Assembly (NCBI GenBank): GCA_012862575.1
Contig: BLSF01000009.1
Location: forward strand, 558,001-622,000
DNA length: 64,000 nt
From: Parietichytrium sp. I65-24A
Lineage: Eukaryota; Sar; Bigyra; Thraustochytrida; Thraustochytriidae
Reading direction: 5' to 3'
In this document: one piece after another, positions 1 to 64,000 of the stretch
Layout: each line of letters opens with the position of its first letter
How positions within the stretch are numbered: the first letter of the stretch is position 1
Notes under the pieces: generated by a model
Seen by the model: only the letters and a program-made list of their open reading frames with translations
The model's database searches: none
What the model was told of the DNA's origin: nothing
Program-made: the position numbers and the translations under genes

Positions 1-1
1 C

Positions 2-3000
2 TTGCTTCGCACGTGTTCGACGGTCCCAGTCGACACTTACTTCACACTGTTTCATCCAGAAACTGGACTCCCGGATGGCCGTCTCGTTTTTCCATACATT
101 CAGCTTTGGATGACTCTGTTTCCTCGAGCTTTGGACAAGTCGTCCACCGAGGATCTTGATACGGACGAACTTACCAAGCAGAACGGCTTAGGCATTGCCT
201 TGGCCCCGTCCACGATTGACGCCCCCCTTACAAGAAGCGACACCGAGCAGTCAAAAACCAGCCTCGCGAACGAGCAGAAGGACGCCATCATGAGTGATGA
301 CGGCGATGAAGAAGATCTGGAGGATCCAAACTCTGGGCCTCGTATCGGCCAGGCTATCTTGGACCATTTCGTCCAAGTAAGCACCAAGATAGTGCAAAGT
401 GCTGACCTTGAGCTCGTGGCAGTGACCGCCGATGGAATGGCCGCAGACGAGGACGACATGGACGACGCCCAGCTAGACTCACTCATGATGTTTTCAAGCT
501 CTTCTACTGGCGTCCAGCTGGTTCCCAAGTCTCCAGATCAATTTTCGGTGTTTGTGAATCTTGTCGAACTATGGGAACGGGTGCTTCCGCCTCGCAACAA
601 GTATCTAGATGTGGGGATGCTTTCCAAGTGGGCTAGAGTCGTCGCGAACACTGTTCTCGCAAGATCCGCAAAGTTTCCTCTTGTGCCAGGGTTCTATCAG
701 ATGATGCGGATCGTGTTTGGGCTCCCGGGAACCGAACACCACGATGTGGCCAATCGCTTTCTTGATATGTGCTTTCTCCGCGCCAAACAGCAAAAGGGCG
801 AAGCGCTTAGCAATTGCTTACGTTGTCTGATGAATGCTCCGATCGGCCTGGTGAGGCCCCGACGCGCTCAATTTCTCACTGCCATGGAGCTCGCCCTTCG
901 CGTCGGAACCGCCGTTCCGAAGCTCGGAGAGGAGGCGCTTGACGCCATGGAAGCATGGATGCAAGCTGACGTCTTGGATAACGAAGGCCTAAAGTGCATC
1001 CTTCCTTTACTTGGAAATTACATTAGCGGCAAGTCGGCTGCGATGAGACACTCTCTCTCAGCAAGCACGTTAAAAGGAGCGTCTCGATCGGGCTCAACGG
1101 CAGTGAAAGACGTACTGAGCGGTGCCATTTCCACCAAAAAGCGCAAGAGGCGCGAGCGGCTCGAACGGCGCCGGGCTGCTCGGGCGAATGGAGAGGCCAG
1201 CCCAGAGGCTCTGGAACAACGGGTCGTACGGTTTTTGGGCAAGATCGGTGGTCTTAGCCGCTTTGTACTACCCTCGCTTGAAACGAAACTCGAGGGGAGT
1301 TTTTCGTGGGACACCAAACCCGTTGTGGATATCCAGATGACAATGGGGCTTGTAACTCTTGATGTCCTTCTTGACAATTGCCTCCCGCGAATCAATGAAC
1401 TTGCGCTCAAGTCCACCAATCGCTCCCTTAAGGTAGCGTCTTGTGAGCTCCTGCACGCTCTGGTCTTGTATATTATCGGCAAACACGCAAACGCGACAAG
1501 CGACCAAAGGGCGTCGTTTGCTAAAATTTTCGAAAAGTTGTTCCCAAACCTACTCCGGCTTGCAGTTGATCTTGAGGCGGTGGCTCGGCAGTTGTTCAAG
1601 CCACTTGTTTTGCAGATTGCGGCGTGGTTCGCACACAACTCCGACTCAGGGAACGAGGAGGTTCTTGCGCTGCTTGAGGCTTCGATGGATAACTTGCGCA
1701 GCAAGTCGGATGGCGCGCTCCGCGACATCTGTGCGCAAGTTATAGGCATCTTTTTTAAGTGGTCCATAAAAACCAAGGCAAAGTCGGACGTCAGAGCTGG
1801 AGGATTCAACGAAAAGTCTCTCCTAAGGCGCCTGTACTTTTTGTTTCGCCATCCTGACCCATACCAACGTCTCGGGGCCTGTCTGGCCTTTGATCACATT
1901 TACACCTCGTTTCGCGAGGAGGAGAACCTTGTACAGGAGTTTGTACTGGAGCTCTTGATGCATGCCATGCATTGCTTGGGTAAAGCTGACAAGGACTCTC
2001 CGGTTCTAGGCACGGTGCAAGCCGCCGAGAAGGTAATAAAGCGTCTGTGCCGCATCATTACTAGAAACGCCAAAACACTTAGTCTTCCGCGGAAAAGCGG
2101 CGCTCCGCCACGACGAGGTTTCGATGACCTCCACCAGGTCATTCGCTGGCTCTTTCAGCAAGCCTCTAGGAGAGAAGTTGCTCTGAGGAAGATGGCACGA
2201 ATCTTGTTTGAGGTTTTCGTATCAACCATAAACCACTCCGAAGGAATTAACGTGTGGTTTCACGCTTTCGCGGAAGGCAAAGCCCCTGCTGTGGAGCTTG
2301 GCGCCCAGACCACCAAGAACTCGTCTCGACCCAAAGTACCGTATGAGCTCTCTTTGGACAACTACCCCCCAAAAAATCTGCAAGGCACGAAGAGCGTGGA
2401 ATCGCACCTCGGCATAAAAAGCGAACGTGTGTTTGGTTGGCTTGACGAATTTTCCGGTATCATCGACGCCTCTGGCTGGCTCATTCGTCTTGAAGCTGTG
2501 TCCATCCTGGAGAGCAGTTCTGGGACGAAAGCTGAGACTGTGGAAGCATTCCGTAATCTTGTGGACACAATAAACCGGATTAGCTCTCATCTCTGTAAGC
2601 ACGACGTGTACAGCGCTCAAAGCGTGGCCCAATTTCTCCTCGTGGGGATCAACTTGTTGGATCGGCTACTGGACAAAGAGTACCTCGTGCTGGACGACTC
2701 AACCACACCTTTTCTGCTTCATCTCTTTCGGGTGCTCATGTCCCCAGACCCCAAAATCTCGGGTCTTGACCGCGAGAACCTTGAGTTTCAGCAGTCTTTC
2801 TTCCCCATCGTGGAGCGATTCTTCTTGAGAGTCAAGCGCAACGGGGGTCCTTCTGCACTGCACCTCGAATCAACGGGGCATTCCTTCGTCTCCCGGCAGA
2901 GTCAGATCCTCGGGCTGCAAGGCTTTGACATTCAGACTCCGCACTTTCGCTCGGTGCTACGCGGGCATCGCATCATGCTGCGTTGCAATATAAATCTTCT

Positions 3001-6000
3001 GCAAGATAATGGCTTTGAGGTGCGAAAAACTCTCTTGGACGCTGTCGCTCGGCTCCGATATGACGTCGAGCCGTCCGTTCTAAACGTTGCTTCAGTGGCT
3101 CTCGAAATTTCATTCAGGCTCGGGCTGTCTGTGGATGTGGTGCTTGGGGAGGCGCTTCAGAACGAAGCTTTCTTTGTAAACTTTCAGGAGCCGGTTTTGC
3201 ACTTTTTACTCGATAGCAAAAATTGGAGTGCGGCCGTGTCGACGTTGCTCCACGTTGTGACAGAGCCTGACCACGACTCCCGCGAGCGAGCGCTTTCCAT
3301 CTTGACCTTGGCTGCCGAGGAGGTTCTCATCTGGTCTTCGCGTATCGGTGCTCTGCCTGGCCAAGCTCCTCTCGTTGAGCCCAAAGCTCTCGTGTCGTCT
3401 GTTGTTGATACCTTGAGCGATCGGCTGAACATGTCTGTGCCAGGAAAGCATTTGTCGCTGGAGAGTTTTCAGCGCAAAATCGGGAGCCTTCTTGGACGGC
3501 TCATTCACCTCACCCCTCAAGCTTTCCACGATGAAGCTGGGCATTACCAACGGTTCGCGCTCAACTGTTTTGACCATTTGATCGGCCCTGTGTCATCCGT
3601 TGCCACAAAGGTCGACGCGTGCTCCCTGCTGCCGCTGCTTTTTCGTGGTACCACGGTCGACCGCGTGGTGAAATGGGTTGGCGGACCAGAGATGACTGCG
3701 CTCGAGAGTCATCTCGTGGCGCTTATTAAAAAGCATATCGTGGCCACACACTTTCCCCTGGAAATGAACAATTTGTCCAGCGAGGAGAAGTCAAACTTTA
3801 TCTCTCTATTACAGGCGCTCTTTGCTGCTTTGGAATCCTGTGGTTCGGTGTTTCTCTTGGACGTTCTGAGCAGCCAGCTCAACATAAGTGATGAGCACGT
3901 CTACTCCCAGCAAATCGCAAAGCATCTTGCTACCCTTGTGTCAAGGGTGGATGTCTTTTCTTCAATGGATAGCGAACAACCTTCCTCAGAATCTGGAAAG
4001 GTGGCGAAGCCACCCGTTCCAGGCTTTAGTACACCGGGAAACGTCCCTTCGCAAGCGTCTGGGGATGGTAGCGAGACTCTAGTCTCTCGACGATGTCCTG
4101 CCCTCCACATCACGCACTGGTGTGCCTTGAAGACCCTCGCCGCGGAAGGCAACGCTTTCCTCTCTGCCAGAGCTCGCAAGCTGCGGCAGACGGTACTCTC
4201 ATTCATCTTGGTGCCTCTGCTGCAGAGACTATCTCCGTCCAGCTGGCAAGCAGCTTTGCACGACAGGGGCGCTTTCATGCTGAACAGCATCGTCGCTCCA
4301 ATCTTATCGAGCAAGACCTTGCCCAAGGACATCCATTCGGTCCAGCTCCGATGCAGCTCGTTTGACATATTGCAGGTTATGTATGGATGCTTGAGTAAAA
4401 GTCAGCTGGAGATAATCTACGCCGGCTCCAAGCAGACCAAGGAAGAAGGTGCTAAAACGTCAGAGTGGACGAAAAATCTCATCAAGGCAGCGAGCCAGGA
4501 GATGAAGGAAGCGTCCGCAGCAAGCAAAAGTTGGCTGGAAAACTACACGACCCATCACTCAAACGTTGATCGCACCCCAAACATCGACGATCCAGCACTC
4601 CAAAAGCCGGGGCTGTTGGTTCGAGCACTTGAAGATCAAGACAAGTTGTATGCCACGAGTGTATTTCAGTTCTTATGCGTGTGCTTCGGACGCACACAGA
4701 GCAAAGAAGCTCTTTTCAACAACATTTTGTTCTTCAAGGCAAGCACACCATTTTGGGATGCCTTGGTACCGTGGCAAATGTACGGCGACGACGAGAAAGT
4801 TGTGGAGCCTCAGTTCAGCGTGGAGACCAACTTTGATCTTAGCCAGCTCAACATTGACACCTTGATGCAGGACACACCTGATAATGGCCTACCAGTTCGG
4901 GCGTTCCGGATGGCGTCCACCTTTGCTGCCACCAATCCGACGCAATTTACTTTCGCTCCGAGCCAAGTTGTTGGCGCTGGAGTGTCCGGGAAGTTAGTTG
5001 CAGAGGCCGAGGCCTCCACGGTTCAGTTTGCCCGAGCTGGTGCGAAAAGAGTCAGGCTTGGGGAAGGCGTCACGAATCCCGGTCGCACAATAGAAAGTCC
5101 TGGGGAAGAGAGTTCGCAAGACAAAGAGGAGAAGGAGATCGTCCAAACACTCATTAACGACGAGGAGCCAGGTTCTAAAAAAGCCGTCAAGGCTGCAGAT
5201 TCCCAAGATGGCGGGAAAAAGAAGCGCCAATCTGCGAGCTCCTCTTTCGGCGAGGAAGATGTATTGGGTTCTCTGGAGTCTAATTCGGGTGTCGTGAATA
5301 TTGCAAGCAGAGCCGACGTAGGACCGACCACAGGGGTTGTTGGAGACGAATGTGATGCTGACGAGGAGGAGAAAATCGAGCTAGATCCCTTCAATCAACT
5401 CCCGTGTATGACGGGAACCCTGACCGTCTTGGACATTATGCGTCGCAAAGACCTTATCGGATGGACCCAGCTCAACAAATTTAACGAGGACTTGGAGGAA
5501 ACGGATATGCCACTTTGGATGCTTTCTGTCAAGAGAGCTTTGGAGAAGGACGTCTCTCGACAGGGGCGTCTGCGAATCAACGTTCGCTGTTTTGCGCTCA
5601 AGCTTATCATGAATCGCCCGACATTGTTTGCGGCCTTTGCTCACCTGCTCTTGGAGCCATGCATTCGCGTTGTCATGGACCTCGAAATGCCTTACAAAAA
5701 CGCCGCCCAGCGTGGTGTTCACTATCTCCTGCGCGACATGTGCGTCCTCATCGGCAGGTGGGAACGCGCTCGGCCAAAGAGCTGCCGTCCCGCGCCAGGG
5801 GCGCGAAAGCTGTGGGAGCTGCTTGATCAATTCCTGGAACGGCTGATGCAGGCCAGTGTCCATCGAGTCAAGAGTATTATGACGAGCAATCTGCAGATGG
5901 TCAACATGTTGCTGGGGATCTGGAAAAAGCCTGCAGGTGAACCCGAAATAAAGGGCAAGAATGGCGTCACTATCGATCGCAAAGTCATCATTCCCCTCAT

Positions 6001-9000
6001 TTGCAAAGGGTCGAACGATCGAAGAGATGAGGACTTTCAAGCAAACACTGCTCGGAAACATACCGGTCTCGTCCTCCTCGGCATTCTGGTGTCACATGGC
6101 TACGACGTTCTGGCGTCTACAGACCTTACAGATGACCACAAGAGAAAGTTCATGATTGGTCTCGGAAACACTATGATGTGGAAGGACAAGAAACTTCTCA
6201 TGGTTGGCTCCGAGGTGACCGCTACCGTGCTCAGCTCCTTTCGGCCGGACCAAAAACCATTCGCTGACACTCTTGCCCAGACCGCCAACGACAATCTCGG
6301 CAAATGGCTCGCGAACTCCGGTTCGGAGAATAGCGGCAGGTATTTGGACTGTCTGAGCAGCTTTGCCAGCGCCACAAACCAGCAGTCTACGAACGTCGAC
6401 GCAGTGCTGAATAATTCCGCGCTGACTAATTTGTTGGCGTACTTCCGGAGGGTGCTGCACGCTGATACGGTCAGACAGGCGATTGAAACGTTTGAAAAAT
6501 TCTTGGTTCGAGCTCTTTCTGCAGTCAAAGACCCTGTTGAGAAGGAGAGTCGGATTTTAGAATTGTACGCTGGGATTCGTCCTGCGTTTTCACGAGCCCT
6601 TTCACACAGATCGCAATCCGACGAAGGGGCTAAGAGCTCCATCAGAGTATTGAGACTCTTGACGAGCAACATGTCTGAATCGGCCACAGTGGAGCGAATG
6701 GACGACTTTCTTGGAGGGGTCATCGAGCTCTCCCGTCGACACGCCAGTGCCGAGGTGCGGGAAGCGGCTTACGAGCTTCTGATACAGATGTATCACCTGA
6801 CAGGCAAGGTCGAAGCCACCGGCGCTCCAAAATCTGGCGGAGACGAGGAGGCCAACGACGGCGAAAGGGAGGAGCCGGAAGTTCCTCTTAATACGTCCAA
6901 CTCCAAAACCGCGTTTCTCAAAACGGCGCTGGCCTCAGGGCTCAGTGATACATCGGCCACGGTCAAAAAACGGATGTTCAAATTCTGGAACCAGCGCGAT
7001 TTGCTGCCCACCCATTCTGCATTCAAGAGGCTCGTGCATTGCCTGCAAGTCATTCGTCCCACAGCCACCGACCACGGCGAAGGTGCTGCTGGGGCATCAG
7101 TGGAGGAAGAAGAATCCCGCACGAGCTGGGTGGGGCACGTCGCTACCTTAATCCTGTCTTTGGTACGGGAAACACCGGAATACAACAACGTGAATCGCAA
7201 GCTTTTTGATAAGCCGCTGCTGGACTGTGAGTTTAATGCTATCTCTGTGAACACCTCTTGGGAGAGCGCGGGTTTCTCCCTCACACAGCCCATGGCGCCG
7301 ATCATGTCCCAGGACCCAGGTGCGGCTGGCAGCTCCGGGCTTCAGCCGGGCACGTGGAGAAAGCCTTATTCTGTTCAAATGCCGCGCGGACTCGTGCGAG
7401 CCACACAAGACGCTTCGAATTTACTCTTTACGCCTACGTTGGCCGCAACGCAGTTTGGTAATGCAGGGAACATGGGCACTCAGGCTTTTGACTTCTTTGC
7501 CAATCCCTCCCAGACGCCGACGCATCCGCCGCACAAAAAGCGACGCATCCTGCACACACTCAAACCTGGCCAAACAGTCAGCAAGCATGGAACGCAATTT
7601 ATTTGGAGTCAGAGTTACAAAGGTGGAGGCAACCTCCTCTCCAAAACAATCGGAGACCAGCTCTCTGATTTCGCTGGGGACTTGAGCGACCACATGGCGA
7701 AGGACGCGGATGATGATGACGACGGCGAGCTGAGAAGCAGTCAGGAAATGGACGTTGATGTGGACCTCGATGATGGCATTGGCTTTTCGCAGCTCGATGG
7801 TGTCAAATCCGAAGGGTCTCGGAAACGCAAAAAGGTCGACCTTTCCCTAGGAGGACTTCTGCCAGCACAACTGGAGCGTCGTCGTTTCAACCCCGGGCAA
7901 TTTAGTAACCCAGCAGCGTCTTCTTCTCAGGATGGCGCTCGGACCGGAGGCGGCGCATACTTTTCGCGCAAATCATCCAAGGAAGGCGAGCTTTTCCGCA
8001 CTCACGCTCTGAATCTTAGAAGAAAAGATCAGGCCAAGGCCCGAAAGGCCAAGCACCAAGTGGCGCACAAGGTGCAATTATATCGTAAGTACCGGGAGGG
8101 CGAGCTCCCGGACATTCAGATCGCGCTGCGCGAAGTGATGGAGCCGCTCATTGCGGTGTGTGCTGCTGATGGTGCTGTTGCCAGAGAGCTGCTCCGCAAT
8201 ATTGTCAGAGCAGTTTGCGAGCGGATTTTAGGCCAAGACGCCCAATACAAGGCTATCATGGGGGTGCCTGCTCACAAGAAGATTCTACAATCACGACTGC
8301 ACCAGCTCGCAGAACTCATGGGCACCTTGCAAAGCGTACTATCCGGTTCCCTCACAGATGCGGCCACTCCTGACGTGATCACGTGCATTCACTCTCTCAT
8401 CGTAGAAGTGAACGAATACATTGACCGTCGATGCTCGCTCGAAGAAGGTTCGCTCGAGTTCAACAATCTGGGCAACGCCGCAAGGGTGTTTTCGGACCCT
8501 GCCTTGTTGGCAAATTCTGCCATTGCTGGCCGGTGTCTAGCATCTGGAATATTCGCCATCGAGAACACTATCATTTGCGTGCAGCGGCATGAGCGAAGGG
8601 TGCTCCCTAACAGCAGTGTCGACACGTACCGTGTGACGAGAAAGAGGACGTGGTTGGAGCTTTTGCAACTGTATGAGCTCCTTGGTGAAGACGACGTTCT
8701 CGGGAGTTTGTTGGGCAGCGCCACTAGCGACAAAGCGGGTGTGGATGCTTTAGAGCGGCAATCGACGGGCCAGTACCGCGCGGCAGCAGAGATTTATAGG
8801 AGATTGATTAACAGGAAGCACATGGACATTGAGCAGATGGGCGAGGAGACGTCCGAAGATGTGACACTGGCGAAGCGAGAGCTCGAGTATTGGCAGAGAT
8901 GTCGCCTGGATTGCCTTCGCCGCGAGCAGAAATGGAAAACCCTTCTAGGCGACGTCTTGCTAGAGGCAAACTCCGTGCTCAACGAGTGGGAAGCGGACGA

Positions 9001-12000
9001 TGGAGCGCAGGAGGATTTGGTGAACCGCCTGTTGTCTGACGGTGATCCTGATGAAATTTTGCCCATGACGCTATGGCACAAAGACAAGTATCAGACGATG
9101 GTAGTTCCATACCTCCAGGCTTCGTTCCACTGGCAGCAAGAGAGAGATCGAATGATGCGTTTGGTTGACTCGGTCTTCAGTTTGGAGACTGGCTCGAATG
9201 AAGCAAACGACAGGCACAGCTACCTCCCAGCGGCGTCTCGACCCCAATTTCTGTCGCGCTGGGCCCCCATCGAGGTAACAATGTATGAACTCATGAAGGG
9301 CTTCACCTCTGGGGCCCGTGGCCGTGTTGAGCAATACCTTGATCAATTTGCTGTAGAGTGGGCCGCAGTCAGTGACTTTGGCTCGGCCTCGAAACTAAGT
9401 TTGCTCCGCCCGCTCATGTCCTTTGTGGACATTCAGCAGTACTTTGAGCATCGCGAACGCATCATCTCCTGCGGCTGGGATCCCGTGGCCTCCATCGGGA
9501 TTCTCGACGAACTGTTTCTCGCATGGTCGAAGTGCACGCCGTCTGTGCATCTCGATTCCGGGGACATATGGGATTTTGTGTTGACCACCCGATTTATCTG
9601 CATCAAAGCCCTCACCCTGGAGGCTGAGAGCGCTGGGGTGAAGGAGATTTGCACCAGCGTTGGCGAACATCTCTCCCTGTACTCCTCACGAATGAACCTC
9701 GCTGCAACCAGCGCAGCAAGAAATCAAGGCCAGTTCAGTCTCGCAAAACAGTACGTCGTTCGGTCTGGCAATCTAATGCGACCGACGACTGATGGCGCAA
9801 AAACACTCATGGCCAACCTCGGCCTTTCGCAGTTTTTGGTGTGGGAGAACGAGGTTCTCCTCTGTCAGGCTCGAGCTGCTACTCACACAAAACAGAGCGC
9901 TAAAGCAGCCGAGTTGCACAAGGCGGTAGGGAAAATCGAAAAGTTTGAAGGAAAGATCAAACGCTTGGATCCCGTCAGAATGCAACGCGCGTTGCGTTTG
10001 AAAGGGTCGGTCTTCAAGGAGCTTGCCCAAAGTGAAATTTCATTGGAGAGAAAAGCTTACGAGAATTTTGGCGCTGCTTTGCAAGCCGCCGGGGCTTCAC
10101 AAACAACAGCTACTGCCAAATTGCCCACGGAGGCTTGGAGAGTAGAGGAAAGTGAAAGCCGTGCATCAGACTTGGCCAAGAGCCATACAGAGATGGCCGA
10201 CTTTCTCGGACAAGTTCTGCGCCGAAGCCCGTCGCCGACTGAGCTGCAGTTCTTAGAGGAGGAATCTCAAACCGGCGGGGCTGTAGAGACGCTCGCATGC
10301 AAGTTCATTTCACACGTACTGATAGCAGCAAAGCACGGGTCAACTCGGGCAATCGACATGATCCCGCGAGCGCTCTCTGTCTTAAGCGACTTGGGTTACA
10401 TGACCTCTGTGGGTAGGGAGTTTCAAGAAATTCTGAAAGACACGCCTGCCTGGGTGTTTCTGCGGTGGGTTCCCCAGATCTTGGCAATGTTAGACAAGCC
10501 AGGCGTTGGTGACTCCATCGAAGTGCTCCTCTTCAAAATCGCCAAGGTATACCCACAGGCTCTTCTCGCGAGTTTTAACGTTTCCCAACAGTGTATAAGG
10601 ATGTCTCTAGAGGAGGCAGAAGATGGAAACTCAGAATATGGGCTTCGGATCCAGCAGCGGCTTGGGGCGATCAAGGCCGCTCTCAACAATCCATTGTTTG
10701 ATCAGTTTCTCGAAGCCTTTGAAGGCCTTCACAACCCCGAGCTTCGCATGGGCTCCGCGCTGAAATCCATTCTCAAGATCTTCCACGACAAAAAGATCTC
10801 TGCTTCAGCTGCCTTAGCGAAGGCCCGAAAGATCTGGAGAAACAAAATCTTGGACGATATTTTGGTCGAGAGCAAAGCGGCCATAGGGACGAAGATTGGC
10901 AAGTACAACCGAGAGTACTTGAAAAAGCATCTCCACCTTCGAAAGTTTGGTGAGCGAGGCGAAAAGCTGACAGTAGACTCTTTGAAGAAGCTGTGTAAAG
11001 ATGCACAGGAGGACAAGCAGGTTGTCACCCATGCAGAGACGAAAGGCGACGTTAATCTCTCAGCATTTTCGGAATGGCTCAGCGAGTTTGACCTTGCCAA
11101 CCTAGGAAGTGACTACTTGGAGATTCCGGGACAGTATGACATGGTCGGCTCCATAGCGGAGCCTCGCTGCGAGGAGCATGCTCTCGTTGCCAGCTTTGGG
11201 TCCACGCTCTTAGTGATGGCCTCCAAGGAGAAGCCAAAGCGAATTATTATGCGGGGGGACGATGAAAACGAATACAAATTCCTCGTGAAGGGCGGCGACG
11301 ATCTTCGGTTGGACCAGCGCATTGAGCAATTGTTTATGGTCATGAACGGGATTTTCCGACAAGACAGCTCATGCGCACAGCGCAGCCTCCATATGAAAAC
11401 CTACAAAGTGATTCCATTTTCATTAGACGTTGGCGTGCTAGAGTGGGTCGATAATACAACAACGTTGCGCAGCATTTTCGAGGAGCAGTACGCAATCCAT
11501 CCCGACTTTTCGCTTTGCGAAAACTCCGCAAGGAGTAGGTCCTCTCAGAGTAATAGCAGCCGGGCCACATCCCGCTCGCGCGCGAAAGACAAAGGTGGCT
11601 CTGGCTCCAGCACAGGTGCCTTGGCTGGAAAAGAGTTGAAAGTTTCTGATTGGATCTCTTACAAAGGATACATCGCTCAGTTGAAGAAATTGTGCTCCAA
11701 CAACCCAAACGTCGATCCGAAAAAAAACCAGTGGACTGAGTGGTACAACGCATTATATCGCCAGCAGCGCAAGACCTGCGCACATGTATTTAAAAATGTG
11801 TCGAGTGTAGTTCCTGACGACCTGTTCCGTAATTACCTCATAAAGCTGTCGATGGGTCCGGAGGGCTTCTTGGCGATTCGGCAGAACCTTGCTCGATCGG
11901 TTGGCGTTGCAAACGTCTGCTCATACATACTAGGCATCGGAGACAGGCATCTTGACAACATTTTATTTTGCAAGCAAGACGGCTCCGTTGTGCACATTGA

Positions 12001-12682
12001 CTTTGGCTACTCCTTTGGCTTTGCCACCATGAGCCTCCCGATCCCGGAGATGACGCCATTCCGGTTTACTCCGCAACTGGCCAATATCCTTAAACCTCTG
12101 GACTCAAACACTTTGACTTTCCAGTGCATGGTGCAAGCACTGTCAGCTTTGCGCGAAAATCGTGAGAGTTTATTTAACGTGATGGAGGTGTTCTTAAACG
12201 AGCCCCTGATGGACTGGGCAGGGCGTGTGAAGAAGGACGAGCAAGACAGAATCTTCGAGACAATGAGCGAATCTAAGTCAGTAGAGTCGGAGAGCTCGGA
12301 CGATCTATCTGGCCCAAGTTTTGACGAGTCTGCGGGGCATAAGCAAGCAGATCATCGAATTGAGCGGGCTAGACTCAAGCTGGAGGGCGCACATCCAGCT
12401 GCGATTCTAAGCAACGAGCTGATGGCTCGGTCAAACAATCGCGCGATGGGGTCCCATTATCGCAAAGCGCTTGGAATTTCTCTGCAGCCGCTTGCAGAGG
12501 AGGACGGTGACGAAATTAGGCGCTGGAGTGATGGTGTAGACCTCACGTTGGATGATGTGCACTCGCCAAAGTGGGAGAGCCAGAAAATGGAGGTGAATGA
12601 CCAGGTCCATGTTTTACTTCGCATGGCAACTGAGGAATCTATGTTGGCGCGACAGTGGATTGGCTGGATGCCTTGGGTCTGA
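2..12682 (+). CDS. PRKDC: DNA-dependent protein kinase catalytic subunit (5' partial)
   Basis: This is a PI3K-related kinase for double-strand-break end joining in the nucleus. The frame is already open at the left edge, so the N-terminus is missing; 4226 codons are visible without an intron (human DNA-PKcs is 4128 aa). The first ~2400 residues are HEAT-like helical sequence. A middle region includes DPFNQLPCM near residue 1795. The segment LYRKYREGELPDIQIA near 2695 matches a hallmark of vertebrate DNA-PKcs. A FAT region follows, then a kinase domain from about 3720 with LEIPGQYD just before it, PKRIIMRGDDE, FLVKGGDDLRLDQRIEQLF, the catalytic loop GDRHLDN near 3980 and HIDFGYSFG near 3998. 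The FATC tail ends in WIGWMPWV. ATM, ATR and TOR are less likely because the LPDIQI and PKRIIIRG-type motifs are specific to DNA-PKcs. Many SQ/TQ sites lie at about 2424-2643, where the human ABCDE phosphorylation cluster falls. Confidence 0.95.
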   Translation: MLRTCSTVPVDTYFTLFHPETGLPDGRLVFPYIQLWMTLFPRALDKSSTEDLDTDELTKQNGLGIALAPSTIDAPLTRSDTEQSKTSLANEQKDAIMSDDGDEEDLEDPNSGPRIGQAILDHFVQVSTKIVQSADLELVAVTADGMAADEDDMDDAQLDSLMMFSSSSTGVQLVPKSPDQFSVFVNLVELWERVLPPRNKYLDVGMLSKWARVVANTVLARSAKFPLVPGFYQMMRIVFGLPGTEHHDVANRFLDMCFLRAKQQKGEALSNCLRCLMNAPIGLVRPRRAQFLTAMELALRVGTAVPKLGEEALDAMEAWMQADVLDNEGLKCILPLLGNYISGKSAAMRHSLSASTLKGASRSGSTAVKDVLSGAISTKKRKRRERLERRRAARANGEASPEALEQRVVRFLGKIGGLSRFVLPSLETKLEGSFSWDTKPVVDIQMTMGLVTLDVLLDNCLPRINELALKSTNRSLKVASCELLHALVLYIIGKHANATSDQRASFAKIFEKLFPNLLRLAVDLEAVARQLFKPLVLQIAAWFAHNSDSGNEEVLALLEASMDNLRSKSDGALRDICAQVIGIFFKWSIKTKAKSDVRAGGFNEKSLLRRLYFLFRHPDPYQRLGACLAFDHIYTSFREEENLVQEFVLELLMHAMHCLGKADKDSPVLGTVQAAEKVIKRLCRIITRNAKTLSLPRKSGAPPRRGFDDLHQVIRWLFQQASRREVALRKMARILFEVFVSTINHSEGINVWFHAFAEGKAPAVELGAQTTKNSSRPKVPYELSLDNYPPKNLQGTKSVESHLGIKSERVFGWLDEFSGIIDASGWLIRLEAVSILESSSGTKAETVEAFRNLVDTINRISSHLCKHDVYSAQSVAQFLLVGINLLDRLLDKEYLVLDDSTTPFLLHLFRVLMSPDPKISGLDRENLEFQQSFFPIVERFFLRVKRNGGPSALHLESTGHSFVSRQSQILGLQGFDIQTPHFRSVLRGHRIMLRCNINLLQDNGFEVRKTLLDAVARLRYDVEPSVLNVASVALEISFRLGLSVDVVLGEALQNEAFFVNFQEPVLHFLLDSKNWSAAVSTLLHVVTEPDHDSRERALSILTLAAEEVLIWSSRIGALPGQAPLVEPKALVSSVVDTLSDRLNMSVPGKHLSLESFQRKIGSLLGRLIHLTPQAFHDEAGHYQRFALNCFDHLIGPVSSVATKVDACSLLPLLFRGTTVDRVVKWVGGPEMTALESHLVALIKKHIVATHFPLEMNNLSSEEKSNFISLLQALFAALESCGSVFLLDVLSSQLNISDEHVYSQQIAKHLATLVSRVDVFSSMDSEQPSSESGKVAKPPVPGFSTPGNVPSQASGDGSETLVSRRCPALHITHWCALKTLAAEGNAFLSARARKLRQTVLSFILVPLLQRLSPSSWQAALHDRGAFMLNSIVAPILSSKTLPKDIHSVQLRCSSFDILQVMYGCLSKSQLEIIYAGSKQTKEEGAKTSEWTKNLIKAASQEMKEASAASKSWLENYTTHHSNVDRTPNIDDPALQKPGLLVRALEDQDKLYATSVFQFLCVCFGRTQSKEALFNNILFFKASTPFWDALVPWQMYGDDEKVVEPQFSVETNFDLSQLNIDTLMQDTPDNGLPVRAFRMASTFAATNPTQFTFAPSQVVGAGVSGKLVAEAEASTVQFARAGAKRVRLGEGVTNPGRTIESPGEESSQDKEEKEIVQTLINDEEPGSKKAVKAADSQDGGKKKRQSASSSFGEEDVLGSLESNSGVVNIASRADVGPTTGVVGDECDADEEEKIELDPFNQLPCMTGTLTVLDIMRRKDLIGWTQLNKFNEDLEETDMPLWMLSVKRALEKDVSRQGRLRINVRCFALKLIMNRPTLFAAFAHLLLEPCIRVVMDLEMPYKNAAQRGVHYLLRDMCVLIGRWERARPKSCRPAPGARKLWELLDQFLERLMQASVHRVKSIMTSNLQMVNMLLGIWKKPAGEPEIKGKNGVTIDRKVIIPLICKGSNDRRDEDFQANTARKHTGLVLLGILVSHGYDVLASTDLTDDHKRKFMIGLGNTMMWKDKKLLMVGSEVTATVLSSFRPDQKPFADTLAQTANDNLGKWLANSGSENSGRYLDCLSSFASATNQQSTNVDAVLNNSALTNLLAYFRRVLHADTVRQAIETFEKFLVRALSAVKDPVEKESRILELYAGIRPAFSRALSHRSQSDEGAKSSIRVLRLLTSNMSESATVERMDDFLGGVIELSRRHASAEVREAAYELLIQMYHLTGKVEATGAPKSGGDEEANDGEREEPEVPLNTSNSKTAFLKTALASGLSDTSATVKKRMFKFWNQRDLLPTHSAFKRLVHCLQVIRPTATDHGEGAAGASVEEEESRTSWVGHVATLILSLVRETPEYNNVNRKLFDKPLLDCEFNAISVNTSWESAGFSLTQPMAPIMSQDPGAAGSSGLQPGTWRKPYSVQMPRGLVRATQDASNLLFTPTLAATQFGNAGNMGTQAFDFFANPSQTPTHPPHKKRRILHTLKPGQTVSKHGTQFIWSQSYKGGGNLLSKTIGDQLSDFAGDLSDHMAKDADDDDDGELRSSQEMDVDVDLDDGIGFSQLDGVKSEGSRKRKKVDLSLGGLLPAQLERRRFNPGQFSNPAASSSQDGARTGGGAYFSRKSSKEGELFRTHALNLRRKDQAKARKAKHQVAHKVQLYRKYREGELPDIQIALREVMEPLIAVCAADGAVARELLRNIVRAVCERILGQDAQYKAIMGVPAHKKILQSRLHQLAELMGTLQSVLSGSLTDAATPDVITCIHSLIVEVNEYIDRRCSLEEGSLEFNNLGNAARVFSDPALLANSAIAGRCLASGIFAIENTIICVQRHERRVLPNSSVDTYRVTRKRTWLELLQLYELLGEDDVLGSLLGSATSDKAGVDALERQSTGQYRAAAEIYRRLINRKHMDIEQMGEETSEDVTLAKRELEYWQRCRLDCLRREQKWKTLLGDVLLEANSVLNEWEADDGAQEDLVNRLLSDGDPDEILPMTLWHKDKYQTMVVPYLQASFHWQQERDRMMRLVDSVFSLETGSNEANDRHSYLPAASRPQFLSRWAPIEVTMYELMKGFTSGARGRVEQYLDQFAVEWAAVSDFGSASKLSLLRPLMSFVDIQQYFEHRERIISCGWDPVASIGILDELFLAWSKCTPSVHLDSGDIWDFVLTTRFICIKALTLEAESAGVKEICTSVGEHLSLYSSRMNLAATSAARNQGQFSLAKQYVVRSGNLMRPTTDGAKTLMANLGLSQFLVWENEVLLCQARAATHTKQSAKAAELHKAVGKIEKFEGKIKRLDPVRMQRALRLKGSVFKELAQSEISLERKAYENFGAALQAAGASQTTATAKLPTEAWRVEESESRASDLAKSHTEMADFLGQVLRRSPSPTELQFLEEESQTGGAVETLACKFISHVLIAAKHGSTRAIDMIPRALSVLSDLGYMTSVGREFQEILKDTPAWVFLRWVPQILAMLDKPGVGDSIEVLLFKIAKVYPQALLASFNVSQQCIRMSLEEAEDGNSEYGLRIQQRLGAIKAALNNPLFDQFLEAFEGLHNPELRMGSALKSILKIFHDKKISASAALAKARKIWRNKILDDILVESKAAIGTKIGKYNREYLKKHLHLRKFGERGEKLTVDSLKKLCKDAQEDKQVVTHAETKGDVNLSAFSEWLSEFDLANLGSDYLEIPGQYDMVGSIAEPRCEEHALVASFGSTLLVMASKEKPKRIIMRGDDENEYKFLVKGGDDLRLDQRIEQLFMVMNGIFRQDSSCAQRSLHMKTYKVIPFSLDVGVLEWVDNTTTLRSIFEEQYAIHPDFSLCENSARSRSSQSNSSRATSRSRAKDKGGSGSSTGALAGKELKVSDWISYKGYIAQLKKLCSNNPNVDPKKNQWTEWYNALYRQQRKTCAHVFKNVSSVVPDDLFRNYLIKLSMGPEGFLAIRQNLARSVGVANVCSYILGIGDRHLDNILFCKQDGSVVHIDFGYSFGFATMSLPIPEMTPFRFTPQLANILKPLDSNTLTFQCMVQALSALRENRESLFNVMEVFLNEPLMDWAGRVKKDEQDRIFETMSESKSVESESSDDLSGPSFDESAGHKQADHRIERARLKLEGAHPAAILSNELMARSNNRAMGSHYRKALGISLQPLAEEDGDEIRRWSDGVDLTLDDVHSPKWESQKMEVNDQVHVLLRMATEESMLARQWIGWMPWV

Positions 12683-12885
12683 GCAGGAAGCAAGACCAGT
12701 TCATTGAGTAGTTTTTTTAAAATAAATAAACAAAGAAAAAAAGCATTGAGCTTGATTATGTCGCATCCACTACTTCAAAATTTGAAAATAAAAATGCGGT
12801 GTGGCAGGCGCCACGATTGCCGGCCATACCATAGAGAGAACAGAGTCTATTTTAACATTATTTCCATGAATAGTTTGGCAGAGCC

Positions 12886-13449
12886 TCAAGCCTTTGCGTC
12901 AGACGGGGAAAGCTGTTCGCTGGTGCCGACCACAATCCCATCCTCATCGACAACGACATAGTCGCCCTGAGGCATGAAAGTTGCTCCACCGAAAGATACT
13001 GGTACATCACGAATACCGTCACCGCGCTTCTCGGTCTTTCGTGGGTGGGTCCCTAGTGCCTTGACCCCAATCTGTACGGTGGCCAGCTCTGCCGAGTCCC
13101 TCACGCATCCGTTCACCACAAAGCCAGCCCATCCGTTCTGCATGGCTGTCTTCGCAATTTGGTCGCCGACCACCGCTCTCGTCTTGATGCCGCCGGCATG
13201 AACAACCAGAACCCTGCCATTCCCTGGCTCAGCAACTGCGTCCTTGACCCGAGAGTTGTCCTCCATGCACTGCACCGTTGCCACCGGCCCCATGAACCTC
13301 TTGACCGCTCCAAAGTCGCGCCAGCCCAATTCATCCACATACCTGACACTATCCAAGAAGTCATCGCACAGATCCGCAGTGCTCTTTTTGGCCATCGTCG
13401 CGCCTTGTGAACTTAGCAGCCGCCTCGCAGAGCCCACTGTCTTGATCAT
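12886..13449 (-). CDS. RraA-like / HMG-CHA aldolase family protein
   Basis: A 187-residue protein of the RraA/DlpA fold. Members act as class II pyruvate aldolases (4-hydroxy-4-methyl-2-oxoglutarate/oxaloacetate decarboxylase) or, in bacteria, as inhibitors of RNase E. The family signature is intact: GDQIAKTAMQNGWAG from residue 95, then VVNGCVRD with Arg117-Asp118, the usual substrate and metal-binding pair. The C-terminal part carries GDYVVVDEDGIVV, also typical. The ATG at 13449 gives a short basic leader (MIKTVGSARRLLSS) that could be a mitochondrial or plastid presequence. A second ATG at 13395 would start the protein at MAKKSTADL, where bacterial proteins begin. The gene is tail-to-tail with the DNA-PKcs gene, 203 bp apart. 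Aldolase activity is inferred from the motif; the substrate is unknown. Confidence 0.88.
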   Translation of the reverse strand: MIKTVGSARRLLSSQGATMAKKSTADLCDDFLDSVRYVDELGWRDFGAVKRFMGPVATVQCMEDNSRVKDAVAEPGNGRVLVVHAGGIKTRAVVGDQIAKTAMQNGWAGFVVNGCVRDSAELATVQIGVKALGTHPRKTEKRGDGIRDVPVSFGGATFMPQGDYVVVDEDGIVVGTSEQLSPSDAKA

Positions 13450-14239
13450 TTACTCGCACCTCCGGAGACTTGTTGGGTATTCGCCGTCAGCGGAACAAGA
13501 ATACCGACTTTGGTATATATCCAAAGCCCCCAGCTTCCCGTCAACGTTGCCTGGCTTCAGCACGTAGTCAGTATCAGTCACGGTCTCTGCAGCTCGGATT
13601 TTCTTCCCCAGAGCTCCACTCTCAGCTTCTATCCCGGTCGCAGTGTCTGTCTTTGAGTCTGTCTCTGTGTCTGTGTCTTGGCGCAGTCGCACATGTCTAG
13701 TGTATCTTCTCCATCTCATTTTGGACACATCTCAAATCAATCAATCAATTCATTCACTGTCAATGCAGTCAATACAGTCAATAATCAGTCAATAATAAGT
13801 CAATGCTGAAAAATTTTACCATTACCGCAATCATTGTATAGTAGCTAACTCCTGAAGACTACCTTGGTTAGCTAGCTAGCCACTATGCCACTGGCCCTCC
13901 AGTGGAAACTTTGAAGAGCGACACAAGTTAGTATTAGTGAATATGCTGGGATAGGATTACGCTAATCATAGTCATACTCTATCGAGCTCTAGTAGAGCAA
14001 GCTGGAATTAAAGACTATTACTGAGCGATGGTAAGGAAGGCTAAGAGAGCTAAGAGGGCGAAACCGTCAGTGTGCACCTCTCCTAGAGTATACACGTACG
14101 TGTAGGTGTGGGGAGCATACGTACAACTGTACGCAGAGGAGAGCGGTTGTGGTCGATGCATAGATAGCGAAGAAGTAAATACCGTACGCAACCTGCACAC
14201 GGCAAAGACTACTGACTGGTGGCTGGTGGAAGAGGGAGA
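13450..14239. other. intergenic spacer with TCAA-type simple sequence
   Basis: This is the shared upstream region of two divergent genes. Positions about 13735-13805 are built from repeated short words of the TCAATCAA/GTCAATA kind, and 13865-13885 repeats TAGC. Small open frames here lack homology or good context. No RNA gene is visible. Confidence 0.6.
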
Positions 14240-15871
14240 ATGCGGGGACAAGTGTGGCACTTGTACTCGGGCGATCAAGGGTGGCAGAAGGTGTTCCTGG
14301 ACACGTCGGATGGGCGGATCTCTGCTTTTGAGGTGGATGAAGACGGCGAGGCGTCGGTTCCTACCGAGTTGGCAGGCTCAAAAGGGAATGGCATTGTTCT
14401 TGGGGCTGGAGCGGACGTTGTCTTTGAGCAGCTTGGAGATAGTCCGACTAATTTTGGTTTTGCAGCGAGCGATGGGTCCGGAAAAACGTTTTCGTTCTGT
14501 GCCATGAGCAAGAAGGAGCTCGTGATGTGGAGGAAGGGATTCAAGGAGGCACAAGATGCAGCTTCTCAAAAGCCAACGCCTCCTCCCGCAGCCCCTACTT
14601 TGGAGCCCGATGCCAGTGCCGGATCACAGGCTGACGCAATGCCATCAGCAGCGGGATCTGTGGCATCAGAGTCTGTCGTAGGGTCTAACGCGGATCGTGG
14701 CACCGTCAACACTTCAACTGATGTGGTGCCAGAGGCTGAGCAGAGTATTTCAGTCTCCGACCCGCTTGCACCGGAAGGAAACTCCGGGTTGTATTTGTCC
14801 CCGCCAGTTGTAGGGCACAAATTGGCTGACAATGACGCCCCGGGATCCCCAGTTATTGACGACGATGTGGACAATACTAGCAATTTTGATGACGACGAAG
14901 AGGACATCGACTCGAGTGGCTTTGTAGTTGCTGAGGAGCAAGATGGTGGTGGCCTCACCGAGGACGCTGGCGGAGAGAGTGCAAGTGAGGCAGAAGTTGA
15001 TGCCAAAGAAAGTCACGCCGTATCCAATGGGAGACGGTCGACAATTGATTCCGAAGAAGGCAAACTTGCAAGTAGTCGATCAAGTGCCGACTATGGAAGC
15101 GACAGCGCTCCAATAATATCAAGCAAAATCGTACACCGCGAGGAACAAGCGCCAACAGAGACAGTTGTCGTAGTGTTATTCGAAGACTACGAGCTAGACT
15201 TCAGTTTCTCCAATCAGTCGGAGCTGGACAAAGTGCAAGTTGCAGACCTTAAGGAAGCCCTCTGCGTCAAGCTTGCCAGTGATGAGGACAGAATACTACA
15301 TCCTCAAGACATTGAACTGAAACTAGGTAAAGCCGTGCTTCGAGATTACTGGTGCGGGCAAGACTTTGGGCTGAGGTCAAACACCAATTTGCATGCCTCC
15401 CTCCGGGAGAGGCCACAGGGCCTTGCGCCGAATCCGACCGTGAAAACCCGCCCGAAGAAGCTTCTACTTTCTATGAATATGAACATCGGAGGCTCAGAGA
15501 ATATCATTCAGCTGCACGAGGGAGACGATCCGGAAGCTGTTGCACTTTCACTCGTTCGCAGACTGGGCCTTAATCCAGCGCAGTCGTTGCCAGTCACTAG
15601 CGAAATCTACAAGCGTCTCGGGGAGCAGTACATGAGCGAGAATTATTCTCTAAAGAATCAGATACTGGAGTTGAAGAGACGTCTTGCCGTCCAAGATGCT
15701 CAGCGTCCAGCGGAGCCGAAAACTCGCGATTCGTATGAAGTATTGCTTGAAAAGGCGCGCGCGAGGATTGAAAATTTGGAGAGCGAAAAGGCAAGGATGT
15801 CAGATCAGCTCTTCGAGCTGCGACTCGTCAATGCAGAGCGGTTGTCCTCAGATCCGCAGTACGGGCTTTGA
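14240..15871 (+). CDS. PH-domain protein with C-terminal EGDDP/coiled-coil module
   Basis: A 543-residue protein. The first ATG of the frame is at 14240; the frame is open a little upstream from a GTG. Residues 1-105 look like a pleckstrin-homology domain: MRGQVWHLYSGDQGWQKVFL opens it, and a Trp sits in the closing helix (KKELVMWRKGFKEAQ). PH domains bind phosphoinositides or proteins, so membrane recruitment is likely. Residues ~110-300 are an acidic, Ser/Pro-rich linker, probably disordered. Residues ~308-400 form a compact predicted domain of unknown type. Around 414-450 the stretch ending LHEGDDPEAVALSLVRRL resembles small modules that recur in protist and plant regulators, followed by a coiled coil from ~455 to the end. 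I do not recognise the whole protein. It is convergent with the coiled-coil gene downstream. Confidence 0.7.
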   Translation: MRGQVWHLYSGDQGWQKVFLDTSDGRISAFEVDEDGEASVPTELAGSKGNGIVLGAGADVVFEQLGDSPTNFGFAASDGSGKTFSFCAMSKKELVMWRKGFKEAQDAASQKPTPPPAAPTLEPDASAGSQADAMPSAAGSVASESVVGSNADRGTVNTSTDVVPEAEQSISVSDPLAPEGNSGLYLSPPVVGHKLADNDAPGSPVIDDDVDNTSNFDDDEEDIDSSGFVVAEEQDGGGLTEDAGGESASEAEVDAKESHAVSNGRRSTIDSEEGKLASSRSSADYGSDSAPIISSKIVHREEQAPTETVVVVLFEDYELDFSFSNQSELDKVQVADLKEALCVKLASDEDRILHPQDIELKLGKAVLRDYWCGQDFGLRSNTNLHASLRERPQGLAPNPTVKTRPKKLLLSMNMNIGGSENIIQLHEGDDPEAVALSLVRRLGLNPAQSLPVTSEIYKRLGEQYMSENYSLKNQILELKRRLAVQDAQRPAEPKTRDSYEVLLEKARARIENLESEKARMSDQLFELRLVNAERLSSDPQYGL

Positions 15872-16126
15872 GAACCTTGAGGAATGCAGGGGAAAAGAGA
15901 ATTGATTCTGTTGACTATTTGTATTTCCCCTATTCTCTCTCGTGGTTCTTGCGAAAAAAGAGAGAAAGACTATAGAGTAATTATTCAATGAACATTGGAG
16001 ACAAAGAGTAAAGAAGCTACTAGTAACTCCATTCGTACATCTATTTCTTGGCAACAAAGTGAGAATGAAAGAGAAACAGAGCGAAGGTATTTTCCAAAGC
16101 TCCAAAATAGAAAGGACACAAGAGGT

Positions 16127-17554
16127 TTACGACGTCTGTCGCAGTAGATCCGCAATACTCATGGATGTCGAAGGTGTGGGGCTGAAGCTAGGAGATAAAA
16201 GTGGGTCTGATCTCTGATTGTCGATAGGGTTATCGTTTGGTAGAGGGAAGACAACCTCGTACAGCATTTGAAAGACATCCTCGCGCATCAAGAGCGATTC
16301 CAGCGCCCTTTTACGGTCCACTGCTGCGAGGTCTTTGAGCTGCACGAGACTGATCTCTGTCTCAGACGGGGCTTCCATCTTCCCTTTTGTGGCCTGTTTG
16401 CTGCCATTCGCCCGAGCCTTCAACTTTCGCCGTGCAACGTCCTTTTTCACGTCATCAATGCATTTCAGAAAAAAGTCTTCCAGCTCCGAACGCAAAGTCT
16501 GATCCGATACAATACTCGCCCGGAGATCTTTGTTAACGTCCCTCTCCCTCTTGAGCTGCTCCCTCAGAATTCGAACTTGATGTTTCTGAGCATTTAGAGC
16601 TTCATTGTTCTCGGCTCCACCCTCCACACCTTGACTTGCCAGAGCGCCAGTATGTGTATAAGTACCTCGGTTCTTGGCGTGCTCACTCGAGGCATGAGTC
16701 CCGAAGCTTGATCGAGTTCGCATGGGCTCTTCTTCGACCTCTGCAGACCCCATAATTGCCTGCGAAGCGCTCATTTTCATCTTTGGGCCGTCGCTGTTAC
16801 CAACTCGTTTTCCTACGCTACTTCCAGAGGAGGGACGAAGAGGCGCTAATTTTGTCGTTGTTGACTGTGCCTTTCCAGACCCGCGTCGGCTATTTGGCGT
16901 GGTAGGGATCTCCTGATACTCGATTAATTTTATCTCGCCTCCTCCACCATTCTCCAAGCGAGGCACGTCGCCTTCAATATGTAATTCAAGTTCTGATCTC
17001 AGGAGTTTGTTCTGCTTCTTGGAAGACTTCAGTTGCTTTTCCAGCCACGAGCGATCTTCCTCCACTGATTGCAGCTTCTCTTCCAGGAATTTGATCTCTT
17101 TTTTCATGGATGTGGAATATGCATCGAGTCGAAGCGCTTCGCGACGAAACCAGTCGCGTTCCTGCGTCAGTATTTTGATTTTCTCGTCTCGTTGCAAGGC
17201 CAGTTCCGCGTTTTTTACATTCGCCCTTAGCTCCTGAAGCTCTTTTTGGACATTGTACATGTGAGCTCTATATGCCGAGAGGAATTCCTCTTCCTGTTTC
17301 TTCAGGACGTGGGAAACTTTGTCCGAAAGGCTTCCCACCACCCCGGTCAGCTGCCCGTGAAGCTCTTGCACCCTGCCCATGCCATTCACGCTCTCAATGA
17401 GGGAGGTTCGTGCTTCTGTTCCTTCCGAAGCGCCAATTCCGGACTGAAGTGACGTGAGGAAGGTGTCCTTGTTGAACTCCATCGTTCCAGACTTGGTCTT
17501 AGACTCGCCATCGTATTCCGAGCCGCTTGTACTTTCCTTGCCATCAGATGCCAT
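16127..17554 (-). CDS. coiled-coil protein of unknown function
   Basis: A 475-residue protein starting at the ATG at 17554 (MASDGKESTSGSEYDGESK); the frame is open slightly further upstream only through a TTG. The core, from about residue 80 to 200, is strongly heptad-like and rich in Glu/Lys/Leu, for example LTQERDWFRREALRLD and EDRSWLEKQLKSSKKQNKLL. A low-complexity Ser/Thr linker follows. A second helical stretch includes ELEDFFLKCIDDVKKDVARR, and the C-terminal patch FQMLYEVVFPLPND looks like a conserved docking motif. I do not recognise the family. The pattern of a long coil plus a short conserved tail is common in cytoskeletal and basal-body proteins, but that is only a resemblance. It faces the PH-domain gene with 255 bp between stop codons. 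Confidence 0.7.
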   Translation of the reverse strand: MASDGKESTSGSEYDGESKTKSGTMEFNKDTFLTSLQSGIGASEGTEARTSLIESVNGMGRVQELHGQLTGVVGSLSDKVSHVLKKQEEEFLSAYRAHMYNVQKELQELRANVKNAELALQRDEKIKILTQERDWFRREALRLDAYSTSMKKEIKFLEEKLQSVEEDRSWLEKQLKSSKKQNKLLRSELELHIEGDVPRLENGGGGEIKLIEYQEIPTTPNSRRGSGKAQSTTTKLAPLRPSSGSSVGKRVGNSDGPKMKMSASQAIMGSAEVEEEPMRTRSSFGTHASSEHAKNRGTYTHTGALASQGVEGGAENNEALNAQKHQVRILREQLKRERDVNKDLRASIVSDQTLRSELEDFFLKCIDDVKKDVARRKLKARANGSKQATKGKMEAPSETEISLVQLKDLAAVDRKRALESLLMREDVFQMLYEVVFPLPNDNPIDNQRSDPLLSPSFSPTPSTSMSIADLLRQTS

Positions 17555-18282
17555 TTCGAATCGATGGGCAAGGAGCAAGCATCCACCGCTTCCCCGCGCG
17601 ACTCCCTTCTTGCCACCTCGAAGCCGGATACAGCTGCACCTTGCCCGTTTGAAGCTTTACAGCACCGTGGGACGGGTCGTTGGGTCGCTGGATCGTTGGG
17701 TCGCAGGGTTGAGCAGACGCGCTGTCTCGCGCCACGTCCTCGAGTACACTCTTGGTGCCCGCCAGATTTGAAACCCAACGAACTAATTCACAATCTATCG
17801 CCAACAATCACTCCGCTTTGAAGCCTACGCTGTTCATACGAGCTCTCTCATGCAGCTTGCTTCCTGGCTCGTGTTGTTGAATTTGTGCAGAGTAGCGTTG
17901 GAAAATACACTGTCACTACTTACGTCTCTCCAAAATTCATTCAATGAACATGCTTCCTCCTGCGAGCTAGCTATTCTTCGCAATTCGCTATTCGGATGAT
18001 TTGGCTTGACGGTGAGTTGGTCGAGTTATTTACATTACATTACATTGTTGTTCAATGTTCATGTGTGAAATGAGGACAACGAAAAGAAAAGCATGAAATG
18101 CATGAAACGAAAATGGAACTAGTACTCCGAATTAGTGACCCTTCTTCTGCCAGGACAGTCGTTTCCATCTTGCTAGGCATTTTATTATCTCCCGCTAGCA
18201 CTCAGCTTAACGGATGAAAAAATAGACTAAGCCAGTTAACTCGTGGCTACGCTAACTAAAAGATCAAAAATCGCTAGAAGTA
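17555..18282. other. intergenic spacer
   Basis: This spacer lies upstream of the coiled-coil gene and downstream of the tRNA. It contains short tandem words (TTACA repeated near 18030-18045, TCATTCAATGAAC near 17935) but no supported gene. Open frames at 17564-17821 and 17454-17771 are arginine/proline-rich and look spurious. Confidence 0.5.
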
Positions 18283-18355
18283 AGCTTCGATCGGGAATCG
18301 AACCCGAGACCTCCTGATTACGAATCAGATGCTCTACCAACTGAGCTATCGAAGC
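18283..18355 (-). tRNA. tRNA-Thr (anticodon CGU)
   Basis: The complement of this stretch folds as a complete intronless cloverleaf. The 7-bp acceptor stem pairs GCTTCGA with TCGAAGC. The D arm is GCTC..GAGC. The anticodon stem is TCTGA/TCAGG with loop TTCGTAA, giving anticodon CGT, which reads ACG (Thr). The T arm is TCGGG-TTCGATT-CCCGA. The A and B box promoter elements are inside the gene. No CCA is encoded, as expected for a nuclear gene. Confidence 0.96.
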
Positions 18356-18852
18356 TCGCCACTTGGTCCACCTCTTTCCGTAAGGGAACAAAAGGATCCC
18401 AAGGAACGCGGATTCACGTGAGAACAAAATGAATCCGAAAGAACACCTCGGAGGGAAAATTTCAAAAAAACATGTCATTCATTCATTGCGAGAACAAGTC
18501 CCAGTCAAACAAGTCAAATAAGTCAAACACTCCATTCCCAACTAAACGTTCCCCTCACAAGGGGCCAATCCGCCGAGCGAGGACCCTTCGGCAAATAGCA
18601 ACTCAGCGAGTACCCTCCAGGGCACGGCGCCCGGGTCTTGTTTGACAAGCACGGAGCGAACTGGCGACAGTGGGGACGCGCTGTTTGCGTCAAACACCCG
18701 TGGTGGTGGTGGTGGTGGTGATCTTGCCAGTGAAAGTGTGCAGCATTCATTGCCTTTGCGCGGACACCCGGCGGAGGATCTAGGCCGGGGAAGAGCGAGC
18801 GACGGACACGGTCGGAAAGTGAAGGGCGGTGGCGGAGCTCGACGGTGCAAAA
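18356..18852. other. spacer and probable 5' leader of the CEP135-like gene
   Basis: This is the upstream region of the large coiled-coil gene. It includes a (GTG)7 microsatellite at 18700-18720. The last ~300 bases are GC-rich and may be transcribed leader. No other gene is supported. Confidence 0.5.
18700..18720 (+). repeat. (GTG)7 microsatellite
   Basis: A perfect trinucleotide run in the presumed 5' leader region of the CEP135-like gene. Confidence 0.9.
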
Positions 18853-21800
18853 ATGGCGTCCACAATCAGCGGGATTAGCGCTCCTGCCATAGAAATGTAT
18901 GAGGAGACGAAAGCCGAGCTGGAGGCGATGGAGTACGCAGAATTCTTGGGTCTTGAGTCCCTGCAACTTGTTCGCAAGCTGCTGAACGATCTGGTTCTCA
19001 CCACCGAGAGCCACGAGAAACAGCATACCCGATTGGAGCATCTGGAGCAGCATTTGAAAATGTCGCAGGAACAGGCGTTTGATCTTCGTCGAGACAACGC
19101 CAGGCTGCTGAAGGAAAACAATCAGCTGCACCTTGAAGTCATCGAGAGCAGGGAGCTCATCGATGAAAAGGAGCGGACGTTGACCGCCCAGGTAAAAACC
19201 GCGCAGGATCGATTGGCAGAAGCCAATTTTGTGGCTGCACAATGGAAGCGGAAGCTGGACCAAACGGAAAAAAACTTGGACGCTCTGCGCAGGAGCGTTG
19301 AGCCAGATCAGCTCGCGAAGGTGCGATTTGACACAGCTGCTGTGTCGCCCAGCAAAGCTGCCGGGGAAAAGCCTGGGGAGGTTGACGATGTCGAAGATCT
19401 GAGAGCCCGAGCAGGAGATCTGAGCCAGCAGGTGGACGAGCTTCGGGCTCAGCTGGAGGCAGCCAAGGAGAAAATCAAATTACGCGACGAAGAGATTCAG
19501 CGTCTGGGCAGCCAATTGGTGAAGGGCGGGGCCGCGATTGGTCCAGCAAACAGCGCGAGTGAGGAAAACAACAAACCAAACGAGCGAGTTGTGGCACAGT
19601 TGTACGAGCAAATTGATTTCTTAAACTCACAACTCATGGACAAGGAAGAGAAGCTTAAGAGCTCCAAAGTTGACAGCCGTGCGGTAAGCCGGCTGCAAGA
19701 AGATTTGCGCAAGAAAGAAAAAGAGCTTCGCCAAGCCCTTTTGAAAGTCGCAGAGCTCCCCGTCAGGCCGGGCAAACTTGATGGGGAGAAGTCAGCTGGC
19801 ACAGCTCCAGAGCATAACAAAGAAAACAGCAAACCAAGCAGCGCGTGGTCCAAGCGGGTGAAGGCAGATCCTGCAGGTAATTTTCCAGTTGATGGGGCTC
19901 AGGATCTTATATTTGACGAGTCGAAAGGCGGCGAGCTTGCGGCCCTCATTGAAGCTTACAGCGAGGATAAGAAGCGGTTTGCTTCGGCCGTAGAGAGCCT
20001 GGAGCGTGAATTGCGCCATGAAAAGTCCCTCAGGGACGAAACTCAGCAAAAACTAGAAAGAAGTATTGCTCAAGCGGCTGAGTACCAAGGGCACGTTGAC
20101 CAACTTGAAAGGGAGTCATCACAGTTGAAGCGCGAGTTGGAAACTACTCAGCGAGCCCTGACAACTCTGCATAGTGAGCAGGTATCTTCGGAGGAGTCGA
20201 AGGCTTTGGTTTCGCGAGAGATACTGCAACTCGAGGAAGTTGTCCAAGAGCAGAGGCAGGACCTGGACACGATCCGCGCCGCGTTGGCGGAAAGTCGCCG
20301 CGAAGCGAAAGAGTTGCAGTCTGAGCTTGTTGAGCTGCGAAATGAAAAAGAGGAGCTTGAGCACTCCAATCTGGAGAGCCAGGATGCTGCTCGCCGCGCT
20401 ACTCTGGCGCAGGATACACTGCAGCAGGAGCGGGATGCTCTTCAGTATCAGATCGACGCCGTACTTCACGATCTTCGGGATCTGAGAGCTTCTGGCCAAG
20501 AGTCCAAAACGGAGTTGCAAGAGTGCCGTGCAAAATTGGAGAGGGCAGAAGGAAGATGCAGAATGCTGGAAGAAGAGGTTCGTACACTGACAACCCAACT
20601 AGTTGCAAAATCGGAGCAATATCACAAAGAGGCAGGGGTCCGCGCAGAGCTGGAGCGTTTGTCTGATTTGCCTGGCGCGCTAGAAGAGCTGGAACAGCAA
20701 CTTGAACGTTGGCGTGGGCGCGCAGCAGATTTGGACACGGAGTCAAAACGAGTGGCTAGAGAGCTCGACCAGGAGAAGAGCCGCGTCAAAGACCTGCTTG
20801 CCGAACGCGCTCGTATGGACTCAGCCATGCAACATCTGCGGGAGCAGCAAGAGTCTGCCAATTCGCAAGTTCGGAAGGTCACTTTGGAGAATGAGGACCT
20901 TAAAGTGAAAGCTCGCCTGCAACTAGAGGAGTCTCAACATTATTCTCAACTCGCCGGAGACCAAGCGGACGAACTTGCGGACAAAGTAGAGCAGATCAAC
21001 TCACTCCAATCCGAACTTGACAGGTTGAAGGGACAGAACCATGAACTCATCACCCAGGTTGAGAGCCTTCGCAGAAGGGAACAGTATCTTAAACAACAGG
21101 CTGAGGACCTTAAGGAAAACGTTGCAAGCCTGGAGTCCGCGGAACTGAAGGGTCGTGAAATTTCTACGGCGGCGAAGTCTGAGGCCGCTTCTCTCCGGAA
21201 ACAATTGGAGGCTCTGGAGCGCGAGCTAGACGGAACGAGTCAGTCTAAAAGTGACACGGATGACCGGCTCAACCGGGCGGATGCCCGTGTGGGCGAGCTC
21301 AGTGCGGCGCTAGAGAGGGAAAGGCAGGAGACAACCAAATTAACGTCACACTTGGAGCAGTTCAAGACCGTGTTTTCAAAACTTGACGAAACGAGAGCCA
21401 GCCTCCAAGCAAGAGTAAAGGAGCTTTACAGCGCTTTGCAAACAGAGAAGTCTCGCACTGACGAAGCTGCCGCGAAAAACAAAGCACTCGAAGAGACCAT
21501 CCGCGGCATGGCTGAGAAGTCGAGTCATCTTGAAAGGGCTGTGAAGGAGCTTCAGGATCAGCGCGAGAAAATGAAACGGCAACTAGAAGCTCAAACCAAA
21601 TCAAATTCGGATTTGGAAGCTGCAGTTCACAAACAGGAGCAGGTTTTCCGCGACTTGGAGCAGCGCTTTGGCGCGGCAAAGAACCAATTGCTCAAGCAAG
21701 CACAGGCCTTAGAGTCTCGAGACGAAGAAGTTGCAAAGTTGATCGACGAATTTGAGACCGCCAAGCGCGAAATACATCACCTGGAAAATGTTTGTCGAGC

Positions 21801-23079
21801 AAGGAACACCGAGCTCGCGGCTGCTTCCGACGACCTGGCCAATATGACCAGGGAGAATCAGACCGTAAATGCGACTTATCAAACTTTGCGCGTTGAGCGC
21901 GATCAGCTGAGGAGCCAGCTCAGTGAGGCTCTTGCACAGTCTTCGCGCATGGAAGGCCTTCTAGAGTCTGGAAAGCTTGAAAAAGCAGACCTACTGAATG
22001 TGTATCGCCGCGCCTGTGATGAGACGTCACGCTTGAAGCGCCTCGTCCAAGAGCTTAGTTCTTCAAGAGCTAAAGTTGTTGGCGAGAACCAAGCGCAGCA
22101 AGCTGATACTTCGCGCATCCGCCAACGTCTTGCGGAGAGTGAAGAGCTCTGCCGTCGCCAGCAGGTCGACCTTCAAGCATTCGAGCGGCAGGTCTCAGAG
22201 CTCTCGCGCCAGATGCACTCTCTGCAGACCAAGTTGGAGTTCTTTGAGGAGGAGAAAAGTGTGGCACTAAAGGACGCCAGCACTGCACGTGAGACTACGC
22301 ATGAGTTCGCTCAGAGGGAGGATAGCTTAAAGTGGCAGATTGCACAGAACGAGGCAGAAATCGAGAGGCTCACAGCAAGAGTGTCTCGCATGCAAGGCGA
22401 GAACGAAGCGCTTCACGCCAGCCTTCTGCGCGAAAAAAGGCGTTATCAGGACCTGGAGCTTGTTGTGGAGAAGGCACGCCGGGCCCAAGCCAGCGCGGAG
22501 AGCGCAGAGCGGAATAAAGAAGAGACAATTCGTTCGCTTCGAGCAAATCTGGTGGAGCGCGAGCTTCAGGAGGAAGCTAGCACGAAGGCGCACTCGTTTG
22601 CGAAATCGCACAGTGTGGTCACAGAGCCAAGCGAGCACGAGTCACATTTGCACGAAGTGCACTCTGACGTTCCTGGGGCTGATCACGAGCGAATCCTGGA
22701 TCCTCTTGATTTCATTGGCCAAGCTTCTGCACAGCACTCTCCAGCGCGTTCCCCACACTCTTCGAGGAAGAGCAGCCCAATGCGCTCTACTTCGAGCCAA
22801 GGAAGCGAGAAGCGGTCTTCTGGGGCAAGGCTTCCAACGCCAGCTACCCCGGGTTCCAGGTCTGGGAGCGGCTCCTCCTCCAGCGACATTGATCACTTCT
22901 CTTCCGAGCTACAGGCGCTCATATCGGATCAGTCCGAGATCATAAATCGCATGAACCGCGACCGACAAACCTTCGGAACCATCGCGGCTCAGGCTCGCGA
23001 GGACCTGGAGACTTCGTCATCTGTGCTTCGCAATAGATCTCCTCCTCCGTTGGCTTTTGAGGACCAGCAAGATGAGTAA
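18853..23079 (+). CDS. CEP135/Bld10-like long coiled-coil protein
   Basis: A 1408-residue, almost wholly coiled-coil protein. The first ATG is at 18853 (MASTISGISAP); the track upstream opens only from a GTG. The N-terminal ~100 residues match the conserved head of CEP135/TSGA10 proteins: an LGLESLQLVRKLLNDLVLTTES stretch at about 33-53, then RRDNARLLKENNQLHLEV near 79-96. In CEP135 the same order occurs (GY..L..ECLPLVEKLFSDLVHTTES, then ENARLSRENNELYLEL). CEP135/Bld10 is a structural part of the centriole cartwheel and pinhead. The body, residues ~100-1230, is continuous heptad repeat. The tail is Ser/Pro-rich and low complexity with a short final helix. Human CEP135 is about 1140 aa. The assignment rests on the N-terminal head; the rest could belong to any long coiled coil. 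In a lineage without centrioles it would most likely sit at a spindle pole. Confidence 0.72.
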   Translation: MASTISGISAPAIEMYEETKAELEAMEYAEFLGLESLQLVRKLLNDLVLTTESHEKQHTRLEHLEQHLKMSQEQAFDLRRDNARLLKENNQLHLEVIESRELIDEKERTLTAQVKTAQDRLAEANFVAAQWKRKLDQTEKNLDALRRSVEPDQLAKVRFDTAAVSPSKAAGEKPGEVDDVEDLRARAGDLSQQVDELRAQLEAAKEKIKLRDEEIQRLGSQLVKGGAAIGPANSASEENNKPNERVVAQLYEQIDFLNSQLMDKEEKLKSSKVDSRAVSRLQEDLRKKEKELRQALLKVAELPVRPGKLDGEKSAGTAPEHNKENSKPSSAWSKRVKADPAGNFPVDGAQDLIFDESKGGELAALIEAYSEDKKRFASAVESLERELRHEKSLRDETQQKLERSIAQAAEYQGHVDQLERESSQLKRELETTQRALTTLHSEQVSSEESKALVSREILQLEEVVQEQRQDLDTIRAALAESRREAKELQSELVELRNEKEELEHSNLESQDAARRATLAQDTLQQERDALQYQIDAVLHDLRDLRASGQESKTELQECRAKLERAEGRCRMLEEEVRTLTTQLVAKSEQYHKEAGVRAELERLSDLPGALEELEQQLERWRGRAADLDTESKRVARELDQEKSRVKDLLAERARMDSAMQHLREQQESANSQVRKVTLENEDLKVKARLQLEESQHYSQLAGDQADELADKVEQINSLQSELDRLKGQNHELITQVESLRRREQYLKQQAEDLKENVASLESAELKGREISTAAKSEAASLRKQLEALERELDGTSQSKSDTDDRLNRADARVGELSAALERERQETTKLTSHLEQFKTVFSKLDETRASLQARVKELYSALQTEKSRTDEAAAKNKALEETIRGMAEKSSHLERAVKELQDQREKMKRQLEAQTKSNSDLEAAVHKQEQVFRDLEQRFGAAKNQLLKQAQALESRDEEVAKLIDEFETAKREIHHLENVCRARNTELAAASDDLANMTRENQTVNATYQTLRVERDQLRSQLSEALAQSSRMEGLLESGKLEKADLLNVYRRACDETSRLKRLVQELSSSRAKVVGENQAQQADTSRIRQRLAESEELCRRQQVDLQAFERQVSELSRQMHSLQTKLEFFEEEKSVALKDASTARETTHEFAQREDSLKWQIAQNEAEIERLTARVSRMQGENEALHASLLREKRRYQDLELVVEKARRAQASAESAERNKEETIRSLRANLVERELQEEASTKAHSFAKSHSVVTEPSEHESHLHEVHSDVPGADHERILDPLDFIGQASAQHSPARSPHSSRKSSPMRSTSSQGSEKRSSGARLPTPATPGSRSGSGSSSSDIDHFSSELQALISDQSEIINRMNRDRQTFGTIAAQAREDLETSSSVLRNRSPPPLAFEDQQDE

Positions 23080-23781
23080 CGCTGGATGCCACACTCTCAC
23101 TTGACTTCTTTTAACACTATCGTTTCTGACCAATCTAAGTATATTTCAAACGCATCTTTATTATCCAGGCGCAAGCTGGCAGTGAATTTACAAATGGCGG
23201 GAACTTGAATATCCGCCGCATCCTGCCTCTTTTTGATGCGATAGAGCCATGCAACTCACCGACTTGCGCCTTCCGAATTCGTGCGAGAGTGTGTCATTGT
23301 ATCCCATGGCAGAGCGAGACAGACATAAGGAAACCACATTCCCTGAACAGAAAACCAGTCCAGGTTCAACTTCCAACTATATTCAACTTGTTGAACTTTC
23401 AACTTTCAACTTTCAACTGACACCGACGTACACCGTCAGTCTCTCCGCATCTCTCCACCTTCCCTAGCCCAGAGAGCCCAGAGGTTAGATTGTGTACTGA
23501 TGTGTACTGATTGTACGTGGCGTATCTTTTCGTATCCTTGGAGACCTTGGAGTACACGTACCGGTACTGGTACTCACAGTCAGTACACGTTTTGAGTTGT
23601 GCATTAGAGGCATTGGAGGTCTGAGAGAATGTCCAAGTCCTTGCGCGCATTGGGTTTGACATTGGGTTTGACATTGGCGTTGGTTGACACTGGCGCGAGA
23701 GGCTGCGAAGAGCATACTCGAGTACCGAGGGAGACAGCACGTGGCAATCGCGGAGTTGACTTGTGGTGAGCGTGCGGAGAT
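23080..23781. other. intergenic spacer
   Basis: This spacer between the CEP135-like gene and the small secreted-protein gene contains short tandem words (TTTCAAC near 23395-23415) and GTAC-rich sequence at 23550-23590. An antisense frame of 281 codons runs through it (23399-24244) but has no recognisable domain and was not accepted. Confidence 0.5.
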
Positions 23782-24126
23782 ATGAAGGTGACAACGGCGC
23801 TGGTTGGGCTGGGGTGCGCGAGTTTATGGGGAGTGTGCGCGGGTATTGGGAATTGCAGGGAAGACCTGGCGTGCGAAGAGCCGCCAATGAAGGCCGGAGA
23901 CGTCTGCAAGTGCTGGAGCTCGTGCAGTGTTTTGGAGAGCGCAAGGAAGTGTGATACGCAGAATCCCACGTGGTCTGGGTACAATAAGACGGAAGTGGGG
24001 GAGAACAATGTGGGCTGCAAGTACATTCCAAATCCTTTCCAGAAGAATAGCAGGGATCTCTGTGTATGGTATTACAAGGGCGAGGAACCCGGCGAGGAAG
24101 ATGTGGCTGAGTTGGAGGTGTCCTAA
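23782..24126 (+). CDS. small cysteine-rich secreted protein (hypothetical)
   Basis: A 114-residue protein with a good ATG. Residues 1-20 (MKVTTALVGLGCASLWGVCA) form a typical signal peptide with cleavage expected after CA or AG. The mature part has eight cysteines, at about 25, 31, 42, 44, 48, 57, 79 and 94, an even number that suits four disulfides. It has an N-glycosylation site (NKT) and ends in an acidic tail. I do not recognise a family. A secreted cell-wall or extracellular matrix protein is one possibility. It is convergent with the formin gene, with 202 bp between stops. A longer frame on the other strand overlaps it, but the signal peptide and paired cysteines favour this one. Confidence 0.55.
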   Translation: MKVTTALVGLGCASLWGVCAGIGNCREDLACEEPPMKAGDVCKCWSSCSVLESARKCDTQNPTWSGYNKTEVGENNVGCKYIPNPFQKNSRDLCVWYYKGEEPGEEDVAELEVS

Positions 24127-24328
24127 CTGCATACAAGCGTTTTAGCGCTTCCCTCCCTCCTGGTAGCGACAGATGGGTCTTCTTCATGCCCTCGCCCGCA
24201 ATATCACCACACCGTTCGCCGCGTGAGAGTGATGTACATCGCACTCTGCGAGGGTGCGGTACTCGCGAAAGTAGAAAGCGATAAGGACACCGAATAACAA
24301 AAATGCAAACTCAGTTTTCCGTAATTCT

Positions 24329-27300
24329 CTATTTGGAGGCAACTGCAGCATTACCCCCACTAGGCTGCGCAGGAGGAACGACGCGAAAGCTACGGGCTTT
24401 GTGAAAGCTCTTCTTCTTGAGAAGCTGATCTTTGGTCACAGCTGCAGCAAACATTTTCAGGAACGACTCGAGGGTCTGGAAAAACTCGTGACTAGGCAAG
24501 TCTGGATCTTCACAGAAGAACTCCAGAAGAGTATTGTAAGCAGATTTGGTCGTAGTCTGCAATGTCTCAAGGTCTCGCATCTGCTGATTAACGCCTCTTG
24601 CAAACGCTCGGAGCTCATCCACCTTCTCGTTTTCCTGCTGCTCTGCTAATTTCATCGCGCGCATGACACTTTGGTAGCCGACATGAAGTGACGAAATCTC
24701 GGCTTGAAGAGCTTCAAACTGAATGCGTTTTGCGCTCTCCAAACTCTCCAGGTTCTCGTTAATCTTGGTAATCTCTGGGATCCGCTTGATAGCAAAGCTG
24801 GCCACAAAGTCCAACACGGTTGTTTCTTGGTCAAAGGCCTTGGTCTGAGCAAGTTTGAGGAGAGATGCCACAGTGAATCCCTGGATCTGAGTCTCTCCTT
24901 CGTAATTGACCTTGTTTCCAATAAGGAGAACCACTTGAAAAATCTTTTGCAGATCTTGACTTTCCTGCACATCCACACATGCGTCTTTCAGAGCGTTGAG
25001 GCTATCGGACACTGTCTGAAGCCGATTTCCAAACTCGCAGCGAAAGGTCATTGCGTCCAAACGAATTTGCGGGTGCTTCACCTTGTGCACCAAATTGTAC
25101 AAGACACTTTCTACTTCAGTGAGGTCTTTAAGGTCGCCGCGGTAGGATGTGAGCGCTTTCTCTTCTTCTACTGTCGGCAGCATTTTCGACTGCTGAATGG
25201 CAGTCAATTTTTCGAGGTTGAGCAGCGATGTGTCAAACGAGTTCAGCGCGTCGCAAAGACCTTCCGAGCTAAGTTTTAATTTTTTATACGCAATCCCAAT
25301 GTTTTGAGCTCGTTTGGCATCTACCAAGGCCAAACGAGTTTTGCCCTTGTCTTTTTGCAGCGCAGACGCTAATTTTCTCGATTTTCCCGACTCCGTGTTC
25401 TCGTCCTCCACAAATAGTCTCTCAAGCTCCTTCATATCGGGGTCTGCCTCGTCATCGAGAAGATCGTCCGTTGTCAGGAACTCTGCTTGTTGGGCACTCT
25501 CATCGCTACCCTCTGTGGGCTTGAATTTCGCGAGATTTTGACTTACAGCCCAAATGGAGTTTGGCCGAAGGCGCTCTTTCGGGATAGCCTCCCAGTGAAT
25601 CTTCTTCCGGCGACGAAAGGATTGGTTTTTAAGAGCGGAATCGATCTTTGTTTCGGCAGATGCCTCCAATCCCAGAAAAGCAGGGTTGAGTCCTTCAGCT
25701 TCCATCTTGAGCTTGACAGCTGCTGCGGGAACCCCCATTTTAAGCATCTTCTTAAATCTTGTGTATTCCTCAGGGAGATCTTCCGGCGCCACAAGTGCCC
25801 CGGTAAACTTCTGTGATCCGCTACCAAGCTGGTTTCCACGGTTGCAAGTATTTTGAGCATTCTCGTCATTTTCCGCCGGCCTTGAGGCAAGGACCTTGCG
25901 GAGTTCACAAGATGGAGAATCCCGCATTTTTGAGATAAACATGTTGAGGTCAGAATGCGAGATCCCGGACAAGTTGGACTTTACAGTGCTGAAGAGATTC
26001 GGCGACATTAATCCCGAACCCGGCGCGGGAGATTTCTTCACACGTCTAATTCGGAAGTTTGGGGAATGTGCATCATCCTCATCGTCAGAACCCGAGCAGG
26101 ACGTCTCATCTTCGGAGCCATGCGCCTCTACTCGCGGAATGTCGACAAAAAGCTCCCCGGTGAGCATTCCTTCTGCCTCGCAAAGAGAGTTGTTCGTCCT
26201 TTGGAGAGCAAATTGAGAATCCAGGTCGGGATGGCCTTTTCTGCAGAGTGTTTCACATAGTTTTGGATCGGGCTCAATAAAATGCAGTCTCGACAAGGAG
26301 CGCATCGCAAGTGCAGGGTTCTCTGCTACACTAAAGCAGTCGTCTTGGAGGCTATTTTCCGCTGTCTCGGGGGACTCCGATGGCTGTATCACCAGATCGA
26401 CCTTAAAATCCTTGTCGAATGCGTTTCTGTACCCAGTGTCAATATTGCTTGGCCTGAAAGAGTAGACCCCCGTGCCATTCAGGAAGCTTGTGTGCAGTCC
26501 AATTCGGAACAAGCCCTTCATGGCGTTGCCGGCAAATACGCACTCCAGTTCAATGTCCCCCACCAACTCGCGACAGCACTTGAGCACAATCTTGCCGTCC
26601 TTCGGACACCAGTGGACCCTGCTGTCTGGCTCGGATGCGCTGCAATATACGAGGGACTTTTTGTTTACACCACACTCGTAGAGGCGGATGATCGGTTGCA
26701 CCGCTCTCTCCAGGTCCTCCTCGCTTGGCCCAAAGAACGAAAATAACTTTTTCTCGATGAGGTTCTCCGCGTCAGTGCAAGGGAGTTTGTCAATAAGGAT
26801 CATATACAAATTCAATCGCTGCGGAGCAATCAGCTCTGGCGCAGCCAAAATTGCCTGGGCCTTGTCTACCATATGCCTCAACGAGGGTTGAGTTCGGGCA
26901 AGGATGTTGAGGGCATCAAAGTCGAGACGCAGGCGCTTTTGGTAGAACGCTTCGACAGCCTGATGAGTGGTCTCGAATTCCCCGATGAAGGTCAAAAAGA
27001 TGGAAAGGAACACCCTGCTGGCGTGTATGCCACTGTTGCAAAACACCACCAGGACGTTCTCATCGTCCATGTTGAGCCAGTGTCGGCATGCGTGGCACAA
27101 GACGAAAACCGCCTCCAGGGAGATGACCATCTCCAGGTCGCACTCCAAAACCTGGTATTGAAACCGGTGGTAGTCCAACGCCTCTCGCGTGAAGCTGTTG
27201 GACAAGTTCAACAAGAGAAATCTGGAGGGATGCTTGGCTTCCAGAAAGTTTCCCAGCTCCAGGGCGTTGTTCCTCCGTGCTTGCACTTGCGTCCGATTTT

Positions 27301-27412
27301 CCCAGGGCCTGCCAACCGCCAAAACCTTTGGCGTAAGGTAGGTCACGTCAACGCGCTCTCCAGCTCCATCGTTGCCGCGCCGAAACAGGCTCGAAAAGTC
27401 AAACGCATCCAT
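24329..27412 (-). CDS. formin with PTEN-like N-terminal domain
   Basis: A 1027-residue actin nucleator starting at the ATG at 27412 (MDAFDFSSLF). Residues 1-180 form a PTEN-like phosphatase fold. Its P-loop reads CNSGIHASR (Cys125 to Arg133), a spacing of seven instead of the catalytic CX5R, so it is probably inactive and may bind lipids. Residues ~200-360 look like the C2 part of PTEN. An acidic, Ser-rich linker follows. At ~549-573 lies FKKMLKMGVPAAAVKLKM, a motif known from CCDC53-type and other actin regulators. The FH2 domain runs from ~599 (RRRKKIHWEAIP) to ~1000, with GNKVN and QGFTVASLLKLAQTKA as expected. No proline-rich FH1 is present. The PTEN-C2-FH2 layout is that of plant class II formins. 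It likely acts at membranes in actin filament assembly. Confidence 0.9.
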   Translation of the reverse strand: MDAFDFSSLFRRGNDGAGERVDVTYLTPKVLAVGRPWENRTQVQARRNNALELGNFLEAKHPSRFLLLNLSNSFTREALDYHRFQYQVLECDLEMVISLEAVFVLCHACRHWLNMDDENVLVVFCNSGIHASRVFLSIFLTFIGEFETTHQAVEAFYQKRLRLDFDALNILARTQPSLRHMVDKAQAILAAPELIAPQRLNLYMILIDKLPCTDAENLIEKKLFSFFGPSEEDLERAVQPIIRLYECGVNKKSLVYCSASEPDSRVHWCPKDGKIVLKCCRELVGDIELECVFAGNAMKGLFRIGLHTSFLNGTGVYSFRPSNIDTGYRNAFDKDFKVDLVIQPSESPETAENSLQDDCFSVAENPALAMRSLSRLHFIEPDPKLCETLCRKGHPDLDSQFALQRTNNSLCEAEGMLTGELFVDIPRVEAHGSEDETSCSGSDDEDDAHSPNFRIRRVKKSPAPGSGLMSPNLFSTVKSNLSGISHSDLNMFISKMRDSPSCELRKVLASRPAENDENAQNTCNRGNQLGSGSQKFTGALVAPEDLPEEYTRFKKMLKMGVPAAAVKLKMEAEGLNPAFLGLEASAETKIDSALKNQSFRRRKKIHWEAIPKERLRPNSIWAVSQNLAKFKPTEGSDESAQQAEFLTTDDLLDDEADPDMKELERLFVEDENTESGKSRKLASALQKDKGKTRLALVDAKRAQNIGIAYKKLKLSSEGLCDALNSFDTSLLNLEKLTAIQQSKMLPTVEEEKALTSYRGDLKDLTEVESVLYNLVHKVKHPQIRLDAMTFRCEFGNRLQTVSDSLNALKDACVDVQESQDLQKIFQVVLLIGNKVNYEGETQIQGFTVASLLKLAQTKAFDQETTVLDFVASFAIKRIPEITKINENLESLESAKRIQFEALQAEISSLHVGYQSVMRAMKLAEQQENEKVDELRAFARGVNQQMRDLETLQTTTKSAYNTLLEFFCEDPDLPSHEFFQTLESFLKMFAAAVTKDQLLKKKSFHKARSFRVVPPAQPSGGNAAVASK

Positions 27413-29496
27413 CTCTCTTCTCCCCTGCACCGATGTTGCACGCCCCCTCGCGCCTCCAAGGTCCGAACCAAAGCTTAGCGCGGACCGTGTGCGGAATTAC
27501 GGACCGTGCACTGTGGCACTGTGGCACTGCGACACTGTGGCACTGTGCATCACGTTGCAGTCATAACCGCCTCAAGCTTCATCGCCGCTCCTCATATTCA
27601 TTAATTGACTTTGAATGAATTAGATTGCAGGCTCTCAACATCTTTCGTCGACGAGGCCAGGTCTCCTTCAGCTCACAGTCTTCGCAATCTATCAGCACAC
27701 TATTTCTTTCTTTCTCTCAATTGAAAAAGCCATTCATTCATTCATTGTCAATGAACCAAAAAAAGTTGAAAATTGACAAAATACTCTTTGTTTTTTTGGC
27801 CTGAGAAATAGGATTCAGGAGAAATGACCGTTACATCATTGTAGCCAAGATAAAGAAGACAAGAACGACATCTTTGTACAAACATCGTGATCTGAGGCAT
27901 TGTATTGTCAGTATAAGTAGGACTATAATGGCATAAATATGTTTCCTCGGGTTTCTGTGTCGAGTTTGGCTCGCCTGAACATTTGCAGTTATTGTTTCCT
28001 TACTCGCTGCCAGAAAACTTGGCGACCAAATTTATTCACTCCTGGATCTCGTGCTTATACTTTGCTTTGTGTCTCAGGCGCTGTCTGCGCTTTTTAATGT
28101 ATCTCAAATGTTCAAGAAGTGGCCGTATGATGCCTGGCTTTCAGTTTTGGGGCTTGCGATGCACGGTTTTTCATCGATGGAAAACTTTGGGTCAATAGCG
28201 TGTTCTCGTCCGAGTTGGCCCCATTCCCACAAATGATGGGAGCGCTCCAAGAAATGTTGTCGTTCCTTTCGTGACATAAAAACGTCGTGCTCCGTGCTTG
28301 CGCAGGCGGTTCCGTGCGAAAAGGACTCAGACCAGTTCTTTGAAGTACACCATCCATTTTTCGCAAATCGTGAAAAACCTAACTTCTGAAAGCTGAGAGC
28401 AGGACTTGCCGTCCCACAATCTTCGAGTGCATATCCTCAAAGGCGCTCCTTGCACCAGTGGTCACCAGTAGTAGAAAACCCTCCTGGACTTCTGACCTGC
28501 ATATCTGGTAGTAAACGCTGCTTTGATCTGCCTGGCATTTTTGACGCTGGATGACATCATTCAGGCCCAGCACTGTCAAATCCCGAGACTCGCAGTTCCC
28601 GTATCGTTCAATTCGCATGTTCAGGACCGGGAATCGGCTTGGAAGACAGACAGTCTGCTCGCAGTGGGCAAGAAAGCAAAGCAAAGCAAAGCAAAGCAAA
28701 GCAAAGCAAAGCAAAGCAAAGCAAAGCAACGGACGGACGGCTTGGTATGACCTGATTCATTCCTTCTTCGCCCATGCAGCAAGCCCGACGAGTTTTTATC
28801 AATCAAAAGAAGTCAAAACTGACACGCAGAAAGGCGCAAGTCCATCAGCCAGTTCCCGTTTCCAACGTTGTCAAAGCAAACCACAAGACGTTCTTGTCGC
28901 CGCCAACCACATCCGGCTGCACTGACCGTGAGTGAGCTCACACATTATTGGTGTACGTTCGTGCGCCTTGGTTCGATTTCGCATCGTCGAGCGAAACGAA
29001 ACAACGAAACTTACGAAACTGCAGTGATCAGTCAGTGTACATGTCTTCTTTACCTTCGCAGTACTCACAGACTCGGATACTCACAGTGTCAGTACAGTCA
29101 GTAGAACAAAACTGAGAAAAGATAGAAACACAACACATGGATACGAGAATGCGCATTGGCATTCAACATCATTCAACCTCCAAGTCAAGGTGGTCCCCGC
29201 AGTTTGCAAGTTTGCAAGTTTGCAAGTTGGCAACCTTTTTTGGCAGCAGCCGTCCTCCTTAGAGTGCGGAAGCCGCGAGCGAAAGCGCGTCCTCGCACAC
29301 GCCCATACGGTGTTCTCTCTCGAAGCAGACCGGGAGGTAAGTGCTCACTGGTGCTGAAAGGGACGGCGAAGGAGGCTTGGAGGCTGGGAGGCGGGGAGGG
29401 AGTGCGCTGCTGGAGAGTTGAGGCAGCTGGTGCAAAGTGGTGCACATTCTACTTTTGAGTCGCTTAAAGCACTTTGAAAATTTCCGCGAATCCGGA
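27413..29496. other. 2.1-kb spacer without supported gene
   Basis: This is the divergent spacer between the formin and aminopeptidase genes. It holds a pentamer run (AAAGC) near 28675-28729, CATT words near 27735, a triple TTTGCAAG near 29205-29228 and GTAC-type words near 29061-29100. Open frames here are short and mostly created by the repeats. The last ~100 bases may be 5' leader of the aminopeptidase. Confidence 0.5.
28675..28729 (+). repeat. (AAAGC)n microsatellite
   Basis: About eleven near-perfect copies of a 5-bp unit. It creates artificial frames such as poly(Leu-Cys-Phe-Ala) on the other strand. Confidence 0.95.
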
Positions 29497-31608
29497 ATGG
29501 TTGCGCTCGGGAGACTAAGGAGCTCCATCCGAGAGAGGGGCCTCTCGGCTTTAATTGTGCCGTCCCAAGATGTTCACCAGTCGGAATACGTCGCAGAGAC
29601 TGACCAGCGGCGCATGGCCGCGTCGGGTTTCTCAGGCAGCGCTGGTACAGCTGTGGTATTGGGCGAAGGCGTGAATGTGGACCCCAAAGAAAAGGGCTCG
29701 AACCAACATGCACAAGCACAAAACAATTCGGGCAGCAGCCCGGGGGTCGGGCTGCTCTGGACGGACGGGAGATACTACGAGCAGGCTAGCCGAGAGCTTG
29801 GAGAAGGCTGGAAGCTCATGAAAGCAGCTGACCGTGGCGTTCCTGGTGTCGCAGAATTCTTAAGAGCCAAGTTGCCAGGCGGCTCTGTTGTTGGCGTGAA
29901 CGCAGAGACAGTCTCCGTTTCAACTGCGAAGAGCTGGGACAAGGCCCTGCGGAAAGCCAACCAGACCTGTTTGTGCGCCACGATTGACGAAAAGACTCTC
30001 GGTTCTAGTAAGCCCTGCGAAAGCAAGGCTTGCGTAGTTCTCGCCCCTCTGGAAGAGGATCTCGTTGACTCGTGCTGGGAGGAACGGCCGACTCGACCGA
30101 CAGGCGACATTAAGCTACACTCGTTATCCTTGGCAGGACGAAGCTGTGCAGAAAAAGTTCGTGAGTTGCGTGAGGCAATGGACAAGGAGGGCGTAGACGC
30201 CATCGTGCTCTCTGCTTTGGACGAAATTGCATGGCTATTCAATCTGCGCGGTACAGATATCTTGTACACGCCAGTGTTCTTTTCTTTCGCCGCGATCTCT
30301 AAAGACGCTGTGATCCTCCTTGTAGCAGAGAAGGCCTTGCCAGAGGATGGCTCAGTTGCCGCTTATCTGCGAGAGCAGCTCGAAAATGTCATGATTCGAG
30401 ACTATTCTGAAAGGCGCGAGGTATTTATGAATTTGGATAATGTGCTGGAGAGGGTGACTGCAGCAGCAAAAGACGTCAACATTGCGGAAGAAGGTCAAGA
30501 ACCAAAGCCAAAGCGGCCAAAAGTCGAAGACAAGGAGAAGATAAAGGAATTCAAAGTTTGGATTGATCCTGATTCGACAAGTCTTGCCGTTCAACTCGAG
30601 CTTCGCAATGGATGTGGAGCATCGTTTTTGCATAAGGCCAGTCCTATCAAGGTGTCCAAGGCCATGAAGACCTCGACGGAGCTCGAAGGATTTGATACAG
30701 CACACGTTCTGGAAGGCGCCGCATTATGCAAGTTCTTCGCGTGGCTGGAAGAGCAAGTTGAGCTTGGAAACCCAGACAAAATTGACGAAATTGGCGCCGC
30801 GAAGAAGATCGAAGAGTTTCGGTCTCAGGCTCCCGAATATCGCGGCCCATCTTTTTCGACCATCAGCGCCTATGGACCGAACGGTGCAGTCATCCACTAC
30901 TCCCCAAAACCAGAGACTAATCGAGTGATTGGATCCGATTCGCTCTACCTGTGCGATACTGGTGGCCAGTATGCTTGCGGGACCACAGATATGACTCGTA
31001 CCATGTGTTTTGCGCCAAAGCCTTCGGCATTCCAAAGTTTGGCGTTCACGTTGGTTCTCGAAGGCCACATCGCACTTGCCAGCGCAGTAATCGCGGAGGG
31101 TACGGAACCATCCAAACTCGACATTTTGGCCCGCCTTCCTCTCTACAGGGAAGGGCTGGACTACAAGCACGGTACTAGTCACGGTCTTGGGGCCTATCTT
31201 GGGGTCCACGAATACCCTCCTCTCGTCCACAGCGGTTTCCCGTCGAGCTGGAGCTCCCAAAAGAAGTTTTCTGCAACGTGTATGCGGCCAGACATGGTGC
31301 TCTCGAACGAACCTGGCTATTATCAGCCAGGTGAGTTCGGCATCCGCATCGAAAATGTTGTTGTGTCAAAGCGCAAAAACTTGAAGTGGTCGAGTAAATT
31401 TGATCCGGAAGCTACTTGGCTTCATTTCGAGACGATTTCTCTGATTCCGATTCAGCGACGAATGATTGACACCAAAGTTCTCTCGAGCGAGGGAATCGCA
31501 TGGGTAAACAATTACCACATGCGTTGTCTTTCCGTCCTTGGTCCAATATTAGAGAAATCCGATCCTCGGGCTCATGCATGGCTGCAGCGAGAGACCGCCC
31601 CAATATGA
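29497..31608 (+). CDS. Xaa-Pro aminopeptidase (aminopeptidase P, M24B)
   Basis: A 703-residue metallopeptidase that removes an N-terminal residue preceding proline. The first ATG of the frame is at 29497 (MVALGRLRSSI); the frame is open ~60 bases upstream from a GTG only. Residues ~1-130 and ~210-340 are the two creatinase-like N-terminal domains (QDVHQSEYVAETDQRR; DEIAWLFNLRGTDI). The catalytic pita-bread domain has all five metal ligands: DTGGQY (Asp ~487), TTDMTRT (Asp ~499), HGTSHG (His ~562), NEPGYY (Glu ~605) and IRIENV (Glu ~618). The order and spacing match the cytosolic XPNPEP1 type. An extra basic/acidic insertion around residue 330-345 (PKPKRPKVEDKEK) makes it longer than human XPNPEP1 (~620 aa). 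There is no obvious targeting signal, so it is probably cytosolic. Confidence 0.95.
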   Translation: MVALGRLRSSIRERGLSALIVPSQDVHQSEYVAETDQRRMAASGFSGSAGTAVVLGEGVNVDPKEKGSNQHAQAQNNSGSSPGVGLLWTDGRYYEQASRELGEGWKLMKAADRGVPGVAEFLRAKLPGGSVVGVNAETVSVSTAKSWDKALRKANQTCLCATIDEKTLGSSKPCESKACVVLAPLEEDLVDSCWEERPTRPTGDIKLHSLSLAGRSCAEKVRELREAMDKEGVDAIVLSALDEIAWLFNLRGTDILYTPVFFSFAAISKDAVILLVAEKALPEDGSVAAYLREQLENVMIRDYSERREVFMNLDNVLERVTAAAKDVNIAEEGQEPKPKRPKVEDKEKIKEFKVWIDPDSTSLAVQLELRNGCGASFLHKASPIKVSKAMKTSTELEGFDTAHVLEGAALCKFFAWLEEQVELGNPDKIDEIGAAKKIEEFRSQAPEYRGPSFSTISAYGPNGAVIHYSPKPETNRVIGSDSLYLCDTGGQYACGTTDMTRTMCFAPKPSAFQSLAFTLVLEGHIALASAVIAEGTEPSKLDILARLPLYREGLDYKHGTSHGLGAYLGVHEYPPLVHSGFPSSWSSQKKFSATCMRPDMVLSNEPGYYQPGEFGIRIENVVVSKRKNLKWSSKFDPEATWLHFETISLIPIQRRMIDTKVLSSEGIAWVNNYHMRCLSVLGPILEKSDPRAHAWLQRETAPI

Positions 31609-32874
31609 CGGGTCGGGCTTTGGCACGCCGCTCGCCACCTATTTGACTATGAATTCTGAAACGCGCGCACTTGAACAGGGCATCTCTGTGCTCTTCAATT
31701 GAGACTCTTGTCCACAGTCAATTTGACAGTGTGAGTGTTTCTATTTATCCGAATCGATTTGTTTACTTTCGTTTTCACGTTCATCTTGCATATGACCGTT
31801 GTTCCACCACCAGTCACGGTGGTCACGGTCCAAGTTCCGCCTAGCGTAGCGACATCTGGCAATGAATTTGCCAAGCTGCAGTGTGCAATTAATTCGCTTC
31901 TTGGATCGCAGAGTTCAAAGTTTTCGCGTTCTTGACCGTCACGAAACATTCTTTTCGCTTTTCTCCCGTCTCCAAAGCCCAAGTTTTCGTCGGCCTTCCG
32001 TTGACCTGCTATTCGTATTTTATAGAATGCAGAAAAAAGACACACGGCGATTCTCCCAAAGAAAAATCGAAAACAAGTTGCGCAAGTCTGTCCCAAAGCC
32101 GACGCTTTTTTTTTTTCGGGCCATCTACTGAATACTCTTAATAACAAAGGTCTCTTCGTGACGGCCCTCTCGACTTATCGTGCTTGTGTTAACTTGACCT
32201 ACAGGATCAAGTAACGAAACGAGGCGTGTGCTGCTTTTGCATTGCTAGCGTGCACGTAGGCTGCTTCTAGCTTGGTCGATTGAGTTCAACAATGTTCAAC
32301 ATGAACATGTTTATTTCGGAGTGTCCCGAGTGCAAGTTTTGGATGAGCGATGAGCGTTGGAAGAGTTGGAAGAGTGTGAGAGCGAAAAGTGTGGAACGTC
32401 AAAGCTATAAAAGTATCGGAAATAAGAGTCCGTGGACGAACAGGGCGTCTGTGTGTTTGCAAAGTTTGCAAGTCCAGCAAGGCCACCAAGGGCAAGGAGG
32501 GAGAAAGAAAGAAAGCCTTGCCTTCGAATGAAGGAGCGTGCAAAGCCTTGAGTAACTTGCTGAGTGAACATTAATTGGGATTCTTGTGATGCAAGGTTGC
32601 CGAAAGGCACAAGGCACACTGAGTTCGCTTCCTACTTTTGCGGTCCGCAGGGTTGTTGAAAACGCGCTTGAGGTGTGCGCAGACGCTCAGTTACGTATCG
32701 GTGCATGGCCTGCGACGGGTTGTGTTGCAAGGTCTAGTCGTGGCGGGGTTTGGTGATTTGAGCGTGGACACAAGCGCGCATGTCCCGAGCAAGGACCGGA
32801 TCGTCGCGTCGTGGCTCTGAAGCAAGCGATTTGGAGTGTCTTGAGTTGTTGTTGCTTCGTCTGGGGTTGAGAAA
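31609..32874. other. 1.3-kb spacer without supported gene
   Basis: This region lies between the aminopeptidase stop and the orphan gene on the same strand. Open frames are short and unconvincing. A T-run lies near 32106-32117. The final ~200 bases are G/T-rich and may be the leader of the next gene. Confidence 0.45.
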
Positions 32875-33897
32875 ATGGGCTTCGATCTAGACCCAGAGGA
32901 AGTGGACCCCGAGCTGCTTTTCAAATACTCTCTCATCGGGCACCGGAAATTCTCGGCGTTCAGCCAAAGAGGCTCTGGCCCACAGGCGCCCAGATGGCTT
33001 CCGACTGGCGTGGTGCTGATGAGCGACTTTGAGGAAGCCGCCCGGGAGTTGGCAGCCAGCGGGGATGCCGTGCCATCTACAAGCGAGATCATCGGTGCTC
33101 TGGAAGGAAATCTACGTAGAAGGCCGGTGCTCGTGTGCAATGAATACAGAAAGCCTTCTTCATGGACGGGCAAAGTTGGAGACGCATTGGTGACCCACTT
33201 TTTCATCCTCGACGATGTAGACATTGCAAGCATCTGCAGCAAGGTCATGCACATCATGGAGTCTTGTGGACAGAGGGGTTGGTCTCTGCAAGTCAAGCTT
33301 TCCAGTACCATGCATTGTTGCGAAATTTTCATCGCCGACACGGATTTTCATTTGCCTTCGGTGCCGAGCTGGAAGCCTAGCATGACTTTGAAGCGTTCAA
33401 GCAACCATCATTACGAGCTTAATTTGGGAAAGGAGAAGAGCTTACGAGAGAGCAAGACCCGGTCGGTAGTTGTTGCCGACCCACGCGAGTCCTTGAAACG
33501 GATGAAAGGGCGGCACAATTTCTGGGGTTCGAACCATCCGGAGGGAAGGCCGATGGTTCTTGAAGATGGGTTACGGCCTCCCCTCCTTCTCGACGAAGAT
33601 ACCATTCGAGACTTTTTGGCTCTCGGACCTGGCGTTCCTCTTCGCAATAACTTGGATCTGGTCAAAGACACTGGAAGATTTGTAAACTTCCATCACCTGA
33701 TACTTGCTAGATCAAGCAGTGGCATTGAAATGGATATTGTGAGATTCTTGTCAATTCATGATCCAGATGCCTTGTGCCTAGACACCCTGGATGCGTTGTT
33801 CGAGCTGGCGAAGGAGGAGGGAGGGGAGAGTGTCAACCAGTCGTTACTTGAAAAGTATGGCGAAGACCTCTCCGCTCCGCCTCCACCCGTCTACTGA
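32875..33897 (+). CDS. hypothetical protein ending in a PPxY motif
   Basis: A 340-residue protein starting at a good ATG (MGFDLDPEEVDPELLF). I do not recognise a family. It is soluble, with no signal peptide or membrane span. Residues ~100-170 (THFFILDDVDIASICSKVM, then CCEIFIADTDFHLPS) look like a compact alpha/beta domain. A basic stretch around 185-220 is followed by an ordered C-terminal part. The last six residues, PPPPVY, contain PPVY, a classical PPxY ligand for WW domains such as those of NEDD4-like ubiquitin ligases. Codon use and length support a real gene. The function is unknown; the terminal motif suggests a WW-domain partner. Confidence 0.6.
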   Translation: MGFDLDPEEVDPELLFKYSLIGHRKFSAFSQRGSGPQAPRWLPTGVVLMSDFEEAARELAASGDAVPSTSEIIGALEGNLRRRPVLVCNEYRKPSSWTGKVGDALVTHFFILDDVDIASICSKVMHIMESCGQRGWSLQVKLSSTMHCCEIFIADTDFHLPSVPSWKPSMTLKRSSNHHYELNLGKEKSLRESKTRSVVVADPRESLKRMKGRHNFWGSNHPEGRPMVLEDGLRPPLLLDEDTIRDFLALGPGVPLRNNLDLVKDTGRFVNFHHLILARSSSGIEMDIVRFLSIHDPDALCLDTLDALFELAKEEGGESVNQSLLEKYGEDLSAPPPPVY

Positions 33898-34265
33898 GTG
33901 TGGCATTCGTGACTTGCTAAATTATTCTTCTGTGTACCATACTGCTGCGAAACATTTTCGATTGCGAAAGTTGAGCCCACAGTAGCTTGCCAAACTGAGA
34001 AACATCCTCGCCGACTAATTTCTCTCTTTTTCTCACTGCAAAAGCATGAGAGCGCTGTGAGTACTAGCAATAATTTCGAATTAAAAAGAAGAAGTGAAAA
34101 TAAACATGCACAATTGCTTTTCTCTACCACATAAAAAAGCGCGGAAACAATGCAGGATTTATAAGCTGCGCACTGGTAATGGGACACACACACACGCACA
34201 CTATTTTTCTAAGACATCGGGAGAGCAGCAACGATAAAAAGAATCCTCTTCGGGCTAGTAAGAGT
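33898..34265. other. short convergent spacer
   Basis: The 3' regions of two convergent genes. AT-rich, with a (CA)n-like stretch near 34180-34200. No gene seen. Confidence 0.5.
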
Positions 34266-35375
34266 CTATTTCAGGTATCCGTGAACGCGCTCCTTCTCCT
34301 TGCACGACGGATACTCCTTCATTTTGGCGCGAATTTTGTCCATTTTCTCCTTGTTACCGACCCGTCTAGCGGCGTCGAGCTGCGTGCGGCCGCGCATTTG
34401 GTCGGCGGCGCACTTCTGATCTACATGACTAATGTACATGCTTTGGACTTGCTTCTCTACTGCCCACAGCTTGTTAAAATCGCGGCCGTAGTTTCGGTAA
34501 AAGTCGCGGTCGACGAAGTATGGTATGTCAGGCACTACGTTTTGAACTGTTGTCATGCGCTTGATGGTGTGGCGGTAAGTAGACTGAAGTGCGAAGAGAG
34601 GTTCAGGCTTGGAGGTCGGTAGAGATGTGAGGCTCGCAATGAGAAGAAATAGAAGCGGCAAGAGTTGTAGGATACTCGACTGCCTCTCTGTGTTACTAGC
34701 TCGCTGGAATCCATGCTGGCCTGCCCCACCGCCACCACCAAATCTGTACATGCGTACATTGCCTCCTCCCATGGGAAATCCGAAGACTTCTCTAAAGATG
34801 TCTGCCGGGTCCACTTCGTCGTGATAGCGCCTTCTGAATTGCTGCGCCGGATTGTCAGAGGTTTCTCCGTACTGGTCGTATTCCGCGCGCTTGTTGCCAT
34901 CGCTCAAAATACCATACGCGCGGTTGATCTCTTTGAACGCCTCGTCTGCGCCAGGTGCACTGTTCTTGTCCGGATGAAACTTGAGAGCCATCTTCCGGTA
35001 GGCCTTCTTCAGAGTGGCGTCATCTGCATTTCTGGCCACACCAAGCATCTCGTAAAGGTCTTTGCAGGCTTTTATTCTACGCACCTCCTGAGCCTGCTGC
35101 GGGGTGAAAGGCCGCGAATCCTTAGGAGGATCTGTGGGCCGCGCCGTAGCTGGTTTTGCATTTGGCCTTTTTCTCACACCCGCGCCGGTATCGCTCGGGG
35201 GCGCAGGCGGCGGCTGATTCTGAGCCGCAGTAGCTCGCGCCAAAAGGGCTTTCGCCTGCTCTGAGGGATACAACTTGATGCTTTTCTCGATGAAGCGTAC
35301 AGCCTTCTCCATATTCCCATTCTTCAGCTCCCGGGCGCCGATCTCCAACGCACGCTCAGCCTCGCCTTTGTTCAT
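34266..35375 (-). CDS. DnaJ protein of the DNAJB12/B14 type (ER membrane)
   Basis: A 369-residue Hsp40 co-chaperone. The ATG at 35375 ([20 protein letters not shown]) matches the start of DNAJB12/14, which have this short TPR-like N-terminal helix pair. The upstream extension of the frame starts only at a TTG. The J domain covers ~105-170 with HPD at 134-136. A Gly/Phe-rich stretch follows ([14 protein letters not shown]). A single hydrophobic span lies at ~228-247 ([20 protein letters not shown]). The C-terminal region, including [10 protein letters not shown] and a charged end, fits the DUF1977 domain of this subfamily. Known relatives face the cytosol at the ER and feed membrane proteins to Hsp70 and ER-associated degradation. 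Confidence 0.92.
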
Positions 35376-35675
35376 GGTTGCTTTTGTGAGAATGGTTCGA
35401 AAACACACGCAGGTCGTTCTCAGCTCTCTGGCCAAGCCAAGCTACACACAAACAGCACCACCAAACTTCTCACAAATATATCACAAACAGCCCAACTGCG
35501 CACTCGCTTTTCACGTATGCCCCAAAACGCCGTTGTCACACACCACCCTTCAATTCTCGCGCTTCCCCTCTTTGTGTCCTCCAGCTCCGCAGTAAATGCG
35601 CACCAAAACCACCCCAAACGCGTCCGCAAGTACGATAACACCCACCTCGCGTATGTCTCCGTCTGTCCTCGACCT

Positions 35676-35726
35676 CCACACAATACACAATACACAATAC
35701 ACAATAAACAACAAACAACAAACAAC
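35676..35726 (+). repeat. ACACAAT/AACAAAC tandem repeat
   Basis: Four copies of a 7-bp unit (ACACAAT) grade into AACAAAC copies. It lies ~300 bp upstream of the DnaJ start codon. Confidence 0.85.
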
Positions 35727-35904
35727 GCGGCGAAACACAGCCAGAAACCTGTGGGACCCCTCACCTTCGAGCGCCGTGAATTGCTCAATGCCTCAGATAA
35801 GCTAAGCAAAAATTTGCACACTGTCTGTGCTGGTGAGGACGTGTCAAAGTGTACGCGAGGACGCGTATGAAAGCCCACAGTACGCGCTCGGCGGAAGGTA
35901 GAAC

Positions 35905-35926
35905 AGAGAGAGAGAGAGAGAGAGAG
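35905..35926 (+). repeat. (AG)11 microsatellite
   Basis: A perfect dinucleotide run in the intergenic spacer. Confidence 0.9.
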
Positions 35927-36922
35927 TGAGAGGGAAAGTGTCTGATGATGCCAGCGTATTTGAGCACCTCACAGTAGTCACACTCAGTGACGTCATCGAT
36001 GAGCTAGGACTTGTGTAATTATCCCTATTTGCTCGAAGAGCGTTACGACAAGGGGATAGGTACTGGTAGGACTCGGGTACGAGCCCATTGTGCCACGTCG
36101 TTAACATCCTTATACCTCAACTATTTAAAATGGTAGAAGCATTGTCAGCCTATGTTCTACCATACCTACGACCAGCCCACGTCGTCGTCAAAAGAGCGAA
36201 ACGGCAATCATACCGTTTACAATAAATACTCATTATCACCTCCTTCTACTCCTACCTCATAACCTACCAGTAGAATCCATTCCTCCCATTTTGGGTAGCC
36301 GAGCAGTAGTAATAAGAGGAGGACGCAGACCGCACTCACCCTTAATCCCTGAATACCATATCGCGTAGGAGCACTCGAAGGCCCGTATGATGAGCTGGCA
36401 CAACGAAGTATTAGCAAAGAAGGTAAGAGCTGGATCGTCGAGTATGTAAAACAATTAGTAAAACTCTGCCACAGAACTTGCGGTGGAGACGGGCGAGCCC
36501 GTTGGATGTGAGTCACAGCTTTGGCTGAAAAGTAAATAGAATGAATCAGATTTACATTTTCATGCTGGTACTCATTACCTGGTTTGTCTTTGGCCATTGG
36601 GCGCCATGTAGTTTACGCAGTACCGGGCTTGTGGGATGTGGCAGAGTGGTTTAGTGTGGGAGAGTGCTACTGCATTGGGAGATTGGTGAAAAATATGACC
36701 GTTGAAGAAAGATTGATCATCATGATGATGAAGTTCAAAGTTTCAGTGCTTTAGTAACTGCTCAAGATGGCTCAAGACGTTTTACGTCAAGTTGCAGGTA
36801 TGATTACTTTGGTGATCGTGAATTCGGTTTTGTTCACGGTGCGAGCCGAGAGTTTTGCTTTGTTCCGTTCTGCTCTGCTCTGCTCTGCCCGAGCGCGAGC
36901 TGTTGCGAAGTGAGCAGTCATC

Positions 36923-38272
36923 ATGGCGCCGTCTTTCTCATTTGGCGGGAGCACAAAGGCCAGAGGAAAAGCCGAGGAGGACGATGACGATGACGACGAC
37001 TTGGATAGACTCGAAAAAGGCCAGTCTCAGACCCTTCTTGAACGGGGAAAAGGCGAGAATGCTTCGACAGAGGACGCGAAGAGCAAGACTGCCCTGACCC
37101 AGCAAGGATTGCTGAAAGTCCGGGCCTCGCTGGAGAGCTTGATCGAATCTTGCACCGATTGCTCATCATGGAAAACCATCGAAAGTAGACTGTTCCTGTT
37201 TCGCTTCACACAGTAAGTTCAGCAGCCGTCCAAACAGCACGGGTTCCAATTCAATTTATCCGTGTGTCCCTGACAACTCGATCAGATACTTGGATGTTCT
37301 GCTGTCAATAGTCACGTTTCTCACAACCGTGTCGCTAGCTTCGAAATATAACATACAGGAGGTGCAGCTCCCGATTGTGGCAATTGCTTTAGCTTGTAAG
37401 TTATTGGAGCGCTTGTTCTCGAAATCCCCACCTTGACGATTGTGGCATCTGACCTCCGTTGCATTGCAGTGATCGCGCTTGCCGTCCCTTGGATTGGAAT
37501 ATTTGCGAGCTTCCACTTTTCAAGAAGGTCCATCCTCGCTGTCACCGTCTACGATATATGTTACAAAATCGGGTACACGCCGCTCCAGCTTGTGTACCTT
37601 TATCGGGCTGTAGACAGCAGCAAGCAGGACTCGTTCACCGCGGAAACGGTCGTGTCGTGTCTTCGGATCACTCTCGGCGTCTTCATCGCAATCACAGGTT
37701 CTGCGGCCTACCGCAAGTTGGCCAAAATGCAACGCGAGAAGAACCACGTCCTATTCATCGGCTTGGATGGTGCTGGCAAGAGTCTTTTAGTGGACAATAT
37801 TCTTCCGCATCAGGTCCGCCGCAAAGGCTCAACGGAATGGGTCGTGCATCCCACTGGCGGTATAGCGCTGCACGAGTTTATGCAATTTGAAGCCTTGTGG
37901 CGAATCTGGGACATATCCGGAAACGGCCGAGCTCGCTCAATGTGGCCGTACTATTATGGCTCCGTGGACACGATTGTCTTTGTGGTGGACGCATCAGACT
38001 TAAAACGGCTGGGCGTCGTAAAGAGAGAGTTCCACCAAATGATCAATCATCCTGAGGTTCGTCGTAGGTCCCCGGCCATCCTCCTGCTCTTAAATAAGAC
38101 CGACCTTCCGGAGCAGAACGGCAAGCGAATCAATCGCATTAATGCCACACATCTTCGTCAGCTTTTGGGCCTTGACGCACAGGTCTCGCGCTACCGTATC
38201 CAGCCCTGCAGCGGCCTTTCGGGCACCGGCATCCAGGAGGGATTGCAGTGGGCCAATTCTGCTCGAGCTTGA
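36923..38272 (+). CDS. membrane-anchored ARF-like small GTPase (three exons)
   Basis: Exons 36923-37212, 37286-37395 and 37470-38272 join in frame to 400 residues. The introns are 73 and 74 nt, both GTAAGT...AG. Residues ~1-95 are cytosol-like with an acidic run (EEDDDDDDDLD). Residues ~97-220 are hydrophobic, with several likely membrane spans, the second assembled across intron 2 (IVAIALALIALAVPWIGIF). An ARF-family GTPase domain follows: P-loop GLDGAGKS at ~231, a switch I Thr in HPTGG, switch II WDISGNG at ~280 where ARFs have WDxGGQ, NKTD at ~341, and a C-terminal CSGLSGTGIQEGLQWANSA typical of ARF/ARL. The catalytic Gln is replaced, so hydrolysis may be slow or altered. Classical ARFs use a myristoylated helix; here the membrane domain replaces it. 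SRP receptor beta has one span and a different G domain. The partner is unknown. Confidence 0.82.
37213..37285 (+). other. intron 1 of membrane ARF-like GTPase gene
   Basis: 73 nt, GTAAGT...CAG. Removing it joins TTCACACA to ATACTTGG and continues the frame as FTQYLDVLLSIV. Read through, the frame stops at once (TAA is absent, but the peptide loses its hydrophobic continuation). Confidence 0.8.
37396..37469 (+). other. intron 2 of membrane ARF-like GTPase gene
   Basis: 74 nt, GTAAGT...GCAG. Its removal joins two halves of a predicted transmembrane helix in frame. Confidence 0.8.
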
Positions 38273-40808
38273 GAAACAAATGCGATTTCATTTCCCGTCC
38301 GTGGCTGCACTATCGTAAAAGAAAGAGAATCTTTCAAGCCAGCCCGATACGTAGAAAAACAGGTTTTGCGATAAACATTGTCTTTTTAAATTTTAAACAT
38401 GGTTCTTCTCAAAATCAATTCACTGAACAGACCTCGAAAGTACGTGTACACACACTACGTACACCTTAGATTGTTTCGCAGTTCTCCTCAAAAGTTCCAA
38501 AAGAACAAAATTTGGTTCTTCGAAGGTTTAGACCTTTGCACCTGTGCGAATGTTATAAGCCCACTTTCCCACACTTCTGCTCACACTCTGTCCTCGTAAG
38601 ACTATTCAGTATAATGGATAGTGATGCTGCGATGCCAGTTCTCCAAAAACAAAGTCCATCCTCGTCTTGTAAATTATCTGCGCTTCCTAACATTACGAGT
38701 AGACAGGTTCTATCAGTGCATGGACTTGCACCTTTGTGGTTTGTGCTTTGGTAGTCCGAGATTATCTACCTCGGGCGCATAGGACCAAAGGCGTAGGAAA
38801 ATATTGCAAGTTAATGTGCGAGTTCTGCTCCTGAATTCTAGCATTTATGGATATGAAAATGGGAAATAAGAACCAGCGCAGCCGTTGATAAGGAGAAGCG
38901 AATGTGTTTCGGCGTACTTTATGGGTTCCGCTCGCGACTCCGGCCAGGTTCTTCCAGCTCGAATCAATTAGGGTTATGATTATCATACCTCAGCCACTTA
39001 ACATATACACTATTGACCAGAACTGGTGCTTACTTCAAGGCAGCAAATCGCCTTAAAGTAAGGCACGATGCACGCATTGATCAACGAGAAAAGTCTAACA
39101 ATAGCTAGACGGTAAGGTGGAAATGCAAAAGCTGGGCCTGCTTACCAGAAGATATGACGTGCTAGTACCCGTGAGTACTCGGCAGTGAAGTACCGATACA
39201 GTAGTAGTAGGAATAAGTTTGCAAAAGTTGTCTGTGACTTTTTTTTCGTGACAGTCGCAGAACACGATCTATAATCTAGGATTCTTGGTTGATTTGGGAA
39301 GCCAAGTCGGTAGACCTTCTGATCTGATACTAGCACTTGGAAACCATTCGCGGCGTCTCAAAATCAAGTCGTAATTCCACTGTTGTAAATCCGTAAATCG
39401 AAAAGCTTTCTCTCTACACCTGATCTTGATGATCATCATGGAAACAAATGAAACACTCACTCGCTCACCCACCCACCCACCCACCCACCCACTCGCACAC
39501 TCTGCATTATGAGTACTAGTACCGTGACCACGCATGTTCCACGCACTCCCCATGTTGTAAATTATGGAAAATTGGTGGCAACTTTCTCCGCTGCACCGGA
39601 GCACACTGCTCGACCGAAGATTTGACAACGTTGAACGAAAAGCTGACAGTGAATTCTGAATTCTGAATTCTGGCAATTCTACAAAAGAGCTTGAATGCTA
39701 TACCGCCACCGACTCTCTGCGCCGAATACCGGAAAGAGTTGACGAGCGTCTCGCACAAGAAGGGCAATTTCAAACACTTGTCAATCGGCGAGCAAACGAT
39801 CAAACGGAAAGAAGTCTGACTTGTGAAAGAGTAGACATCTTTCACGATTCTCGCTAATGTGCGAACTTTCAGCGCAACTCAGAACTGGAAGGCTCAGAGT
39901 CTCCGATGCGAGAGTGCATGAGAGTGCAAGGGCATGCATGCGTTGTCGTTGGTTCCCAAGGCATGCGTTGAGAGAATAGATCACTTACAAGTAAAGTCTG
40001 CTCATGAGTTCTGCAAATAAAAGATGAAGCAATGTGCGTTTGTTTGTCATATTTTGAAAGAAAGAAGCCTTTTCCGTCCTTCGCGCATTCGCACATGGAT
40101 GGAAGAAAAGTGGTGAACTTTCAAGACAACTCTTACCGGTGCCCGCTAAGTGCGGATAGCGCTTGGTGCACTCTTTCTGTTCTGGATTTCCTGAAAGTTG
40201 CATTGAACTTCAGCTGAGAGTAACTAACGGCTCCTTAGCCATAGCCCGTTACCGGTAACAGGTAATGTATTATCCGTTCTTGTAGTTACCGCTATAGGTC
40301 TGAGAGAGAGTAAAAAAGTGAGAGAAGGAAGGGAGGAGAGACTTGTCCTAGCTAGCCAAACTCTTACCATCGTCAGCCGTTAATGCACTAACACTTGCTA
40401 TTATTCGCCGTAGCACTACTGTCCTCTGCACACTACTTCCTAGCACACTCTAAGCCTTCTATAACCGCTCTTACTACCCGCCGTCGGATGAACCCATAGA
40501 ACCCACCCACACTTTCCTTACCTGCCTTCCCTAGCCACATGCTAACCTCGCTTCGCACTCCTTCCTTCCCTCCCTACCCATCCTTACCCCTCCCTACCCT
40601 AAACCCTAATCTTCCGCTTTATCCGAGTGTGCTAGCTCCGGTGGGTACTATGAGTGCTTATCAGCTTGCTATGGGGGGGTAGAGAAAGCGGTGGGAGTGG
40701 CTAGGCGGAGGGGAAGGATCCAAAGAATCCAAAGCAAAGAGAGCGGCAGACCGTGAATGCCAGAGTGGAAAGGAGCAGCAGGAGAGAAAACATTGTCCAG
40801 CAGCCAAG
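38273..40808. other. 2.5-kb spacer without supported gene
   Basis: The longest gene-free stretch in the window. It holds a (CCCA)n run at 39466-39492, a palindromic GTTACCGGTAAC near 40248-40259, several GTAC words (39160-39210, 39513-39525) and a telomere-like CCCTAAACCCTAA at 40597-40609. All open frames are short. The last ~150 bases may be the 5' leader of the ADF gene. Confidence 0.5.
39466..39492 (+). repeat. (CCCA)n microsatellite
   Basis: About six copies of a 4-bp C-rich unit. Confidence 0.9.
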
Positions 40809-41568
40809 ATGGTGAGTTGCCAGCGCATGAGCGAAACGTTGTGGAACGTCGCAAAATGTCGCCAAGATGGGGAGGGCGGGCCGTGGAGATGTGAAGATGT
40901 AGAGATGTGGAGATGGACAAGGGACGGAGAAGTGGAGTGCCGGAGTGAGGGGAAACGTTGACGGTCTGAAGGGTCGCAGGATAATGCGAAAAATGCATGC
41001 GTTGATCGGGACATGCCTTGCTTGCGAGGGTGGCGATGGTGCTGTGCGAGATGGGTGTGATGTAGGGTACTAACAATGGGTCTGTGATGATTGTTGTTCG
41101 CTGGAAACGGGGATTGCCTGGTGGATTGGTGCACAGAGCGGAATCACTTGCGATGATAACTGCGTGTCGGAGTTCAACAGATTCAAGCTGCAGAACTCGC
41201 AGAAGGGAGAGAAGCGCCGCTACTTGATCTTCCGCATCATTGATGAGCGCATCAAGCTCGTTGAGGAGGCACCAACCACTGCTACCTGGTCCGACTTCGT
41301 CGAGTCCCTCAGCAGCAACGAGAAGGATGGTGCTTACGGAATCTTCGACTTTCACTGCGAAGGACCTGATGGCCGTCTTCTAGACAAGGTCATCTTTGTC
41401 GCTTGGTCCCCAGATACCCTCCCAGTCAAGGCTAAGATGTTGTACGGAAGCAGCCGCGAGGGATTCAAGTCCGAGCTTGGTTCTGGAATTGCCTATGTTA
41501 TCCAGGCTACTGACATATCCGATATCGAGGAGGAGACCGTTCAGGAGATGGTCGTCAAGGGACGCTGA
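40809..41568 (+). CDS. actin-depolymerizing factor / cofilin (two exons)
   Basis: A small actin-severing protein. Exon 1 contributes only the start codon (40809-40811). The intron is 40812-41136 (325 nt, GTGAGT...CACAG). Exon 2 runs 41137-41568. Joined, it gives 144 residues opening with MSGITCDDNCVSEFNRFKLQ. The ADF-homology domain is complete: KRRYLIFRIID, then YGIFDFHCEGPDGR, and the actin-binding long helix in SPDTLPVKAKMLYGSSREGFKSEL. The N-terminal Ser after Met is the usual regulatory phosphorylation site. Exon 1 consisting of the ATG alone is the same arrangement as in plant ADF and animal cofilin genes, which strengthens the splice model. It is convergent with the PILS-type carrier, 221 bp between stops. 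Confidence 0.93.
40812..41136 (+). other. intron directly after the ADF start codon
   Basis: 325 nt, GTGAGT at the donor and GCACAG at the acceptor. It is the largest intron found in the window. It contains antisense open frames that were rejected as chance. Confidence 0.85.
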
Positions 41569-41789
41569 GTATAGATGCTTGAAATTGTCACTCAAAATTG
41601 GAATTAGCTTTTGTCCACACAGTTTTTTGCATTTCCCTTCCTTTCTTTCTTTCTTTTCTGAACAAGTATAAGTATACATCCCCTGCAACAGGCTTTTCAG
41701 CCCAGGGCGCCACTTTCAGTTCTTTCCTCTTATTTTTTTGAGCTGGTTTACTCGTTGCCTTGGATTGTGTAGGTGACACTTTCAAGGTT

Positions 41790-43109
41790 TCAAATGGATC
41801 TCGCGGATATATCAAACGCGAGATACATGCAAGCTGCCATGGTGAAGATCCCAATCAGATATTGAAACAAGATGATGATCGCAAGCGCTTGTCCTGCATG
41901 AACATTGCCGGACATTTGAGCAAGAACTACCGGTCCATTGGAAGTAGGGGTGAGGACGGTGAACAACATCACCATAATCAACAAGGGATTTTGCGGCAAG
42001 GCCCCGCAAGTCTGGAGGCCGTACAGCGCCGCAAAAGAGATCAGAGGCAAGAAAACCATTCTGAATACGAGGCTCACGAGAACTGTCCTGGTACTGAGCC
42101 CCACGCTTCCGAGGTCTGGTTGCCAAATTGACCTCATCGTACTAACCTTGAGCCCCAGGCTCCCGCTTAAAACTAAGTTGAGGGCAGGCACCAGAGCTTG
42201 CGAGAAGATGGACAGTCCATTCATGACTGGACTGAAGACTGATTCTGCGGAGAAGACAAACACTTGCAATGCCGAAACCGACGCTATAGCGATTGCCAGC
42301 AGCTGAGCAAGGGTTGGCGGTCTGAGCCAAGCCCTCGCCCCTTTGTGCGCCCACTTTCCGAACTTTCGCCAGCCATTTTCATTTGCGCTCGGAATCACCA
42401 AGGGTACCGGTTCTGCACTTTGGCTCACAGGCATCCCAACATTACAAAGGGACTCGCGTCCAGGGTGGCTCTCAGCGTCGGAGGCAACTTGTGAGCTTAC
42501 GCCGGACTCGACTCCCTCTTGGCTCTGCTTGTCACCGCATCGACTCTCGGAAGTCACGAAGGAAGCGAGGTCGTGCGCAAATAGCCAGAAGACGAATGTG
42601 GAGAGCAGGTTGGACATGAACAGATATAACTCCCCAGCTTCTTTGCATTCACTCTCGGTCAGCACTGTGGCGTTGCCACCTGTGTCTGACGAGAGCCCCA
42701 GGCTCTTGTCATAGCTAATTTGCGAGCAGACCGAGTTTAAGAACACTAGTGGGATGGCAAGATTGTTCGGAAACGCAAGCCCAATCAGCAACCACGGCCT
42801 GAACCACCTTGGCGCTGCGATAACCGGCATCAAAATCGTCCCAATTGCAAAGCTCAGAGCTACGGGAACCAGTCCCACGAGCGGCAGCGTCCAAGTCTTG
42901 CTCCATATTTCCGCAGATAACGTACTCCCGAGGCGAACGAACAAGGCCACAGGAAGGAACAGCGCGTTCACTAGCTTGCTCAATGACGTGACTCCATTCT
43001 GGTCAAGCACTTTGAGCTTGACCAGCACTCCACCGACACCCAGCACTACCACGCTCGAGAGCACCGCCTTAAAAGTAATCGCCACATTCTCCAATGGCCC
43101 GGCGCTCAT
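41790..43109 (-). CDS. PILS/auxin-efflux-carrier-type membrane transporter
   Basis: A 439-residue membrane protein from the ATG at 43109 (MSAGPLENVAITFKAVL). It has about ten predicted spans in two blocks of five, separated by a long hydrophilic loop (residues ~190-270, rich in Ser/Glu). This is the standard layout of the PIN-like/PILS and AEC families. Block 1 includes FPNNLAIPLVFLNSVC, equivalent to the GN(x)LP crossover motif of these carriers. Block 2 includes LVLSGSLGLKVSTM and the PTSNGPVVLAQMSG crossover with a helix-breaking Pro. Plant PILS proteins sit in the ER membrane and move auxin. Other AEC proteins carry organic acids, so the substrate here is not known. Confidence 0.88.
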   Translation of the reverse strand: MSAGPLENVAITFKAVLSSVVVLGVGGVLVKLKVLDQNGVTSLSKLVNALFLPVALFVRLGSTLSAEIWSKTWTLPLVGLVPVALSFAIGTILMPVIAAPRWFRPWLLIGLAFPNNLAIPLVFLNSVCSQISYDKSLGLSSDTGGNATVLTESECKEAGELYLFMSNLLSTFVFWLFAHDLASFVTSESRCGDKQSQEGVESGVSSQVASDAESHPGRESLCNVGMPVSQSAEPVPLVIPSANENGWRKFGKWAHKGARAWLRPPTLAQLLAIAIASVSALQVFVFSAESVFSPVMNGLSIFSQALVPALNLVLSGSLGLKVSTMRSIWQPDLGSVGLSTRTVLVSLVFRMVFLPLISFAALYGLQTCGALPQNPLLIMVMLFTVLTPTSNGPVVLAQMSGNVHAGQALAIIILFQYLIGIFTMAACMYLAFDISARSI

Positions 43110-44265
43110 CTTCGCTTCTCCTGCTGCCACCGCCCGCAAACCCGCTTCCAAGTGTCACCCCAGGCCAATCTACCGAATTCCACGTTCCAAGCCGGGTGAC
43201 TCCAGCTCACGTGAATTCAAAACAAACCTTGTCTATTTCAAAACAACAAGTTTCACCTTCGCTCTACGCAATTCCCGTCTGCCCGCCTCTTCCTCCGAGC
43301 GCACCTTCTTCTCTCCGTATCTTTGTCTCTTCGTCTCTTCGTCTCTCGACAGCGCCGCATGGGAACCAACTTGCAGAGCTTATTTGCATTTGCAGTCATT
43401 TGCATCATTTGCAAAACAAACCAACCTCTTTTCCTCTTCCACATTTCCTAGCAGAGACTGCAGTCTTACTCGTTGCCTTACACAGGAGCCTCGCCTAGAA
43501 TACCGGTGCTTAAGATCACGCTACTCTGGCCAACCCAAGATTGAACATGCACTGGGTGCACGTCTTCCCAGTGATTTGGGTAGTTTGGCTTAACGAATTC
43601 GTTTCGTTCGTTTCGTTCCTTCCCTGGTTGCTTTGTGCTTTGGGTTGGGTTCCTGGGTTCCTGGGTTCTTAGGTTCTTAGGTTCTTGGGTTCTTGGGTTC
43701 CTGGGTGTTAACCTCGGGTCCTGTATGAAATTGATGTAGATGGTGAAGGAGAGATGAACTTGAATGATTGTGTGAGTGAGCGAGTGTAGTCCAAGTTGAA
43801 GTTGTGCACTTGTGAGTTGAGAAGGCGAGCGTTAAGTGGGCGATATATATTGAGCAGCGGCAACCGCTGTCGTAGTGTGCGCAGCGCGGGTTGGTCCAAG
43901 CGGCGATTTGGGCGTCTTGGCGCTGGCTGCGTGAAAAGATTGCTGTTGGTTGATGCTGTTGTGCAAGTTCCAGACTTGGGAGCTTGGAATACCGCACGCA
44001 AAGTGCCGCCAAGCTGGAACGCGGTTTGAGGGGATATTGGAAGTCAAACAAGAGCAGGAAGAACCTCGCGGAACAGGGCGCGGCTCCCGCGCGCGTGGGA
44101 TTGGCGGTGGGGCGAGCGGCGAAGGGACTCATTGAGCGCGGATATTAACGTAGAAGCAGCGGGTGAGTCAGAAATGCGGTGCTGCGTGAGACAGCCGGAG
44201 TTGGAGAGCCGGAGTTTTGAGTATATTGTTCTAGCTGGATATGGCACTGCGGACACTCAAGCGAG
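43110..44265. other. 1.2-kb divergent spacer with an 8-bp tandem array
   Basis: This is the shared upstream region of the PILS-type carrier and CMP-KDO synthetase genes. It carries the GGTTCYTG-type array (43646-43707). No gene is supported; the antisense frames opposite the carrier (42754-43593) are shadows. Confidence 0.5.
43646..43707 (+). repeat. GGTTCYTG tandem array
   Basis: About seven imperfect copies of an 8-bp unit (GGTTCCTG, GGTTCTTA, GGTTCTTG) in a row. Confidence 0.85.
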
Positions 44266-45167
44266 ATGGCTGTGATGTGGCTGACTGGGGTTGGTTGTAG
44301 GTGCAGGCTCTCAAGCAGAAAACTCAGCGCAATGAGCAAACGGATCGCAGTTATTCCAGCAAGATGGGGCTCCTCCAGATTTCCCGGCAAGCCGTTGGCG
44401 AAGGTGAGTTGCTTGCACCATGCAGAAAATCGAGATTACTCGGTTCTTACTTGGGAAAGTGAGTGCTGCAGATCGCAGGTAAGAGTATGATTCGACGCAC
44501 CGTAGATCAAGTAAGCAAGGTGAGAGGATTGGACGACATTGTTGTCGCAACCGACGACCAGCGAATACTTTCAGAGGTGCATGGATCGGCTGCCCGGTGC
44601 GTTATGACGCCTCCAGAGTGTCCAACCGGAACGGACAGAGTCCTTGCGGCTTGCCGGGAGCTCGGGCTCGGCGCTGATGATCTAGTGATAAATGTGCAAG
44701 GCGATGAGCCATTCATCAACCCATGCCACATTGAGCTTTTGCTGCAGGACATGCAATTCACTAGGCAGACACTGATGGGTACAATTGCCGTGCACGAAAG
44801 TAGCTCTGCACGACTCGAGGACCCAAATGTTGTTAAGGTTGTCCTAGACTGCCACAAAGATGCGCTCTACTTTTCCAGGCATCCCATTCCATACGAGAGG
44901 GACACCTCCACATTTTCGTTCTTGAGACACGTAGGACTGTATGGATTTCGTTTTCATTTTCTACAACGGTTTGTAGAGCTGCCGCAGAGCAAACTGGAGC
45001 TCGCCGAAAGTTTGGAGCAGCTGCGTGCCTTGGAGGCAGGCTATAAAATCCGTGTTGTAACCGTCCAACCTCCCGTTTATTCTGGGATTGACACCGTCGA
45101 TCAACTCCATGAGGCCGAGCTGCTATTGCGGCATTTGGAGCTTAATTCGCATTCAAACAGGTCTTAG
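44266..45167 (+). CDS. kdsB: CMP-KDO synthetase (3-deoxy-manno-octulosonate cytidylyltransferase), two exons
   Basis: It activates the sugar acid KDO with CTP for cell-wall or glycan synthesis. Exon 1 is 44266-44403, the intron 44404-44471 (68 nt, GTGAGT...GCAG), exon 2 44472-45167; 277 residues in all. The join restores [21 protein letters not shown], the KdsB nucleotide-binding region after IPARWGSSR. Other diagnostic motifs are [53 protein letters not shown] and [10 protein letters not shown] second in-frame ATG at 44332 gives a 255-residue form close to bacterial length. I used the upstream one because its 22 residues are basic and Arg-rich, and plant enzymes carry a mitochondrial N-terminal extension. 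It is convergent with the GDP-mannose-type transporter. Confidence 0.93.
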
Positions 45168-45396
45168 CGCGCTCCAAACGGGAACAAGCAAGAAACAACG
45201 AAAAGTATTTTTATCTTTGTATTTGGAAAAAGCAGAACAAAACAGAGGCAAAGCCAATGTTAGCAGATGATGAAGAGCAAAACCTTGTATTCTAGTGCAT
45301 ACTTCCAGCAGACGACTGGAAGCGCAACTGGAGCGACTGCACAGAATTGGAAAGAGAACGAGTGCGCGAGATGGGAACGGAAATCCGTGCAACCAA

Positions 45397-46575
45397 CTAG
45401 ACCTTTGAATACATATGTGCAGAGCTCGGCCGACGAGTCCGTGGCTTGGAATGGTTAGGCTTGGAATGCAAGCTCTTGGTGTACGCATAGACAACACCGG
45501 CCAGAAGAGACAAGCCTATGAAGATCATAGTCTTGGTGGTAAGCACGGTGTGGAAGAGCAGGGCTCCGATTATGCTCACGGGGATCTTGTTCAAGCTGCC
45601 CACCATCGAGTATGTAGTTGGCGAGGTTTCTCGAACGCAAACGAACGAAGCCAGTGAAATCGAAAAGCCCACCGCCCCACTCATGAACACCACTACCAAG
45701 AAGTGCATATTGAGGAAATCCTGTGCTTTACTAGAGAACATCACCTGTTTAAAGTCCTGTAGAGTGAGAAAGTCCAACACGAACACCAAAGGAAGCGAGA
45801 GAAGACTGTTGTAGTAAACCTTTCCAAAATTGGACAGATTCGTAGTTTTCATAGCCCTAGGCATGTACAGCACGTACGCAGCTGAAACCACGCAGTTTGC
45901 ACAGGCCCATGCGATCCCCACCCTGTCCAGAGTAATGTCATTGACGGCAGCCAACCCAGCGGCAATGATCATGAGGGCGAGGCACGCCACAATTCCGCGG
46001 GACACTGTCTGCCCATAAAGCATGTAGTCCCCAAAAGCTACGATACCATTCGATGTGTTCTTGAAAATAGTGATCATCGGAACAGATAGATACCTCAGAC
46101 TGTAGAGGCCTGTCAGCAGCATGAGCACAAAGAAAAAGTTGAGAGGAAGCCAGTTCTTCGCCTTATCCAGAGTGATTGGCTCAAATTCAATGACCTTGAA
46201 AGAGCGGAGCACCAAAAGAAATACCACGCTAATGGACGACTGGAGGAATGTCAGCAAAAACTGAAAAGGATATTCCATCGAACTGATGATGTACTTGTTC
46301 AGCAGCACCATGCTGATGGAGGTGAGTGCATAAGACGCAATGGACACCACTGCTTTTGTAGAAACGTATGTTCTTCCAGCGCCGCATTGCGGTGTAATAC
46401 TCTCCCAAGTACCGAACAGCCCGAGCCCGGCCCGATGCGAGGCCATGTCATGTCGGTCCGAGACATCGCTGTGAACACTTTCCGATTCGTCGCTGCTGTC
46501 TGCTTCACCCACCAATTTGCGAGTCTCCGGAAAGTGCTTGTTCGCCATCAAAGAATGCGAATGCATGGAATGCAT
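45397..46575 (-). CDS. nucleotide-sugar transporter of the GDP-mannose (VRG4/GONST) type
   Basis: A 392-residue Golgi-type antiporter of the TPT/NST (drug/metabolite transporter) superfamily. The ATG at 46575 is the first in frame; a later one gives MANKHFPETRKL. After a ~60-residue acidic cytosolic head come about ten spans. GDP-mannose transporters carry FKNLTN and GALNK motifs. Here FKNTSNGIVAFGDY and GSLNKIPVSIIGALLF occupy the same places, so GDP-mannose or a related GDP-sugar is the likely substrate, exchanged for GMP. The SPTTYSMVGSLNK stretch is typical for the GONST/VRG4 group. The Ser in place of Ala in GALNK is a mild difference. A triose-phosphate-type substrate is less likely. 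Confidence 0.88.
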   Translation of the reverse strand: MHSMHSHSLMANKHFPETRKLVGEADSSDESESVHSDVSDRHDMASHRAGLGLFGTWESITPQCGAGRTYVSTKAVVSIASYALTSISMVLLNKYIISSMEYPFQFLLTFLQSSISVVFLLVLRSFKVIEFEPITLDKAKNWLPLNFFFVLMLLTGLYSLRYLSVPMITIFKNTSNGIVAFGDYMLYGQTVSRGIVACLALMIIAAGLAAVNDITLDRVGIAWACANCVVSAAYVLYMPRAMKTTNLSNFGKVYYNSLLSLPLVFVLDFLTLQDFKQVMFSSKAQDFLNMHFLVVVFMSGAVGFSISLASFVCVRETSPTTYSMVGSLNKIPVSIIGALLFHTVLTTKTMIFIGLSLLAGVVYAYTKSLHSKPNHSKPRTRRPSSAHMYSKV

Positions 46576-48832
46576 GATGCCCTTTCGCAAAAGAAGCTCC
46601 GCGCTGCTGCTGCTGCTGCTACTACCGCTTGAAGCACTATGCCCAACCGTCCACTACTCCAATTACGAAAACCTCAACTTCCAATGAAACCTCCACCAAA
46701 GCACGCGAGCAACTAATAACAGAACAAAACAAATGCGCGCTCGCTCCTCGGCGTAACTGGCTCGCCTAGCTGTCCCTCCTTCGGCGAAATTGAATTTACC
46801 GACCAACGCACCTCGTATGTATGTCCGCGCACCAGCACAAAAGGGGACTAAGAATGGCTCAGTGCAATCGCTCGTTTGTTCAGTATTAGTGTATTCGATA
46901 GGAGCCTCCAAATTGTGCACAACGTGTCGATGGAGTGGGGAGCTGCAGGACTATGAAGTGCTACGTACAACACTAGGAAACCCTGCGTGAAACTATGGCA
47001 CTCGGAGTGCGAGCTACATCCGGCACTGATGTGGTGGTGCGCTTGTTACTAATCGAGAATCTTGCAAAGGAGAGGGAACGCAGTTGGACTAATTGGACTA
47101 GTGAGAGGTATTACCAATCCGGGAGAAGGTTGAAGGAGGAGTTTCAATAGAAGTGAATAGCTAGAAAGTGCACCACTTCACACACTCGTCACACCCATTC
47201 ACGCCCAATCACCGACGTCACTCGGTGGTGCCGTTCGTATAGACCAGTTGTACCAGTTCTAACTCTCACTAAGTATTGTGATGTATTGCGTTGTATTGTG
47301 ATTAAAGTATTGTATAGCATTGATGTACTGTGTTGTGTATTGGGAGAGCGCAAAGTAAGAACAACGAATGGGTTCCGCAAGAAGCGACCTATTCTTTTAT
47401 GTAAGTGAAGCCACGAAGTGCAGCGTAAACAAACCCTATCGGAAGGTGGGGTGTCTCTCATGCCCTCGCAGGTGCCTTCTTATCTCATATACTAACTAAA
47501 ATCCGACCTCTTCTAGTCACCCCGAGTAGTATAAAACGCACCACACACTCGCCGTGATGTGCCAACATGGGTGGGATGGGAGATGATGGGAGGGGTGGAA
47601 AGGGGTGGGCACTTTCCCAACAAAGTTCTACAGTACTGTATATTTACTACCTAGAGATAAATAGTACCGTATCACTGCTGAATATATCCTCTTCCATTAG
47701 TTGAAGCGATAACTGCTCAGGATAAGTTCTGTGTGAGAGTAAGTACTTACTACCGGTAACGTCTTGAGCCTCGCACACTCAAAGAGTTGTGTACAGTACG
47801 TACTACACTACTAATATTTCATACCACCTCACTATGGGCAGAGGATACTATTAGTCAACATCACGTACTGCACTATCAGTAATGATGCTAATAACGAAAC
47901 TGGTAGTGATCATTGTTGGCTTGCTATGCGAGCTATGCAAGATTATGCAAGCGATTGGATCGCAGAGGTTTGTGATGGTTTGTGTGAGATTCTTGTTTCT
48001 AACAGTAAATTAATTAAGGTGGTGGGTGGGTGTGGGTGGATTGGGATTTGGAAAATGAAGTGATTCGATTCGTTCTGGACACGTGGGTTTCGTCAATCAG
48101 AATCCAAGAAGAATGGAAACATTGAAATACTTTGTATTAAAATCACGGAGGCAGCCCGGGGTTTCTCGCTGCTCGGGGAATGGGCGATAACACACCTCCG
48201 CAAGTCCGGCAGGAGTCGGAATCATGATGGACACTTTACAAGCTGCTAGTCCCATGTTTCCGTTGGGGATCACCGAGTTGAACTTCAACTTCGACTTTCA
48301 GACTTCAGGAACACTTCAACTTCGAGGTTAAACGAATTGCCCCAACTCCTTTAAGCTTTGAGCCTTCGACAACCAGCCGAGTTGGGAGATAGAACAAGCA
48401 GCCACTTTACCTTCTTTCCGAGTGCGCCGGCGGTGGGAATGTCAACTTACTTACAGCAGTGCATTGCAGTGACAAGTGAATTGCATTACATTGCATTGCA
48501 TTCGTTGATGATCGACTCGGTTAGGAATTGGTCTCGGCTGTAGCCTGACTCATTGTCGTGGAAGGCTTCCGAGATAGGAATGGGCTCGCTTGCGTGCGGA
48601 GACTCTCTGTGGATGGGCTGTGGACCTTGCATCACTCAGGACCAAAGAGATTTCATTTCATCCCTTCGCCAAGTGAAGTGAACGGCACTAGGTCCTGTCC
48701 TGCGATGTGAGCGCCGAATCCGAGCTTGGTCAGGGACAAAGTCTTCAGGAGTTGTTCTACGTTTGTAAACGTTGCATTGCAGGCGGCGCATCTCTCGCGC
48801 CTGCTCTGCAGCGTCGAGGTTGCCGCAGAGAG
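46576..48832. other. 2.3-kb spacer without supported gene
   Basis: Contains a (GCT)n run near 46600-46621, several GTAC/TACCGGTA words (47640-47815), GTGGGTGG words near 48020 and a GCATT repeat near 48480-48500. Open frames are under 120 codons and show no homology. The frame upstream of the next gene is open from a GTG at 48707 but lacks an ATG before 48833. Confidence 0.5.
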
Positions 48833-49498
48833 ATGAGTGAGCCGCGGAGAGCCAAAAAGAAAAAGAAGAGAAGACAAGGCAAGGCTGAAGCCACGCTTGA
48901 CATCCTCGACTTTGGCGCGTTCGAGAACGATGCTGAAGAGGAGACACAGCCTATCGAGGCGCAAAGCCGCCCAAACTCCGCTCAAAAGACTTTGAAGGGA
49001 AAGCATTCAGGTGAGGGCGAGGATGTTCAGCCAGTGAAAGACTCCAAAGCTGCTGTCAGCGCTTGGTTGGCGGAGAAGGCGAAGAAGGCCAGGGCGGAGA
49101 AGGCCGCGCTCCGGGAGAGTGCCGCGCAAAGGTCCATCGAAGACCGTCGAGCCCAAGAAGCTAAGCTGGAAGAAAAGACACTGGCCAAGGTTGCAGTCTT
49201 GAAAAAGGGAAAGGACCATCTAGCGGAGCAATTGGAGCAACAGCGCGAGCGCCGAAGAGTCGAGCGCCAAAACGCACTCGCGATATCCATGAAGGCCCTT
49301 GAGTTGCAAAAACAGCGGGCCGAGGATGAATCGAAAAGAGTTGCAGCTCTCCGAAAGTGGAGATCAGCTCGCAGAAGAGAAGAGCGGCACTTTCTTGACG
49401 GAGTTTCAACAAGCGACGAATACCCTGCCCTGACGCCCGAGTCTGACCCACTTCTCTTTGCGGGTGACGACCTTATCAAAAAGATGATTGGAATCTAA
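48833..49498 (+). CDS. charged coiled-coil protein (hypothetical)
   Basis: A 221-residue protein starting at MSEPRRAKKKKKRRQGK, the first ATG in the frame. A lysine/arginine block near the N-terminus could act as a nuclear or nucleolar signal. Residues ~75-190 are one long, highly charged helix of the KAKKARAEKAALRE type, with two tryptophans bracketing it (AWLAEKAKK and ALRKWRSARR). The end LLFAGDDLIKKMIGI looks like a short conserved tail. Charged Trp-bracketed helices occur in CCDC34-like and related cytoskeletal proteins, but I cannot assign a family. If an upstream exon exists, a candidate acceptor lies at about 48781 (TTGCATTGCAG). Confidence 0.6.
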   Translation: MSEPRRAKKKKKRRQGKAEATLDILDFGAFENDAEEETQPIEAQSRPNSAQKTLKGKHSGEGEDVQPVKDSKAAVSAWLAEKAKKARAEKAALRESAAQRSIEDRRAQEAKLEEKTLAKVAVLKKGKDHLAEQLEQQRERRRVERQNALAISMKALELQKQRAEDESKRVAALRKWRSARRREERHFLDGVSTSDEYPALTPESDPLLFAGDDLIKKMIGI

Positions 49499-50794
49499 AC
49501 ATTCTGAGTTCTGTGAATCGTTCTTCTGCACGTCCGCAAAAAACACATTTCAAGTCTATCATCACAATGTCTATCCTCCTGTGCGCGCGCAGCAGTGACT
49601 TTGGATCGTGCGTACATTCAGCTCCAAAGGCAGTCAAGAGACGCCCGGCTCCATTTTCCATTAAAGAATTACACAGTTGATTTTCACGAAAGTGACGTCC
49701 ACAGAAACGTTCCTCAGGTTGACCCCGGCGTTCGCTCATTATCTCCAAAATAGCCTCTCTGCAATTTGGCTCGCATGAAGACCCTCGAAACGACTCCCGA
49801 TGCATCCTGCCTGTTGCCTCTTGTCTCCTGCATGTCATTATGGCGCATTGCGACATTTACAGCGTCGGAGGTCCACAAGCTCATTTCGCTCAGAGAAAAA
49901 CTCTCCACGCATGTCTTGGACACATTCTGTGGACGCGCTTCGTGGACTCGAAGCTATGCTCTTATTTTGTGCTTGCGCGATCGTCGTCCGTCGTCCATAT
50001 CGCACCTCACCGCCTTTCGTAGCGACTGTGATCGTAAACTTCGTATACTTCGAACTTTGGAAACCAGTCCACGTAACGGACACATTGTGACTAGATTCGC
50101 GAATGAGTCTTCCGAAAGGAGGCCCGAGCCGAGGAAAGAGGGGTCACATGACCTTGTTCCAGATTTTCATATGCTACTGCGTTCCCTGCTCCTAATGTGT
50201 CCAAAAGGTCCACAGAGGCTCAAGTGCCTCGGTGAGTAGCTCGAAGAGCCTGTTGTCTGGAAGTGACGTAACAACAATTTTATGTGTTCTGCATTTACTG
50301 GTACCGATAGTTACTGTATTGGTAGTGTACAGTACTGTGCTGGCTGTGAGTACTGATCGAAAAACGTAACTTCTGCGTGGCGGAAAGAACACTCCAACTC
50401 AAAAGAGGTTTCGTACACATCTATGTGCCATTTTGCCCCAAAGCAGATGGCTTACATTCGAGTCTGCCACAGCTGCTATGAGACTTTGAGACATTTCAAC
50501 AATCAAAATTTCCGATATCGCACGACTCAGTCATTACTTCTCGCTCGTCTTGCACAGAGCCAGCCAGAAATAGCCAGAAGTTGCAATTAAATAGCAGTGC
50601 AGTGTACCACCCACCCTTAAAGAGCCCCTTGGACGGCACTGTTGATGTTCACGATTCCGTTCCACACTAGTAGAACATTTTCGCTCACATCTCAGGCTCA
50701 CAATATACAATCGTTCTTGACTGTCGCGTGGTTGCAGACGCTCAAAAAGTGAAAGGCGTGCGTGGTGTACGCGCAGCTCGCATGCTAGTTTAGT
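49499..50794. other. 1.3-kb spacer without supported gene
   Basis: Contains GTAC-type words at 50300-50360. A plus-strand frame of 157 codons (49766-50239) has no initiator ATG near its start and no domain; several antisense frames overlap it. Confidence 0.45.
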
Positions 50795-51904
50795 ATGAGC
50801 TGTGAGGCTGGCTGCATCGCAGGAGTCTGCGACGAGGACGCAGCCGATGGGCCACAATGCATTTGTAGCAGCGGGTGGGCCCAAACTGCAGAGCTGTCGT
50901 GGTACGGCCAAGTTGGACCGAGCAGTGCGTGCACTTTGAATATTGCGCTCTTGCGGGCGATGCTCTTCATAACGATGGGCAGTTGCTTACTGTCCATGGC
51001 TTTATTGATACGATTGCTTTTGGAACGCATGAAGGCCAAAAGGCTCTACAGGAGCATGAGGATTGCATTGTTGGTCGCGTTTATTACCTGTCTCGACGGG
51101 TTTTTGTATTCCATTCGCAAGTCAAACTATATCGACTCGAAGTTTTTGGGAAAAGATGCACTTCTCACGTTTTATGGTTCTTTTGGAGTCTGGGTAGGCT
51201 TGACGTCCACGGACGCGACCGTGCTGAAGAAGCTGAAATATTTAGGCAAGTCTTTGAACTCTTCCCAAAAGCAGTACCACCTTTTGGAGACCATGTTTGT
51301 TCCCATTAATGTTCTTTCGGGAATAGCAGTGTCGCTTGTTTTCGCAGCGAGTCTGGTTCCATCCCACGAAACAACCCTGTTTCGTGCTGGATATCTGGTA
51401 TCGGTGTTCGTATCGTTGAGCCGCATAGCTCTTGTTGCCGTCTCTACAACTAAAGTTCTAAATCGACTGAAGGCGCTCATCGAGGTGCAAGACTCTTTGG
51501 CAAAGGAGAGCACCACATCCCAAGTCTTGAACGCAAATCAGATTGCAACGCGGATGAGGGTGATGCACGCCATGCACGCCGCGCGAGTGCATAACACAAC
51601 CTTGGTGCTCGTCGCGCATATTCCAAACTTATTATTTGACCTTGGTGCTTACAGCTCTGTAACAATTTATCGCATGGGGGGGTACTTCAACATATTCAGG
51701 GTATTTTCGGCGAGCATCTCCGTCTTGGTCTCAGCAGCTCTCAGTATTTCGCGCCAGCAAATGAAGCAAAGACAAATGAAGCACAATCTCCGGTCACGGC
51801 AAGTGGCCCCGAGCCGGGTGAGCACTTCCGCTGACCGGCGAAACACTGCATTGAAGTCTCACACGGAAGAGAAAAGCCCCGTGCCCGCGTCGGCCCTGAC
51901 TTGA
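50795..51904 (+). CDS. seven-helix membrane protein with Cys-rich EGF-like head
   Basis: A 369-residue protein. An in-frame TAG nine bases upstream supports the ATG at 50795. The N-terminal ~30 residues hold five cysteines ending in CICSSGW, the C-x-C-x2-G-W signature of the second half of an EGF repeat. They start directly at the Met, so the first half may lie in an unseen upstream exon (a TTTAG acceptor precedes the ATG). Seven hydrophobic stretches follow, at about 48-76, 87-106, 121-137, 163-185, 194-217, 262-284 and 295-318. The tail is basic and Ser-rich. I do not recognise a known receptor family and see no DRY or NPxxY motif. It could be a receptor or a transporter-like membrane protein. 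With no signal peptide, the head is placed outside only by assumption. Confidence 0.62.
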   Translation: MSCEAGCIAGVCDEDAADGPQCICSSGWAQTAELSWYGQVGPSSACTLNIALLRAMLFITMGSCLLSMALLIRLLLERMKAKRLYRSMRIALLVAFITCLDGFLYSIRKSNYIDSKFLGKDALLTFYGSFGVWVGLTSTDATVLKKLKYLGKSLNSSQKQYHLLETMFVPINVLSGIAVSLVFAASLVPSHETTLFRAGYLVSVFVSLSRIALVAVSTTKVLNRLKALIEVQDSLAKESTTSQVLNANQIATRMRVMHAMHAARVHNTTLVLVAHIPNLLFDLGAYSSVTIYRMGGYFNIFRVFSASISVLVSAALSISRQQMKQRQMKHNLRSRQVAPSRVSTSADRRNTALKSHTEEKSPVPASALT

Positions 51905-52000
51905 CCGCAAAATCCAGAAGCAAAAGCCAAGCCAACCTCTTCTCGCACCTATTGGAACTCGAGTACTCAGTACCAGCGCTGACTAAATCCAAACCATTCC

Positions 52001-52075
52001 ATCATCGCCCGCTCCCGTCTTCCCATTCGCCCGTCATTTCAACCACCTCTGCAAGCGCTCCATTCCGCGCTGCCA
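52001..52075 (+). repeat. direct repeat, copy 1
   Basis: Shares CATCGCCCGCTCCC, CTTCCCATTCG, ACCTCTGCAAGCGCTCC and GCTGCCA, in the same order, with copy 2 at 52104-52221. Confidence 0.8.
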
Positions 52076-52103
52076 GACAGTACTGCCTAAATTCAACCAC
52101 TCC

Positions 52104-52221
52104 ACCATCGCCCGCTCCCATCTTCCCATCTTCCCATCTTCCCATTCGTCCACCATTCAACCTTCCTCGCCCTTTACATCATCTACCTCTGCAAGCGCTC
52201 CGTTCTGCGTCTACGCTGCCA
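52104..52221 (+). repeat. direct repeat, copy 2 (expanded)
   Basis: Same order of blocks as copy 1, with an internal triplication of ATCTTCCC and an extra stretch before ACCTCTGCAAGCGCTCC. Confidence 0.8.
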
Positions 52222-52361
52222 TTCTCACTTTTCGTCACTTGCATTTGGTGCTTGCAACTCTTGCAACTCTTGCACGGCAACCCAACGGGTTCAGAAGTCC
52301 ATTTCCACATACCGGCACTTACTTGCCACTCAGCTCTCAAGCTAATCAAGCTACTGTGCTC

Positions 52362-53054
52362 ATGGCGGCAACCAAGTTGGTGTGCGACGTATGGTATTTC
52401 CTGGCTGGCCACGCGGGAGGGCTAGCAAGAAGAGATGCTGATGGGCAAGAAAAGTGTGGAAAGCCGGAACAGAAGAATGGCATTTCCAATAGATTGTTGC
52501 GATATGTAACGCAACGCTGGCGGACAGACCCGAAAAGAGCGAGTGAGAAAATGGCGGCGCGCTGGTGGAGGCTGATGCGATCTGACGGGGCCCAATGCCG
52601 CGCTTGCTCGCAGCGAATTGAGCCAATGGCCGCAGCGCTGCAGGTGGAAGGCGGCAGGCAGGAGGCCTCGCAGAGAAAGTGCTTCCATCTGCGCTGCGGG
52701 CTCAAGCTGCCGAGGTCCGCGCTACTGCCGCAGATGGTGCGCAGCATTCGCGATGTGGATGTGGTCGATGAAATTGCCCTGGTGCAGGAGCTCGAGGACC
52801 TCCTGGGCGTCAGGGTCGAGCCAGGATGCTGGCAAGTTTGTTGGGGCAACCCCTGGATGAACTGCCAACTGCCTTATCAAGGATATTATGGGAGCGCCAT
52901 GAGTCCACAAAGCTGCCAAAGTGAACAGCTCGTCTCACGGACCGCGCCTGGCGGCTCCCAGGTCGAAGGAAAGAAGAAGCGAAGGTATGAGGAGCGCCTC
53001 TCCCCCCGTCATTCCCAAACAATCCGCCCGAAGCGTCCGAAGCAGGCCTTCTGA
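52362..53054 (+). CDS. small protein with PARP-type zinc-finger-like pattern
   Basis: A 230-residue protein from the first ATG (MAATKLVCDVWYFLAG). Residues 79-112 read C-x2-C-x26-H-x2-C (CRACSQRIEP ... KCFHLRCGLKL), close to the C-x2-C-x28/30-H-x2-C pattern of PARP zinc fingers, which recognise DNA breaks. The ...CxxCxxRIEPMA start and CFHLRC end are the usual flanks. A helical region with DVDVVDEIALVQELEDLLG follows. The C-terminus is basic with KKKRRYEERL and RPKRPKQ, a likely nuclear signal. I see no catalytic domain, so this would be a DNA-binding adaptor. Confidence in the finger is moderate because the spacer is short by two residues and the conserved aromatic cannot be placed with certainty. 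Confidence 0.55.
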   Translation: MAATKLVCDVWYFLAGHAGGLARRDADGQEKCGKPEQKNGISNRLLRYVTQRWRTDPKRASEKMAARWWRLMRSDGAQCRACSQRIEPMAAALQVEGGRQEASQRKCFHLRCGLKLPRSALLPQMVRSIRDVDVVDEIALVQELEDLLGVRVEPGCWQVCWGNPWMNCQLPYQGYYGSAMSPQSCQSEQLVSRTAPGGSQVEGKKKRRYEERLSPRHSQTIRPKRPKQAF

Positions 53055-53936
53055 CCACAATTTCAAACGCAAAAAGGAGCACGACGATCGACTCGGTCAG
53101 ACTCCAAATCCTCTGATTCTGTATTTCTATATATCTGTGTTTCTGTAGAAAACCCCCGCCCAGCCAAAGCCACAGTGCTCTGATTGTGAAATGAAAAAAA
53201 AGTTACACCAGCTTTCCATTTAGATCTCTCTCTTCCTCCTCGCCACTTCTGGCCACATGTGAGATGTATTCTTCGAAGCTACGCTAAACCAAACCAAACC
53301 AAACTGAACAAACACGCAACTCAATCCAGCGCCCTCGTTGACGCTCGCGCTTCTCCAAGCGCGGCTGTCTTTATTATATGTTTGATCCCAACTTTTCGTG
53401 GAGAAAGAACACCAAGTCTGCCACATTCATATTCATATTCATATTCAAATTCATATTTATTTTCACCGCTGCCGTCGTCTCAGTCACAGTCACAGTCGCA
53501 GTCACCTTCTTTTCTTCCATGTCATATCACGTTCAATCTTCATTCAATTTTCATTCTTTTACAAAGATTTCAACTGATTCACTGTCCAAAAAAAAAAAAA
53601 GTTTAAGAAAAAAATTGCGAAAGAAAGTTCGAACCCGTGACCCCTCAAGCTACTGCTCTCTCTGGCTACCACCAGCTACTATAGCTGCACTAATACTCAT
53701 GCCACTGCAGTAGTGCGAGATACAGTTTTTCACTACCAAAAAAAAGTGCACACCATAGGGACGGTAGCCTACTCGCACTTACCGCCTGGTGTTGCGCACC
53801 CCGTTTCTGCGATGCACATTCGGTGGAGCGCTGGAGTCCTCGCGCGATTAGCCCTCGTGGTAAGCAGGTCCCTAACTAGCTAGTATCCATCCATCCATAC
53901 ATATATAAATATATATATAACTGTATAGCATCGAAC
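53055..53936. other. spacer with simple repeats and a tRNA-like stretch
   Basis: Holds an ATTCAT run (53424-53459), a CAGTCA run (53480-53503), A-runs near 53587-53600 and a tRNA-like remnant on the minus strand (about 53628-53690). An AT-rich TATA-like block at 53901-53920 ends 17 bases before the ABC1K start codon. No protein gene is supported. Confidence 0.5.
53424..53459 (+). repeat. (ATTCAT)n microsatellite
   Basis: Six near-perfect copies of a 6-bp unit. Confidence 0.9.
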
Positions 53937-55661
53937 ATGCTGCGCAGGGCGGCGGCGCTCACGTCCGCGGCGGGGATAGTTGGCGGCGCGGCGTACGTAC
54001 GTTGGGAGTACGCGCGCGACGAAGGGTTCCGCAGGGCGGTGAAGCTGTACGCGGAGGTGGGGCCGGTAGTGGCGCACTACCGACTGGTACAGCTGAAACA
54101 CTACATACTTCACGATGTGCACCATGGCGCGAGAGATTTGGCGGCATCAGAGTTGGCTCGCGCGGATGATTGGAAGCGGCTGGACGAAATGTATAGCGGA
54201 CAAGTAGTGGCGGTGCTAAGAGAGCTGCGCGGAATGTACACCAAGTATGGGCAGATCGGCGCAGGTATGACGAACACGCTGAGTGAGATTTGGACGGAGA
54301 AGTTGCGCGAGTTGGAAGACAATGTTCCTGCGCAGCCGATGGAAGTTGTGATGGAAACGATTCGACAGGAAATTGGGCGCGACGCCTTTGAAATGTTTTC
54401 GGAGATCGACCCATGCCCACTCGGCAGCGCGAGCATTGGACAGGTGCACCGTGCCACTCTGAGGGAATCGGGAGAGCAGGTTGCAGTGAAAGTGCAGTAC
54501 CCGGACAGCAGGGACACGTTCCGCAAGGACATGCGCACGATTCGGTCGTTCATGGAAATTTTTGCGCCGGAGCAGGTGATCATCATGGACGAGCTGGAAA
54601 GGTCATTTGAGAGGGAGTTTGACTACACTGTGGAGGCGCAGAATCTCGAGTTATTCTGCGAGCAACTGGCTGCGTTCTCGTCGGAGGTCAAGGTGCCACG
54701 GCCCATCTTCGCCACCAGCAGGATGCTGGTCATGGAGCTGCTCAAGGGCAAGAAATTGGTGGACGGCATTAGGGCGTACGCTAAGGTGCTCGCCGGCCCG
54801 GACAAGTCCGTCGAAGAGTTTGAGAAAGAGATGAAGGATAAAATTCTCAAGGAAGGCATGCCAACTACATACGAAGGGCCCAGCGGCTGGAAAATTGACG
54901 CGTATAAACGATTTCTTAGTATACGGGATGGAGTACTGAATGTGGGCATTTCTGTTGTAAACTTGACGATCACCCCCTTCACCTCGCGACGCATAGAAAA
55001 ATATGCCAGCACTCTACCACCCAACGCGCCACGTATCATGGACACATTGATGCGAGTACACGGCTATCAGCTCTTGCGCTTAGGCGCCTTTAACGCAGAC
55101 CCGCACGCTGGAAATTTCATGCTACTAGAGGATGACCGCATCGGCCTCATTGATTTTGGCGCGACCAAGCACATGCACCGAAATGAGCGACTGGCTGCTT
55201 GTCTCCTATATGCTAGCATTTACAAACAGGACAAGGACAGGCTTTTAGCGTTGGTGCGGCAAGGTGGATATCGATCAAAGTATTTCGACCACGACGTCAT
55301 ATGGGATTTGGTTCGCTTTGGCTTTGACACTTTTGGTAAAGAAGTCTTGAAGGACAAAAATCTCCAGCAATTCATGGACGATCTATACGCTAGGGATCCG
55401 TGGTACGAGTCCGCGTCCAATCTGACCATGGCGCAATTTCTCTCGATGCGCCTGCGCGGAGTGGGCATGTCGCTACTCTATCCCGTCCGCTGCTCCGACT
55501 GGTGGGGGCCACTTGCTATCAAGGTCCTTGAAGAAGAGGGCATTCCCTACGAGGAGTTCACGGAGGCCAAAATGAAAGAAGTGTTTAGTGAAAATTTGCA
55601 AATCTCTAAAGGCGCGACAAGAACGACCCTCTTCAGCACAAACGAAGATTCCACTGCGTAA
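53937..55661 (+). CDS. ABC1/ADCK/UbiB-type atypical kinase
   Basis: A 574-residue member of the ABC1K family, which supports ubiquinone or plastoquinone/tocopherol metabolism in mitochondria or plastids. The ATG at 53937 (MLRRAAALTSAAGIVGGAAY) gives a basic, alanine-rich leader followed by a hydrophobic stretch, as in organelle-targeted members. Family signatures in order: KYGQ near residue 103 (the inhibitory KxGQ helix), the Ala-rich loop replaced by LGSASIGQVH, a Lys in VAVKVQYPD, ERSFEREFDYTVEAQN (the ExD motif), NADPHAGN near 387 and LIDFGATKHM near 406 (DFG). Most family members have ADPHPGN; here Ala replaces the Pro. All kinase-like residues are present. Which organelle it serves cannot be told from sequence alone. 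It is convergent with the TMTC gene, 91 bp apart. Confidence 0.94.
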   Translation: MLRRAAALTSAAGIVGGAAYVRWEYARDEGFRRAVKLYAEVGPVVAHYRLVQLKHYILHDVHHGARDLAASELARADDWKRLDEMYSGQVVAVLRELRGMYTKYGQIGAGMTNTLSEIWTEKLRELEDNVPAQPMEVVMETIRQEIGRDAFEMFSEIDPCPLGSASIGQVHRATLRESGEQVAVKVQYPDSRDTFRKDMRTIRSFMEIFAPEQVIIMDELERSFEREFDYTVEAQNLELFCEQLAAFSSEVKVPRPIFATSRMLVMELLKGKKLVDGIRAYAKVLAGPDKSVEEFEKEMKDKILKEGMPTTYEGPSGWKIDAYKRFLSIRDGVLNVGISVVNLTITPFTSRRIEKYASTLPPNAPRIMDTLMRVHGYQLLRLGAFNADPHAGNFMLLEDDRIGLIDFGATKHMHRNERLAACLLYASIYKQDKDRLLALVRQGGYRSKYFDHDVIWDLVRFGFDTFGKEVLKDKNLQQFMDDLYARDPWYESASNLTMAQFLSMRLRGVGMSLLYPVRCSDWWGPLAIKVLEEEGIPYEEFTEAKMKEVFSENLQISKGATRTTLFSTNEDSTA

Positions 55662-55752
55662 ATGGATGGCGATTACATCTGCGGGACTCTGTTTTTGCTT
55701 CAATCACTAGTAGCTAGGTCTAACACAAAGAAGTACAACTACCGCGTGAAAA

Positions 55753-58086
55753 TTACGATAAATTCGTGTCTTCCCGCTTTTTTCTAACACGCTCTATTGA
55801 CTGTTTTGCCAAAACGTTACTCGGGCTTCGCTCAAGCACCTTGGAATACCAACGTTCGGCAGTCTCTAAGGAACCTTTCTTTTCGTGAACCCACCCCAAG
55901 TTCTGATATGTTCCTAATATTTCAGGGTCTTCCTCAAGCGCAGCCAACAGCAGTTGCTCGGCGCGATCAAGGGCAGGAATCTCAGTTCCGTTCGGGAGAA
56001 CATAGGCGGCACGAGTACTGTGCTCTTCGTACAAGGGGACCCAGCCTTGAACAGCAGCGTTATTGAATATCCCAGTGTCAATTGAGCCGCTTCTCAAGCA
56101 TCCGGTGACCGCTTCTTCGTAGACTTGCACCGTTTTCACGAGATCTCCTTGCTTGGCGTACACCCTAGCTATATTCCCAAGAACAAGTTCAGGATCCAAT
56201 CGGTCGGATAGTATGGCCTTGGGATTCTTGGACTCCTCCAAGCTCTTGCGCATGAGCTCTATTTGCCTATCCACCGAGTTTCGGAGACCGGCGATCGTTC
56301 CTAAATGATAGGTTGCATAGGGCACCACACAGGAACTCGTGGCGAACAAAAGGTGCTCTTCCGCCTCGCGCAACTGGGTTTCATTTGCGGCAGTAGGATC
56401 CGCACTCTTCTTCTCCATGTAATGATATAAAAGCTCGTCTCCATAAAGCGCTCGCACGTGGCAACTGCGCTCGTTGTATGCTGCAGCCTTGCGAAGGGCA
56501 ACGAACGACTCTTCTCGCTCCCCTAGCAATCTATGCACAATTCCCAGGTTGTGCCAAGCCGAAGGGTATTGTTCATATCCATCGATAGCTATTAAAAACA
56601 ACTCTTTCGCAATTTTCAAGTTCTCCGGGTCTCCCTTCTGCATATGTCCATGAGCTACATTGTTTATCGCTTTCAGGCTCTTTGGTTCCATTTTGTAGCC
56701 ATTCGCGAATAGTGTTGGGTCGTCTTTCCAAGCCTGCACGCTGTGCGCTGTATGCCATATCATTGCCACCGCACAGAGAAAGGAAGTTACAGCAGCTAGA
56801 GTTCGCTTGCGCTTACTACTCCCACACATGCGATCCACGAGAAGCCCAACCATCAGGCAAAATCCGATGGAGGGAATGTACAGCAGTCGCTCAGCAAGAA
56901 GCGTCCCGACAGGAAAGAAGACGTTCGAAGCTGGCACAAACGGGAGTCCTGCGAGAAGTAGACACCTGCCCAATGCAAGGTCACGTTTCCAAAACGTGTA
57001 CAGTATGAGGGCGGCAAGACATGCGTACATAATGATTGCCAGCAGTGGCGGACTGTCAAAAATTTCGATGGCAGCGTACCCATGGTCGAATGAAAGTGGA
57101 TGCGGCCAAAGTAATAGCAGGGCGTATCTCCCGTGAGTATATGCGTAGGTGCAGAGGCGCTTCCATCTATCGGGCTCTAGGTGGACATGGTTCTCCAAAA
57201 TTGTCCACTCGAAAAGCATGGAGTCCTCATGAAGAGAAATTCTGAAAGCCAAAAGGACAGCTAGCGCGCCCGACACGAGGACAGCGCGCATCCAGCCAAG
57301 CTTGCTCTTCTCTACGACTTCACAACATATGATGTAGCCCAGAATCGTGATTCCCGTTTCTTTGAACATGGCTGCTAGAAGGCCTAACACAACGCTCGAG
57401 AAGATATATTCCCGATGGTATGCAATGGCGCTGCAGCAGAAGGCAGCCCCTGCAAGCAAGTCTGCTCTGCCCACTAGCGAACCGACTGCCTCCGTGTGAA
57501 CGCTGTGAACTGCAAACAACAATGCAGCAACGTTGGGCCCCAAGCCACTTCGACTCTGTTCGAATATTGGGCCATAAAAGGCAAATATGCCAACTAATAC
57601 GGTGCAGATTGAGTGGAAACAGATATTGCTCAAATGCATTAAAGGCGCGTTGAGCTCGTGTCCAGCAAAAATCGTGTCAAGTCGGAAAGTTAGCGTGGTC
57701 AAAGGCCGATAACTCTTGTGCGAAAATTTGCTCGACATGTCGTCACCCCAAAAGTCGTGGCGAAACAGCTCTAGTCCAGTGTTCTCCATAATGTCCCTGT
57801 TCGTCCGAATTGCACGAACGTCGTCCCAGCAGAAGAAGTACCCCCTCCAAGCATGCGCGAACATTGCGCCCGCCACCAGCCCTGCCTGACAGCTCTTCCA
57901 TACCCCGCTTCTCCGCCAGCGCCGAACCTCTCCATCAATTGCCCGCTCGGATCCGCATTCGCCGCCAGCCTTTTTCAAGCTCGGCTCTCCGGCTCTGTTA
58001 CTCGAGGCAGGCAACGCCTTCGCCCCTTCAGCCCCTTTCCTCGTCGACACGCTTTGTCCAGCTTGCGTTTTGCGTTTCGCTCCCAT
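55753..58086 (-). CDS. TMTC-type transmembrane and TPR protein (probable O-mannosyltransferase)
   Basis: A 777-residue ER membrane protein from the ATG at 58086. After a ~60-residue Lys/Gly-rich head come about ten membrane spans up to ~450, then a TPR solenoid to the C-terminus. Diagnostic sequences for the TMTC/GT-C family are FCWDDVRAI (an acidic pair at 88-89 in the first lumenal loop), SHKSYRPLTTLTFRLD, LLFAVHSVHTEAVGSLVGRADLL and the ERLLYIPSIGFCLMVG region. TPR motifs such as AWHNLGIVHRLLGEREES and TYQNLGWVHEKKGSLETAERWY follow. In animals TMTC1-4 add O-mannose to cadherins. In this organism the acceptor is unknown and glycosyl transfer is inferred from the family. Confidence 0.93.
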   Translation of the reverse strand: MGAKRKTQAGQSVSTRKGAEGAKALPASSNRAGEPSLKKAGGECGSERAIDGEVRRWRRSGVWKSCQAGLVAGAMFAHAWRGYFFCWDDVRAIRTNRDIMENTGLELFRHDFWGDDMSSKFSHKSYRPLTTLTFRLDTIFAGHELNAPLMHLSNICFHSICTVLVGIFAFYGPIFEQSRSGLGPNVAALLFAVHSVHTEAVGSLVGRADLLAGAAFCCSAIAYHREYIFSSVVLGLLAAMFKETGITILGYIICCEVVEKSKLGWMRAVLVSGALAVLLAFRISLHEDSMLFEWTILENHVHLEPDRWKRLCTYAYTHGRYALLLLWPHPLSFDHGYAAIEIFDSPPLLAIIMYACLAALILYTFWKRDLALGRCLLLAGLPFVPASNVFFPVGTLLAERLLYIPSIGFCLMVGLLVDRMCGSSKRKRTLAAVTSFLCAVAMIWHTAHSVQAWKDDPTLFANGYKMEPKSLKAINNVAHGHMQKGDPENLKIAKELFLIAIDGYEQYPSAWHNLGIVHRLLGEREESFVALRKAAAYNERSCHVRALYGDELLYHYMEKKSADPTAANETQLREAEEHLLFATSSCVVPYATYHLGTIAGLRNSVDRQIELMRKSLEESKNPKAILSDRLDPELVLGNIARVYAKQGDLVKTVQVYEEAVTGCLRSGSIDTGIFNNAAVQGWVPLYEEHSTRAAYVLPNGTEIPALDRAEQLLLAALEEDPEILGTYQNLGWVHEKKGSLETAERWYSKVLERSPSNVLAKQSIERVRKKREDTNLS

Positions 58087-58726
58087 TTCGCAGGCCTGTC
58101 ACGCCTTGGGACACCCGTGACATAAACCTGCTCCCCCGTGCCCCAACCTGCGCACAATTGCAAATTGCACGCTCCCAACTATCCCAACTCGTCGAAGATT
58201 CAGATCCGCAGACCCATTTGACTTGGTCGACTATGTCGAATAAGCTTAGCTCACGAGCTTTGGGAGCCCACCCTATTATGATTGACAGTACCATGTTAGT
58301 GCATTTACATTGGCAACTTTGGCAACATTGCAAAGCAGCATGTCACGAATGTCGCGTTATGTCGCGTTTCACGAAAGGCTATTCGATTTCGTTCGACGAT
58401 TTGATCTGTTTTCTTTTCGCGGCGAGGGTCGAGGGGCGCTGGTGCATGCATGTGTTCTGGACTGGCTGTGAAAGTCTTTCGGTCGAGGGAATATGGTGAG
58501 CAGCGACTCGGATGGTCGATGAAAAGAAGGATAGGTCGAGAGCAAGTGATGTAGACGGATATTGGCCCGTGAGGGGCACTGCTTGCGTTTCGAGAATGTT
58601 GTCGAAGCCCGAAGATGAAGATTGGAATGCAACCCCGTGTGAGAGAAATCGAGGCTGCGTTTGAATGTATATGTAAAAAATAGAAAACAAGAAAGAGGAG
58701 AGCTTGTGTTTGATTACATGGCTGCA
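58087..58726. other. spacer between two minus-strand genes
   Basis: About 640 bp between the TMTC start and the MED6 stop on the same strand. Open frames on both strands (57810-58499 plus) overlap the TMTC start and have no recognisable content. Confidence 0.5.
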
Positions 58727-59779
58727 CTAGTCGTTGTGGGGAGGCGAGGTTTTGGGGGTGATGTTGGGCGCTAACAGAACAGGCGAAGTTAGAAGCGCCG
58801 GAGTGTCGTTGGACACCACGGGCGAGGACATTCCGTTTGAAGATGAAAATAGCAGTACGTTTTGCGATATCGTCATGGCCTGGTCACTCGTGGCGTGGGC
58901 AGACTCGACTCGCGGAACATCCATGAGCTCTGGGGATATGTCGTTCAAAAGCTGAAAGAGAATGTTCCGCATCTCAGACTCCGCAATTCTATCGAGGCGA
59001 TGGGGGCGCCGCGCTGATGTGCTGAGCGAAATTTCTTTGCTATCGCTCCCACGGCTGCCAGCAGAGTTCGAGGCGGCCGTGACCTCGTTGCGAGCAGGGT
59101 CGAGGGCCTCCGTAGCCTTATTGATTGACACCGACGTGACGTGATCGAAAATTTTCTGTTGGGTGCCTTTCCCGCCAAAGTGCCCAGTCAAGTACAAGGA
59201 TGATAGGTCCCGCAAAACATGCCAAAGGTGCGTGCAACACTTTGAGATTCTCGACATGAGGACATCATACACATGCGGGGCGGGGAATATCCGGTTATCC
59301 AATATGTAATACGCGGCAAGCTTGCGAACCACCGTACGCGAACACCGCAACTGTTTTAACACGATCAACAGATTCTTGAACTGGGTCTCAAACACCTTGT
59401 ATTCGATTCCTCGCGAAGCTCGCCCATCGTCTTGACCCTGGGAACTCTGCAAATCATAATAAGGAGATCGCGAAAAGTAGTCTACTGCATTGCGGGACGA
59501 AACCGCACCGTGCGTTTTGAGCCAAACCTCATCGCAGAAAGAGCTCGGAAGCGTCGCAATCCCTTTCCTTATTCTGTTCAAGTCACCGGCGACTGTGATC
59601 CGCTTCTGCGACGGCCCTGCCGTAGATGACGTCGAGATGCTTGACAGCGGCCGCTTCCGTGCCTTTCCAGTCTCAGTAGCTGGTGCGTTCAAGCTTGTCG
59701 CCACCACCGGAGCAAAAGCGGTCGACTTTTCGGCGGGTAATTCCGCCGGTGGCTCTTCCCGGCTTTCAGCTTCGGACAT
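58727..59779 (-). CDS. MED6: Mediator complex subunit 6
   Basis: A 350-residue subunit of the Mediator head module that links activators to RNA polymerase II. The first ATG is at 59779 (MSEAESREEPPAELP); the frame is open upstream only from a TTG. The MED6 core covers ~83-190: EVWLKTHGAVSSRNAVDYFSR with SPYYD (the family has nvldYFs.SpFYd), then GIEYKVFE, LIVLKQLRCSRTVVRKLAAYYILD and FPAPHVYDVL, the equivalent of the PLAdYYIi..vyqAPdl stretch. The ~80-residue N-terminal part and the Ser/Pro-rich C-terminal third are low complexity and probably disordered, giving a longer protein than human MED6 (~246 aa). Confidence 0.9.
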   Translation of the reverse strand: MSEAESREEPPAELPAEKSTAFAPVVATSLNAPATETGKARKRPLSSISTSSTAGPSQKRITVAGDLNRIRKGIATLPSSFCDEVWLKTHGAVSSRNAVDYFSRSPYYDLQSSQGQDDGRASRGIEYKVFETQFKNLLIVLKQLRCSRTVVRKLAAYYILDNRIFPAPHVYDVLMSRISKCCTHLWHVLRDLSSLYLTGHFGGKGTQQKIFDHVTSVSINKATEALDPARNEVTAASNSAGSRGSDSKEISLSTSARRPHRLDRIAESEMRNILFQLLNDISPELMDVPRVESAHATSDQAMTISQNVLLFSSSNGMSSPVVSNDTPALLTSPVLLAPNITPKTSPPHND

Positions 59780-60958
59780 TCCGTACTCCTCCCTTCCAAA
59801 TTCTGTAATACAATATCCGACCAAAGCTCACCAAGGTCACCTCAAACCGTCAACTTGCAACACCGAGCTCTTCTTGACCAGCGTCGAACGACACAAATGC
59901 ACCAACCAGCTCCACGCCACGCCCACCAAGCTCCAACTGACGCTCCAACTTTTCGCGAATGAACAATGTCTTTGACCACTCGCAATCAAATCGTCCAGCA
60001 CCCCTCACAATCCACAGTCAAGCTCCCGAGCTTTGTTCTTTCTTTATTTGTTCTTTGTTTCTCTCTCTCTCTCTCGCTTATAACTCTCCTCAGTTCCGCG
60101 CACTCAGTCGCAAACTTTGAAACATGCAACTTGAAGCCCTTCTTCCTCACAGCGAGTACTCACAGTCAGTCCCAAAATGCTTCAATATTGACTGAAATAA
60201 GCTTGACCACCTGCTCGCCTTCTCTCGCCGAATAAGCTCACTGACACCCACAGGCTGCTGCGATGTACAAGCGCGTACGTGAAAATCCGTCCCAACGCCG
60301 TGGGACTCTGTCCGCGCGTACGCTCTCGGTGTCGGGGGATAGCGCCGGTGTAATGGGTATTAGAGCGTCGTTATGGTTGCGGATGGGTAGAGGGATCTCG
60401 GAAAGAACAGGCGATGAAGTCTCGGCGCGGATCGCGAGGGGAGATGGACGAGGTTCATCCACAGACATCTGGCCGGGGTCGTTGGAAGTTTCAAAGTTAG
60501 TTTGGAAACAATCGGAGCGACTTGGCGAGTTGAAAATTGTTGTCAGGGATTGAATAGAATGAATGGCGTGTCTCTTGCGAAAGCAGTTCGACCGACACGT
60601 GAATGAATAAAGACATCAACGAATTTAATGGATTAATGAAATACTAAAATAATGAATGAATGAATGAAAATGATAGATTGATAGATCATCGTCTGCAAGT
60701 TGCTCCGGAATCGTTCGTAGAAATCGTTCGTAAAACTGAACTGATCTTTTAGTTGCTGTTAGATCAATCGATCAAGACTCCACCGATCTCCACCGTATCT
60801 TGTGACTATGAAGCTAAAGTGAAAAGTGAAAAGTTAAAAGTGAAAAGTGAAAGCGAAAGCAAGCGTCAGTCGGCCCTCTTGGTGAATTGCAACGTGCGTC
60901 TCTCTGGCGCGCACAAGAAAGGCTGCGCTGACGGAACTCGGACTGAAATTTCTGCACA
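59780..60958. other. 1.2-kb divergent spacer
   Basis: Lies between MED6 and the beta-helix gene. It contains a (TC)n stretch near 60059-60076, AATGAATG words near 60650-60670 and the GTACTCACAGTCAGT word at 60156-60170. Small frames at 60263-60553 (plus) and 60238-60468 (minus) overlap each other and were not accepted. Confidence 0.45.
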
Positions 60959-63717
60959 ATGGGTGGGTTCACACGGAAGTCGCTGGTGTCGGTCGCTCTC
61001 GCAGTGACTGGCCTACTGGCATTTGCTTGCAGTCCAGGGAGCGGGCGACTGGGAGAAGCGAGCTTGAAAGAGTTTGATTGCGAGATTAGAAAGCTGGTGG
61101 TGGAGTATGCGTACAAGATTCAGCCATTTCGGCCGCGCAAGGCGTTCGAGGAGTTGGTGAATACATTGAACCTAAAAGGTGGGGCGCCAGGAGGTGAGGC
61201 TCTCTGCTTCGACGCAAAGGTGCCGGAAAATGTGATGGACAAGTTTACGCCGAATTTTGCAATCCCAGATGGCCAAACGTCGTTTTTCGTCGACAGCAGT
61301 GAAAAGGGTGACGATGAGAAGAATAACGGGACGCTTGATAGCCCTTTCCGCTCTGCTATTCGAGCATTAGAGGCAATTCGAAGTCAGCGCGCCAGAGCAA
61401 AACAGGCGCAGGGGGGCATGTACGGGATTGTCTTTCGCAAGGGGCTGCACCGACTTGATCGTACGCTTGAGCTCAGCGCAACCGACTCAAACATTACCTT
61501 CCAGAACTACAAGGGCGAGGAGGTGTGGCTCTCCGGGGCAAAGCTTGTCACGGACGGCACCTCCGGAAGCCACCAGTGGCAAAAGCATCCATCGAAGCCA
61601 AATGTGTGGATGATCGATCTCAGTGGAACCAATGTGGTCGAAGCTTCCGGCCTTCGCATTAACGGCAAACGAGCGGTGCGAGCTCGGTACCCAAATGGTT
61701 GCACGTCTGATGCGCCACTTCCTTCCGGATACAAGTGCGCTGGGTACGCACCGCAAGGTGGTGTTGTGCTCCCAGCGGATGGCTACGGAACAAATTTACA
61801 GTCCGAGTGGATTCAGCCTGTGGCTCCAACAAACAACCAGCCCAACTGGTTCCAGTACGACTCTTCCAAGGCGCCTACCCGTAAAACGGGTTTATCATAC
61901 ACGAATTATCAGCTCGGTGTGGGAGGCTCTTGCAGGGAATACTCTCCACCTGCTGGATACTGGTGTGGCAACAAATGCTTTGGAGGCGCACCTGCACCTC
62001 CAGGCTGCATCGTCCGCTTTCCAGTTGGCGTAGCGATAGACAAACTTCCAAACACCCCATACAAGAACCCTGGGACCGCCGTAGTGCACTCCTGGAGACC
62101 TGGTCACTGGGCAACGTGGATGTTCGCGGCAGACAAGGATAAAAGTAATGCCACGCACCTCATCTTTGAGAAAGGAGGTTTTCAAGGTGGACGTGGCGAG
62201 AATGTTGGGGAGGCATTTTATGTTGAGAATGTTGAGGAGGAACTTGACGCAGAGAACGAGTTTTTCTTTGATGAATCCAAGCAGATCTTGATGTACTTTT
62301 CGCGCTCGTCCACTCCTCCAGAAGGCGTTGTCGAGATTCCCACGCTCAAGACTGTCATCAGGGCAGCGGGAACCATAGAGCACCCTGTACAGAATATCCA
62401 CATCCTGGGAATCAACATTCGTGACACGAGGCTCACGTACTTTGACGAGCACCAGATGCCGAGCGGTGGAGACTGGACCATTACTTTGAAGGCAGCTGTC
62501 GAGTTTCGCGGTGTCCAAGGTGCAAGTCTGAACAGCTGTACCATGGAAGAGTTGGACGGAAACGCGATGCTCGTGAAAGGTTTTGCACGGAATGTAATCA
62601 TTCAGAACAATGATTTTCATTACATCGGCGGGAACATCATTGCGTTGCTCGGGGAGACTTTTGCGCCAGAGCTTCCAAAGGATTGGGGGATGGTAAGTCG
62701 GCTGTATTAATTTGGGTGAGGTTTGAATGTTCAACTAAAGGGAACGAAACCTGTTGTGTGATATGTGCATGGGGAAAATTATCTATTCACTCTCTTTAGG
62801 GATGGGATGGATCCGCCGGAACTCAGCCTCGCGGCACAATTGTGCGAAACAACTTTGCGTACCGCTGCGGTATGTTCGAGAAACAGTCAGCGTTCTTTTT
62901 TCAGGCGAAATCTATGCAGACCGTCCTCTTAAACAATATCTTCTTCCATGGGCCGCGCGCCGGAGTCAACTTCAACGACGGTTTCGGCGGAGGAAACGTG
63001 ATGGATGGCAACCTCCTCTTCTCAACTGTGATGGAGACCGGCGACCACGGTCCATTCAACTCTTGGGATCGTCAGCCTTATGCGCATGCAAAAAATGACA
63101 AGGGAGAGTACATCATGGAGAAGGAGATGGACGAGTTGAAGAACAACTTGTTTATGGCCAACTACTACTCGCAAGAGGCTGTGGACAATGATGATGGAAG
63201 CGCGTTCTTCAACACGCACCACAATGTTTTGGTCTACGGGGAGTCTTCGCTCAAGAGTGACTTTGACGGGCACACCAACTACCAACACCACAACCTCATT
63301 GCGTTCATGCAAAAACGAATCATCGACACCATTGACAAGCACAGAGACGTAGAGGTGGACAAATCGTACAACAACACCATCATTTTCAGAGACAACAACC
63401 CGGAGTACACTCACTTTGACTGCAATTGCAAACCAGGAGACAAAACGAACGCATGCCCAGTGCTAGAATTTAACAAGATCTACACCCCGGATGGAAAGCT
63501 TCGCGACGTTTGCGATAAGCCATTTGCCTCTCTTGTGGGTGAGGATGGGCTCTTCAAGGGCTCTACTCTCGGAACTTGGCCACCGGTATCGGAAATCATG
63601 AAGCTTGCTCGTGAACTTTTAGGGTTGAATGATGAAGCAGATTCCACAACGGACTCTTCAACCTTGCGGGAAGAGCTTATTTTTGGCCAGGGAAACAAAG
63701 TGGGGCTTGACCAATGA
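60959..63717 (+). CDS. secreted right-handed beta-helix-like protein (two exons)
   Basis: Exons 60959-62692 and 62800-63717 join at a codon boundary to 883 residues; the intron is 107 nt (GTAAGT...TTTAG). Residues 1-24 are a signal peptide or anchor (MGGFTRKSLVSVALAVTGLL, then AFAC), followed by a free Cys. The N-terminal domain leads into FFVDSSEKGDDEKNNGTLDSP, the calcium-type turn commonly opening secreted parallel beta-helix proteins (GxDxxxGT..SPF). A Cys-rich insert follows (AGYWCGNKCFGGAPAPPGC). Beta-helix rungs are clear around 470-600 (NIHILGINIRDT, FRGVQGASLNSCTMEELDG, NVIIQNNDFHYIGGNIIAL) and continue in exon 2 (RGTIVRNNFAYRCG). The fold is shared by polysaccharide lyases, epimerases and adhesins. 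No catalytic residues can be assigned, so a cell-wall carbohydrate role is inference. Confidence 0.8.
62693..62799 (+). other. intron of the beta-helix gene
   Basis: 107 nt, GTAAGT...CTTTAG. It contains in-frame stops; removing it joins KDWGM to GWDGSAGTQPRGTIVRNN. Confidence 0.88.
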
Positions 63718-64000
63718 ATACCTATTTGTTTTTTGCACATCATTGTTCACAAAGCCCATAAGAAAAAACATCTTGCTTTTTTGGAAAGAACGGAACAGAG
63801 AATCAATCAGCGCAAGAGGAAGGCAAGCAAGCTGAGATGCCTGCACATATCATTTGCTGGCGAGGAAAGAGAAGACCCAAGTGCAGGGAGGTCAAATGGA
63901 CCGAGAATAGAAATAGTTTCATGTGCAGGTAATATTCATCATAGAATCTCTCGGTTTGACAGCGTCAATTCCAAGGTACGTTACGTCAGCTTCTCCCAAG
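63718..64000. other. 3' flank to window edge
   Basis: Only short open frames. No gene or RNA is supported in the last 283 bases. Confidence 0.5.

What the first reader, a model, noticed from the sequence alone, without database searches (positions are those of the whole stretch)
36923..38272. ARF-like GTPase fused to an N-terminal multi-pass membrane domain
The spliced protein places an acidic head and several hydrophobic spans before a complete ARF-type G domain. ARF/ARL proteins normally use a myristoylated helix. The switch II Gln of WDxGGQ is replaced (WDISGNG). A permanently membrane-fixed, possibly slow-cycling ARF-like switch would be unusual.
Basis: partly seen in the sequence, partly recalled or inferred. 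Interest (0 to 1): 0.65.

Follow-up and report, generated by a model that had tools for sequence, protein, structure and literature searches.

The report
Membrane-anchored ARL6-like GTPase, heterotrophic protist
A protist gene encodes an ARF-type molecular switch, most like the ciliary GTPase ARL6, joined to a domain that crosses the membrane three or four times, whereas the best-known membrane-spanning ARF relatives have one crossing; it is an unusual but not unprecedented way to fix such a switch to a membrane.

Summary
Exons 36923-37212, 37286-37395 and 37470-38272 join across GTAAGT...AG introns of 73 and 74 nt into a 400-aa frame with an Asp-rich head, a membrane domain (residues ~97-213; three clear spans plus one weak one) and a complete ARF G domain (225-400). 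The membrane part scores as coding as well as the G domain does. The closest solved relative is ARL6/BBS3, but the gene is a divergent paralogue: the genome also has a canonical ARL6, a canonical SRbeta and BBS5. Switch II Gln is Asn285; this alone does not imply a locked switch, since Chlamydomonas BBS3 has Ala there and still hydrolyses GTP slowly. Transmembrane-anchored ARF proteins are already known (SRbeta, Arl10, chlorarachniophyte and pavlovophyte paralogues), so the new element is the multi-pass anchor, which matched nothing in Pfam, PDB, the own genome, GTDB or viral contigs. No eukaryotic protein database could be searched, so its spread is unknown. No light-harvesting gene was found, so the host is probably not an alga. 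Best reading: a permanently membrane-fixed, ARL6-derived switch that recruits a cytosolic effector, as SRbeta does. New variant of a known kind; moderate interest.

The parts
36923..37212 (+). Exon 1: start codon, Asp-rich soluble head (residues 1-96), part of codon 97
   Evidence: First ATG in the frame; codon score 0.15, reached by 1.4% of non-coding runs; model
37213..37285 (+). Intron 1, 73 nt, GTAAGT...CAG, CTGAC 13 nt before the 3' splice site
   Evidence: retention would stop translation at once (TAA)
37286..37395 (+). Exon 2: transmembrane span 1 (residues 98-116) and first part of span 2
37396..37469 (+). Intron 2, 74 nt, GTAAGT...CAG, CTGAC 18 nt before the 3' splice site
   Evidence: retention would truncate the protein
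37470..38272 (+). Exon 3: rest of span 2, weak span 3, span 4, complete ARF G domain and stop
   Evidence: AlphaFold2 model of this exon
37287..37343 (+). Span 1, residues 98-116 YLDVLLSIVTFLTTVSLAS
   Evidence: Hydropathy
37374..37504 (+). Span 2, residues 127-145 (split by intron 2), strongest span, followed by HFSRR
37523..37603 (+). Weak span 3, about residues 152-178, kinked helix at GYTP
   Evidence: Unfavourable insertion score 7; helices at pLDDT ~65 in the model; needed if both basic flanks are cytosolic (inference)
37640..37708 (+). Span 4, about residues 191-213, predicted helix running on to residue 222 next to beta-1 of the G domain
   Evidence: helix 191-222
37742..38269 (+). ARF-type G domain, residues 225-400: GLDGAGKS, PT, WDISGN, NKTD, CSG
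   Evidence: Pfam Arf 108 bits; PDB ARL6 1.7e-25; model pLDDT mostly above 90, Z 25 to human ARL6
37922..37924 (+). Codon AAC = Asn285 at the switch II Gln position
   Evidence: Alignment

Best explanation
It is a divergent ARF-family paralogue, probably derived from ARL6/BBS3, whose N-terminal amphipathic helix has been replaced by a multi-pass membrane domain (likely four spans, both ends cytosolic). The last span is predicted to run as one helix up to the first strand of the G domain, so the G domain sits at the cytosolic face permanently. Membrane residence would not depend on nucleotide; GTP binding would instead set whether the switches accept a cytosolic effector, as in SRbeta. Shown by sequence: gene model, domain order, intact nucleotide-binding motifs, Gln-to-Asn change. 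Inferred: topology, ARL6 descent, GTP binding, effector recruitment, slow intrinsic hydrolysis. Unknown: which membrane, and the effector.
For: Gene model and coding signal. ARF domain. All G motifs kept. Best sequence match ARL6 (1.7e-25 against 1e-21 for ARF1), best Foldseek match Chlamydomonas ARL6, and shared ARL6-type traits: Asp-[Ile/Met]-Ser-Gly at switch II instead of Gly-Gly, and a two-residue longer loop after the NHPxx stretch, as in human and own ARL6. No Gly2. Basic residues follow spans 2 and 4 (HFSRR; RKLAKMQREK), which fits four spans under the positive-inside rule (inference). The genome's own SRbeta and ARL6 are separate genes, so this is an additional member.
Against: The ARL6 link is weak in trees (49/11 and 52/69 support), the branch is very long, and grouping with ARF1 is not rejected (p-AU 0.12-0.17). 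Known ARL6 proteins group together without it (91/95). Span 3 is weak, so a three-span form with the head on the other side cannot be excluded. No expression, localisation or biochemistry. No relative of the membrane domain was found, so there is no conservation evidence.
Confidence: 0.66

Rival explanations
1. The gene model is wrong: translation starts at Met220 in exon 3 (or upstream exons belong to another transcript), giving a soluble ARF-like protein without its N-terminal helix.
For: Met220 is the only Met in exon 3 before the G domain. No RNA-seq.
Against: The frame is open from 37400 through the G domain. The membrane part codes as well as the G domain. Both introns have consensus donors and branch motifs and keep frame. 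A Met220 start would leave 7 residues before beta-1, too short for an ARF helix.
Confidence: 0.1
2. The membrane domain is not just an anchor but a channel, transporter or membrane-shaping module regulated in cis by the ARF switch.
For: Multi-pass, about 120 residues, with a weak span holding Asp and Lys; more than an anchor needs. Predicted helix from span 4 into the G domain.
Against: No match to any transporter, channel or reticulon-type domain; no similarity to ARL6IP1 or RTN4 by a shuffle test on sequences recalled from memory. Small for a transporter.
Confidence: 0.15
3. A decaying or non-functional paralogue: Gln loss, long branch and divergent switch I (PTGG) reflect relaxed constraint.
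For: Very long branch (3.2-3.7 changes per column); Asn285; a seven-residue insert after NKTDLP.
Against: Intact frame across three exons, intact P-loop, PT, DxxG and NKxD, coding bias present.
Confidence: 0.09

Closest known systems
ARL6/BBS3
   Same: Best sequence match and best Foldseek match; DxSG switch II; loop length; some members also lack the switch II Gln (Chlamydomonas Ala73)
   Different: About 27-35% identity; ARL6 has no membrane-spanning domain; a canonical ARL6 is encoded elsewhere in this genome; falls outside the group of known ARL6 proteins in the trees made here
SRbeta (SRP receptor beta subunit)
   Same: ARF-family G domain behind an N-terminal transmembrane anchor, no lipid, no classical Gln (the last from general knowledge)
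   Different: One span; belongs to another family (Pfam SRPRB); a separate canonical SRbeta lies on contig C49
Arl10 of animals
   Same: N-terminal transmembrane anchor, switch II Gln missing
   Different: Single span, 76-residue extension, mitochondrial and peroxisomal targeting, animal-specific (PMC11166204, PMC8358228)
TM-anchored Arf1 paralogues of chlorarachniophytes and pavlovophytes
   Same: Independent gain of an N-terminal transmembrane region in protist ARF proteins (PMC8358228)

Membership tests
ARF family (PF00025) | Pfam Arf model above its cut-off over the whole G domain | tested here: met
   108 bits against cut-off 22.3, model positions 7-170 of 174
ARF family (PF00025) | Nucleotide-binding motifs GxxxxGK[ST], T of switch I, DxxG, NKxD | tested here: met
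   GLDGAGKS, PT, DISG, NKTD
ARF family (PF00025) | Switch II Gln (usual but not obligatory) | tested here: not met
   Asn285; several accepted members lack it (PMC12722892, PMC11166204), so it is not defining
ARF family (PF00025) | N-terminal amphipathic helix, often with Gly2 (usual but not obligatory) | tested here: not met
   Starts MAPSF; replaced by a membrane domain; SRbeta and Arl10 also depart (PMC8358228)
ARL6/BBS3 | Best match to ARL6 among solved ARF proteins | tested here: met
   VIA-align Z values are tied with other ARFs
ARL6/BBS3 | Falls inside the ARL6 clade | tested here: inconclusive
   Next to ARL6 in the best trees but support 49/11 and 52/69
ARL6/BBS3 | Is the single ARL6 orthologue of the genome | tested here: not met
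   Canonical ARL6 on C41, 2.9e-51 to bovine ARL6
ARL6/BBS3 | Binds the BBSome (BBS1) when GTP-bound | not testable with these tools
   BBS5 is present in the genome; no binding data
SRbeta | Match to the SRPRB model | tested here: not met
   This locus is absent from the SRPRB hits; the true SRbeta is on C49 with one N-terminal span

The most novel reading that the evidence does not exclude
A new lineage-specific class of ARF-family protein in which an ARL6-derived switch is built into a polytopic membrane protein and gates it or reports on it in cis, so that the GTPase no longer cycles on and off the membrane.
Probability: 0.15. Interest if true: 0.62.

Novelty: new variant of a known kind. 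Interest (0 to 1): 0.4.

Why it matters
In ARF proteins GTP binding is coupled to membrane binding by release of the N-terminal helix. A protein in which the helix is replaced by a fixed multi-pass domain separates these two steps and would show how the interswitch toggle works without it. If the ARL6 descent is right, it is also a case of a ciliary trafficking switch turned into a resident membrane protein, next to a retained normal ARL6.

Tried and rejected
SRbeta orthologue: rejected, a separate SRbeta exists. Sole ARL6 of the genome: rejected. Photosynthetic alga: no light-harvesting match. Thraustochytrid PUFA synthase as a lineage marker: no match over the TIGR02813 cut-off, so no lineage is claimed; the 18S search found only 3' fragments, and the Rfam 18S search failed twice. 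Membrane domain homologues: none in the own genome to E 5, PDB to E 10, Pfam above cut-off (DUF7139 at E 0.026 is below its cut-off and treated as chance), viral contigs or GTDB. ARL6IP1 or reticulon fusion: no signal (reference sequences from memory). Single-sequence AlphaFold2: pLDDT 37, discarded. The structure search covered the G domain only; the membrane part was barely tested. The residue-shuffle control was flawed and is not used.

Full report
Observation. The stretch 36923-38272 holds a three-exon gene. The donor sites are GTAAGT, the acceptors CAG, the introns 73 and 74 nt, and the joined frame is 400 codons. Both introns carry CTGAC 13 and 18 nt before the 3' splice site. In the same genome, seven of eight introns of ARF paralogues have GTAAGT, the eighth GTGAGT, and most hold a CTRAY motif, although they are longer, 89-156 nt. 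A codon score trained on long open frames of the window gives 0.15 for exon 1, 0.083 for the membrane part and 0.085 for the G domain, against a mean of -0.07 for stop-free non-coding runs. The membrane part is thus as well supported as coding sequence as the G domain. What is missing is transcript evidence.

Anatomy. Residues 1-96 are soluble, with a run of Asp near the start and no Gly2. Residues 98-116, 127-145 and 194-213 are clear hydrophobic spans. A fourth, about 152-178, is weak and kinked. Basic residues follow spans 2 and 4; by the positive-inside rule both lie in the cytosol, which needs a span between them, so four spans with both ends cytosolic is the more likely topology (inference). 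Residues 225-400 are a complete ARF G domain. AlphaFold2 with an alignment of paralogues from the same genome gives pLDDT mostly above 90 for the G domain, and a helix from residue 191 to 222 that ends just before the first strand. The best matches are human ARL6 at Z 25.0 (rmsd 2.0, 165 aligned), tied with other ARF proteins, and Chlamydomonas ARL6 in Foldseek. The paralogue rows bias the model towards an ARF fold, but sequence already establishes that fold.

Family. The best solved relatives by sequence are bovine and human ARL6 (1.7e-25, 5.4e-25) and Chlamydomonas ARL6 (6e-24), then ARF1 (1e-21). The candidate shares with ARL6 the DxSG form of switch II and, with human, bovine and own ARL6, a longer loop after NHPxx. 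In trees it stands beside ARL6 with weak support on a very long branch, and an ARF1 link is not rejected. The genome has a canonical ARL6 on C41, BBS5, a single-span SRbeta on C49, and ARF1, ARL1, ARL2, ARL3, ARL5, ARFRP1, SAR1 and ARL13 (named by their sequence motifs). So this is an extra, divergent ARF-family member with a probable but unproven ARL6 origin.

Switch II. The Gln position holds Asn285. Loss of this Gln is frequent in the family: ARL10, ARL13, ARL15 and ARL16 lack it (PMC12722892; PMC11166204). Chlamydomonas BBS3 has Ala73 and is an active GTPase with low intrinsic activity (PMC7963478). The change is compatible with slow hydrolysis but does not show it.

Mechanism. In ordinary ARFs the N-terminal helix leaves the G domain on GTP binding and inserts in the membrane (PMC8358228). 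Here a transmembrane helix takes its place, so membrane residence cannot depend on nucleotide. The most likely working is like that of SRbeta: a fixed membrane receptor whose GTP state controls effector binding at the cytosolic face. This is inference from anatomy.

Novelty. A survey of more than 2,000 ARF genes reports N-terminal transmembrane regions in SRbeta, Arl10 and several protist paralogues, with chlorarachniophytes and pavlovophytes named (PMC8358228). The principle is therefore known. The parts of that survey read here do not describe a multi-pass domain; its supplementary table could not be read. No homologue of the membrane domain was found in the places that could be searched, none of which is a general eukaryotic protein collection. 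The host has no light-harvesting match and keeps BBS5 and ARL6, which suggests a heterotrophic protist with a flagellate stage; the lineage was not determined.

Verdict. A real, joined, unusual gene: a new variant of the transmembrane-anchored ARF type, moderately interesting.

Noticed in passing
window 44463-45164 (+) and 45400-46653 (-): A bacterial-type CMP-Kdo synthetase (kdsB, NCBIfam TIGR00466 166.7 bits) lies beside a triose-phosphate or nucleotide-sugar transporter-like gene; Kdo activation in an apparently non-photosynthetic protist is worth a look.
   Followed up: partly
L054 (C16:664509) and L055 (C61:264882): Two fragments of the 3' end of 18S rRNA lie outside a full rRNA gene, one after a Copia-like pol sequence and at a contig end, the other cut off in mid-sequence.
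   Followed up: no
L017 (C7:422308-422820): Another divergent ARF paralogue near ARL3 with DLGGS, so also without the switch II Gln.
   Followed up: partly
G000 C66:8562-22499: A 5,583-codon open frame with four ketosynthase-type matches, a giant type I synthase without introns.
   Followed up: no
window 34269-35441 (-): Upstream neighbour is a DnaJ protein with DUF1977, of the ER-membrane DNAJB12/14 type, divergently placed.
   Followed up: no
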